Shown one piece after another: positions 1 to 37,057 of a stretch of DNA of 37,057 nt (positions within the stretch are counted from its first letter, which is position 1; each line of letters starts with the position of its first letter). The stretch comes from Erysipelotrichaceae bacterium. GTDB lineage: Bacteria > Bacillota_I > Bacilli_A > Erysipelotrichales > Erysipelotrichaceae. The notes below the pieces were generated by a model. The model was given only the letters and a program-made list of their open reading frames with translations, searched no databases and was not told where the DNA came from. The stretch spans positions 1 through 37,057 of the forward strand of contig JALENJ010000030.1 in assembly GCA_022767445.1 (NCBI GenBank), read 5' to 3'. The position numbers and the translations under genes were made by a program.

Positions 1-196
1 TAAGTTGAGACATAGTTACGCAACTCATATGTTACAAGGAGGTGCTGATTTAAGAAGTATTCAGGAGATACTCGGTCATAGTGATATACGAACGACTGAG
101 ATATATACGCACGTTCAAAATAAGCAATTATTTGATGCATATAATCAATTTAATCCTCTTGCAAAGGAAACACTCGATATTCCTAAGAAAAAATAG
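1..196 (+). CDS. xerD: Tyrosine recombinase XerD/XerC, C-terminal end (partial at left edge)
   Basis: This is the last ~65 residues of a tyrosine recombinase of the kind that resolves chromosome dimers at dif. The reading frame is open to the left edge, so the apparent TTG start at position 5 is an internal Leu codon. Visible catalytic elements are the HxxR-type box ([10 protein letters not shown], giving Arg and His), the second His in LGHSDIRTT, and the nucleophile Tyr in IYTHV. LGHSDI is more XerD-like than XerC-like, but with only the tail in view the paralogue is not certain. It converges on hup, with hairpins in between. Confidence 0.85.
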
Positions 197-210
197 TTAT
201 CTTTATAAAT

Positions 211-230
211 CGCATAACATACATTATGCG
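211..230 (+). terminator. Hairpin downstream of xer gene
   Basis: A 7-bp stem CGCATAA/TTATGCG with a 6-nt loop begins 14 nt after the recombinase stop. No clear U-run follows on the plus strand, so it is a weak terminator or an mRNA 3'-end stabiliser. Confidence 0.45.
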
Positions 231-245
231 AAGTAAGCAATATAT

Positions 246-274
246 AAAGAAAAACAGTATGTTTCCATACTGTT
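246..274 (-). terminator. Rho-independent terminator of hup
   Basis: A 9-bp perfect stem (253-261 with 266-274, AACAGTATG/CATACTGTT, 4-nt loop) lies 6 bp past the hup stop. On the minus strand it is followed by a T-rich tract (complement of 246-252). Confidence 0.8.
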
Positions 275-280
275 CAATGA

Positions 281-565
281 CTATTTCACTAAATCTTTAA
301 GATTCTTAGCAGCCTTAAATGCAGGTACTTTAGTCTCAGGAATTGTTAGTGTTTCCTTTGTTTGTGGATTGATACCTGTACGTGCAGCACGTGTCTTTAC
401 TTCAAATTTACCAAAACCTGAAATTTCAACATGGCCACCATCTTTTAATGTATTTGAAACTGTATCAAATACTAAGTCTACGATTTCCGCAGCTTCCTTT
501 TTAGTTAAGTTATGAGATTCAGCGACTAATTCAGCTAAACTCTTTTTATTTACTGTGTCTGACAT
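281..565 (-). CDS. hup: DNA-binding protein HU
   Basis: This 94-aa protein is a histone-like HU/IHF-family nucleoid protein that bends and compacts DNA as a dimer. The N-terminal helices carry LTKKEAAEIVDLVF, followed by ISGFGKFEV. The DNA-binding arm GINPQTKETLTIP leads into the typical ending VPAFKAAKNLKDLV. Length matches the family (about 90 aa). An AGGAGG ribosome site (complement of 575-580) sits at good spacing before the ATG. It lies just downstream of nrnA on the same strand with a 79-bp gap. I see TATAGT-like -10 boxes and a TTGTCA there but not at ideal spacing, so an independent promoter is likely but not pinned. It has its own terminator. Confidence 0.95.
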   Translation of the reverse strand: MSDTVNKKSLAELVAESHNLTKKEAAEIVDLVFDTVSNTLKDGGHVEISGFGKFEVKTRAARTGINPQTKETLTIPETKVPAFKAAKNLKDLVK

Positions 566-644
566 TTTTATTTCCTCCTGTATGTGTAGATTTTACTATA
601 GAGATACTATACATTCAATATTGACAATTTTCGATAAGATGCTT

Positions 645-1583
645 TTAGCTAATTTTATATAAGTCATCGATTAATGATTGTAAATTTGTTTCATTGAGAT
701 CTTTGACTCCACAAGCATTTTTATGACCGCCACCATTATATTTACTAGCTATTGTATTGATTGTAGCGGTTTTAGAACGTAATGATCCATCAAAGAGCTC
801 ACTATCTGGTCTCTGGGTAAATAACGCCCAGATTGTAAACTCTTTGACATGACCTAGTTCATCAATACGATTTCTAGCTGAAGAACCTGTAAGATGAAAT
901 CTATCGAGTACATCTTGATGAATTACAACATATGCGAAATGTTCTCCTTTACGTCGAACATTCTGACGAATCCATGTACTGAATTCAAAGTTTGCATAGC
1001 TGATATCAAACAACTCACGATTTATCGCTGGTATGTCGATGTTATATCCAGCTAATATCGCAGCCATTTGTAATGTATGTTTTGTCGTATTACTTGTTCT
1101 AAAGCATAATGTATCTGTTAATAGACCTTTGTAAAGATACTCTGCGATTTCGTAGTCTATTTCTTTGGATAATACATTTGCGAAAAAATTCGTTAAAATT
1201 TCACAAGTAGCAGCTGCAGTTTCTACAACATAATTCTCATCACCAAATGGATCATTATTTGGATGATGATCGATTTTAACGATATGATTGGCTTGTAGAA
1301 AGCGTTGATCATCAACACGTTCCTTATTTGCAGTATCAACTACAATTGCAGTACTCTGTTGAATCTTATCTAATGCTACCTTATGTGATGGTGGATACTT
1401 GGTTTGGTCTGTTGTTTCATCGCCTAGCATATATACTTCTTTATCTGGATAGTTCTTTGTAATCCATGTATATAATGCGTTTTGTGAACTTAATGCGTCG
1501 CAATCAGGATGCGTATGTCGATATATTGTTATGACATTTGCATCCTGTATTGCGTTTAATATGCCTGTATAATCCAATTCCAT
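645..1583 (-). CDS. nrnA: DHH-family bifunctional oligoribonuclease/pAp phosphatase NrnA
   Basis: This 312-aa DHH-DHHA1 phosphoesterase is likely to degrade nano-RNAs (2-5 nt) and dephosphorylate 3'-phosphoadenosine 5'-phosphate in the cytoplasm. Metal-binding motifs run in order: HTHPDCDA (residues 23-30), VVDTAN around D83, the DHH signature IDHHPNN (D105-H107), and the C-terminal substrate motif GGGHKNACG (284-292). Length fits NrnA (about 310-320 aa). Its ATG overlaps the ackA stop by one base (TAATG), so it is translationally coupled and is the last gene of the smc-ftsY-ylxM-ackA-nrnA run. I see no obvious terminator between it and hup. NrnA rather than the membrane-bound GdpP type, because no membrane or GGDEF-like region is present. 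Confidence 0.92.
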   Translation of the reverse strand: MELDYTGILNAIQDANVITIYRHTHPDCDALSSQNALYTWITKNYPDKEVYMLGDETTDQTKYPPSHKVALDKIQQSTAIVVDTANKERVDDQRFLQANHIVKIDHHPNNDPFGDENYVVETAAATCEILTNFFANVLSKEIDYEIAEYLYKGLLTDTLCFRTSNTTKHTLQMAAILAGYNIDIPAINRELFDISYANFEFSTWIRQNVRRKGEHFAYVVIHQDVLDRFHLTGSSARNRIDELGHVKEFTIWALFTQRPDSELFDGSLRSKTATINTIASKYNGGGHKNACGVKDLNETNLQSLIDDLYKIS

Positions 1584-2779
1584 TAGAGTCCTAATAATCT
1601 AACTGTATCACGAGCAATGACAACTTCTTCATTTGTTGGAACAACCCAAACTTGAACCTTAGAATCTGGTGTAGAGATTAAGCATTCTTTGCCATGGATT
1701 TGTGCATTGAGTTCGTAATCAATGCTGAGGCCTAAAGCTTCCTCCATTGCCTTTAAAATGCGTTCTCTTGTGTCTGAATCATTTTCGCCAAGACCTGCTG
1801 TAAATGAAATTGCGTCCACATGACCTAATTGGAAGTAATATCCACCTACAACGTTAATTACACGGTTTGTATATAGCTTAGCCGTCAAGATCGCACGTGA
1901 ATTACCCTCTTCATAAGCTGCTTGTACATCACGTGCATCAGAGCTGATTCCTGAGATACCAAGCATACCAGATTTCTTATTTAAGTATGTATCCATTTCA
2001 TCTGGTGTGCAACCTAATTTCTTCATCATGTAGAATACAACTGTTGGATCAATATCACCACAACGTGTGCCCATCATAATTCCACCTAATGGTGTTAGAC
2101 CCATAGATGTATTTAAAACTTTACCATTTTTAATTGCAGTAATGGAGGCTCCATTTCCTAGGTGGCAAGTAATCATGTTTAATGTATTCACGTCTTTACC
2201 CATCAATTCTGCAGTACGACGGTTTACATATTGATGGCTTGTACCATGGGCACCATAACGACGAATCTTGTAATCTGTATACCATTCATAAGGTACTGGG
2301 AACATATAGGATTCTTCTGGCATTGTTTGATGGAATGCTGTATCGAATACGAATACATGACCAATGTTTGGTAAGGATTCCTTAAAAGCACGGTAACATA
2401 CTAAGTGTGCTGGATTGTGTAAAGGTGCAAGTTCACCATAGTCTTCTACTAACTTCTCAACTTGATCATCAACCACAACGGATTGATCAAAGGATGAACC
2501 ACCTTGGACAATACGGTGACCAGCACCCTTGATTTCATCAAGTGACTTAACAATACCTAGCTCTGTTAGATTTCTTAATAAAATATCAACTGCAGCCTTA
2601 TGGTCTGGTAATGGAAGTTCTGTTGTCTTCTTCTCTCCATTATATTTGATTGTGAACGCACCCATCTTTTGCCCAATACGCTCAGCTACGCCTGATGTAA
2701 GAACTGTCTCATTTGGCATGTCAAATAATTGGAACTTTAGTGATGATGAACCTGAATTTACTGAAATAACTTTACTCAT
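1583..2779 (-). CDS. ackA: Acetate kinase
   Basis: This 398-aa protein interconverts acetyl phosphate plus ADP and acetate plus ATP, the ATP-yielding step of acetate fermentation. Family marks are the N-terminal phosphate loop NSGSSSLKFQLF (8-19), VFDTAFHQTMPEESY with the conserved Asp and His, RRYGAHGTSH, and the nucleotide motif HLGNGAS. Length is standard (about 400 aa). The AGGAGG ribosome site overlaps the ylxM stop 10 bp upstream, so it is co-transcribed with smc-ftsY-ylxM. No phosphotransacetylase gene is adjacent, which is unremarkable in this phylum. Confidence 0.97.
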   Translation of the reverse strand: MSKVISVNSGSSSLKFQLFDMPNETVLTSGVAERIGQKMGAFTIKYNGEKKTTELPLPDHKAAVDILLRNLTELGIVKSLDEIKGAGHRIVQGGSSFDQSVVVDDQVEKLVEDYGELAPLHNPAHLVCYRAFKESLPNIGHVFVFDTAFHQTMPEESYMFPVPYEWYTDYKIRRYGAHGTSHQYVNRRTAELMGKDVNTLNMITCHLGNGASITAIKNGKVLNTSMGLTPLGGIMMGTRCGDIDPTVVFYMMKKLGCTPDEMDTYLNKKSGMLGISGISSDARDVQAAYEEGNSRAILTAKLYTNRVINVVGGYYFQLGHVDAISFTAGLGENDSDTRERILKAMEEALGLSIDYELNAQIHGKECLISTPDSKVQVWVVPTNEEVVIARDTVRLLGL

Positions 2780-2788
2780 TTTATCCTC

Positions 2789-3106
2789 CTAGTCGTTTTC
2801 GGTTTCTATACATTGGTCAATGAATTCTTGAATTTCTTCTAGATTACTTGATCTCATTTTTTCATATAACATCATTCTTTTTGTATATCCTTGATAATGA
2901 TGTAGTTTTTCTTCATAAGAATCTAACTCATCGCGACAGCGTTTGATTGTATCGTGTACTGCAGCACGTGAGATATTTAATATCTCGCTAATCTCTTGTA
3001 GAGATAGATCATCACGATAATAGAAATGACAGATTTCCTGTTGTTTCTCGGTGAGTAGCTTCTCATAAAAATCTAGTAAATCATTGTAATATAACTTACT
3101 TTGCAT
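2789..3106 (-). CDS. ylxM: YlxM/UPF0122-family HTH protein
   Basis: This 105-aa sigma-70-region-4-like helix-turn-helix protein carries LQEISEILNISRAAVHDTIKRC near residues 35-56. In many Bacillota ylxM lies between ftsY and ffh and is linked to the signal recognition particle pathway. Here it overlaps the 3' end of ftsY by 11 bp, but the next gene is ackA, not ffh. The C-terminal half is charged and helical (YEKMRSSNLEEIQEFIDQC). Molecular role is not settled. Family assignment is firm from sequence style and position after ftsY. Confidence 0.88.
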   Translation of the reverse strand: MQSKLYYNDLLDFYEKLLTEKQQEICHFYYRDDLSLQEISEILNISRAAVHDTIKRCRDELDSYEEKLHHYQGYTKRMMLYEKMRSSNLEEIQEFIDQCIETEND

Positions 3107-4067
3107 CTTCTAAGCCTTCAGAGATGCTGTATAGGTAAGCATTTAAATCAAATGGTCTTAGGTCTTCTGGTTGTTCTCCCAAGCCTAAGTAATACACTGG
3201 AATATGTAGTTTGTGTTTAATCGCAATGACAATTCCACCCTTCGCTGTTCCATCCATCTTTGTCAGAATGATTCCACTTAGATTTGTAGCATCAGCGAAT
3301 ATCTGTGCTTGTGATAGACCATTTTGTCCAGTAGTCGCATCTAATACCAACCATGTATTGTGTGGAGCCCCTTCGATTTCTCTTGCGGCTACACGATTCA
3401 TCTTGGTTAATTCATTCATTAGGTTGGCTTTGTTTTGTAGTCTACCGGCAGTATCACAAAGAAGAATATCGATATTGTTTTCTTTCGCATAGCGACATCC
3501 ATCTACGATAGCTGCGCTAGGATCACCATTTTCAATTCCTTTGATACATGGAACTCCTAGTCGATCTCCCCACTTTGCTAATTGGTCAATGGCTCCAGCA
3601 CGGAAGGTATCTGCAGCTGTAAAGGCTACTTTCTTTCCTTGTTTTAAAAACATGCTTGCAAGTTTAGCCGATGTCGTTGTCTTACCTGAACCATTGACAC
3701 CTTCTAACAAGAATACCGTTGGGCCATTCTCATTGAATACAATTGGTTGATCTGGTACTTCTTCATAGATTTCTTGCATTGTTTCTAGTAAGAAGTTCAT
3801 TGCCCACTTAAATGTAATTGATGGATATTCAGCACATTTGATCTTCATCTGTTCGCAGATAAAATCTGCTGTCTCAATTCCTACATCACTCTCTAAAAGA
3901 ATGATTGTTAACTGTTCAAGGAACTCATCATCAACACCTTTATATTTATATTGCATTTGGTTAAGTTGATCACCAAATGTCTGTTTCGATTTTTTAAACC
4001 CTGATAAGTATGTTGCTTTATCATCTTTCTTTGAAAAAGCATCCTTTAATCGGTCTAAGAAACTCAT
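3096..4067 (-). CDS. ftsY: Signal recognition particle receptor FtsY
   Basis: This 323-aa SRP GTPase docks ribosome-SRP complexes at the membrane. After a short N-terminal region (about residues 1-35, without the long acidic A domain of enterobacterial FtsY) comes the helical N domain, then the G domain with P-loop GVNGSGKTT (123-131), DTFRAGA, DTAGR, TKMDGTAKGG, and the end LRPFD. Its start overlaps the smc stop by 4 bp (ATGA) and its end overlaps ylxM by 11 bp, so the three genes are translationally coupled. Length and architecture match Bacillota FtsY. Confidence 0.96.
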   Translation of the reverse strand: MSFLDRLKDAFSKKDDKATYLSGFKKSKQTFGDQLNQMQYKYKGVDDEFLEQLTIILLESDVGIETADFICEQMKIKCAEYPSITFKWAMNFLLETMQEIYEEVPDQPIVFNENGPTVFLLEGVNGSGKTTTSAKLASMFLKQGKKVAFTAADTFRAGAIDQLAKWGDRLGVPCIKGIENGDPSAAIVDGCRYAKENNIDILLCDTAGRLQNKANLMNELTKMNRVAAREIEGAPHNTWLVLDATTGQNGLSQAQIFADATNLSGIILTKMDGTAKGGIVIAIKHKLHIPVYYLGLGEQPEDLRPFDLNAYLYSISEGLEDAK

Positions 4068-7009
4068 GCTTGTGCCTCCGTTGTTGTCGCATCAGCCATA
4101 TCCAAGGCTTCACGTAGTTCTACCTTTAACATCTGAGAAACACCCTGGTTTTGCATTGTTACGCCATATAGTACATCTGCGTTTTCCATTGTACCTGGAC
4201 GGTGTGTAACAACGATAAACTGTGTTTGATGTGTATAGTGATGTAAGTATTGCGCAAAGCGTTCTACGTTACCTGGATCTAATGCGGCTTCTACCTCATC
4301 GAGGATAACCATCGGTACAGGTTTTACCTTAAGGATTGCAAACAATACACATAAAGCAATTAAGCTCTTTTCACCACCAGAGAATAACATGTTATTCTGT
4401 ACTGCTTTGCCTGGAGGTTGTGCATCAATATCAATACCCGTATTTAGAATATCCGATGGATCTTGTAGTGTAAGTACTGCTTTACCACCACCGTATAATG
4501 CACGGAAGATATCATTGAATTCAGCGTTGACTTTATCAAAAGTTTCCTTGAATTGACGCTTCATCACTGTATCCATCTCATCAATGGCAGCTAGTATCTT
4601 ATCTACACTTTCTGTTAATTCAGCAATCTGATTCTTCAGTGTTTCGTATCTTTCATTTACTTCTGTATATTCTTCAGGAGCGTTCATGTTGATATTGCCA
4701 AGTCTTTCGATATCCGCACGTAATTGTGCAACTTCTTCCTTGGCATCATCAATGATCTCATCACTGACTTTCGTCTTGGCGAATTCATATGTTAATTGAT
4801 ACTCACTTGCTAGTCTTTGTAAGCAAGTATCCATACGTGTTTCTAACTTGCCTTGATCAATCTTGATTGCATTCGCACTGGCTTCAGCCACACTTAATTC
4901 CTTACGCATTTGGCGTGTCTGTTGTTCTTTACGCTCTGCTTCTTGATTGATTGTATAACGTTCTTCACGCTTGGACTTCATATCATTTGTGATGGTATCA
5001 CGCTGTTGATACGCTTGGTTTAACTGTACAATCAACTGTTCTGAATGTATTTCATCTCCTGTATCTGTAATTGAATCAGGATTGATGAGTGCTAAGTCAT
5101 TCTTGAGCTTTTCATACTTGGCTTTCTTAGCATCTACTATAGGTTCAAGTGCCGCAATCGCATAGCGTTTTTCACTTAAGCCCTGTGCCGCCTTATCACG
5201 AGCATCATTAGCCTTCTCAAGTGCCTTAGTGGCGAGTTGTACACGTGCAGATTCACTATCGATTTGTAAATGAATCTGTTCCGCTTCTTTCTTCATCGTC
5301 ATAATATTCGTATCGTGACGAGTCTTGCCACCCGTCATGGAACCACCACGGTGAATCACTTCACCAGCTAAGGTTACAATTTTATACATACGTTTCGTCA
5401 AAGAGGATAACTCATTACCAGCTTCCATATCTTTTACAATCAGTACATTATTTAAAAGACTCATAATCACTGGATCAAACTTAGGATCATTTGTAACAAA
5501 GTCACTTGCGACACCTAGATATCCTTCGGTATTTTGACAGATAATCTGATTCTCTTGGGATACGCATCTTGGTTGGCAAACCGTAATTGGTAAGAATGTA
5601 GCACGGCCTGATTGGTTGCGATTCAAGAAGCGAATCGCATCACGAGCAGCTTGTTCATTAACAGTCACAATATGATTCATCGCTGCACCAAGTGCTATTG
5701 ATACAGCTTCCTCATAACCACTTTCTACGGTTAATACCTGACCAATGACACCTAAGATTCCACTCAGTGCATTTTGATGTTCCATGATAGAGCGCGTTCC
5801 CTGTTGATTATTAAAAGGATTACGCATCAATTGATCAATGACATTCTTACGATTTTCTAAGTTACGTAGACGATTTGTTGCTTGATCATATTCACTGCGC
5901 TTATCAACAATATCAGCCGCAGCTGCACTTAATTGTTGTGAAAGTAAGCGTATCTCTAGATTTAAATCATCTAAACGCTTTTGGCGATCTTCGTATTCAA
6001 CTTTAGCTTCTTCAATTAAACCAGTTAATTCTTTTGCTTTTTGTTCGTTTGTTCCTGTTTCAACAATGTACTTACGTTTTTCATCTAACTCTGTACGACG
6101 TGCTTCAAAGTTAGAAATCTCATTAAACTTCTGCATTAGTGCATCTTGTAAGTCATTGATTTCACGATCTAATGTAGAGATTCTCTTTCTACTTTCAGAG
6201 AGTTTTGCTTCATTGACTTGAATGTCTGTCGTAAACATTGTTGTCTTTGTTTCAATATCAAATAGAGACTTTTTCGCTGATTCGATATCCGCATTGATAC
6301 TATCGATATCCTGTACTAATACAGAGATTTCAATCTCTTCAAGTCGTTTCTTTTTTTCTCTGTATATCTCTGCTTTTCGAGCTTGCCTCTTTAATGGAGA
6401 TACCTGTTTTTCAAGCTCGAATAAAATATCATTTGAACGATCTAAGTTTGCTTTGGTACGCTCTAATTTAGACAATGATTCTAGTTTACGCTTTTTGTAT
6501 TTTGCAACACCGGCTGCTTCTTCAAAGATACCGCGTCTTTCTAGAGGTTTCGCTTCCGCAAAAGATAAGACATTACCCTGAGAGATAATACTTAAACTAT
6601 CTTTACCAAGACCTGTATCCAAGAATAGATCAACGACATCCTTTAAACGGACATTCTTTCGGTTGATTAGATACTCTGCCTCACCAGAATCACGGAAAAG
6701 ACGACGAGTGACTTCAATCTCATCTTTTTCATCATTTAAGATATGATTTGCATTATCAAAAACAAGAGTTACTTCAGCCATGTTCACTCTTCTACGATCT
6801 GCACTACCTGCGAAGATGACATCGTTCATCTTGTCACCACGCATACTCTTTGCGCTTTGTTCGCCTAATACCCATCTTACGGAATCTGCTATATTTGATT
6901 TACCACAACCATTCGGACCAACGATACCTGTAATCGGATGATCAAACTGGATGATTGTTCTATCTGCAAAGGACTTAAATCCCTGCATTTCAATGCGTTT
7001 TAGAAACAT
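4064..7009 (-). CDS. smc: Chromosome partition protein SMC (short-armed)
   Basis: SMC is the ATPase core of the Smc-ScpAB condensin, which organises and segregates the chromosome. Walker A GPNGCGKSN is at 31-39. The Q-loop region ISQGNV follows, a first coiled coil runs at about 170-400, and the hinge at about 415-565 (with GRATFLPI). A second coiled coil leads to the signature LFSGGEKS (875-882), Walker B MVILDEVEAALD (896-907) and the His switch VVTHRPGTME. At 981 aa it is about 200 residues shorter than the ~1,186-aa Bacillus protein, and the loss falls in the coiled coils, not in the heads or hinge. It is first in its operon, with an extended -10 promoter and AAGGAG ribosome site just upstream. 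Confidence 0.96.
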   Translation of the reverse strand: MFLKRIEMQGFKSFADRTIIQFDHPITGIVGPNGCGKSNIADSVRWVLGEQSAKSMRGDKMNDVIFAGSADRRRVNMAEVTLVFDNANHILNDEKDEIEVTRRLFRDSGEAEYLINRKNVRLKDVVDLFLDTGLGKDSLSIISQGNVLSFAEAKPLERRGIFEEAAGVAKYKKRKLESLSKLERTKANLDRSNDILFELEKQVSPLKRQARKAEIYREKKKRLEEIEISVLVQDIDSINADIESAKKSLFDIETKTTMFTTDIQVNEAKLSESRKRISTLDREINDLQDALMQKFNEISNFEARRTELDEKRKYIVETGTNEQKAKELTGLIEEAKVEYEDRQKRLDDLNLEIRLLSQQLSAAAADIVDKRSEYDQATNRLRNLENRKNVIDQLMRNPFNNQQGTRSIMEHQNALSGILGVIGQVLTVESGYEEAVSIALGAAMNHIVTVNEQAARDAIRFLNRNQSGRATFLPITVCQPRCVSQENQIICQNTEGYLGVASDFVTNDPKFDPVIMSLLNNVLIVKDMEAGNELSSLTKRMYKIVTLAGEVIHRGGSMTGGKTRHDTNIMTMKKEAEQIHLQIDSESARVQLATKALEKANDARDKAAQGLSEKRYAIAALEPIVDAKKAKYEKLKNDLALINPDSITDTGDEIHSEQLIVQLNQAYQQRDTITNDMKSKREERYTINQEAERKEQQTRQMRKELSVAEASANAIKIDQGKLETRMDTCLQRLASEYQLTYEFAKTKVSDEIIDDAKEEVAQLRADIERLGNINMNAPEEYTEVNERYETLKNQIAELTESVDKILAAIDEMDTVMKRQFKETFDKVNAEFNDIFRALYGGGKAVLTLQDPSDILNTGIDIDAQPPGKAVQNNMLFSGGEKSLIALCVLFAILKVKPVPMVILDEVEAALDPGNVERFAQYLHHYTHQTQFIVVTHRPGTMENADVLYGVTMQNQGVSQMLKVELREALDMADATTTEAQA

Positions 7010-7033
7010 AAAATCTCCTTAAATCTCCTAGAT

Positions 7034-7042
7034 ATTATACCA
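7034..7042 (-). promoter_or_regulatory. Extended -10 promoter of the smc operon
   Basis: On the minus strand the sequence reads TGGTATAAT, a perfect -10 with the TGn extension, 25 bp from the smc ATG. The -35 region (TGGTGA at 17 bp) is poor, as expected for extended -10 promoters. Confidence 0.65.
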
Positions 7043-7069
7043 AAATCACTTACGTCTCACCACCATATT

Positions 7070-7096
7070 AAGAAAGAAAGCCCAACAAGTGGGCTT
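7070..7096 (-). terminator. Terminator after mscL (end of the long alaS-to-mscL run)
   Basis: A 7-bp stem AAGCCCA/TGGGCTT (7078-7084 with 7090-7096, 5-nt loop) starts 12 bp past the mscL stop. On the minus strand it is followed by the T-rich tract TCTTTCTT. It separates mscL from the smc promoter. Confidence 0.75.
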
Positions 7097-7107
7097 ATCA
7101 TTACATA

Positions 7108-7485
7108 TTATTTTTTCTTGAGTTGTTCAAGAATTTGTTCCAGTAGAACAGTTTCATCACTCTTAACAGGTGCAGCAGCTGGCTTTTCTTCAGGAGCCTT
7201 TAACTTGTTCATTGCTTTTACCATTAAGAATAGTACAAATGCAAGTAATACAAAGTTAATAACAGATGAGATAAAAGCACCAACCATCAAGTTAACAGAA
7301 CCAATCTGGATCACAACTTCTGAGAAATCAATCTGGAATAAGATACCAATGATAGGATTGATGATGTTGTCGATAAAGGATGTGATAATTGCTTGGAATG
7401 CACCACCGATGATAACACCAATCGCCATGTCCATGACATTGCCTCTAAGTGCAAATGCCTTAAATTCATTCATAAAGTTTTTCAT
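7108..7485 (-). CDS. mscL: Large-conductance mechanosensitive channel MscL
   Basis: This 125-aa inner-membrane channel is a homopentamer that opens under hypo-osmotic tension. The N-terminal amphipathic helix NEFKAFALRGNVMDMAIGVIIGGAF leads into TM1 (about 15-45) with the constriction-forming GGAF region. TM2 is at about 65-92, then a Pro/Ala-rich linker and the C-terminal helix ending LLEQILEQLKKK. Length is typical. The ATG lies 2 bp after the U32-protease-family stop, and the GGAGG site is inside the end of that gene, so expression is coupled to it. Confidence 0.96.
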   Translation of the reverse strand: MKNFMNEFKAFALRGNVMDMAIGVIIGGAFQAIITSFIDNIINPIIGILFQIDFSEVVIQIGSVNLMVGAFISSVINFVLLAFVLFLMVKAMNKLKAPEEKPAAAPVKSDETVLLEQILEQLKKK

Positions 7486-7487
7486 TT

Positions 7488-9635
7488 CTATTTTTCCTCC
7501 AATAGTGATTGTATGTTTTCCGTATCTTCGTCTAGAATCAGATACTTACCCATACAATATGGATTCTCCGTTTTATATACAGAGGATTCTAGAATGGAAA
7601 CCACGTTAGCATTATACAACAATTCATAACGATTGCCATGTAAATCACTCATAGATTTCATATTTTTATTTTTAATAAAGCCATCCTTAATATACATCAA
7701 GTTACGTTTGCCATATACAAACTTATATACAGGTGGTTTAAAACCATATCTTTCTTCAAATGCATTGAGTGTCAACTCAATCTGTAAATCACTCATCTCA
7801 GAAGAAAGAATCACACCCTTGATACCAGGAATCGATAATAGATAGGCAATCGCATAAGAATTGACCACATTGTATGTCATACCAGCAATACAATCATGTA
7901 ATCCCATATACAAGTCCCCTGTTTGTGAGAGTATTGTATTGTAAAGCTCTACTTTATCTTTCTGTGTTTCATTGATCACCGGCATCACTGTTTGACTCTC
8001 AATGCAATTCAAGTATCGTTTTTGATCTATATCAATTGTTTCTTTAGACTGTACAATTGCTTCAAAGTTTTGATCAAAAACGTTACTTGTTTGATAAGTA
8101 TATTCTTTTCTACCAATTCGCTGATGTTGTCTTTGACGTAACGTAGTTAATGCATCTAGTGCACTACGACGCGTTTCGTTAATTAAGCGAATTGGCAAGA
8201 ACACATTCTCTAACTCGCCATCAATCTGTTCAATACGATATGGATACTCACCTGTCTTACTAAGATTTTCAGCTAACTTCTGCTTCGTCAAAGGAGCGTT
8301 TTTCGCATGTTCCAATATTTGATTGCTCTTTTGAATGACATCATGAATACCATCAGTGATTCTAATCTCCAAAGGTTTTCCTATTTGTGCAACATACGTA
8401 AGCTGAAGTGGAATCGTACGAATGTTTTGGTCGATTATTGCATCAATTTGCTTAATCAGTTGGGTATCTGAAGTCTTGTGTACAGGTTGACCTTTCTTTG
8501 GTCTACCTTCCTTGCATTCTAATGTTATAATCTGTCCAGCATGTGCTTGATTAACCAATAGATTTTTATCGTTGTATATCTTAACCGCAGTTAAGCCAAT
8601 ATCTTCAGGAGTTGAAAGAATGCGTAATCCATCGTGTTGATGCAAATTATCACTGAGTTGAATCTTAACTTTGCCACGATAATAATCGATTACCTTACCT
8701 ATCACAACGCCTTGATGATTTGGACGATATTGACTCATACGTTGCTCAACAACGTCGTGGAACAGATGACCTTTTGAAAATCCACGATGGAACATCGACA
8801 TCAATTCTTTTTCTCGCTCATGACTAACTGTATATTTTTGGTTGTTATAATATGCATCGATTGCTTCACGAAAGGTCTTTGTGATCAACCAAACATATTC
8901 TGGTCTTTTCATTCGTCCTTCTATCTTTAGACTACTTACCCCAGCATCTAATAGTACTGGTAGGTTATCGATGACATTTAAATCTTTAGGGCTGAGAATA
9001 TAATCCCCTTCATTGAAGTGCTTTCCATCTTCATCAAAATACTTCATGCGACAGCACTGGGCGCACATACCACGGTTTGCGCTTCTCTGCTTTGTGACTA
9101 CACTAAACTGACATTGACCGCTATAGCTAATACAGATCGCTCCATACGCAAATACTTCGATATCCATACCAGTCTTACAAGCCTGTTGAATTAGCTCAAT
9201 GGAAGATTCTCTAGCAAGTACAACTCGCTTTACTCCTTGGGTTTTCATAAATTCAATACCAGCTAAATTATGAACATGCATCTGTGTAGAACAGTGTACT
9301 TCAAAGTCTGGATAACATGTTCTTACATAGTGAAACAATCCAAAATCTTGGATCAATAGAGCATCTACATCATGATCATATAAGAATTGCACCTGTTTTT
9401 TCGCTGCTTCTATTTCAGGTTCATAGAGAATTGTATTCATTGTGACATAGACTTTCACATCACGTATATGGCAATATTTCACCGCTTCAATCAATTCTTC
9501 TTTGCTGAAGTTTCCGGCAAATGCACGCGCTGAAAAGAAGTTCATGCCAAGATAAACTGCATCGCAACCAGCTTGTACTGCTGCTATTAAAGCCTCCATG
9601 TTTCCTGCTGGTGCTAGTAGTTCAACTTTCCTCAT
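7488..9635 (-). CDS. U32-family protein with C-terminal DUF3656-like region (RNA hydroxylation type)
   Basis: This 715-aa protein has a TIM-barrel-like N-terminal half (VELLAPAGNMEALIAAVQAG; AVYLGMNFFSAR). The U32 signature is EVFAYGAICISYSGQC, and the cysteines of RGMCAQCCR could ligate a cluster. RGFSKGHLF follows, then a beta-rich linker (GVVIGKVIDYY) and a C-terminal part resembling the DUF3656 region of Escherichia coli RlhA. Although named peptidases, characterised U32 members act in tRNA U34 (TrhP) or 23S rRNA (RlhA) hydroxylation, so that is the likelier job; which RNA cannot be told here. Many Bacillota carry two shorter U32 genes near udk and mltG. Here one long gene lies between a DNA glycosylase gene (4-bp ATGA overlap) and mscL. 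Confidence 0.88.
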   Translation of the reverse strand: MRKVELLAPAGNMEALIAAVQAGCDAVYLGMNFFSARAFAGNFSKEELIEAVKYCHIRDVKVYVTMNTILYEPEIEAAKKQVQFLYDHDVDALLIQDFGLFHYVRTCYPDFEVHCSTQMHVHNLAGIEFMKTQGVKRVVLARESSIELIQQACKTGMDIEVFAYGAICISYSGQCQFSVVTKQRSANRGMCAQCCRMKYFDEDGKHFNEGDYILSPKDLNVIDNLPVLLDAGVSSLKIEGRMKRPEYVWLITKTFREAIDAYYNNQKYTVSHEREKELMSMFHRGFSKGHLFHDVVEQRMSQYRPNHQGVVIGKVIDYYRGKVKIQLSDNLHQHDGLRILSTPEDIGLTAVKIYNDKNLLVNQAHAGQIITLECKEGRPKKGQPVHKTSDTQLIKQIDAIIDQNIRTIPLQLTYVAQIGKPLEIRITDGIHDVIQKSNQILEHAKNAPLTKQKLAENLSKTGEYPYRIEQIDGELENVFLPIRLINETRRSALDALTTLRQRQHQRIGRKEYTYQTSNVFDQNFEAIVQSKETIDIDQKRYLNCIESQTVMPVINETQKDKVELYNTILSQTGDLYMGLHDCIAGMTYNVVNSYAIAYLLSIPGIKGVILSSEMSDLQIELTLNAFEERYGFKPPVYKFVYGKRNLMYIKDGFIKNKNMKSMSDLHGNRYELLYNANVVSILESSVYKTENPYCMGKYLILDEDTENIQSLLEEK

Positions 9636-10123
9636 AAAATCTCCTTAATCTTTTGATAATGTAATACCAATTCTTCGATATGCATTTTTGCATTCGCGCT
9701 CGATGTACTTGGTAATGCATAGTGCGGTATATCCAAATGGATATACTTTTCATATAGTTTTGTTGCCTTTGTTCCAGTTGTAAAGATTGCTTTTATCTTT
9801 GTATTCTTTACAATGCTTGCAATATCATTTACAACAACATCTTGTATTGAACTATCAGATGATCCATGAATCGTACATGAATGAATTACATCCCATAATG
9901 CAAGATGTTGTTGAAGACAAAATTGTTCCCTGTTTTCTATCTGCATAGAAAACATCATTTCCATCACTTTCCAAAAGCGATTTGTTGGATTGGCATAGTA
10001 CATATTCCGATTACGACTTACCACCGATGGAAATGACCCTAAGATCAATACTTCAGAGTCTTTATTGAAGATAGGTTTGAGTGGATGTATCACTTTTTGT
10101 CCTTTAACACTGGCTTTCATCAA
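9632..10123 (-). CDS. DNA-deoxyinosine glycosylase (uracil-DNA glycosylase superfamily)
   Basis: This 163-aa protein looks like the hypoxanthine-DNA glycosylase branch of the UDG superfamily, which removes deaminated adenine (and perhaps uracil) from DNA. Diagnostic stretches are VLILGSFPSVVSR (25-37), the motif YYANPTNRFWKVM (42-54) and the C-terminal loop ALPSTSSANA. Two adjacent ATGs (10123 and 10120) are possible. The start overlaps the sdaA 3' end by 20 bp and the stop overlaps the U32 gene by 4 bp, so it is embedded in a tightly coupled run. Substrate preference is inferred from family only. Confidence 0.85.
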   Translation of the reverse strand: MMKASVKGQKVIHPLKPIFNKDSEVLILGSFPSVVSRNRNMYYANPTNRFWKVMEMMFSMQIENREQFCLQQHLALWDVIHSCTIHGSSDSSIQDVVVNDIASIVKNTKIKAIFTTGTKATKLYEKYIHLDIPHYALPSTSSANAKMHIEELVLHYQKIKEIL

Positions 10124-11315
10124 AGTATTTTGCTAATCCTCCAATGGATGTTTCTTTTAAACTGGTAGGAATACAGTTACCTGTATCTTTCATTGTTTCA
10201 ACGATTGTATCAAAGCTTACCATATGCTTTGTACGTACTTTATTCATATGGATTGCAAGATGTGCTGCATCAATTGCACGTAAGATACCTTGTGAGTTTC
10301 TTTCGATGCAAGGAATCATGACATAGCCCATAACAGGATCACATGTTAGTCCAAGATGATGTTCAATCCCAATCTCTGCAGCATACTCAATATCATCTAA
10401 TGTTCCATCAAAGATATACGCAAACGCAGCACTCGCCATCGATACTGCAGAACCTACTTCTGCTTGGCATCCACCAACTGCGCCTGAAATTGTGGCATTG
10501 TGTTTAATTAAATTACCAAATATACCACCGATCGCTAATGCATCTACCAACTTATCTCGATCAATCTTTAGATTGTGGATACAGTAATATACCATAGCCG
10601 CAATAACTCCACAGGCACCAAGAGTTGGTGCAGTCACAACTTGATGTGTATCCGCATTTTCTTCGCCCGCAGCGTATGCATAACTCATCAACATCAAATT
10701 GGTATTTACATCACCACAACAGGTTTGGCTCTCTTCATATAGCTTATGTGCCATACGTTGTAACTTTAATTTACCTGGTAGAACACCTTCTGTTGTATCG
10801 AGTCCTTTTTGTACACATGCAAGTTCAGCATCTACAATATCATTGAGATGTGCTTTTAAGCATGGCTCATAACTGTAAATATAATCTAAAAGAGTTTCAT
10901 GTTTTCCGATTAGAACCTGGCGTATTTCTTGTAGCGTATTTTCTTTATATACTTCATCATTCCAATCTAATTTCTTCTCTAAGATACGAATACTTCCACC
11001 ACCGATGGAGAATACCGTCCATTTATGCTGTAATTCATGTTTATCGTTGTATGCACGAATATAGAATCCGTTTGGAAACTCTTCATCCCACTCTAGTGAG
11101 AAGATGACCTTAACTTCCCCAAGAAGTGTTTCTTTGATAATCTCATCTGTATGATGACCCTTTCCTGTTAGGGATAAGGAACCAAATAACTCTGCTTCGT
11201 AATATGGGAAAGCACCAAAGGCTTCATTGAATAACTTACAAGCTCTTTCAGGAGCGAGTGTATGTGAACTGCTAGGACCACGTCCAATTTTATATAGTTC
11301 TCTAATTGATTGCAT
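10104..11315 (-). CDS. sdaA: L-serine dehydratase, iron-sulfur type, single chain
   Basis: This 403-aa L-serine ammonia-lyase converts L-serine to pyruvate and ammonia using a [4Fe-4S] cluster. The N-terminal part carries RGPSSSHTLAPERA, typical of the beta domain, and the C-terminal part carries the alpha domain. Cysteines in position for the cluster include GACGVIAAM, TCDPVMGYVMIPCIERN and a Cys near the C-terminus (KDTGNCIPTSLKE, followed by GGLA). Many Bacillota have separate sdaAA and sdaAB genes. Here both domains are fused as in enterobacteria but in a shorter form (Escherichia coli SdaA is about 454 aa). A GGGAG site at 5-bp spacing supports the start. It follows holA by 1 bp. Confidence 0.92.
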   Translation of the reverse strand: MQSIRELYKIGRGPSSSHTLAPERACKLFNEAFGAFPYYEAELFGSLSLTGKGHHTDEIIKETLLGEVKVIFSLEWDEEFPNGFYIRAYNDKHELQHKWTVFSIGGGSIRILEKKLDWNDEVYKENTLQEIRQVLIGKHETLLDYIYSYEPCLKAHLNDIVDAELACVQKGLDTTEGVLPGKLKLQRMAHKLYEESQTCCGDVNTNLMLMSYAYAAGEENADTHQVVTAPTLGACGVIAAMVYYCIHNLKIDRDKLVDALAIGGIFGNLIKHNATISGAVGGCQAEVGSAVSMASAAFAYIFDGTLDDIEYAAEIGIEHHLGLTCDPVMGYVMIPCIERNSQGILRAIDAAHLAIHMNKVRTKHMVSFDTIVETMKDTGNCIPTSLKETSIGGLAKYFDESQC

Positions 11316-11316
11316 A

Positions 11317-12321
11317 TTAACTCCCGTATTTTAAAATGAATTGTTCAAATCCATTTTTAGGTTCTATTCTACCTGATTTAATACCTTGTTCTAAATCCGC
11401 AAGTTCTTTTAAATATAACAATAGGGTTTTAGAAGATAGATGATAACAACTCTCCAATCCCTTTTTTATCGTCCACTCTTCTGCGTGTAAGCGTGTCATA
11501 ATTTCTCTATTGGATAAACCCAAATCATAGAGTTTCTTTATGTTGTAGAGTGAACGTAAACGACTTGCCAACATACTAATCATTGCGATGTATTCATAAT
11601 GTGCTTGTAACATCTCATCTTTCGCTAATAGTGTATTCGCTAGATCTTTTGCGACAAAAGCATTACTCATACGATAGATATTTAAATCCGCATTGATTGG
11701 CACAATGTGTACGATATCTTGATATGTAAGTTCTTTCTTTCCATATAAGTCCATCTTCACAAGTGCATTATGAAGCTTTAGAGTATCATTGGCGGTACGT
11801 TCAAGCAATTCATTTTTAGCATCCATCTTTAATCGAAAGCCTGAATCCTTGAGCTTTGTATCTACGTACTTTTCAAATTCCCACGGTTTCATCTGTTCAA
11901 ATTTGACAACTCTTGCATCATATGTTGATAGTAACTTATATTCTTTCTTGCGAGTATCTGCAGAAAAGTTATGACAGTAAAATATTAGTATCGTATTTAG
12001 ATTTGGATCTTTGAGATAACTTTCAAGTAGCGATAGTCGTTGTTGTTTGATCGCTTCTTGCTTAGAAGATTCCTTTCCTCCTGTTTTTGATGAAGCTTTT
12101 AAGAAATAAGGTTCTTTGAGAATTACTGCTTTCTTAGCACCCTCATCAAAAAGAGATAATGTATCACATGCCATCAAAGCTTCATCAAAGCGAAATGTCT
12201 TAGCATTAGAGGCATCAAAAATACTTACATCATCTTTTTTAATCGAATATTCTTTCAGAAGAGATTGTAATCTCTCCTCTTGTCGATACATATCTTTTCC
12301 ACTAAATAAATATACTGTCAT
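11317..12321 (-). CDS. holA: DNA polymerase III subunit delta
   Basis: This 334-aa clamp-loader delta subunit opens the beta sliding clamp. The opening MTVYLFSGKDMYRQEERL is the family's typical degenerate P-loop-region start, followed by VSIFDAS and the AAA+-like fold. The region around MISMLASRLRSLYNIKKLYDLGLSNREI, with an FEQFILKYG ending, is the conserved C-terminal collar domain. Length matches HolA (about 330-345 aa). It lies directly after comEC (3-bp gap), the usual comEA-comEC-holA order of Bacillota. Its start has only a weak upstream ribosome site (GGAT), so coupling to comEC is likely. Confidence 0.92.
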   Translation of the reverse strand: MTVYLFSGKDMYRQEERLQSLLKEYSIKKDDVSIFDASNAKTFRFDEALMACDTLSLFDEGAKKAVILKEPYFLKASSKTGGKESSKQEAIKQQRLSLLESYLKDPNLNTILIFYCHNFSADTRKKEYKLLSTYDARVVKFEQMKPWEFEKYVDTKLKDSGFRLKMDAKNELLERTANDTLKLHNALVKMDLYGKKELTYQDIVHIVPINADLNIYRMSNAFVAKDLANTLLAKDEMLQAHYEYIAMISMLASRLRSLYNIKKLYDLGLSNREIMTRLHAEEWTIKKGLESCYHLSSKTLLLYLKELADLEQGIKSGRIEPKNGFEQFILKYGS

Positions 12322-12324
12322 ACG

Positions 12325-14163
12325 CTAATCCATTATAACAAGTTTCCCTGTTGATGTTAGAATAAAATGCTTACGAAAAATACAAAAGAAACGCATATCA
12401 CCAACATCAGCAGTATCCAACCACAGTATGTGCCGTTGTTGCATAAACTGTATTACCTGACGGCTTGGCATATGACTACTTTCATAGAGGTCATTATTAG
12501 AGATACATACTTTAGGCTGCACAAAATCAATTAATCTTTCTGGATTCATCTTTGATGAACCATGATTCGACAACAACATGATGTCGATATCAAGATCTTG
12601 ATATCGATTGATCAAGTATGTAATATCACTTTCATCTAAGTATGTTAACAAGAGAAAATTCATCCCTTCAAATGTAAACATCCAAATTGGATGTTTACTG
12701 TTTTGTAAGTTTAATTGATACACAGGTATTTTACTTTGAATTTTCTCTTGTTGAGATTGAGAAACAATCTCAATCTGATTAAATTCTGTTTCGTTGATAT
12801 CACCCAATACCATCACCTTCGATATCGATAAAGCATGCAGGTAACTTTCAATATCACGTATATTCGGATTTTGATCACATTGTACTAACACTGCATCCTT
12901 AGACAATCCATTCGTTAACAATAAACTAGTACCCTTACTCTTAAGTAATGTGACAGTGGAGAATGGATGAAAACAGAATCCTAATACACATAAAAATATG
13001 AAGATATATTTTTGATATTTACAATTTCTACAAATCAGATATATCAAAAATATAGAAAATAATGAGATACTACCAAAGATTGTAAATTGACGAAGAAATA
13101 TCATCGGTTTAGAAATTAGTTGAATCACAGCTAATGTAGAGACACCTGTATATAACCAAAAGATCGCTAACAACCATGTAATACCCATAAAATAGCGAAA
13201 TACACCATACATGCATAACGATAAGATTTGTATGAACTGATATTCTCTACTACATACAATCGCAATTAAACTAAACATTGCAAGATTTTGTGATTTCTTA
13301 GGGAAAATACATTTTAGCCGATACAGAAACGGGATTTGAAAAGATAATGAATATACGGCTTCTGGTCGAATCAAAAGTAGTATGATACTAGCTATCATTA
13401 TCCGTAATCGAAATGATAAATGAAAAAAAGATAATACAGTATTGATACATGCATACAATAAGATGATCGGATAATGATAGAGATAACTAAAAAACAACAA
13501 TAATACAAACTGTAATATATGACGTTTGTTTTCCGTTAAATAGTATTTTATTAGATACATCAATACCCATATTGCTGAAATATAGGAAAAACCTGATTGT
13601 TCATAGATATCTGTTATATCGATTGTCTTATTATGGATATTGAGTAATATCTGCTGGATAATCTCATGAGAAATTGTATCTTCAATCTGGTTTATCTTTT
13701 GTTGTAATAGGTAACGCAGTGTCCGATTTATGTGTACGACTTTAATCTCTGATTGATATGTATATCCACTAAAGTGATTTTGTTTTGCCCATGTTGATTG
13801 CGAAAATCCAAAGAACTTTGATTCTTCGATGAATGGATGTGGTGTACTCTTTATTTCAACATTTGCATCCAATAATAAAGGTTCACTACAATACACAACA
13901 ATTCTATCTTTGTTATTTTCAACAATTGCATAGGAGGATTTTACATCGACAACTCTGTAGGTATCTTGATAGACAAATGGTATCCCGTGCGTATACGTCA
14001 ACAACAAAATCACAAAAATGGTAAGACTACTTTTTAGCGAATGATGTTGATACCAATATAGACAACAAATGCATATACACAATGGACGTATATATCCTTC
14101 CATATGCATGCATAACAAAAACATAAACAAGACAAGTAAAGGATTTTTTATGATAGCTTTCAT
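12325..14163 (-). CDS. comEC: ComEC/Rec2-family DNA uptake channel, short, with degenerate C-terminal domain
   Basis: ComEC passes single-stranded DNA across the membrane during transformation. This 612-aa protein has N-terminal TM segments, a soluble beta-rich insert with FFGFSQSTWAKQNHFSGY, a central multi-pass competence domain (about 190-420), and a C-terminal soluble part. It is shorter than the usual 730-780 aa. The C-terminal region keeps LLSNHGSS and VCISN, which correspond to the tail of the metallo-beta-lactamase-like fold, but the DVGQGD and HxDxDH metal motifs are absent (GDINETE stands at the expected place). It overlaps comEA by 4 bp (ATGA) and precedes holA. Identity is firm from architecture and context; activity is uncertain. 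Confidence 0.88.
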   Translation of the reverse strand: MKAIIKNPLLVLFMFLLCMHMEGYIRPLCICICCLYWYQHHSLKSSLTIFVILLLTYTHGIPFVYQDTYRVVDVKSSYAIVENNKDRIVVYCSEPLLLDANVEIKSTPHPFIEESKFFGFSQSTWAKQNHFSGYTYQSEIKVVHINRTLRYLLQQKINQIEDTISHEIIQQILLNIHNKTIDITDIYEQSGFSYISAIWVLMYLIKYYLTENKRHILQFVLLLFFSYLYHYPIILLYACINTVLSFFHLSFRLRIMIASIILLLIRPEAVYSLSFQIPFLYRLKCIFPKKSQNLAMFSLIAIVCSREYQFIQILSLCMYGVFRYFMGITWLLAIFWLYTGVSTLAVIQLISKPMIFLRQFTIFGSISLFSIFLIYLICRNCKYQKYIFIFLCVLGFCFHPFSTVTLLKSKGTSLLLTNGLSKDAVLVQCDQNPNIRDIESYLHALSISKVMVLGDINETEFNQIEIVSQSQQEKIQSKIPVYQLNLQNSKHPIWMFTFEGMNFLLLTYLDESDITYLINRYQDLDIDIMLLSNHGSSKMNPERLIDFVQPKVCISNNDLYESSHMPSRQVIQFMQQRHILWLDTADVGDMRFFCIFRKHFILTSTGKLVIMD

Positions 14164-14639
14164 AGACAGATATCATCTTTAATCTTTTCGAATTTAGACT
14201 TTCCTATCCCTTTTACTTTCATAATATCTTCGATGTTTTGAAAAAGTCCGTGCTCTTTGCGATAGTCTACGATAGCCTGTGCAATCTTCTTTCCGATTCC
14301 TTGTATCTGCATCAACCCTTCTACATCAGCTGTATTGATTGAGATTGTATTAGATATCGTATTTGAAGTATCGATACTAGGAATCGTGAGTATATCTTTA
14401 TCCTTAAGAATCGTTGCTAGATTGATTCTTGAGATATCCGCGTTTTCAGTTAATCCGACTTCGTGTAGTAAATCATCGATTGTTGCGTATGGCTTGATAT
14501 ATACAAGTCCTTGTTTCTTGACTTCGCCATGAACTGTAATCTGAATCTGATCTCTTAGATATCCATTGAGCTGTATCGTCTCAAATTTACCGGATGATAG
14601 TATGAGTAAACAAATAAAAACAGTAAGTAGTAATCGCAT
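14160..14639 (-). CDS. comEA: ComEA-type competence DNA receptor
   Basis: ComEA is a membrane-anchored DNA-binding protein that hands double-stranded DNA to ComEC. From the ATG at 14639 the protein has 159 aa: a signal-anchor MRLLLTVFICLLILSS, an SLBB-like domain (TVHGEVKKQGLVYIKP, LLHEVGL), a Ser/Thr/Asn-rich linker, and two helix-hairpin-helix motifs (INTADVEGLMQIQGIGKKIA and IEDIMKVKGIGKSKFEKIK). A GTG at 14651 is also in frame, but its codons form the GGAGG ribosome site for the ATG, so the ATG is preferred. Overlaps comEC by 4 bp and follows greA by 42 bp with no terminator. Confidence 0.93.
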   Translation of the reverse strand: MRLLLTVFICLLILSSGKFETIQLNGYLRDQIQITVHGEVKKQGLVYIKPYATIDDLLHEVGLTENADISRINLATILKDKDILTIPSIDTSNTISNTISINTADVEGLMQIQGIGKKIAQAIVDYRKEHGLFQNIEDIMKVKGIGKSKFEKIKDDICL

Positions 14640-14681
14640 AATTGCCTCCACTTACTGTATTTGTATTTATCTTGAATATCC

Positions 14682-15158
14682 CTATTTAATCTTAACGATT
14701 TCAACTGTGTATGGATTAGCTACCTTCACATCACATACATCGCCAACTTTATGGTCTAAGATTGCTTGTGCTAGTGGTGTTTCGTTTGATAGACGTCCAT
14801 TCAATGGATCAGATTCTGTTGAACCAACGATTGTATAAGTAACTTCTTCCTTTGTATCGTTGAACAATAGTGTAACGCTTGATCCGATATGAACAGCAGA
14901 CTTTTTGCCACCCTTCTTTGTATCGATGAGTTCATAGTTTCTTAGCATGTACTCTAATTGTGTAATACGTGCTTCAACTTTTGCTTGTTCATCTCTAGCC
15001 GCATCGTAGTCAGCATTTTCAGAAAGGTCACCCTGTGCACGTGCTTCCGCAAGTTCTTGTTTTACTTCTTCACGAACAACATGGACTAAATTGTTGTATT
15101 CATCTTGTAGTTTCTTTAAACCTTCTTCAGTAAGGTATGTTTTATTTTCTTCAGCCAT
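14682..15158 (-). CDS. greA: Transcription elongation factor GreA
   Basis: This 158-aa protein rescues backtracked RNA polymerase by stimulating transcript cleavage. The N-terminal antiparallel coiled coil (YLTEEGLKKLQDEY through about residue 75) bears the acidic tip GDLSENADYDAA with D44 and E47, which reach the polymerase active site. The C-terminal FKBP-like domain has VTYTIVGSTESDP, LSNETPLAQAI and VANPYTVEIVKI. Length is standard. It follows udk by 24 bp, part of the udk-greA pairing common in Bacillota. Confidence 0.97.
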   Translation of the reverse strand: MAEENKTYLTEEGLKKLQDEYNNLVHVVREEVKQELAEARAQGDLSENADYDAARDEQAKVEARITQLEYMLRNYELIDTKKGGKKSAVHIGSSVTLLFNDTKEEVTYTIVGSTESDPLNGRLSNETPLAQAILDHKVGDVCDVKVANPYTVEIVKIK

Positions 15159-15182
15159 TTTTATACTCCTTATGCTTGGTAA

Positions 15183-15815
15183 TTATAGCATTGTGTGCGT
15201 AATGACGCTACTGATTTTTGTTGTAAGCAAATCTATCGCAACTGTATTTTTTCCACCTTCTGGGATAATCACATCTGCGTATTTCTTTGAAGGTTCTACA
15301 AATGCCTCATGCATTTGCTTTACAGTACCTACATATTGGTTCACAACAGACTCTAGTGTACGTCCACGTTCGTTGACATCACGAATCAGACGTCGTATAA
15401 AACGGATATCCGCATCTGTTTCTACGAATACTTTGATATCTAATAGGTTGCGTATCTTCTCTTCTTCTAAAACGAATAAACCTTCCAGTATTAGAACATC
15501 ACATGGATAACATTCCTCTGTTTTATCACTGCGTGTGTGATATACAAAGTCATAGATTGGTTTCTTAATGACTTTGTTTTCTGATAAATCGTTGATATTC
15601 TGGATTAAAAGATCGTTATCAAATGCGAATGGATGATCGTAGTTTGTCTTGACTCTTTCTTCCATCAACTTATCTGCTTGATCTTTATAGTAATCATCTT
15701 GACGGATAATCAATACAGATTTCTTATCTGCGAATGTCCTTTTGATTGTCTCAGATATGGATGTCTTTCCAGATGCACTGCCACCCGCAATGCCAATAAT
15801 AATCGGTTTACTCAT
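15183..15815 (-). CDS. udk: Uridine kinase
   Basis: This 210-aa cytosolic kinase phosphorylates uridine and cytidine in pyrimidine salvage. The P-loop GIAGGSASGKTS is at 8-19, followed by IIRQDDYYKD, the Asp-rich YDHPFAFD substrate segment, the lid LILEGLFVLEEE, and RFIRRLIRDVNERGR. Length and motifs match Udk. Its ATG directly abuts the NUDIX gene stop (TAA then ATG) with an AGAGG site inside that gene, so it is coupled. Confidence 0.96.
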   Translation of the reverse strand: MSKPIIIGIAGGSASGKTSISETIKRTFADKKSVLIIRQDDYYKDQADKLMEERVKTNYDHPFAFDNDLLIQNINDLSENKVIKKPIYDFVYHTRSDKTEECYPCDVLILEGLFVLEEEKIRNLLDIKVFVETDADIRFIRRLIRDVNERGRTLESVVNQYVGTVKQMHEAFVEPSKKYADVIIPEGGKNTVAIDLLTTKISSVITHTML

Positions 15816-16280
15816 TTAATTACTGCCTCTTTCATTTGTATCTATCAATGTTCCATCTTCATCATAGTGTAACGTAATATCAAATGGGATTTGTTTATCT
15901 ATCATTCTTTGTAAGAAGATACGATCTCCTTGCCAAAGGCTTAATGACATGACTTGATCTTGTGGGATGTAGGAAAGTGTACCCTCATCACATGCGTGCA
16001 TATCACCATGATAATCGCTTGTTTGATAGACGTAGATTTCTTCATCTTCATAATTTGGTGTATGGAAATGTACAATACCACAATACTGTGCACAATCTAC
16101 AGTAAGACCTGTTTCTTCAAACACTTCGCGTTTCATGCATGCATATGGTGTTTCATCTTTCATCATTTTGCCACCAACACCAATCCACTTATTTTGATTT
16201 ACATCGTTTTCTTTCTTATTCCGCAATAACATTAACCATTCATGATTGCGAATCAAATAACAGACTGTACTTTTAATCAT
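15816..16280 (-). CDS. NUDIX hydrolase (MutT/8-oxo-dGTP diphosphatase-like)
   Basis: This 154-aa protein has a complete Nudix box, G37-x5-E43-x7-R51-E-V-F-E-E-T-G-L, which coordinates Mg2+ for pyrophosphate hydrolysis. The opening TVCYLIRNHEWLMLLRNKK and KWIGVGGKM resemble the Bacillota 8-oxo-dGTP diphosphatase (YtkD/MutT-like) group, so it probably cleans damaged nucleotides, but the substrate cannot be fixed from sequence. It overlaps the mltG 3' end by 8 bp and abuts udk, sitting inside the otherwise conserved mltG-udk-greA order. Confidence 0.88.
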   Translation of the reverse strand: MIKSTVCYLIRNHEWLMLLRNKKENDVNQNKWIGVGGKMMKDETPYACMKREVFEETGLTVDCAQYCGIVHFHTPNYEDEEIYVYQTSDYHGDMHACDEGTLSYIPQDQVMSLSLWQGDRIFLQRMIDKQIPFDITLHYDEDGTLIDTNERGSN

Positions 16281-17352
16281 TTAAGTCGACGTGATCTTTT
16301 ACATTCTGATTGTGTTCTTCTAAAGTTTTTGCAAAGAATACTTCGCCTGTCTTTGTGTCTGCCACAAAGTAGAGGTAATCAGAAGGAATCGGATTCAATA
16401 CCGCTTCAAATACTTTCTCACCAGGATTCTCAATTGGTCCTGGAGGTAAGCCGCCATGTAGGTATGTGTTATATGGTGAATCGAATTCAGCATTCACTTC
16501 ACATGCTTGCCATGTGTCTGTTTGACGGTCAAAGTCGATTGCATAACAAACCGTGACGCTTGATTGTAACAACATATTTTGATTCAAACGATTGTAGAAT
16601 ACACCAGCGATTGTACGCAATGTAGTCTCATCGCCTCCACCCTCATATTGAACGATACTAGCAAGTGTATAGAGTTGATGAATGGATAATTGACTTCTTT
16701 CAATCGCATCTTTATTCATCTCATATACTACTTTTGTTTGATCTAACATCTTTAATGTTACATCTTGTGCAGTTGTATCTTTATAGAATTCATATGTGTT
16801 TGGGGCGATATACCCTTCAAGATAGATACGTACATTATCTTGGAACATCTCATCAGTAATAAATGGATATGTATCCTTTAAACTAGAAATCCACTCACGA
16901 TTATTCCATAGTGCTAATAAGTCATCGCTAGAAACATTCGTAACTTCTGAGATCTTTTGTGCAATATGCTTTGCCCAATCTCCTTCTGTTACCGTCACAC
17001 TTACCGTATCACTTGCGGCAGCTGCACTACTATTTAATGTCGTAAGAATCGTGTGTAGATCCATATTTTGATTTAAAGTAAATGTACCAGACTTAAAATC
17101 ACTGAGTTGATTGAAACGTACATATACTTTGGCAATATTCACATCACGAATTAAACCTTCTTGTTTAAGATTGGCTAAAATATCATTCGTCGTATCACCT
17201 GTATTGACGATAAATTCCACTTCAGATGATTCATTAGATACTGCTTTGATCGATGTACTGTAGTAGATATAAGAACCAACACAAGCAACCGCCAACAACA
17301 ATACTATCAACAGTGGAACAAGACTTCTCTTTTTTCTTCTGCCCTTTGTCAT
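16273..17352 (-). CDS. mltG: Endolytic murein transglycosylase MltG
   Basis: This 359-aa YceG-family lytic transglycosylase cleaves nascent peptidoglycan strands at the membrane. The start is the ATG at 17352, which overlaps the upstream stop as TAATG; an in-frame extension to 17406 is only the end of the DUF1292 gene in another frame. It has a basic N-terminus (KGRRKKR), one TM (about 11-30), a LysM-like region with GDTTNDI, then EGYIAPNTYEF, the catalytic segment LASIVQYEGGG (likely acid E237) with IAGVFYNRL, LLQSSVTVCYAI and YNTYLHGGLPPGPIENPG. Part of the alaS-ireB-ruvX-DUF1292-mltG cluster. Confidence 0.95.
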   Translation of the reverse strand: MTKGRRKKRSLVPLLIVLLLAVACVGSYIYYSTSIKAVSNESSEVEFIVNTGDTTNDILANLKQEGLIRDVNIAKVYVRFNQLSDFKSGTFTLNQNMDLHTILTTLNSSAAAASDTVSVTVTEGDWAKHIAQKISEVTNVSSDDLLALWNNREWISSLKDTYPFITDEMFQDNVRIYLEGYIAPNTYEFYKDTTAQDVTLKMLDQTKVVYEMNKDAIERSQLSIHQLYTLASIVQYEGGGDETTLRTIAGVFYNRLNQNMLLQSSVTVCYAIDFDRQTDTWQACEVNAEFDSPYNTYLHGGLPPGPIENPGEKVFEAVLNPIPSDYLYFVADTKTGEVFFAKTLEEHNQNVKDHVDLND

Positions 17353-17603
17353 TATGATTCCTCTTCCTCTAAAAATGCACCCAATACTTCTTGGCACATC
17401 TGCCATTCTTCTTCATCTTCAACTTCAACCATCTCACCATCTTCACCAAAGGAATATGCATATACATTTCCTTCGCTATCGTCTGGGATTGTAAATAGAA
17501 CATAGTTTTTCGTTTTATCTGCATTCTCAAACGTCAAGAGAATCTCTACTTCATGTTCATTTCCGTCATCATCTGTGATTGTCATCTTGTTATCATCCAA
17601 CAT
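17352..17603 (-). CDS. DUF1292 family protein (YrzB-like)
   Basis: This 83-aa highly acidic protein matches DUF1292: MTITDDDGNEHEVEILLTFE, YVLFTIPDD, NVYAYSF, then a Glu-rich tail ending LEEEES. In Bacillota it sits between ruvX and mltG, as here. Molecular function is unknown. An AGGGAG site 7-8 bp upstream supports the ATG at 17603. Its leader carries a hairpin with a T-run just downstream of ruvX, so its level may be lowered relative to ruvX. Confidence 0.9.
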   Translation of the reverse strand: MLDDNKMTITDDDGNEHEVEILLTFENADKTKNYVLFTIPDDSEGNVYAYSFGEDGEMVEVEDEEEWQMCQEVLGAFLEEEES

Positions 17604-17616
17604 ACTGATTTCTCCC

Positions 17617-17639
17617 TTAAAAAAGGCGTATAGCGCCTT
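17617..17639 (-). terminator. Intra-operon terminator/attenuator after ruvX
   Basis: A 6-bp stem AAGGCG/CGCCTT (17623-17628 with 17634-17639) includes the ruvX stop codon and is followed on the minus strand by six Ts, ending just before the DUF1292 ribosome site. The short stem suggests partial termination. Confidence 0.6.
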
Positions 17640-18057
17640 ACTTCACATTTCGATCTAGCCAAGTCTGTAAAATTTGTACAGCAGCTAATTGATCAATCTT
17701 TTTCTTACGTTTCTTTCGTGATAAATCTGCTTCTAACAAGATGCTTTCTGCCTCTACTGTTGTAAAGCGTTCATCTTGCATCTTAACAGGGATACCTGAT
17801 TCCTGTTGTAGTACTTCACCAAATTCTAAACAGATTTGCGCACGTGGTCCTACATCGTCATTGAGCAGTAGTGGAAGACCTAAGACAATAATATCTGGCT
17901 TCATTTGATCTACCACATCTAATACACGGTCAAGTGCAGTGTTGTAATCATCCGGTTTAAAGCGAATCGTTTCGATGGTACGGGCAATAAAGCCCGTATC
18001 ACTAAAACTAACTCCACATGTTACACTGCCTAAATCAAGACCTAAATATCGCGTCAT
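17638..18057 (-). CDS. ruvX: RuvX/YqgF-family RNase H-fold nuclease
   Basis: This 139-aa protein belongs to the family first proposed as Holliday-junction resolvases and shown in Escherichia coli to process the 5' end of pre-16S rRNA. Acidic active-site marks are LGLDLGSVTCGV (D8), IIVLGLPLLLND, QDERFTTVEAE and IDQLAAVQILQ. Length matches the family (about 138-145 aa). Its ATG directly follows the ireB TAA. Given the translation-linked neighbours, the rRNA-processing role is the likelier one. Confidence 0.94.
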   Translation of the reverse strand: MTRYLGLDLGSVTCGVSFSDTGFIARTIETIRFKPDDYNTALDRVLDVVDQMKPDIIVLGLPLLLNDDVGPRAQICLEFGEVLQQESGIPVKMQDERFTTVEAESILLEADLSRKKRKKKIDQLAAVQILQTWLDRNVK

Positions 18058-18324
18058 TTATTTGTTTGCCTCTAAGTAGAAACGTACAAGTTCTTCAATA
18101 ATCTCATGACGTTCTACAGATTGGATTAAACTTCTTGCGTTATTGTGCGATGAAATATAGGCAGGATCATCAGAAATTAAATATCCTGCAAGCTGATTAA
18201 TCGCATTATATCCTCTCTCATTTAAAGAAGATTCAACTTGTTTTAAAACTTCGTGGATTGTTTCGCGACGAATCTCCTCTGAATTAAAACTCATCGTCTC
18301 AGTCAAAGCATTTTGTTTCATCAT
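18058..18324 (-). CDS. ireB: IreB family regulatory phosphoprotein (DUF965)
   Basis: This 88-aa small protein is the substrate of the PASTA kinase IreK in Enterococcus and a negative regulator of cephalosporin tolerance. Conserved parts are [29 protein letters not shown] and [14 protein letters not shown]. Thr residues near the N-terminus (ALTETMSF) could be phosphorylated, as in enterococcal IreB. The ATG at 18324 is chosen because GGAGG lies about 8 bp upstream; the in-frame ATG at 18339 overlaps that site. It abuts ruvX. Confidence 0.93.
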
Positions 18325-18404
18325 TTTGACTACCTCCATCTATGTGAATATTTTATGTCAATTTCGTCAAAAAGTATAGGTTACAGCTCTAATTCCACAT
18401 GACA

Positions 18405-18440
18405 AAATGATGAAAAGATTGACATCAATCGATGTCAATC
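18405..18440 (-). terminator. Terminator of alaS
   Basis: A perfect 10-bp stem GATTGACATC/GATGTCAATC with a 4-nt loop (18417-18440) starts 8 bp after the alaS stop and is followed on the minus strand by a T-rich tract (TTTTCATCATTTT). Confidence 0.8.
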
Positions 18441-18447
18441 TCATTCA

Positions 18448-21087
18448 TTACGCATTCAATGTTTCTTTTACAAGTGATAATACGGCTTCTACCTTAGTAA
18501 TATCTTTACCACCAGCTTGGGCTAGATCCGGACGTCCGCCACCTTTACCACCTGTTAATTCGGCTGCTTTCTTGACGATATCGCCAGCCTTCTTACCCTT
18601 TTCAATCGCTGCTTTTGAGCTTGCGCATACAAATGTCAAGCGATCCTCAGCCGTATTGGATAAGAATACAAATCCATCTTTTAGCTTATTGCGTACTGTT
18701 TCCGCAAAGCTCTTTAAACTATTGGAATCAAATCCTTCTAGTGATAAGACAACACAGTTTAATCCGTTGATTTCCACTGCTTTTTCTAAAAAGCTATCTG
18801 CAGAGGATAATAAAGCTGCTTGTTTTTGTGCATTATTTTCCTTGCGTAGTTGTGCATTTTCTTCTTGTAATGCAAGTAATCTTTCTTTGAAACCTGTCCA
18901 AGATTGTTGTTTCAATAGTTTTGCACATTCTAATAAGTATGTCTCTGCTTCCTTGAAGTCGTTATACGCTTCCAGTTTTGTTTCTGATGTGATACGTCTT
19001 ACACCAGATCCGACGGATTCTTCAGAAACAATCTTGAATACACATAAGTCTGCAGTGTTATTGACATGTGTTCCACCACAGAACTCTTTGGAGAATTCTC
19101 CCATGGAAACAACACGTACGGTATCCCCATACTTTTCATCAAACAATGCTGTTGCACCTGAATTCTTAGCGGATTCAATATCCATCACTTCAGTCGTTAC
19201 TGGAATTGCTAATGCGATCTGTTCATTGACGAGCTTTTCAACTTGACGTAATTGTTCTTCTGTTGGTTTTTCAAAGTGTGTGAAGTCAAATCTTCCATAC
19301 TCTGGACAGTTATAGGAACCTGCTTGTGATACATGATCACCTAATACCTTCTTTAGTGCTGCTTGTAATAGGTGTAAGGAACTATGGTTTGCACGTGTTC
19401 TTTGACGTTTTGCGTAATCATACGCACCATTTAGAACATCGCCCTCTTTGATTGTTCCTTCTTCTACAACAATATGATGTAGTGGCTGTTTGTGTGGAGC
19501 CTTTTGTACATCTGTTACATTTGCCTTGAAAGTATCATTCCAAAGTGTACCTGTATCAGCGCACTGTCCACCACTTTCAGCGTAGAAACATGTTTCATCT
19601 AAGATGACATCACCCTCATCACTGATGGAATCAACACGTACTCCATCCTTGAATAAACCAATCACTTTTCCTTTGGATGTCGTATCTGTATAACCAGTAA
19701 ATACACTTTCTTGTGTAAAGTCCATTAGATCAGCAGATTGTCCATGCATAGATTGAATATTACCACGAGCTTGTCTTGCACGCTCTTTCTGCATGTTCAT
19801 CTCTTTGATGAAGCCTTCTTCATCAACAGAATATCCCTCTTCTTCGGCAATCTCTGTTGTAAGTTCCTTAGGATATCCATATGTATCATAGAGTTTAAAC
19901 ATTACCTCACCTGGTAATGTCTTTGTGTCCGCATGCTCTTTTAGAGCATCCTGTAATAGTGCTTCACCATTAGCAAGTGTCTTATGGAAGGACTCTTCTT
20001 CTTGTTTTACAAGTTTTTCAATCAAGCCAATCTTTTCTTGTAAGTATGGATAGTAGGAAATCATGTTGTCAGCCACTACCTTAACAAGCTTATACATGAA
20101 GGAACCCTCAATACCAAGCTTGATGCCATAACGCACTGCACGACGTAGTACACGGCGTAATACATAACCTCTACCCTCATTTGAAAACATTGCACCATCT
20201 GCTACCGCAAATGTAACTGTACGAATATGATCAGCAATCACACGGTATGCCATCTTGTATTCAGCTTGACTGTATGGGTATTTTGCAAACTTTTCAGTTG
20301 CGTGAATAATTGGTAAGAATAAGTCTGTATCAAAGTTTGTCTCGCCATCTTGAATCAAGCAAACCAAACGTTCAAGACCCATACCGGTATCGATGTTCTT
20401 CTGTGGAAGTTCCTTATACTCATGGCGAGATACCTCACCTGGTCGACAATCAAATTGAGAGAATACGATATTCCAAACTTCGATATAACGATCATTTTCG
20501 ATATCATCAAAGAATAGTTTTTCACCAATTCCTTCTGGATCATATTTCTCACCACGGTCATAATACAACTCTGTATCCGGTCCACCTGGGCCTCTGCCAA
20601 TCTCCCAGAAGTTATCTTCTGTACGACGGATGTGACTTGGTATCATACCAACTTTTATCCAGAGGTTATACGCATCTTCATCATCTGGATATACAGTGAC
20701 ATATAGACGTTTAGGATCAAATCCAATCCATTGTGGTGAGGTTAAAAACTCCCAAGCCCAAGTAATCGCTTCTGTTTTAAAGTAGTCACCAATTGAGAAG
20801 TTACCTAACATTTCAAAGAATGTATGGTGACGAGCAGTTCTACCAACATTTTCTATATCGTTGGTACGAATTGATTTCTGTGCATTACAGATACGGTTGG
20901 ATGCTGGCTTCTCTGATCCATCAAAATACTTCTTCAATGCGGATACACCAGCATTGATCCAAAGTAGCGTTGGATCATTATGTGGAATCAAACTAGCACC
21001 TGGTTCAATCATACATCCCTTGGATGCAAAGAAATCCAAGAATTTTTGTCTAACTTCATTACCACTTAATCTAAATTCATTTTCCAT
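18448..21087 (-). CDS. alaS: Alanyl-tRNA synthetase
   Basis: This 879-aa class II synthetase charges tRNA-Ala. The catalytic core begins KFLDFFASKGC, LIPHNDPTLLWINAGV, with motif 2 region RTARHHTFFEMLGNFS and motif 3 region DTGMGLERL. The editing domain carries the zinc-type motifs NHSSLHLL (HxxxH) and CGGTH, and the C-Ala region ends with GGKGGGRPDLAQAGG. The ATG at 21087 follows GGAGGAGATAAAG; 20 extra in-frame codons upstream lie inside the T-box terminator and are excluded. It is preceded by an alanine-type T-box and followed by its own terminator. Confidence 0.98.
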   Translation of the reverse strand: MENEFRLSGNEVRQKFLDFFASKGCMIEPGASLIPHNDPTLLWINAGVSALKKYFDGSEKPASNRICNAQKSIRTNDIENVGRTARHHTFFEMLGNFSIGDYFKTEAITWAWEFLTSPQWIGFDPKRLYVTVYPDDEDAYNLWIKVGMIPSHIRRTEDNFWEIGRGPGGPDTELYYDRGEKYDPEGIGEKLFFDDIENDRYIEVWNIVFSQFDCRPGEVSRHEYKELPQKNIDTGMGLERLVCLIQDGETNFDTDLFLPIIHATEKFAKYPYSQAEYKMAYRVIADHIRTVTFAVADGAMFSNEGRGYVLRRVLRRAVRYGIKLGIEGSFMYKLVKVVADNMISYYPYLQEKIGLIEKLVKQEEESFHKTLANGEALLQDALKEHADTKTLPGEVMFKLYDTYGYPKELTTEIAEEEGYSVDEEGFIKEMNMQKERARQARGNIQSMHGQSADLMDFTQESVFTGYTDTTSKGKVIGLFKDGVRVDSISDEGDVILDETCFYAESGGQCADTGTLWNDTFKANVTDVQKAPHKQPLHHIVVEEGTIKEGDVLNGAYDYAKRQRTRANHSSLHLLQAALKKVLGDHVSQAGSYNCPEYGRFDFTHFEKPTEEQLRQVEKLVNEQIALAIPVTTEVMDIESAKNSGATALFDEKYGDTVRVVSMGEFSKEFCGGTHVNNTADLCVFKIVSEESVGSGVRRITSETKLEAYNDFKEAETYLLECAKLLKQQSWTGFKERLLALQEENAQLRKENNAQKQAALLSSADSFLEKAVEINGLNCVVLSLEGFDSNSLKSFAETVRNKLKDGFVFLSNTAEDRLTFVCASSKAAIEKGKKAGDIVKKAAELTGGKGGGRPDLAQAGGKDITKVEAVLSLVKETLNA

Positions 21088-21103
21088 CTTTATCTCCTCC
21101 ATA

Positions 21104-21316
21104 TAAAAAACGTTCCCAAAAACAGGAACGTCATCACGCGGTACCATCCTGATTCATACAATAATGTATGCACCTTAATTGTCATTAACGCAGATTCACG
21201 TTGCGGATTAGGCACTCTGTTAAAGGAAGCTTCAATATCATTCGTGGTAGATTTTCACCAACCATCTACTCTCTAAGACATGAAAGATATTTACTTGCCC
21301 TTCGTCATCGATTTAC
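21104..21316 (-). promoter_or_regulatory. T-box riboswitch, tRNA-Ala responsive
   Basis: This leader senses uncharged tRNA-Ala. On the minus strand, Stem I carries an AGTA bulge (GAGAGTAGATGG) and a distal GGTTGGTGAAAA loop. The specifier is GCT (complement of 21228-21230) in GAAGCTTCC. The T-box itself is AGGATGGTACCGCG (21137-21150), whose UGGU pairs with the ACCA end of tRNA-Ala. The terminator is a 7-bp stem ACGTTCC/GGAACGT (21110-21131) followed by a T-run. The alaS ribosome site comes immediately after. Confidence 0.93.
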
Positions 21317-21322
21317 GTATGC

Positions 21323-21331
21323 ATTTTACCA
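21323..21331 (-). promoter_or_regulatory. Putative extended -10 promoter of alaS leader
   Basis: The minus strand reads TGGTAAAAT just upstream of the T-box Stem I, placing the transcript start near 21316. There is no good -35. Confidence 0.45.
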
Positions 21332-21397
21332 TTAAACACTCATAAAATAAAGACTATTCTGCATTTCACAATTTTATCACTTTTCGTTTTATTGCTA

Positions 21398-21425
21398 TTG
21401 ATTCTTTCATTTTCTCATGTATAAT
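21398..21425 (+). promoter_or_regulatory. Promoter of the ABC importer operon
   Basis: TTGATT (21398-21403), a 16-bp spacer, and a perfect TATAAT (21420-21425) lie 40 bp before the lipoprotein ATG. The gap between the divergent alaS leader and this promoter (21332-21397) is AT-rich with nothing else recognisable. Confidence 0.65.
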
Positions 21426-21464
21426 GAAAACATGTTTCTCAAAATGTAAAGGATGTAATATATT

Positions 21465-22427
21465 ATGAAAACAAAAATGAAACAAATGATTTTAGCAAGT
21501 GCAATGACCCTTGCATTAGGATGTTCTAACAACAATTCTACTGATACATCAGCGAAGTACAATGTCGGTGTCATACAGTTGGTACAACACCCTGCATTAG
21601 ATGTCGCAACACAGGGATTTACAGATGCCCTACAGGCAGAACTTGGCGATGATGTAAACATTTCTGTACAGGTAGCTGCTGGTGATTCATCCACCTGTAT
21701 TACAATCGCAAATAGCTATGTATCTGAAGGTGTCGATTTGATTATGGCAAACGCTACCCCTGCTCTACAAGCTGCTTCTTCCGCAACAAGTCAAATTCCA
21801 ATTCTAGGTACATCAGTAACTGAATATGGAACAGCACTTAGCTTAAAGGATTTTAACGGTACTGTCGGTGGAAATATCTCAGGAACAGCAGATTTACCAC
21901 CACTCGAACAACAAGCTGAACTATTTAAAGAACTATTACCAAATGCTAAAAACATTGGTATCCTATACTGCTCATCAGAGCCTAACTCTGTATACCAATC
22001 CAATATCGTACAAAAAGAGTTAGAAAAACTAGGATATAACGTAAAAGTATATACATTCTCAGATTCCAACGATGTTAGTGCAGTTACACAAACAGTATGT
22101 CAAGAAGTAGATGCGATTTATATCCCAACAGATAATACAGCCGCATCATGTGCTGAAGCTATCAACAACGTTGCTGAACCAGCTGGTGTTCCTATTATTG
22201 CTGGTGAGGAAAATATGTGTAATTTATGCGGTATCGCCACATTGAGTATTGACTACTACGAACTAGGTCAACTCACTGGTAAGATGGCTGCCGAAGTTCT
22301 AACTGGCAAGAAAAACATTTCAGATATGCCAATTCAATACTATGAGAATCCTGTTAAGAAATTCGATAAAGAACGTGCTGAAAAACTCGGCATCTCGATT
22401 CCTAGTGATTACACAGAAATTCAATAA
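21465..22427 (+). CDS. ABC transporter substrate-binding lipoprotein (ABC_sub_bind/TrpX type)
   Basis: This 320-aa extracellular solute receptor is lipid-anchored: a short signal peptide ends in the lipobox LALGC (Cys20), followed by an Asn/Ser/Thr-rich linker. The mature part is a periplasmic-binding-protein type I fold of the ABC_sub_bind family: NVGVIQLVQHPALD, QGFTDAL, GVDLIMANATPALQAA, IPILGTSVTEY, AIYIPTDNTAAS, and a CxxC in NMCNLCGIATLSIDYYELG. Related systems in streptococci import tryptophan (TrpXYZ), but the family is broad and the ligand here is not evident. No T-box or riboswitch precedes it. It is the first gene of an operon with permease and ATPase. Confidence 0.92.
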   Translation: MKTKMKQMILASAMTLALGCSNNNSTDTSAKYNVGVIQLVQHPALDVATQGFTDALQAELGDDVNISVQVAAGDSSTCITIANSYVSEGVDLIMANATPALQAASSATSQIPILGTSVTEYGTALSLKDFNGTVGGNISGTADLPPLEQQAELFKELLPNAKNIGILYCSSEPNSVYQSNIVQKELEKLGYNVKVYTFSDSNDVSAVTQTVCQEVDAIYIPTDNTAASCAEAINNVAEPAGVPIIAGEENMCNLCGIATLSIDYYELGQLTGKMAAEVLTGKKNISDMPIQYYENPVKKFDKERAEKLGISIPSDYTEIQ

Positions 22428-22443
22428 CTAACTTGAGGTATTT

Positions 22444-23409
22444 ATGACACTTTTACATATTCACTTCCTGCTTCAACTAAGCGACCTATTCAACGCTATG
22501 CCAAGTGGTATTGCCCAAGGTATCATCTGGGGTATTATGGCATTAGGGATATACATTACATTTAGAATCTTAAACATCGCTGATTTGACAGTAGATGGTT
22601 CATTTACCACAGGTGGTGCAGTAACTGTCATGTTGATACTTGCAGATGTCAATCCTTGGATTGCGATTCTCGTAGCTATGGTTGCCGGTTTACTTACTGG
22701 ACTTACGACTGGTTTACTACATACCAAGCTTGGTATACCAGCAATCCTTGCTGGTATCCTTACCCAATTTGCACTATTCTCTATCAATCTTGCGATTATG
22801 GGATTTTCTGCCAATAAAGCAATCGCAGTCAATCAATACACACTCGGACTTTCCTCACGTGATATCCTATCAAGTATACGCGTAGGACTGATTCTAGCCA
22901 TCATTATTATCGCAATACTATACTGGTATTTTGGTACACAACATGGCTCTGCCATCCGTGCAACCGGTAATAATCCAGAGATGTCCAAAGCGCAAGGAAT
23001 TAACATTGATACAATGAAGATCATTGGTCTTGGCTTATCGAATGCCCTAGTCGCTTTAAGCGGCGGTCTTATGGCACAATACCAAGGCTTTGCGGATGTC
23101 AATATGGGACGTGGTGCAATCGTCATCGGTTTGGCTGCTGTCATCATAGGCGAAGTACTCTGTGAAACTCTATTGAAAAAGAAACAAAACTTTGCGATAC
23201 GTCTATCCTTTGTTGTAACAGGTGGTATTATCTATTACCTAGTTGTCGTTATCGTATTATGGCTAAAGCTCAATTCAAATTTATTACGTCTATTTACTGC
23301 GATTATCGTCACGATATTCTTAGCGATACCTCATCTTCGTAATAAATCACAAAACTCTTTCAAGAAAGCTGGTAAGCTTTCCGCAAAACAGCATGTTACG
23401 GAGGTCTAG
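22444..23409 (+). CDS. ABC transporter permease (branched-chain-amino-acid-type, TrpY-like)
   Basis: This 321-aa multi-pass membrane protein is of the BPD_transp_2 type, with about 8-9 hydrophobic segments. Typical family features are GIAQGIIWGIMALGIYITFRILNIADLTVDGSF near the N-terminus and GSAIRATGNNPEMSKAQGINID in the cytoplasmic coupling region, then LSGGLMAQYQGFADVNMGRGAIVIGLA. A TTGAGG ribosome site sits 5 bp before the ATG, 16 bp after the lipoprotein stop. It forms the channel for the adjacent binding protein and ATPase. Confidence 0.92.
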   Translation: MTLLHIHFLLQLSDLFNAMPSGIAQGIIWGIMALGIYITFRILNIADLTVDGSFTTGGAVTVMLILADVNPWIAILVAMVAGLLTGLTTGLLHTKLGIPAILAGILTQFALFSINLAIMGFSANKAIAVNQYTLGLSSRDILSSIRVGLILAIIIIAILYWYFGTQHGSAIRATGNNPEMSKAQGINIDTMKIIGLGLSNALVALSGGLMAQYQGFADVNMGRGAIVIGLAAVIIGEVLCETLLKKKQNFAIRLSFVVTGGIIYYLVVVIVLWLKLNSNLLRLFTAIIVTIFLAIPHLRNKSQNSFKKAGKLSAKQHVTEV

Positions 23410-23412
23410 ATC

Positions 23413-24219
23413 ATGGGTAAAATGTTAGAACTTATCAATCTACACAAAGAATTCAACCGTGGCACAATCAATCAAAAGACCGCACTAGACCACATTAACC
23501 TAACCATCAATGACGGAGACTTCATCACTGTCATCGGTGGTAATGGCGCAGGTAAATCTACCATGTTAAATGCGATTGCGGGTGTTTGGCCTGTTGATGA
23601 AGGTTCTATCTTCATCGATGGATACGATGTTACAGGACTTCCTGATTTCAAACGTGCCAAGTGGATAGGAAGAGTCTTCCAAGATCCAATGACAGGTACT
23701 GCTGCTGATATGCAAATCCAAGAAAACTTAGCACTTGCTAGTAAACGTGGTAAACACCGCACTCTTTCTTGGAATGTCACAAAACAAGAAAAAGAATTCT
23801 ACAAAGAGCAGCTTAAATCATTGAATCTTGGCCTAGAAGATCGTATGAGTCAAAAAGTAGGTTTACTCTCCGGAGGACAAAGACAAGCCCTTACCCTTTT
23901 GATGGCATCACTTGTAAAACCAAAACTACTACTATTAGATGAACATACAGCAGCGCTGGATCCACAGACTGCTAAAAACGTATTACAGCTCACCAAACAA
24001 ATTGTAAAAACCAACAATTTAACTGCACTCATGGTTACACACAACATGAAAGATGCGATTGAAACAGGAAATCGATTGATCATGATGTTCAATGGAAAAA
24101 TCATCTTCGAAGTTGAAGGCGAAGATAAAAAGAAATTGACTGTAGAAGACTTGATGCATAAGTTTTCACAGGCAGCTGGTGAAGAATTTGTGGATGATGA
24201 ATCTTTACTATCTCGATAA
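23413..24219 (+). CDS. ABC transporter ATP-binding protein (importer, TrpZ-like)
   Basis: This 268-aa ATPase powers the upstream importer. Walker A GGNGAGKST is near residues 43-51, the Q-loop is in GRVFQDPMTGT, the signature LSGGQRQALTLL follows, then Walker B LLLLDEHTAALDP, D-loop and switch His VTHNMKDA. The start is 3 bp after the permease stop with a GGAGG site inside that gene's end. A strong terminator follows immediately, closing the three-gene operon. Confidence 0.94.
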   Translation: MGKMLELINLHKEFNRGTINQKTALDHINLTINDGDFITVIGGNGAGKSTMLNAIAGVWPVDEGSIFIDGYDVTGLPDFKRAKWIGRVFQDPMTGTAADMQIQENLALASKRGKHRTLSWNVTKQEKEFYKEQLKSLNLGLEDRMSQKVGLLSGGQRQALTLLMASLVKPKLLLLDEHTAALDPQTAKNVLQLTKQIVKTNNLTALMVTHNMKDAIETGNRLIMMFNGKIIFEVEGEDKKKLTVEDLMHKFSQAAGEEFVDDESLLSR

Positions 24220-24242
24220 AAGCTCATTTGAGCTTTTTTTAA
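24219..24242 (+). terminator. Terminator of the ABC importer operon
   Basis: AAGCTCA-TT-TGAGCTT (24220-24235) is followed by a run of Ts to 24240. It starts at the ATPase stop codon. Confidence 0.88.
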
Positions 24243-24275
24243 TTATATTGCATACTATTGTTGCGAGGTAAAACA

Positions 24276-25430
24276 ATGACAAATATCTATGACTATATCA
24301 ACTGGCGAAAAGATATCACGCTATCCTATGATGCATTCAACGAAGTTGATAACATCATCCTAAGTTTATTATCTTATGTTGAGTTTGATGACATACCAAA
24401 TATCGATACAACACTATTACCTATTCAGACTGTTACAGAGACCTATTTTGCAAAAAATTCTGACTTACAAGAAGAAAACGCAGAGATTTATAAACAAAAG
24501 ATGCCCTTCCTACTAAAGAAAATCAGTGATTCTAGTCGCTTTTGTGATATGAAAATTGGTTATTATATCAACTATATTGATAAGAATTCAGTTGTACAGT
24601 TCTCTGCGATTACCTTTGACTTCCCTGAATTTATGTATATTGCATTCCGTGGAACGGACAATACCTTCACAGGTTGGAAGGAAGATTTCTACCTATCCTA
24701 TGTGACTGGTACAAATGGGCAAAAAGCTGCCGCAACTTACTTAGATCAGCTTTTTGAAAACAGTCATAAACCAATCCAACTTGGCGGTCACTCTAAGGGA
24801 GGCAATCTAGCGATATATGCTGCGTGTAATTGCAAAAAACAAATTCAAGATCGAATTACCACAATCTGGTCTAATGATGGACCAGGATTCTTACAACAGA
24901 TGGTAGATACACCATCTTACCAAAAAATACAAGATCGTATCCGTTTAATCATCCCTGATTCATCCATCGTTGGTGTTTTGATGAATAACGTCACTCCTAA
25001 GGTCATACAAAGTGATGCAAATGGTGTTATGCAACATGACGCAACTACATGGCAAGTCATGCAAAATCACTTTGTGGAAGCCAAGTTATCCAATAACTCT
25101 GCTTTCCTCAATAAAGCAATTGATACATGGCTTTCCAGTGTATCGGAAGAAGAAGCGAAAATCGCCATCGATAGTGTATTCTCGGTACTTGAATCAACAG
25201 ATGTACAAACATTTAATGAACTGAGTCACAAAGGCTTTAAATCAACAAAAGATCTGATGAATGCGGCTAGAAACCTATCACCAGATCAATACTCATTAAT
25301 CCTAAAACTCTTTGGTAACTTTATCTCCAATAGTGGAAATCTATTATTACAAGACTACAAAGATAAAGCCCAAAATCAAATTCAACAAATTACTGATAAA
25401 CTTTTTAAAAACGAGAATCATCATTCATAA
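24276..25430 (+). CDS. DUF2974 (Mbeg1-like) alpha/beta-hydrolase protein
   Basis: This 384-aa protein has a lipase-like alpha/beta-hydrolase core: AFRGTDNTFTGWKEDF (123-138) and the nucleophile elbow GGHSKGGNLAIYAA with Ser173. The opening TNIYDYINWRKDITLSYDAFNEVDNIILSLLSY is typical of DUF2974 proteins of gut Bacillota. No signal peptide is visible, so it is probably cytosolic. Substrate is unknown. The ATG at 24276 has GAGG 8 bp upstream; an in-frame TTG at 24258 is less likely. Its last 26 bp overlap the 3' end of convergent recD2. Probably separately transcribed, because a strong terminator lies just upstream. Confidence 0.88.
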   Translation: MTNIYDYINWRKDITLSYDAFNEVDNIILSLLSYVEFDDIPNIDTTLLPIQTVTETYFAKNSDLQEENAEIYKQKMPFLLKKISDSSRFCDMKIGYYINYIDKNSVVQFSAITFDFPEFMYIAFRGTDNTFTGWKEDFYLSYVTGTNGQKAAATYLDQLFENSHKPIQLGGHSKGGNLAIYAACNCKKQIQDRITTIWSNDGPGFLQQMVDTPSYQKIQDRIRLIIPDSSIVGVLMNNVTPKVIQSDANGVMQHDATTWQVMQNHFVEAKLSNNSAFLNKAIDTWLSSVSEEEAKIAIDSVFSVLESTDVQTFNELSHKGFKSTKDLMNAARNLSPDQYSLILKLFGNFISNSGNLLLQDYKDKAQNQIQQITDKLFKNENHHS

Positions 25431-27603
25431 TCGTTTGGATTCGAGTTGTAAGAGTTGTATTGCGGGGGTGCTTGTCTAATACTTGTACCCCTTTTAAAAA
25501 CGCATCTAACTCACCAAGAACAATCAAAGCTTTACGTGCTCTTGTAATTGCTGTATATATAAGCTTTCTTTGTAACATGCCCGCATGTCTTTGAATCACT
25601 GGCATAATCACAATTGGATACTCACTACCTTGTGATTTGTGTACACTGATGCAGTATGCATGTGTAATGTTAATCCAGTTTTCTGGTTTATATTCAACGA
25701 TGATATCGCCAAAGGCGCAGATAATTGTCGTCTTGTGATCTTCTGCTTGACTTGCATCTATGATCTCAATAATTCTACCGATATCACCGTTGTAAACATC
25801 ATCGTCCGGTTGATTCTTCAACTGAAGAATTTTATCACCCTCACGCATAGTACTATATCCAGATCGTACCTCTTTTTTACTTTTATCCGCAGGATTAAAA
25901 GCTTCTTGCAGTACATTATTCAATGTATCAATACCAGCAGCTCCAGCATACATTGGTGATAGTATCTGAATATCATCAATGTCATAACCCTTACTTAAAG
26001 CATCCTCCACCATCATCAAGATATGCTTACGAATATCCTGTGGTGGACATGCATAGAACTTAGCATCATGTTGACAATCCGCAATATTGACGGTTCCTTC
26101 ATGGATTGCATGCGCCAAGTTAATCACATCACTATCATTCTGTTGACGATAGATATGCTTTAATTCAATACAAGAAAACTCGTTAGTATCGATTAAATCT
26201 CTTAATACGCTACCCGGTCCAACACTTGGTAATTGATCTTGATCACCAATCACACAGATTTTCTTAATGTGTTTGCTTGCCAGCAATAGATGATAGAATA
26301 ACCAATTATCTACCATGGAAAACTCATCCACAATCAATAAATCCGCATATATTGGTTCATCTTCATTCTTTCCAAACGTATTTGATTCCAAATTCCATTG
26401 TAGTAATGAATGAATTGTAAAGGCTGTTTCTCCACTTAACTCCGCAAGTCTTTTCGCAGCTCTTCCTGTAGGAGCTGCGCATATCACTGTCGAGGATGGA
26501 TACATCAACTTAAACAACTTCATCATCGCATAGACAATTGTTGTCTTACCTGTACCTGGACCGCCTGTGATAATCATAAAAGATTTCTCAAAGAATTCTT
26601 TGATCGCATGAATCTGTGTTTGGTCATAGGTAATCCCAAGTTGTTTTTGTAAACTTTGTAGATATTCCATCAATGAATCAGAATCGTATGGATCTAAGTA
26701 CTTGTATGGAAAATCCGCAAGAAAAGATGAAATACCTACCTCTGCTTCATATTGTGCAATTGGATATACACGATTTTCTTCTCTGACTAGCTTTTGATTG
26801 AGTATGGATTGTTCTAAAATCTCATCAAAGTCAGAATTCTCACCAGTGATTCTAAGCTCCTTACAAAATGCATTTTCAAGTGTCAGGATATCGATATAGC
26901 TATCTCCACTCTTCATACATAAATCAGCAACTAGAGTAATTAATAAAGCTAGTAATCTTCGATGATCATTATCATCGATACCTAAGCTTTTACCAATCTT
27001 GTCCGCAGTAATAAAACCAAAACCATCAATTTCTTCTACTAAACGATATGGATTTTCTTGTAGTTTTCGTAAAGATTCGCTGCCATACGTGCGGACAATC
27101 TTGGCTAGATTTTGTTGACCTAAGCCATGAATATTTAAAAAGTTTGCTAGATCTTCTAGACCATTATCTTCTTGTAGACCTTTGAGTATTGTATTTTTTT
27201 GTTCATCTGATAAATCGAGTATCTCATCAAGAACTTTATCATCTTTTTTAATCTTGTTTAGACACTCATCCCCAAGTTGTTCAACAATTCTTGTGGCAGT
27301 CTTTTTACCTATCCCTGGATACAAAGGACCAGAAAGATACTTAATGATTCCATCTTTCTGTGATGGTAACATCTTTATCACAGTATCGATTTTGAATTGA
27401 ACACCATAACGAGGATGTTCTACATATGTTCCCTTTAATTGATAATCCTCGCCAACAACAATTTCAGGAATGATACCAGTTACAGATATGACACGAGACT
27501 TCGTTTCATTCAGCGTAAACTTAGCAGCAGTATAAAAATTCTCTTCGTTACGAAAGAGAATAAATGTAAATTTACCTGTTAATGTTACCTGTGTCTGGTC
27601 CAT
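25405..27603 (-). CDS. recD2: RecD2-type 5'-3' DNA helicase
   Basis: This 732-aa SF1B helicase of the RecBC-independent RecD2 (YrrC) family is associated with DNA repair and replication-fork upkeep. The N-terminal OB-like region is at 1-80, then helix-hairpin-helix motifs GPLYPGIGKKTATRIVEQLG (92-111) and GFGFITADKIGKSLGI. Walker A GGPGTGKTT is at 347-355, followed by CAAPTGRAAKRLAEL, motif II LLIVDEFSMVD, GDQDQLPSVGPG, the UvrD_C_2 ending HKSQGSEYPIVIMP, and motif VI YTAITRARKAL. Length fits. It lies 9 bp after mnmA, so it is in the spx-mnmA-recD2 operon. In Bacillus yrrC lies near mnmA (trmU) as well. Confidence 0.95.
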   Translation of the reverse strand: MDQTQVTLTGKFTFILFRNEENFYTAAKFTLNETKSRVISVTGIIPEIVVGEDYQLKGTYVEHPRYGVQFKIDTVIKMLPSQKDGIIKYLSGPLYPGIGKKTATRIVEQLGDECLNKIKKDDKVLDEILDLSDEQKNTILKGLQEDNGLEDLANFLNIHGLGQQNLAKIVRTYGSESLRKLQENPYRLVEEIDGFGFITADKIGKSLGIDDNDHRRLLALLITLVADLCMKSGDSYIDILTLENAFCKELRITGENSDFDEILEQSILNQKLVREENRVYPIAQYEAEVGISSFLADFPYKYLDPYDSDSLMEYLQSLQKQLGITYDQTQIHAIKEFFEKSFMIITGGPGTGKTTIVYAMMKLFKLMYPSSTVICAAPTGRAAKRLAELSGETAFTIHSLLQWNLESNTFGKNEDEPIYADLLIVDEFSMVDNWLFYHLLLASKHIKKICVIGDQDQLPSVGPGSVLRDLIDTNEFSCIELKHIYRQQNDSDVINLAHAIHEGTVNIADCQHDAKFYACPPQDIRKHILMMVEDALSKGYDIDDIQILSPMYAGAAGIDTLNNVLQEAFNPADKSKKEVRSGYSTMREGDKILQLKNQPDDDVYNGDIGRIIEIIDASQAEDHKTTIICAFGDIIVEYKPENWINITHAYCISVHKSQGSEYPIVIMPVIQRHAGMLQRKLIYTAITRARKALIVLGELDAFLKGVQVLDKHPRNTTLTTRIQTIMNDDSRF

Positions 27604-27612
27604 GATACTCCT

Positions 27613-28752
27613 TTATGCTTGAACTGACGTTTGAACAAGTTCCATCAAATCCTGTCCATCTTTATAGACTTTTTCAATCTTACCACCAGCAAACATAACA
27701 TCTCCATCATAGAAGACTGCTTCTTGTCCTGGTGTGATACTACGTATTCCTTCAGGGAATACAACAGTGATGGTACCGTCTTGATTTAGTTGAACCTCAA
27801 CATCATTATCTGCCTGACGATAGCGGAACTTGGCATGGCATTTGAGTGGTAATGTACGATCTGCCAACCAATTGACTCCACTTACAAGACATGATGTGGA
27901 ATATAGTAAGTCTTGATGATTCGAATCTACAACATACAATTCATTCTTGTATACGTCTTTTCCAACAACAAAGAATGGACCAATACCACCGATATCCAAT
28001 CCCTTACGTTGTCCAATTGTGTAATACATAACTCCTTGATGTACTCCCACTTTCTTCTTAGTCGTTACATCGATAATATCCCCAGATTTCATTGGTAGAT
28101 AATTACTCAAGAACTCACGGAAGTGACGTTCTCCAATAAAGCAGATACCAGTAGAATCTTTCTTCTTTGCGATGGATAAGTCTAGCTTTTCAGCAATCTG
28201 TCTAACTTCTGGCTTAGAGATATTCCCTAATGGGAATAAAACATGATCTAACACTTCACGACGAATCTCTGTTAAGAAATAGGATTGATCCTTGTTTAAA
28301 TCATCTGCTTTGCATAAAACAGGATGACCATCTTCATATCCAAGTTTGACATAGTGACCAGTAGCTACCGTATCAAAACCTTGTTCTTTCGCAAACTTCA
28401 TGAAGCTATCAAATTTAATAAAACGATTACATAAAATATCAGGATTCGGTGTTCTTCCTAACTTGTATTCGTTGATGAAAGTCTCAAAGACATCATCCCA
28501 ATATTCTTTGATAAAGTCGATACGCAATAACTTTAATCCAAGTTTATTTGCGACATCCATTGCGTCTTTGTAATCCGCTTCTTGCGGACATACAGAATCA
28601 TAGAGAGTAGGATTTCCATTGAAATCTTCATTGGCTACTGAGTCCCAATTACGCATAAAAGCGCAAGTCACATCATATCCCTGCTGTTGTAATAAATATG
28701 CGGCGATGGCACTATCTACACCACCTGATAAACCTACGAGTACTTTTTTCAT
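27613..28752 (-). CDS. mnmA: tRNA-specific 2-thiouridylase MnmA
   Basis: This 379-aa enzyme thiolates U34 of tRNA-Lys, Glu and Gln. The PP-loop GLSGGVDSA lies at residues 6-14. The two catalytic cysteines are in NPDILCNRFIKF and STGICFIGER. Further marks are TGHYVKLG, DQSYFLTEI, YTIGQRKGLDIGG and the C-terminal beta domain ending SITPGQEAVFYDGDVMFAGG. The start at 28752 matches the family N-terminus (MKKVLVGLSGG). In-frame ATGs at 28761 and 28839 extend into spx or its hairpin and are rejected. No convincing ribosome site precedes the start, while a TATAAT lies 8 bp upstream. Confidence 0.95.
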   Translation of the reverse strand: MKKVLVGLSGGVDSAIAAYLLQQQGYDVTCAFMRNWDSVANEDFNGNPTLYDSVCPQEADYKDAMDVANKLGLKLLRIDFIKEYWDDVFETFINEYKLGRTPNPDILCNRFIKFDSFMKFAKEQGFDTVATGHYVKLGYEDGHPVLCKADDLNKDQSYFLTEIRREVLDHVLFPLGNISKPEVRQIAEKLDLSIAKKKDSTGICFIGERHFREFLSNYLPMKSGDIIDVTTKKKVGVHQGVMYYTIGQRKGLDIGGIGPFFVVGKDVYKNELYVVDSNHQDLLYSTSCLVSGVNWLADRTLPLKCHAKFRYRQADNDVEVQLNQDGTITVVFPEGIRSITPGQEAVFYDGDVMFAGGKIEKVYKDGQDLMELVQTSVQA

Positions 28753-28770
28753 ATACACCATTATATAACA

Positions 28771-28793
28771 AAAGAAGCCTAATTGGCTTCTTT
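28771..28793 (-). terminator. Hairpin at the end of spx (partial terminator before mnmA)
   Basis: A perfect 9-bp stem AAAGAAGCC/GGCTTCTTT with a 5-nt loop overlaps the spx stop codon. The T-rich 3' arm (TTCTTTTG) could act as the release tract. mnmA begins 19 bp beyond. Confidence 0.6.
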
Positions 28794-29225
28794 GTGCACA
28801 ACAGTTTGTAATGTTTGACAAGCTTTGTAATTTGGGCAACTTTCATTACAGCTATGATCAGCTAAGCGACGTAGTTCCGCAGGAACAAATACACCAATCT
28901 CCTCTTCATCATAGCCAACTTGGAAGTTATTTTCACTCAGTATAATTGGACGCTTTAAGACACTTGGATTCCGTTTGATAAATGTGATTAATTCATCAAT
29001 TTTCATCGCATCAAGATCTAAATTAGACTCTTGAATGATCTTAGAGCGTTTAGAAATAATATCATCACTACCATTTTCACTTCTCATCAGAAGATGCTTG
29101 ATTTCGTTGTCATTCAACAATGTTTTAAATATATTCTTCTCTATAAATGGAAGATTACGATCTTTAAGCCATTGTTTCACTTTACGACAACTAGCACATC
29201 CTGGAGATGTATAAACAACTATCAT
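28779..29225 (-). CDS. spx: Spx/ArsC-family regulator with Cys-rich C-terminal tail
   Basis: This 148-aa protein is of the Spx/MgsR family, thioredoxin-fold regulators that bind RNA polymerase alpha and respond to thiol stress. The redox switch CASC is at C10-C13 (TSPGCASCRK). Spx-type sequence follows: LPFIEKNIF, LLMRSENGSDDIISKRSK, IDELITFIKRNPSVLKRPIIL, QVGYDEEEIGVFVP. After residue 122 it departs from the usual 131-aa form with a tail bearing C126, C130 and C136. The ATG at 29225 is chosen: AGGAGG directly touches the other ATG (29231), which would leave no spacing. First gene of spx-mnmA-recD2. Confidence 0.85.
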   Translation of the reverse strand: MIVVYTSPGCASCRKVKQWLKDRNLPFIEKNIFKTLLNDNEIKHLLMRSENGSDDIISKRSKIIQESNLDLDAMKIDELITFIKRNPSVLKRPIILSENNFQVGYDEEEIGVFVPAELRRLADHSCNESCPNYKACQTLQTVVHKEAN

Positions 29226-29245
29226 AACCATCCTCCTGTCTAAAG

Positions 29246-29254
29246 ATTATAGCA
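29246..29254 (-). promoter_or_regulatory. Extended -10 promoter of spx-mnmA-recD2
   Basis: The minus strand reads TGCTATAAT (TGn plus perfect -10), 20 bp before the spx ATG. TTGACC lies only 7 bp upstream of the -10, too close to be its -35. Confidence 0.65.
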
Positions 29255-29301
29255 CGCAGGTCAACAAAATAAAATATTTTATAAAAGATAACTAATTTGT
29301 A

Positions 29302-30894
29302 CTATTCAACCTTTTCCATTTTGCCAAAAGCAAGTGCAGACAAGAAGAAACATCCAATCGCAAAGACAGCAGAAACAAAGATACTGATGATAAAACCAAT
29401 CTCCATATTTAAAGTTAGTATCCCAACAACTGCCCCACATCCGATAGCGATTGCCATCACCATAACCAATAAAACTTCAAAAACCAGCGTTGAAAATACT
29501 TTAAAATCTCCTAAATGTGGGTTGAGTATAGTTTCAACTATCATCTTAATATATAGCTGTAATGCATTTGTACTAACACCAATCAATGTTGTTAAGACAA
29601 TCTGTAATAATGATAAGCCTAATGCACTACCACCAATCATTGCAAGTAAGAAACAGTCAATCAACGCTTTGATGTGATCCATTTTCGTTGCATTCCATGT
29701 CTTGTTTATTCTTGTATCAGGAATTAGATATGTAATATAAGAATCTAATTCACGCAACCACTTCGATTGACCAAATGAGAAAAAAGTTAGACAGTACACA
29801 ATACCAATCGGTAAGATGAACAATCTTAAGAATTCATTCTGTGGCATCCATATGTTATGACGTGTCACAAAATTTAAAACCAAACCAGCCAACAAGAAGA
29901 TGAAAGTTCTTCCCGTAAATATAAACGTACGATTCTTTTTATATTCTAATAGCTGCCGATAGAAAATCGCTTTTGCGTAATATCCCTTGTAATTGATATT
30001 AGCCTGAATATACTTCTTTCGTTTTCCAACCACCTGAGCTCTACCAGTTTTTTTGGCAGTTGCGACTGCTTCTTCATAATCATCCGCAAACTTCTCCGCA
30101 TCTTCATAATATGCGCCATCACATTTTGACTTCTTCGCCAAGATTGGAAGTGTAATCATCAATAGAATACAAAGGATTGAACCTAAAACATTGCTCCACG
30201 TTGGTCCATAGAAAATCAACTGGATAAAAGCTATCTTCCAGCCAAAGATTGGAATCAAGTTGATGATAGGCATCTGTATGTACTCCTGTACCAATTCAAT
30301 ACTATATCCATGTTGTAGAACTTGAATGAGGAGTCCAATCACCAAAGCAAATAGCATCAAGTAAAGGATACGTCCAATCAGACGATAGACCTTCTCTGGG
30401 ATCGTTTCATTACCAAAACATAATACATACAAACTTGTATCAATAAATAAATTAGAGATCAAAAAACATACGAAGTATAAAGCAAATAACAATACTGAAT
30501 CATAAAAGAAACGTCCACCCAGTATCGACATCACCAACAACAATATGCTAATGCCAATCGTTCCTTGCATACCTTCATAAATCAATATCTCCTTCGGCGA
30601 AACGGGAGATTGGAAGATAAATTGAACATCTGCTTTTAAGAAGACAATCCCTTTTCTTTGAAATAGTTGAACTAGTGAAGGCACACCAAAATATAACTGA
30701 GCAAAGATAAATATCATTACGTATTGGCCAGCATTTTTAATTCCAATCATATCTAAGAAAGCTCCAAAGCCAGTCAAGATGAATACAAAGTAAGCAATCA
30801 TAAGCAATGATATGATCAAAAATGTCGGTTTACGAATACTCTTTTTTATACTGTTGATAAACGTACGTTTTGTAATATACAAGATCCCATTCAT
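29302..30894 (-). CDS. ABC exporter membrane protein (ABC_export-like)
   Basis: This 530-aa polytopic protein has about ten hydrophobic segments grouped in two clusters. They are split by a charged cytoplasmic loop at about residues 265-305 (YYEDAEKFADDYEEAVATAKKTGRAQ). It resembles the putative ABC exporter family of Bacillota: the N-terminal YITKRTFINSIKKSIRKP, DVQFIFQSPVSPKEIL and GRFFYDSVLL. Its start overlaps the ATPase stop by 4 bp, so the two form one transporter. The exported substrate is unknown. The 70-bp gap downstream to spx holds an AT-only palindrome but no convincing terminator. Confidence 0.85.
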   Translation of the reverse strand: MNGILYITKRTFINSIKKSIRKPTFLIISLLMIAYFVFILTGFGAFLDMIGIKNAGQYVMIFIFAQLYFGVPSLVQLFQRKGIVFLKADVQFIFQSPVSPKEILIYEGMQGTIGISILLLVMSILGGRFFYDSVLLFALYFVCFLISNLFIDTSLYVLCFGNETIPEKVYRLIGRILYLMLFALVIGLLIQVLQHGYSIELVQEYIQMPIINLIPIFGWKIAFIQLIFYGPTWSNVLGSILCILLMITLPILAKKSKCDGAYYEDAEKFADDYEEAVATAKKTGRAQVVGKRKKYIQANINYKGYYAKAIFYRQLLEYKKNRTFIFTGRTFIFLLAGLVLNFVTRHNIWMPQNEFLRLFILPIGIVYCLTFFSFGQSKWLRELDSYITYLIPDTRINKTWNATKMDHIKALIDCFLLAMIGGSALGLSLLQIVLTTLIGVSTNALQLYIKMIVETILNPHLGDFKVFSTLVFEVLLVMVMAIAIGCGAVVGILTLNMEIGFIISIFVSAVFAIGCFFLSALAFGKMEKVE

Positions 30895-31610
30895 GCGCCT
30901 ATCTCCTGATTATCCATCTGTTTTTTATCCGTGATGGAGAAGAAAATCTCTTGAATATCCTGGGAATTATCACCAGTATTTTCAAAGGTTCCAATTAGTT
31001 TACCGTGATTCATAATATAGAGAATGTCCCATAGATCTTGTACCATCTCCAACATATGTGTACTAATCAAAACAGTAACACCCTTCTCTTTTAGCTCAAT
31101 GATAATAGCCTTTAACTCTTTGATCGCAGCAGGATCTAGTCCTATCATCGGCTCATCAAAAAGAATAACCTGAGGTTTGATGCATAATGCACAAAGAATA
31201 CTTACCTTCTGCATCATACCCTTTGATAGTTCATCACCAAGCTTATCCACCTTATCATCCATCTCAAAGCGTTTCAAAAACTGCTGGACTTCTTCATCTG
31301 TGATATTGGAATGATATGCACGACGTATATATTCAATATGCTCATTTACAGTCAAACTTGGGAACATTGATGGTAGTTCAGGTACATAAGCAAATATCTT
31401 TTTCGCATCAATTGATTTTGCTGGAAGTCCATTGATTTTAATCTCCCCTTCGTATCTCAATAAACCAGAGATACTCTTGATTGTAGTAGATTTACCGGCA
31501 CCATTTGGCCCAAGCAAAATACCAATTTTTCCATCAGGTATCACAAAACTAACATCATCTACTGCAGATACATCTTTATATTTCTTCATAAGACTTGTAA
31601 TTTCAAGCAT
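30891..31610 (-). CDS. ABC transporter ATP-binding protein (exporter)
   Basis: This 239-aa ATPase partners with the downstream membrane protein. Walker A GPNGAGKST is at 34-42, FAYVPELPSMFPSLTV carries the Q-loop-region variant, the signature reads LSKGMMQKVSIL, Walker B VILFDEPMIGLDP, and the switch His STHMLEM. SKGM in place of SGGQ is common among ABC-2-like exporters. An AAGGAGA site 8 bp upstream supports the ATG. It is divergent from the trpS leader. Confidence 0.92.
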   Translation of the reverse strand: MLEITSLMKKYKDVSAVDDVSFVIPDGKIGILLGPNGAGKSTTIKSISGLLRYEGEIKINGLPAKSIDAKKIFAYVPELPSMFPSLTVNEHIEYIRRAYHSNITDEEVQQFLKRFEMDDKVDKLGDELSKGMMQKVSILCALCIKPQVILFDEPMIGLDPAAIKELKAIIIELKEKGVTVLISTHMLEMVQDLWDILYIMNHGKLIGTFENTGDNSQDIQEIFFSITDKKQMDNQEIGA

Positions 31611-31641
31611 AATTGTATTCTCCTTTTCTCTTCGTTATGCT

Positions 31642-31670
31642 AGCATACCATAGGAAATACCTCTTTACAA
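31642..31670 (-). promoter_or_regulatory. Putative promoter of the ABC exporter pair
   Basis: On the minus strand TTGTAA (31665-31670), a 17-bp spacer and TATGCT with a TGn extension (31642-31647) lie 32 bp from the ATPase ATG. Its -35 overlaps that of the divergent trpS promoter. Confidence 0.4.
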
Positions 31671-31690
31671 TCAAGTAAAACTGGTGTAAT
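31664..31690 (+). promoter_or_regulatory. Putative promoter of the trpS leader
   Basis: TTTACA (31664-31669), a 15-bp spacer and TGTAAT with a TGn extension (31685-31690) precede the T-box leader. Confidence 0.4.
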
Positions 31691-31696
31691 TCCAGG

Positions 31697-31920
31697 AAAC
31701 TGTGATAGAATATCACTGTATTTGGAATGCGATTATAAATTGAAATCCAATAGAGAATCAGTGGCTGGTGGAAACTGATGATTTCGCTTATATGTTTGGA
31801 GTTCCACAAGATAAATACCGGTGATCCGTTATCTCATATCAAGTGATCCTTTTTGGATAAGTTGGGTGGTACCGCGCATAAGTCTCATGCGTCCCTTCAT
31901 ATTGAAAGAGGCTTTTTATT
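31697..31920 (+). promoter_or_regulatory. T-box riboswitch, tRNA-Trp responsive
   Basis: The leader of trpS carries the consensus T-box GGGTGGTACCGCG (31864-31876), preceded by a Stem I-like region. The distal stem is AATCAGT/AACTGAT around a GGCTGGTGG loop, and a TGG specifier candidate (31797-31799) lies on the 3' side in GTTTGGAGTTCC. The UGGU pairs with a tRNA end carrying A or G at the discriminator by wobble. The terminator is an imperfect stem over about 31889-31911 followed by CTTTTTATTT. It fills most of the 326-bp gap between the ABC exporter and trpS. Confidence 0.9.
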
Positions 31921-31936
31921 TATAGGAGTTATCGAT

Positions 31937-32929
31937 ATGAAAAGAATGTTAAGTGGTATCAAACCAACAGGACAATTACACCTAGGAAACTACATCGGCG
32001 CATTACGTCATTTCGTCGCATCACAAGATGAGTATGAGATGTTTGCATTCATCGCAAACCTTCACTGTATTACTGTTCCTCAAGACCCACAAGAACTACA
32101 GAAAAATCTAAAAGACTGTGTTGCCTTATACCTAGCTTGTGGTCTTAATCCAAACAAAGCTACAATCTTCCTTCAAACAGATGTGAAGGAACATGCACAA
32201 TTAGGCTTTATCATGTGCTGTCATACATATATGGGAGAACTCAACCGTATGACACAATTCAAGGATAAACAAGCCAAGGGAGAAAAGAACTTATCTGGAG
32301 GATTGTATACCTACCCATCCCTTATGGCCGCAGATATTCTGTTGTATAGTCCAGACTACGTACCAGTTGGCGAAGACCAGAAACAACACGTTGAATTAAC
32401 ACGTGATGTGGCAGAAAGAATGAACAACCGCTATGGCCAACTCTTTACAGTACCAGAACCACTCGTCGCAAAAGTTGGTGCACGCATTATGTCACTAAGT
32501 GATCCAACAAAGAAGATGTCCAAGTCCGACGAGACAAACAAAGGTTGTATTTATCTACTCGATGATTTAAAGGTTGCACGCAAAAAAGTCATGTCTGCTG
32601 TAACGGATAGTATTGGTAAAGTTCAATACGATCCAGAAAACCAACCAGGTATTGCCAACCTAATGCAGATACTATCTTCCTTATCCAACAATCGCTCATT
32701 CGCAGATATCGAAGAAGAGTTCAAAGATCAAGGATATGGTGTATTTAAGAAAGCTGTTGCAGATGCTGTATGCAACCAATTAGAACAAATTCAAACACGC
32801 TACAAAGAAATTGTAGAAAGCAACTTGATTGAAGAAGTATTAACACAAGGTGCACAAAAAGCCTGTTTGATTGCCAGTGCAAAACTTGATCAAGTACAAA
32901 AAGCAATCGGTATGGAAATCATCAAATAA
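31937..32929 (+). CDS. trpS: Tryptophanyl-tRNA synthetase
   Basis: This 330-aa class I synthetase charges tRNA-Trp. The HIGH motif is the HLGN of GIKPTGQLHLGNYIGAL (7-23), and the KMSKS motif is KKMSKSD (192-198). GGLYTYPSLMAADILLY and VPVGEDQKQHVELTRD are characteristic. The ATG at 31937 follows TAGGAG at 7 bp. An in-frame ATG at 31853 would translate through the T-box and its terminator and is rejected. It is monocistronic: T-box upstream, bidirectional terminator downstream. Confidence 0.98.
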   Translation: MKRMLSGIKPTGQLHLGNYIGALRHFVASQDEYEMFAFIANLHCITVPQDPQELQKNLKDCVALYLACGLNPNKATIFLQTDVKEHAQLGFIMCCHTYMGELNRMTQFKDKQAKGEKNLSGGLYTYPSLMAADILLYSPDYVPVGEDQKQHVELTRDVAERMNNRYGQLFTVPEPLVAKVGARIMSLSDPTKKMSKSDETNKGCIYLLDDLKVARKKVMSAVTDSIGKVQYDPENQPGIANLMQILSSLSNNRSFADIEEEFKDQGYGVFKKAVADAVCNQLEQIQTRYKEIVESNLIEEVLTQGAQKACLIASAKLDQVQKAIGMEIIK

Positions 32930-32936
32930 AGTATCT

Positions 32937-32964
32937 AAAAAAGAGAACTGTGTTCTCTTTTTTT
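32937..32964 (+). terminator. Bidirectional terminator between trpS (+) and yitT (-)
   Basis: AAAAAAGAGAAC and GTTCTCTTTTTT form a 12-bp stem with a TGT loop. The T-run on the plus strand serves trpS, and the A-run at the left reads as Ts on the minus strand for yitT. Confidence 0.88.
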
Positions 32965-32978
32965 TAATAATCGCAATA

Positions 32979-33857
32979 TTAATCTAACGGTTTTTGATAA
33001 TAGTTACCGATGACTCTTTCAACAGCAGTAAGTGAAATAAATGCATGACTGTCCGTCTTGCGGATAATTTCAATTACCTCATTTAACTGATAGTTGTTGA
33101 TGGTTATCTGCAACATTGTATGTGGTTGATGCTTATAAGCTCCCTCTACAGGGAATCTTGTAATACCATGTCTGCATGTCTTAAATACAGCTTCACAAAC
33201 CTCATCTGCATGATCCGTCGTAACTTGAAGACGTGTTACCTTATAACGTTGGTGCATTGTATTAACAACCTGTGTAGATACATACTGGAAGATAATGGAA
33301 TATAATGCCTTATCCCAACCAAATAATAAACCTGCAATCACAAGCACAATCGCATTGACACCAAGCATATAATTCCAAGTTGGACGTTTTAATCTTGCAG
33401 ATAAATCAATCGCAATAAAGTCCGTTCCACCACTACTCGCATTTGAACGCAGTGCTAGTCCAATCGCAAGACCATTTAACAATCCACCAAATACCGCTAT
33501 TAACAACATATCATTTGTAACGATTGGAACGTTGATAATAATCGTAAATAATGAACTCAATGAGAACCATAAGATAGAATATAATACAAACTTATGACCA
33601 ATTCTGCCCCATATAAATAAGACAACAGTAAAGTTCAGCAACCAGTAAATAACACCAAATGGAATATCAATGCCAATATATCGCGCAGCACTTAAGGAAA
33701 TCAAACGAGAAATACCCGCAAATCCACCCGGGAATAAGTTTCCTGATTTAACGAAAGATTCCATGCCAAACGCATAGATGAGTGCAGAAAGCGCAATCAC
33801 AAGAAGATACTGAATATCCTTCTTGGTAAAAGTAATATTTAGTTTTTTGATAACCAT
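32979..33857 (-). CDS. YitT family membrane protein (DUF161 plus DUF2179)
   Basis: This 292-aa protein has 5-6 TM segments in the N-terminal two thirds, with GNLFPGGFAGISRL and the conserved LRSNASSGGTDFIA. A C-terminal cytoplasmic DUF2179 domain follows (YKVTRLQVTTDHADEVCEAVF, HGITRFPVEGAY, DSHAFISLTAVERVIG). Function of the family is unsettled. Two starts compete: ATG 33875 (six more residues, no ribosome site) and ATG 33857 (GGAG at 9 bp). A TGTTATGAT extended -10 at 33887-33895 would put the transcript start about 5 nt before the upstream ATG, which favours 33857. Confidence 0.9.
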   Translation of the reverse strand: MVIKKLNITFTKKDIQYLLVIALSALIYAFGMESFVKSGNLFPGGFAGISRLISLSAARYIGIDIPFGVIYWLLNFTVVLFIWGRIGHKFVLYSILWFSLSSLFTIIINVPIVTNDMLLIAVFGGLLNGLAIGLALRSNASSGGTDFIAIDLSARLKRPTWNYMLGVNAIVLVIAGLLFGWDKALYSIIFQYVSTQVVNTMHQRYKVTRLQVTTDHADEVCEAVFKTCRHGITRFPVEGAYKHQPHTMLQITINNYQLNEVIEIIRKTDSHAFISLTAVERVIGNYYQKPLD

Positions 33858-33886
33858 ATCTTTATTCTCCGACATGTACGTTAAAT

Positions 33887-33895
33887 ATCATAACA
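33887..33895 (-). promoter_or_regulatory. Putative extended -10 promoter of yitT
   Basis: The minus strand reads TGTTATGAT (TGn plus a 5/6 -10), giving a start near 33880. No clear -35. Confidence 0.45.
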
Positions 33896-33903
33896 TTTAA
33901 GAT

Positions 33904-33923
33904 GAAAAAGACCTACTGGTCTT
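33904..33923 (-). terminator. Terminator of ridA
   Basis: A 6-bp stem AAGACC/GGTCTT with a 4-nt loop (33908-33923) overlaps the ridA stop codon and is followed on the minus strand by TTTTTC (counting the last stem bases). Confidence 0.75.
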
Positions 33924-34386
33924 ATTGAATATCTAACTTTGTTTCACAATAAATATCATTGCAACTGACACAACTATCTTGTGCACATAATAATTCAAGA
34001 GCACGTGTATCTATCGCAAAAGCTTCTATTTGAACAAGCGCGCCCATTGGTAAATCACTAACAGAAACAACACTTCTTGTTGGGAAAGGATTTTTAAAGT
34101 GTTTGACATATTCCTCATTGACAGCTTGTAAGTCATCAATCTTTTTTAGATATACGGTAGTCTTTAGTACATAAGACATGTTGAGTCCAATCTCTTCTAA
34201 TACGTTATTGATGTTGTTCAATACACGTTCTGTTTGGACTTTGATATCACCTTCCACAAGATTGCCAGAATCCGGATCAATTGGTAACTGTCCTGATAGG
34301 TAAATAAAATCACCAGACCGAAGTGCCGATGAGAATGGACCGTTAGCGAGTGGAACTTTACTTGAACTAATTAATTCTTGAATCAT
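33922..34386 (-). CDS. ridA: RidA family enamine/imine deaminase with Cys-rich tail
   Basis: RidA hydrolyses reactive enamine and imine intermediates such as 2-aminoacrylate released by pyridoxal enzymes. Family marks are GPFSSALRSGDFIYLSGQLP, VQTERVLNNINNVLEEIG, VLKTTVYLKKIDD, PTRSVVSVSDLPMGALVQIEAFA, including the catalytic-site Arg and Glu. At 154 aa it exceeds the usual 124-128 aa. The extra ~25 residues carry four cysteines, C134, C139, C142 and C147, as Cx4CxxCx4C. Its ATG overlaps the stop of the upstream small membrane protein gene by 4 bp. Confidence 0.93.
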   Translation of the reverse strand: MIQELISSSKVPLANGPFSSALRSGDFIYLSGQLPIDPDSGNLVEGDIKVQTERVLNNINNVLEEIGLNMSYVLKTTVYLKKIDDLQAVNEEYVKHFKNPFPTRSVVSVSDLPMGALVQIEAFAIDTRALELLCAQDSCVSCNDIYCETKLDIQ

Positions 34387-34577
34387 TTAAACTCCTTACT
34401 TTCACTGTCAGTATCACCATCTGAAAATGTACTTAAGAATTGACGAAATCTTTGATGTCGATTCTCCATTTTCTGATGAAGACCCTTTGTTGTTAAAACA
34501 AGAAAGCAATACAACGCTAAAACAAGCATCAACAATATCACAGCTAGCGATACGAAATCACCAAATGTTTCTAGCAT
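34383..34577 (-). CDS. Small single-span membrane protein of unknown function
   Basis: This 64-aa protein has one strongly hydrophobic segment (about residues 9-29, VSLAVILLMLVLALYCFLVLT) near the N-terminus. A basic stretch (KGLHQKMENRHQRFRQF) and an acidic Asp/Ser/Glu tail follow, so the C-terminus is probably cytoplasmic. I do not recognise a family. It is supported by a good promoter about 23 bp upstream and by a 4-bp ATGA overlap with ridA. The ribosome site is weak (GGTG at 6 bp). Confidence 0.75.
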   Translation of the reverse strand: MLETFGDFVSLAVILLMLVLALYCFLVLTTKGLHQKMENRHQRFRQFLSTFSDGDTDSESKEFK

Positions 34578-34599
34578 GTTATCACCATCTTTCTTTAAC

Positions 34600-34628
34600 A
34601 GTATAGCTATGAAAAATCAGAATGTCCA
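34600..34628 (-). promoter_or_regulatory. Promoter of the small membrane protein-ridA unit
   Basis: On the minus strand TGGACA (34623-34628), a 17-bp spacer and TATACT (34600-34605) give 5/6 matches for both boxes at ideal spacing. The transcript would start near 34593, about 16 nt before the ATG. Confidence 0.7.
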
Positions 34629-34639
34629 AATATATGCCC

Positions 34640-35155
34640 CTACTCATAATTCTTTAAGAAATCTTGTCCTTTAATGACTTCTGTAGCAGATAAATCAGGG
34701 AATCTAAGTTGACTTAAAACTTCATATACGCATATGGCAACACAGTTTGAAAGATTCAAACTACGTGCATCTTTCACCATTGGAATACGTGCACAACGAT
34801 CGTAGTTATCTTTGAGAATATGCTTATCAATACCTGTACTCTCTTTACCAAATACAAGATAGATATCTTGTCCATCATCCTTTGTATAATCAAACTGTGA
34901 TGGATTTTTTTCACCATAACGAGTGATGTAATAATAAGAACCCTGATGAGACGAAAAGAATGTTTTCCAATCAGGATAGATACGATAATCCAATTCCTTT
35001 ACGTAATCCATACCTGCACGTTTGAGTGATTTATCAGTAATCTTAAAACCCATTGGTTCAATCAGATGTAATTTACAATTCATCGCCATGCATGTACGCA
35101 TGATATTACCAGTATTCTGTGGGATTTCAGGTTCATATAATACGACGTTAATCAT
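34640..35155 (-). CDS. trmL: tRNA (cytidine/uridine-34-2'-O)-methyltransferase TrmL
   Basis: This 171-aa SPOUT-family methyltransferase modifies the wobble ribose of tRNA-Leu isoacceptors using S-adenosylmethionine. INVVLYEPEIPQNTGNIMRTC at the N-terminus, LYRxGMDY-like KRAGMDYVKELDY, LVFGKESTGID and the knot motif SLNLSNCVAICVYEVL are diagnostic. It is slightly longer than Escherichia coli TrmL (157 aa) at the C-terminus. The start overlaps the DUF1461 gene by 4 bp. No clear terminator before the next promoter. Confidence 0.94.
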   Translation of the reverse strand: MINVVLYEPEIPQNTGNIMRTCMAMNCKLHLIEPMGFKITDKSLKRAGMDYVKELDYRIYPDWKTFFSSHQGSYYYITRYGEKNPSQFDYTKDDGQDIYLVFGKESTGIDKHILKDNYDRCARIPMVKDARSLNLSNCVAICVYEVLSQLRFPDLSATEVIKGQDFLKNYE

Positions 35156-35841
35156 AGTGCCCTCTTTTCTAATCGATTTCTATATAACGATAATAATATT
35201 CTAAGTCCAATGACCATGCATGCAAATGAAATAATGATTGCCATTACAATCGCAAAGAAGAAATTGGATGGAAACATATTAATCATAATTGATATGTTTG
35301 GATCTAAAAGAAATAAGTCATTGTCGAAGAATACATAATGGAAATTCATCCAAAAACTATTGAAGTCAACAATCGCATATATCCCTACGAAGGATAATAT
35401 CGCTGCTAAACACAATAATCCATTTCTAAACGCAACTGTTAACAAACTATACACTTGGCTTCTTGTGCGTAACGTAATAGCCAATAAGATAACAACAGCA
35501 GCGACAAACATCGTGTTTCTAACAAACATAGCGTTTAAATATAGATTTTTAACATCCACCATGTGCAATGTTTCTCTTTCATCGAATATCTCACGTGGCT
35601 TACCATTGACTTCCTCAACGACGACAATATCATCACGTTTATCTTGTAGATAATCCAACAGTGTATTGGTCGCATTCATCAAACCTTCATTTGAGATATG
35701 AATTTCTTCTGCTGTATGATTCAACAGATATTGCCAACGAAAAAATGCACGATTAAAGCATACCAAGTCAATCGATGTTAATAACAAGGATATAAATAAA
35801 CATATCCCAGCTATTGAAGCTAAAGACTTATTGATCCTCAT
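35152..35841 (-). CDS. DUF1461 (TIGR01906-type) integral membrane protein
   Basis: This 229-aa protein has a first TM at about 8-28, then an extracytoplasmic region with LMNATNTLLDYLQD and FDERETLHMVDVKNLY, the hallmark of the DUF1461 family. Three further TM spans follow (about 108-125, 138-160 and 195-218). Function is unknown. It overlaps rdgB by 14 bp and trmL by 4 bp, so it is co-translated with nucleotide-sanitising and tRNA-modifying genes. Confidence 0.9.
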   Translation of the reverse strand: MRINKSLASIAGICLFISLLLTSIDLVCFNRAFFRWQYLLNHTAEEIHISNEGLMNATNTLLDYLQDKRDDIVVVEEVNGKPREIFDERETLHMVDVKNLYLNAMFVRNTMFVAAVVILLAITLRTRSQVYSLLTVAFRNGLLCLAAILSFVGIYAIVDFNSFWMNFHYVFFDNDLFLLDPNISIMINMFPSNFFFAIVMAIIISFACMVIGLRILLSLYRNRLEKRAL

Positions 35842-36421
35842 TCTCTAACCAAGCCTCAAATTTTCTAACTGCCTTACCACGATGTGAGATTGCATTCTTT
35901 TCATCTTTGGTTAGTTGTGCCATCGTCTTCTTAAGTGGCTCATAGTACACAATCGGATCATAGCCAAACCCATTTTCACCAGCAGGCTCATGAGCGATTA
36001 AGCACTCAACCGTATCTTCAAATACGATTGCTGGATAATCCTTACGTGTTACCGCAATCGCACAAACATAACGACATGTACGATTTGCTTCATCCTTCAT
36101 ACGATCTAGTACAACGCGATTTTTATAGGTATATGGTGTGTCATGTCCAAGCCATCGAGCACTTTGAATGCCTGGTTGCTTATCAAAGGCATCAATCTCA
36201 AGACCTGAATCATCAGAGATTGCCATAATACCATACTTATCCGTGATAGCTTGTGCTTTGATAATTGCGTTTTCCGCAAAGGTTGTTCCTGTTTCTGCAA
36301 TATCTCCAATATCTGGAAAATCTGCCAAACTCTTCACAATGAAACCTTTAGGTTCCAACATCTCTTTAAACTCTTTAATTTTTCCCTGATTTGAACTAGC
36401 AACTACAATTTCCTTATCCAT
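35828..36421 (-). CDS. rdgB: Non-canonical purine NTP pyrophosphatase (RdgB/HAM1)
   Basis: This 197-aa ITPase hydrolyses ITP, dITP and XTP to monophosphates, keeping deaminated purines out of nucleic acids. Motifs: VVASSNQGKIKEFKEML (6-22), AISDDSGLEIDAF with the catalytic Asp pair, ENGFGYDPIVY, and ISHRGKAVRKF near the C-terminus. Length is typical. It overlaps the HD-domain gene by 8 bp upstream and DUF1461 by 14 bp downstream. Confidence 0.96.
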   Translation of the reverse strand: MDKEIVVASSNQGKIKEFKEMLEPKGFIVKSLADFPDIGDIAETGTTFAENAIIKAQAITDKYGIMAISDDSGLEIDAFDKQPGIQSARWLGHDTPYTYKNRVVLDRMKDEANRTCRYVCAIAVTRKDYPAIVFEDTVECLIAHEPAGENGFGYDPIVYYEPLKKTMAQLTKDEKNAISHRGKAVRKFEAWLENEDQ

Positions 36422-37057
36422 TTATATATATCCCCTTCATTTTATAGTGATAATCAATTGATAAATATTGATCCACATCTGTTTTAAACTGTTCATAACA
36501 TGTGCTAACTCTACCATGCTTGCATATGTATGGATTAATATATCGTTTCTTACTATCGACTTCAATATCTCCATCTTGGCTTACCTTTACATCCATTAAG
36601 TTTGTATAGGCAATCCACTCATCTTTCAAGATACTATCTTCAATTTTATTCACGACTTGCTTTTCTGGTAAGTATAAATCTTTTTCACTTAGTATATTTT
36701 CTTGAAACGCTTTGCGTATGATGCTTGCCAATTTCTCCATTGCATAGCGATCAAAATCCTGTGAGAATATCATCCCACAACGCAAAGCATCTTTGGCAAA
36801 GCGATAAGCAATATCTGCACTTTGAAACATCAATTCCATCTCACCATACTCATTGATTCCAACTACTAGATCATCATAGTACATCTGTAATATCTTCTTT
36901 TCTTGCATACGATAATCCAACAAAGAACCTAATGTATATTCCAATCGATCTGCCGATAGTTTTGGTGAATCGTTATCTGCGATTGGATAGCGATGGTAAT
37001 CGCAAACATCATCAATATGTATATGATCGTGTTGGAGTTTTTTCATGATGATATCAT
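36414..37057 (-). CDS. HD-domain-like protein, C-terminal part (partial at right edge)
   Basis: The frame is open to the right edge (codons for Asp-Ile-Ile precede the first Met at 37046) and that Met has no ribosome site, so the gene starts outside the window. The visible ~214 residues contain HDHIHIDDVCDYHRYPIADND and PKLSADRLEYTLGSLLDY, which resemble the C-terminal half of HD-superfamily phosphohydrolase-like proteins of Bacillota; the metal-binding N-terminal HD motif would lie beyond the edge. The 3' end overlaps rdgB by 8 bp. Family call is from pattern memory; function is not known. Confidence 0.65.
   Translation of the reverse strand, partial: DIIMKKLQHDHIHIDDVCDYHRYPIADNDSPKLSADRLEYTLGSLLDYRMQEKKILQMYYDDLVVGINEYGEMELMFQSADIAYRFAKDALRCGMIFSQDFDRYAMEKLASIIRKAFQENILSEKDLYLPEKQVVNKIEDSILKDEWIAYTNLMDVKVSQDGDIEVDSKKRYINPYICKHGRVSTCYEQFKTDVDQYLSIDYHYKMKGIYING

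Follow-up and report, generated by a model that had tools for sequence, protein, structure and literature searches.

The comEC locus and its assignment

The window, i.e., the whole stretch of DNA that was analysed, comprises 37,057 nucleotides (contig JALENJ010000030.1 of the Erysipelotrichaceae bacterium assembly GCA_022767445.1) and contains a block of genes in the order udk-greA-comEA-comEC-holA, where udk and greA are named from their sequences rather than from a family search. The comEC frame (positions 12325–14163, reverse strand) encodes 612 amino acids without an internal stop. The frame shares 4 bases with comEA (14160–14651, reverse strand), and 3 bases separate its end from the downstream neighbour holA (11317–12321, reverse strand; TIGR01128, 201 bits); holA and the upstream neighbour greA (14682–15158, reverse strand) were used for synteny and for the tree. 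The comEA gene is intact and revealed an SLBB-like part and a helix-hairpin-helix (PF12836, E 1.1e-22; TIGR00426, E 4.5e-23). Based on an AlphaFold2 model, the comEC product was divided into N-terminal helices with a small beta domain in an OB-like position (residues 1–180; 13624–14163, reverse strand) and a helical channel ('competence') region (residues 181–398; 12970–13623, reverse strand), followed by an MBL-like domain without metal motifs (residues 399–612; 12328–12969, reverse strand), which matched a ComEC-MBL profile and aligned with structure 9ic4.

Comparison with TIGR00361 showed homology (E 2.3e-9, 35.9 bits) below the curated cut-off of 190, and comEA lies directly upstream of the gene. 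PF03772 (Competence) did not match the product, nor did any other Pfam family over its cut-off. While PF03772 exceeded its cut-off in 10 of 14 control genomes, it did so in none of the 145 genomes of the family (five with a sub-threshold match), including those in which the MBL domain is canonical, so that the low profile score reflects divergence. With the window ComEC as query, a relative was found in 98 of these 145 genomes (family and genus are used here for the kinship groups as defined by the search tool), and the relatives read from this search had kept the full MBL domain except in genomes G125 and G031. Judged by homology and gene order, the window protein is thus a divergent ComEC ortholog, though not a member by profile score. 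It resembles the canonical ComEC of B. subtilis and Moorella (OB, competence, MBL) in its place after comEA, in its domain order and in the predicted MBL fold, but differs in the absence of metal motifs and of a detectable PF03772 domain, and also in length from the B. subtilis protein, for which a passage of PMC5031224 gives 776 amino acids.

Loss of the metal motifs in the C-terminal domain

The ComEC proteins of the relatives carry the motifs N/DVGQGD (motif I), DTG, T/SHxDxDH, the motif-IV GD, HHGS, and HPS, with single departures. None of them is whole in the window ComEC: the alignment revealed K-SKGT at the position of motif I, LVQCD at that of LIDTG, a gap at that of HxDxDH, and TY at that of the motif-IV GD, the motif-IV Asp being absent. 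HHGS is altered to NHGS (residues 533–536; 12556–12567, reverse strand) and YHHPS to SHMPS, and NHGS and the PS of SHMPS are the nearest approach to the motifs of the relatives. The window ComEC has therefore lost its metal motifs, among them the HxDxDH and motif-IV Asp ligands of an active ComEC MBL nuclease, and the alignment bears out an earlier sequence-only reading, which had described a tail without DVGQGD and HxDxDH that keeps NHGS. That reading had also considered ligands conserved in a rearranged order; since H-x-[DH]-x-[DH]-H is absent throughout the whole window ComEC, the motif is not merely displaced or relocated elsewhere in the protein. A sequencing error or frameshift as the cause was rejected on the basis of the full open reading frame and the same losses in a second species (G125). 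Fifty-four C-terminal columns are conserved in 53 intact genus members, and the window ComEC keeps 22 and that of G125 23 of them (intact members keep at least 89% of the same columns in a leave-one-out control). Genus-conserved columns of the N-terminal part are all kept by the window protein (4 of 4), as are five of nine in the channel.

Despite these losses, the C-terminal domain is predicted to have the ComEC MBL fold. The AlphaFold2 model, built from 53 aligned rows, had a mean pLDDT of 85.5 and a pTM of 0.82, with values above 80 in most ten-residue blocks of residues 1–180. Structure prediction of the tail, which the sequence-only reading had suggested, placed model residues 399–605 with the nuclease domain of Moorella glycerini ComEC (9ic4; Z 20.1, rmsd 3.0, 205 residues), followed by pneumococcal phosphorylcholine esterase (Z 15.5) and other MBL proteins (about 11); the C-terminal range of the protein was the only one tested well by this fold search, which listed no channel-domain match. 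In sequence comparison alone, the domain matched the profile of intact ComEC MBL domains with 91.9 bits. Residues 454–480 (12724–12804, reverse strand), which correspond to the alignment gap at the site of HxDxDH in the orthologs, are a stretch of low confidence, and the HxDxDH region is the least confident of the model (pLDDT below 50 at 461–463 and 465–476). Because intact orthologs were included in the model's alignment and favour their own fold, the model supports retention of the MBL fold without being independent proof of it. For the G031 protein, the corresponding model had a pLDDT of 65 and fell below 50 over much of the C-terminus, too poor for a reading of that part.

Distribution among relatives

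HxDxDH was identified in the last 240 amino acids of 95 out of 99 related ORFs read. The four ORFs without it belong to the window genome (G000) and to three others of the same genus, namely G125, G031, and G075, the last being Bulleidia extructa W1219, whose record contains the 9-kb stretch of G075; the motif loss is a lineage trait. While the ComEC of G125 is 44.5% identical to that of the window and shows the same motif losses, those of G031 and G075 are shorter (567 and 557 amino acids as ORFs), have lost NHGS too, and keep one of nine conserved channel columns and none or one of four N-terminal ones. The family genomes with a ComEC match, 98 in number, were read in part, and the 99 ORFs include 36 from other genera (8 found beside holA, two from PF03772-survey loci); L003, which repeats the gene of L072, was set aside, as were L095, L098, L100, L101, L103, and L105–L108, which are fragments or duplicates. 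Within the genus, a readable ComEC C-terminus was available for 63 of 70 genomes. The other seven comprise G165, G171, G178, G182, G193, and G196, with no ComEC match, and G148, with an N-terminal match only; five of them are less than 80% complete. Beside holA, the gene at L139 and L145 is not comEC, and the L137 contig ends inside holA.

A careful tree of HolA and GreA preferred two changes, and none of 200 bootstrap trees joined all four motif-free genomes; a single clade of the four was not rejected by the AU test (p 0.145). Fragments L088, L092, and L094 and also L033 (no HolA or GreA match) were omitted from this tree, and eight further rows were removed before its calculation. The tree thus favours two losses of the ComEC metal motifs over one. 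In another genome, G102, comEC (L072:773–2986) is broken by an apparent IS200/IS605-type element, the ORFs of which are, named from sequence, transposase-like (134 amino acids) and TnpB-like (400 amino acids).

Other competence genes and selection

Each of the four motif-free genomes harbors comEA, comGA, a comG operon in which pilin-like ORFs occur, comFA paired with comFC, and dprA, the last over the Pfam cut-off in all four. This rules out a lack of other competence genes, which the sequence-only reading had named as an outcome that would speak against it, and agrees with its view that an intact comEA overlapping comEC argues against simple decay. In G000, the ORF for ComGC comprises 98 amino acids (L128:7304–7600), and ComGA and ComGB matched best to the ComGA and ComGB models, but below the cut-offs; ComGC exceeded its curated cut-off in both genomes tested (G125 and G031). 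No ComFA model was matched, and comFA was assigned by its position directly before comFC and by helicase similarity; ComFC itself stays below its cut-off. G125 carries ORFs named transposase-like from their sequence, one beside the comG region (L129:1959–3383) and one downstream of the EndA-type gene described below (L177:2243–3391), and B. extructa G075 (L131) has an apparent Tad-type pilus locus, also named from sequence, around a second PF00437 ATPase.

In all four motif-free genomes, comEC is an open frame. Comparison of G031 and G075 gave a dN of 0.28 and a dS of 1.22 for comEC, and a dN/dS of 0.22 (bootstrap 0.11–0.38) for its C-terminal part, so that selection in this pair is purifying and even the altered domain is constrained. 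Between G000 and G125, ComEC showed the lowest identity of ten genes compared, with 50% in the N-terminal part, 37% in the channel, and 48% in the C-terminal part; as dS is saturated for this pair, identities only are given in place of a measure of selection. For comGA and comFA, dN/dS was 0.05–0.06 and 0.07–0.15, respectively, at a high dS that is near saturation in G000/G125.

A candidate replacement nuclease

A gene for a putative EndA-type nuclease was identified elsewhere in the window genome (L189:2446–3267; G000:C10, around 33269–33658). Its 273-amino-acid ORF matched PF13930 with 71.8 bits (cut-off 27) and the related PF01223 with 18.8 bits, below the cut-off of 23. The search of PDB sequences gave streptococcal nucleases as relatives (5fgw, E 4.8e-10), and with them 3owv, a DNA-entry nuclease (E 5.2e-6). 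At the catalytic motif, G000, G125, and G031 have NRCH and G075 has HRCH, and N-terminal hydrophobic segments over the threshold, one in three of the genomes and two in G125, predict a membrane anchor; the catalytic His of D/N-R-x-H and an N-terminal anchor are features of EndA. In the genus, 36 of 70 genomes had a PF13930 match over the cut-off, including all four without ComEC metal motifs. In G000 and G125, the gene sits behind what we take to be luxS and mtn, whereas in G031 and G075 it is adjoined by presumed mtn and purine nucleoside phosphorylase genes. Since relatives with an intact MBL domain also carry it beside mtn (e.g., G190, G208, G146, G194, G183, and G184), the EndA-type gene is likely older than the motif loss in ComEC. 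Its link with this loss is statistically weak: it was found in four of four motif-free and 29 of 59 intact genus genomes (Fisher p 0.069, kinship ignored), and a pairs test on the tree had too few independent pairs and no power.

The sequence-only reading had reasoned that such a lineage must use another enzyme or an altered uptake, which the EndA-type candidate supports if it does this work, and had pointed to a separate MBL nuclease. No stand-alone ComEC-type MBL protein was detected in the four motif-free genomes (ComEC-MBL profile, E ≤ 0.001), where the profile picked up the residual ComEC domain alone in G000 and G125 and gave no match at all in G031 and G075. NucA/NucB was rejected as a replacement as well, with no match in any of the 70 genus genomes. 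Matches to PF01223 were weak in G031 and G075, as in G000, and lacking in G125; G187 gave a single strong one. Many relatives with an intact ComEC carry an extra stand-alone ComEC-like MBL protein, mostly of about 270–370 amino acids (e.g., G177:C16:6592–6924 and G102:C181:51225–51560).

Interpretation and comparison with known systems

A C-terminal MBL fold occurs in many, not all, ComEC proteins, according to a passage of PMC6299819, and in Moorella thermoacetica the domain is a Mn2+ nuclease (section of Silale et al., PMC8579336). For S. pneumoniae, passages of Baker et al. (PMC5031224) state that, of the seven ligand positions, ComEC retains just two, and that the organism relies on EndA; the combination of an MBL domain with lost ligands and EndA is also described in parts of PMC12455585 and PMC8579336. 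In this organism, EndA degrades the non-transforming strand, and the ComEC MBL domain is regarded as inactive. EndA is required for transformation and recruited by ComEA, as stated in part of PMC3764208, and its DRGH motif and H160 are mentioned in passages of PMC6384898 and PMC3764208. Silale et al. doubt in the same section that the pneumococcal substitutions must abolish activity, so that this precedent is not settled, and raise the possibility that a domain without activity is retained to guide the DNA (PMC8579336).

On balance, we lean towards a working ComEC whose MBL-like domain no longer cuts. DNA would still be taken up with the comG pseudopilus, ComEA, the ComEC channel, and ComFA. 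Degradation of the non-transforming strand, outside the membrane, would fall to the EndA-type nuclease, whose gene lies elsewhere in the genome, and the MBL-like domain would persist at the mouth of the channel to guide the DNA without catalysis, following the suggestion of Silale et al. (excerpt of PMC8579336). As intact relatives carry the EndA-type gene too, this nuclease was probably already present before the loss and may have made that of ComEC dispensable, and we propose that ComEC nuclease activity was lost because the EndA-type enzyme could replace it. More tentatively, and with less confidence than even, it may be that the ComEC nuclease was inactivated two or more times in this genus, with selection each time maintaining or reshaping the domain as a non-catalytic guide and cutting passing to the pre-existing EndA-type nuclease.

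It is unlikely that the lineage is instead losing transformation by slow decay, with ComEC a relic whose nuclease was the first to go. The low ComEC identity between G000 and G125 and the majority of conserved channel columns missing in G031 and G075 would fit such a decay, but four open comEC frames, a comEC dN/dS of about 0.2 in G031/G075 with the C-terminus included, the low comGA and comFA ratios, for all their high dS, and the retained comG operons and comF pairs speak against it. That the cut is made by an unrecognised nuclease, or by a metal site newly formed in the C-terminal domain, we consider improbable: H. pylori, without MBL domain and EndA in the relevant passage of PMC5031224, indicates that third solutions exist, and seven His and fifteen Asp are left in the window's C-terminus, yet no HxDxDH-like motif is among them, and neither NucA/NucB, searched across the genus, nor a stand-alone ComEC-type MBL, searched in the four motif-free genomes, was found. 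Quite improbable, too, is that no nuclease is needed because ComFA pulls one strand through ComEC while the other is displaced rather than degraded. All four motif-free genomes do carry a comFA-like helicase gene, and Silale et al. explain in this manner the transformation that persists in a ligand mutant of B. subtilis (section of PMC8579336); all four, however, also have a nuclease of the right class, and ligand mutants of Legionella lose transformation entirely in the 2025 study that reports the 9IC4 structure (excerpt of PMC12455585).

The arrangement, a probably non-catalytic ComEC MBL-like domain that perhaps works beside an EndA-type nuclease, resembles the known pneumococcal one, in a genus where the ancestral form persists as well. 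Alike are the ComEC MBL-like domain with lost ligands and the EndA-type nuclease with a membrane anchor, here a predicted one (passages of PMC5031224, PMC12455585, and PMC3764208). In contrast to S. pneumoniae, where motif II is substituted, it is absent here, NHGS is also lost in G031 and G075, and the setting is that of the Erysipelotrichaceae, with a very divergent ComEC, a candidate nuclease role, and intact relatives within the genus. H. pylori likewise has a ComEC without MBL nuclease and is transformable, as parts of PMC5031224 and PMC12455585 state, but it lacks the whole domain and, in the passage of PMC5031224, an EndA homologue. Lactobacillus johnsonii has an EndA orthologue and an intact domain together (same passage). 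Among the matches listed from the open-licence literature, neither a paper on this case (searched as Solobacterium, Bulleidia, or Erysipelotrichaceae with ComEC, and as ComEC with EndA or domain loss) nor a report on transformation of the motif-free species was found.

Silale et al. ask, in the section cited (PMC8579336), why a possibly inactive pneumococcal domain is retained and what becomes of strand removal in ComEC proteins that lack the domain. As the genus holds intact, motif-free, and further eroded ComEC domains, with the EndA-type gene detected in some members only, both questions become testable among close relatives. If repeated switch-off and takeover by EndA were true, pneumococcal-type uptake would be a recurrent evolutionary outcome. 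The survey also bears on the published distribution of ComEC: Pimentel and Zhang record ComEC-type proteins as lost in Erysipelotrichaceae (excerpt of PMC6299819), which may be explained by relatives that are present there but stay below the Pfam cut-off, and the core genes of Erysipelothrix rhusiopathiae include ComEC according to a passage of PMC4906694.
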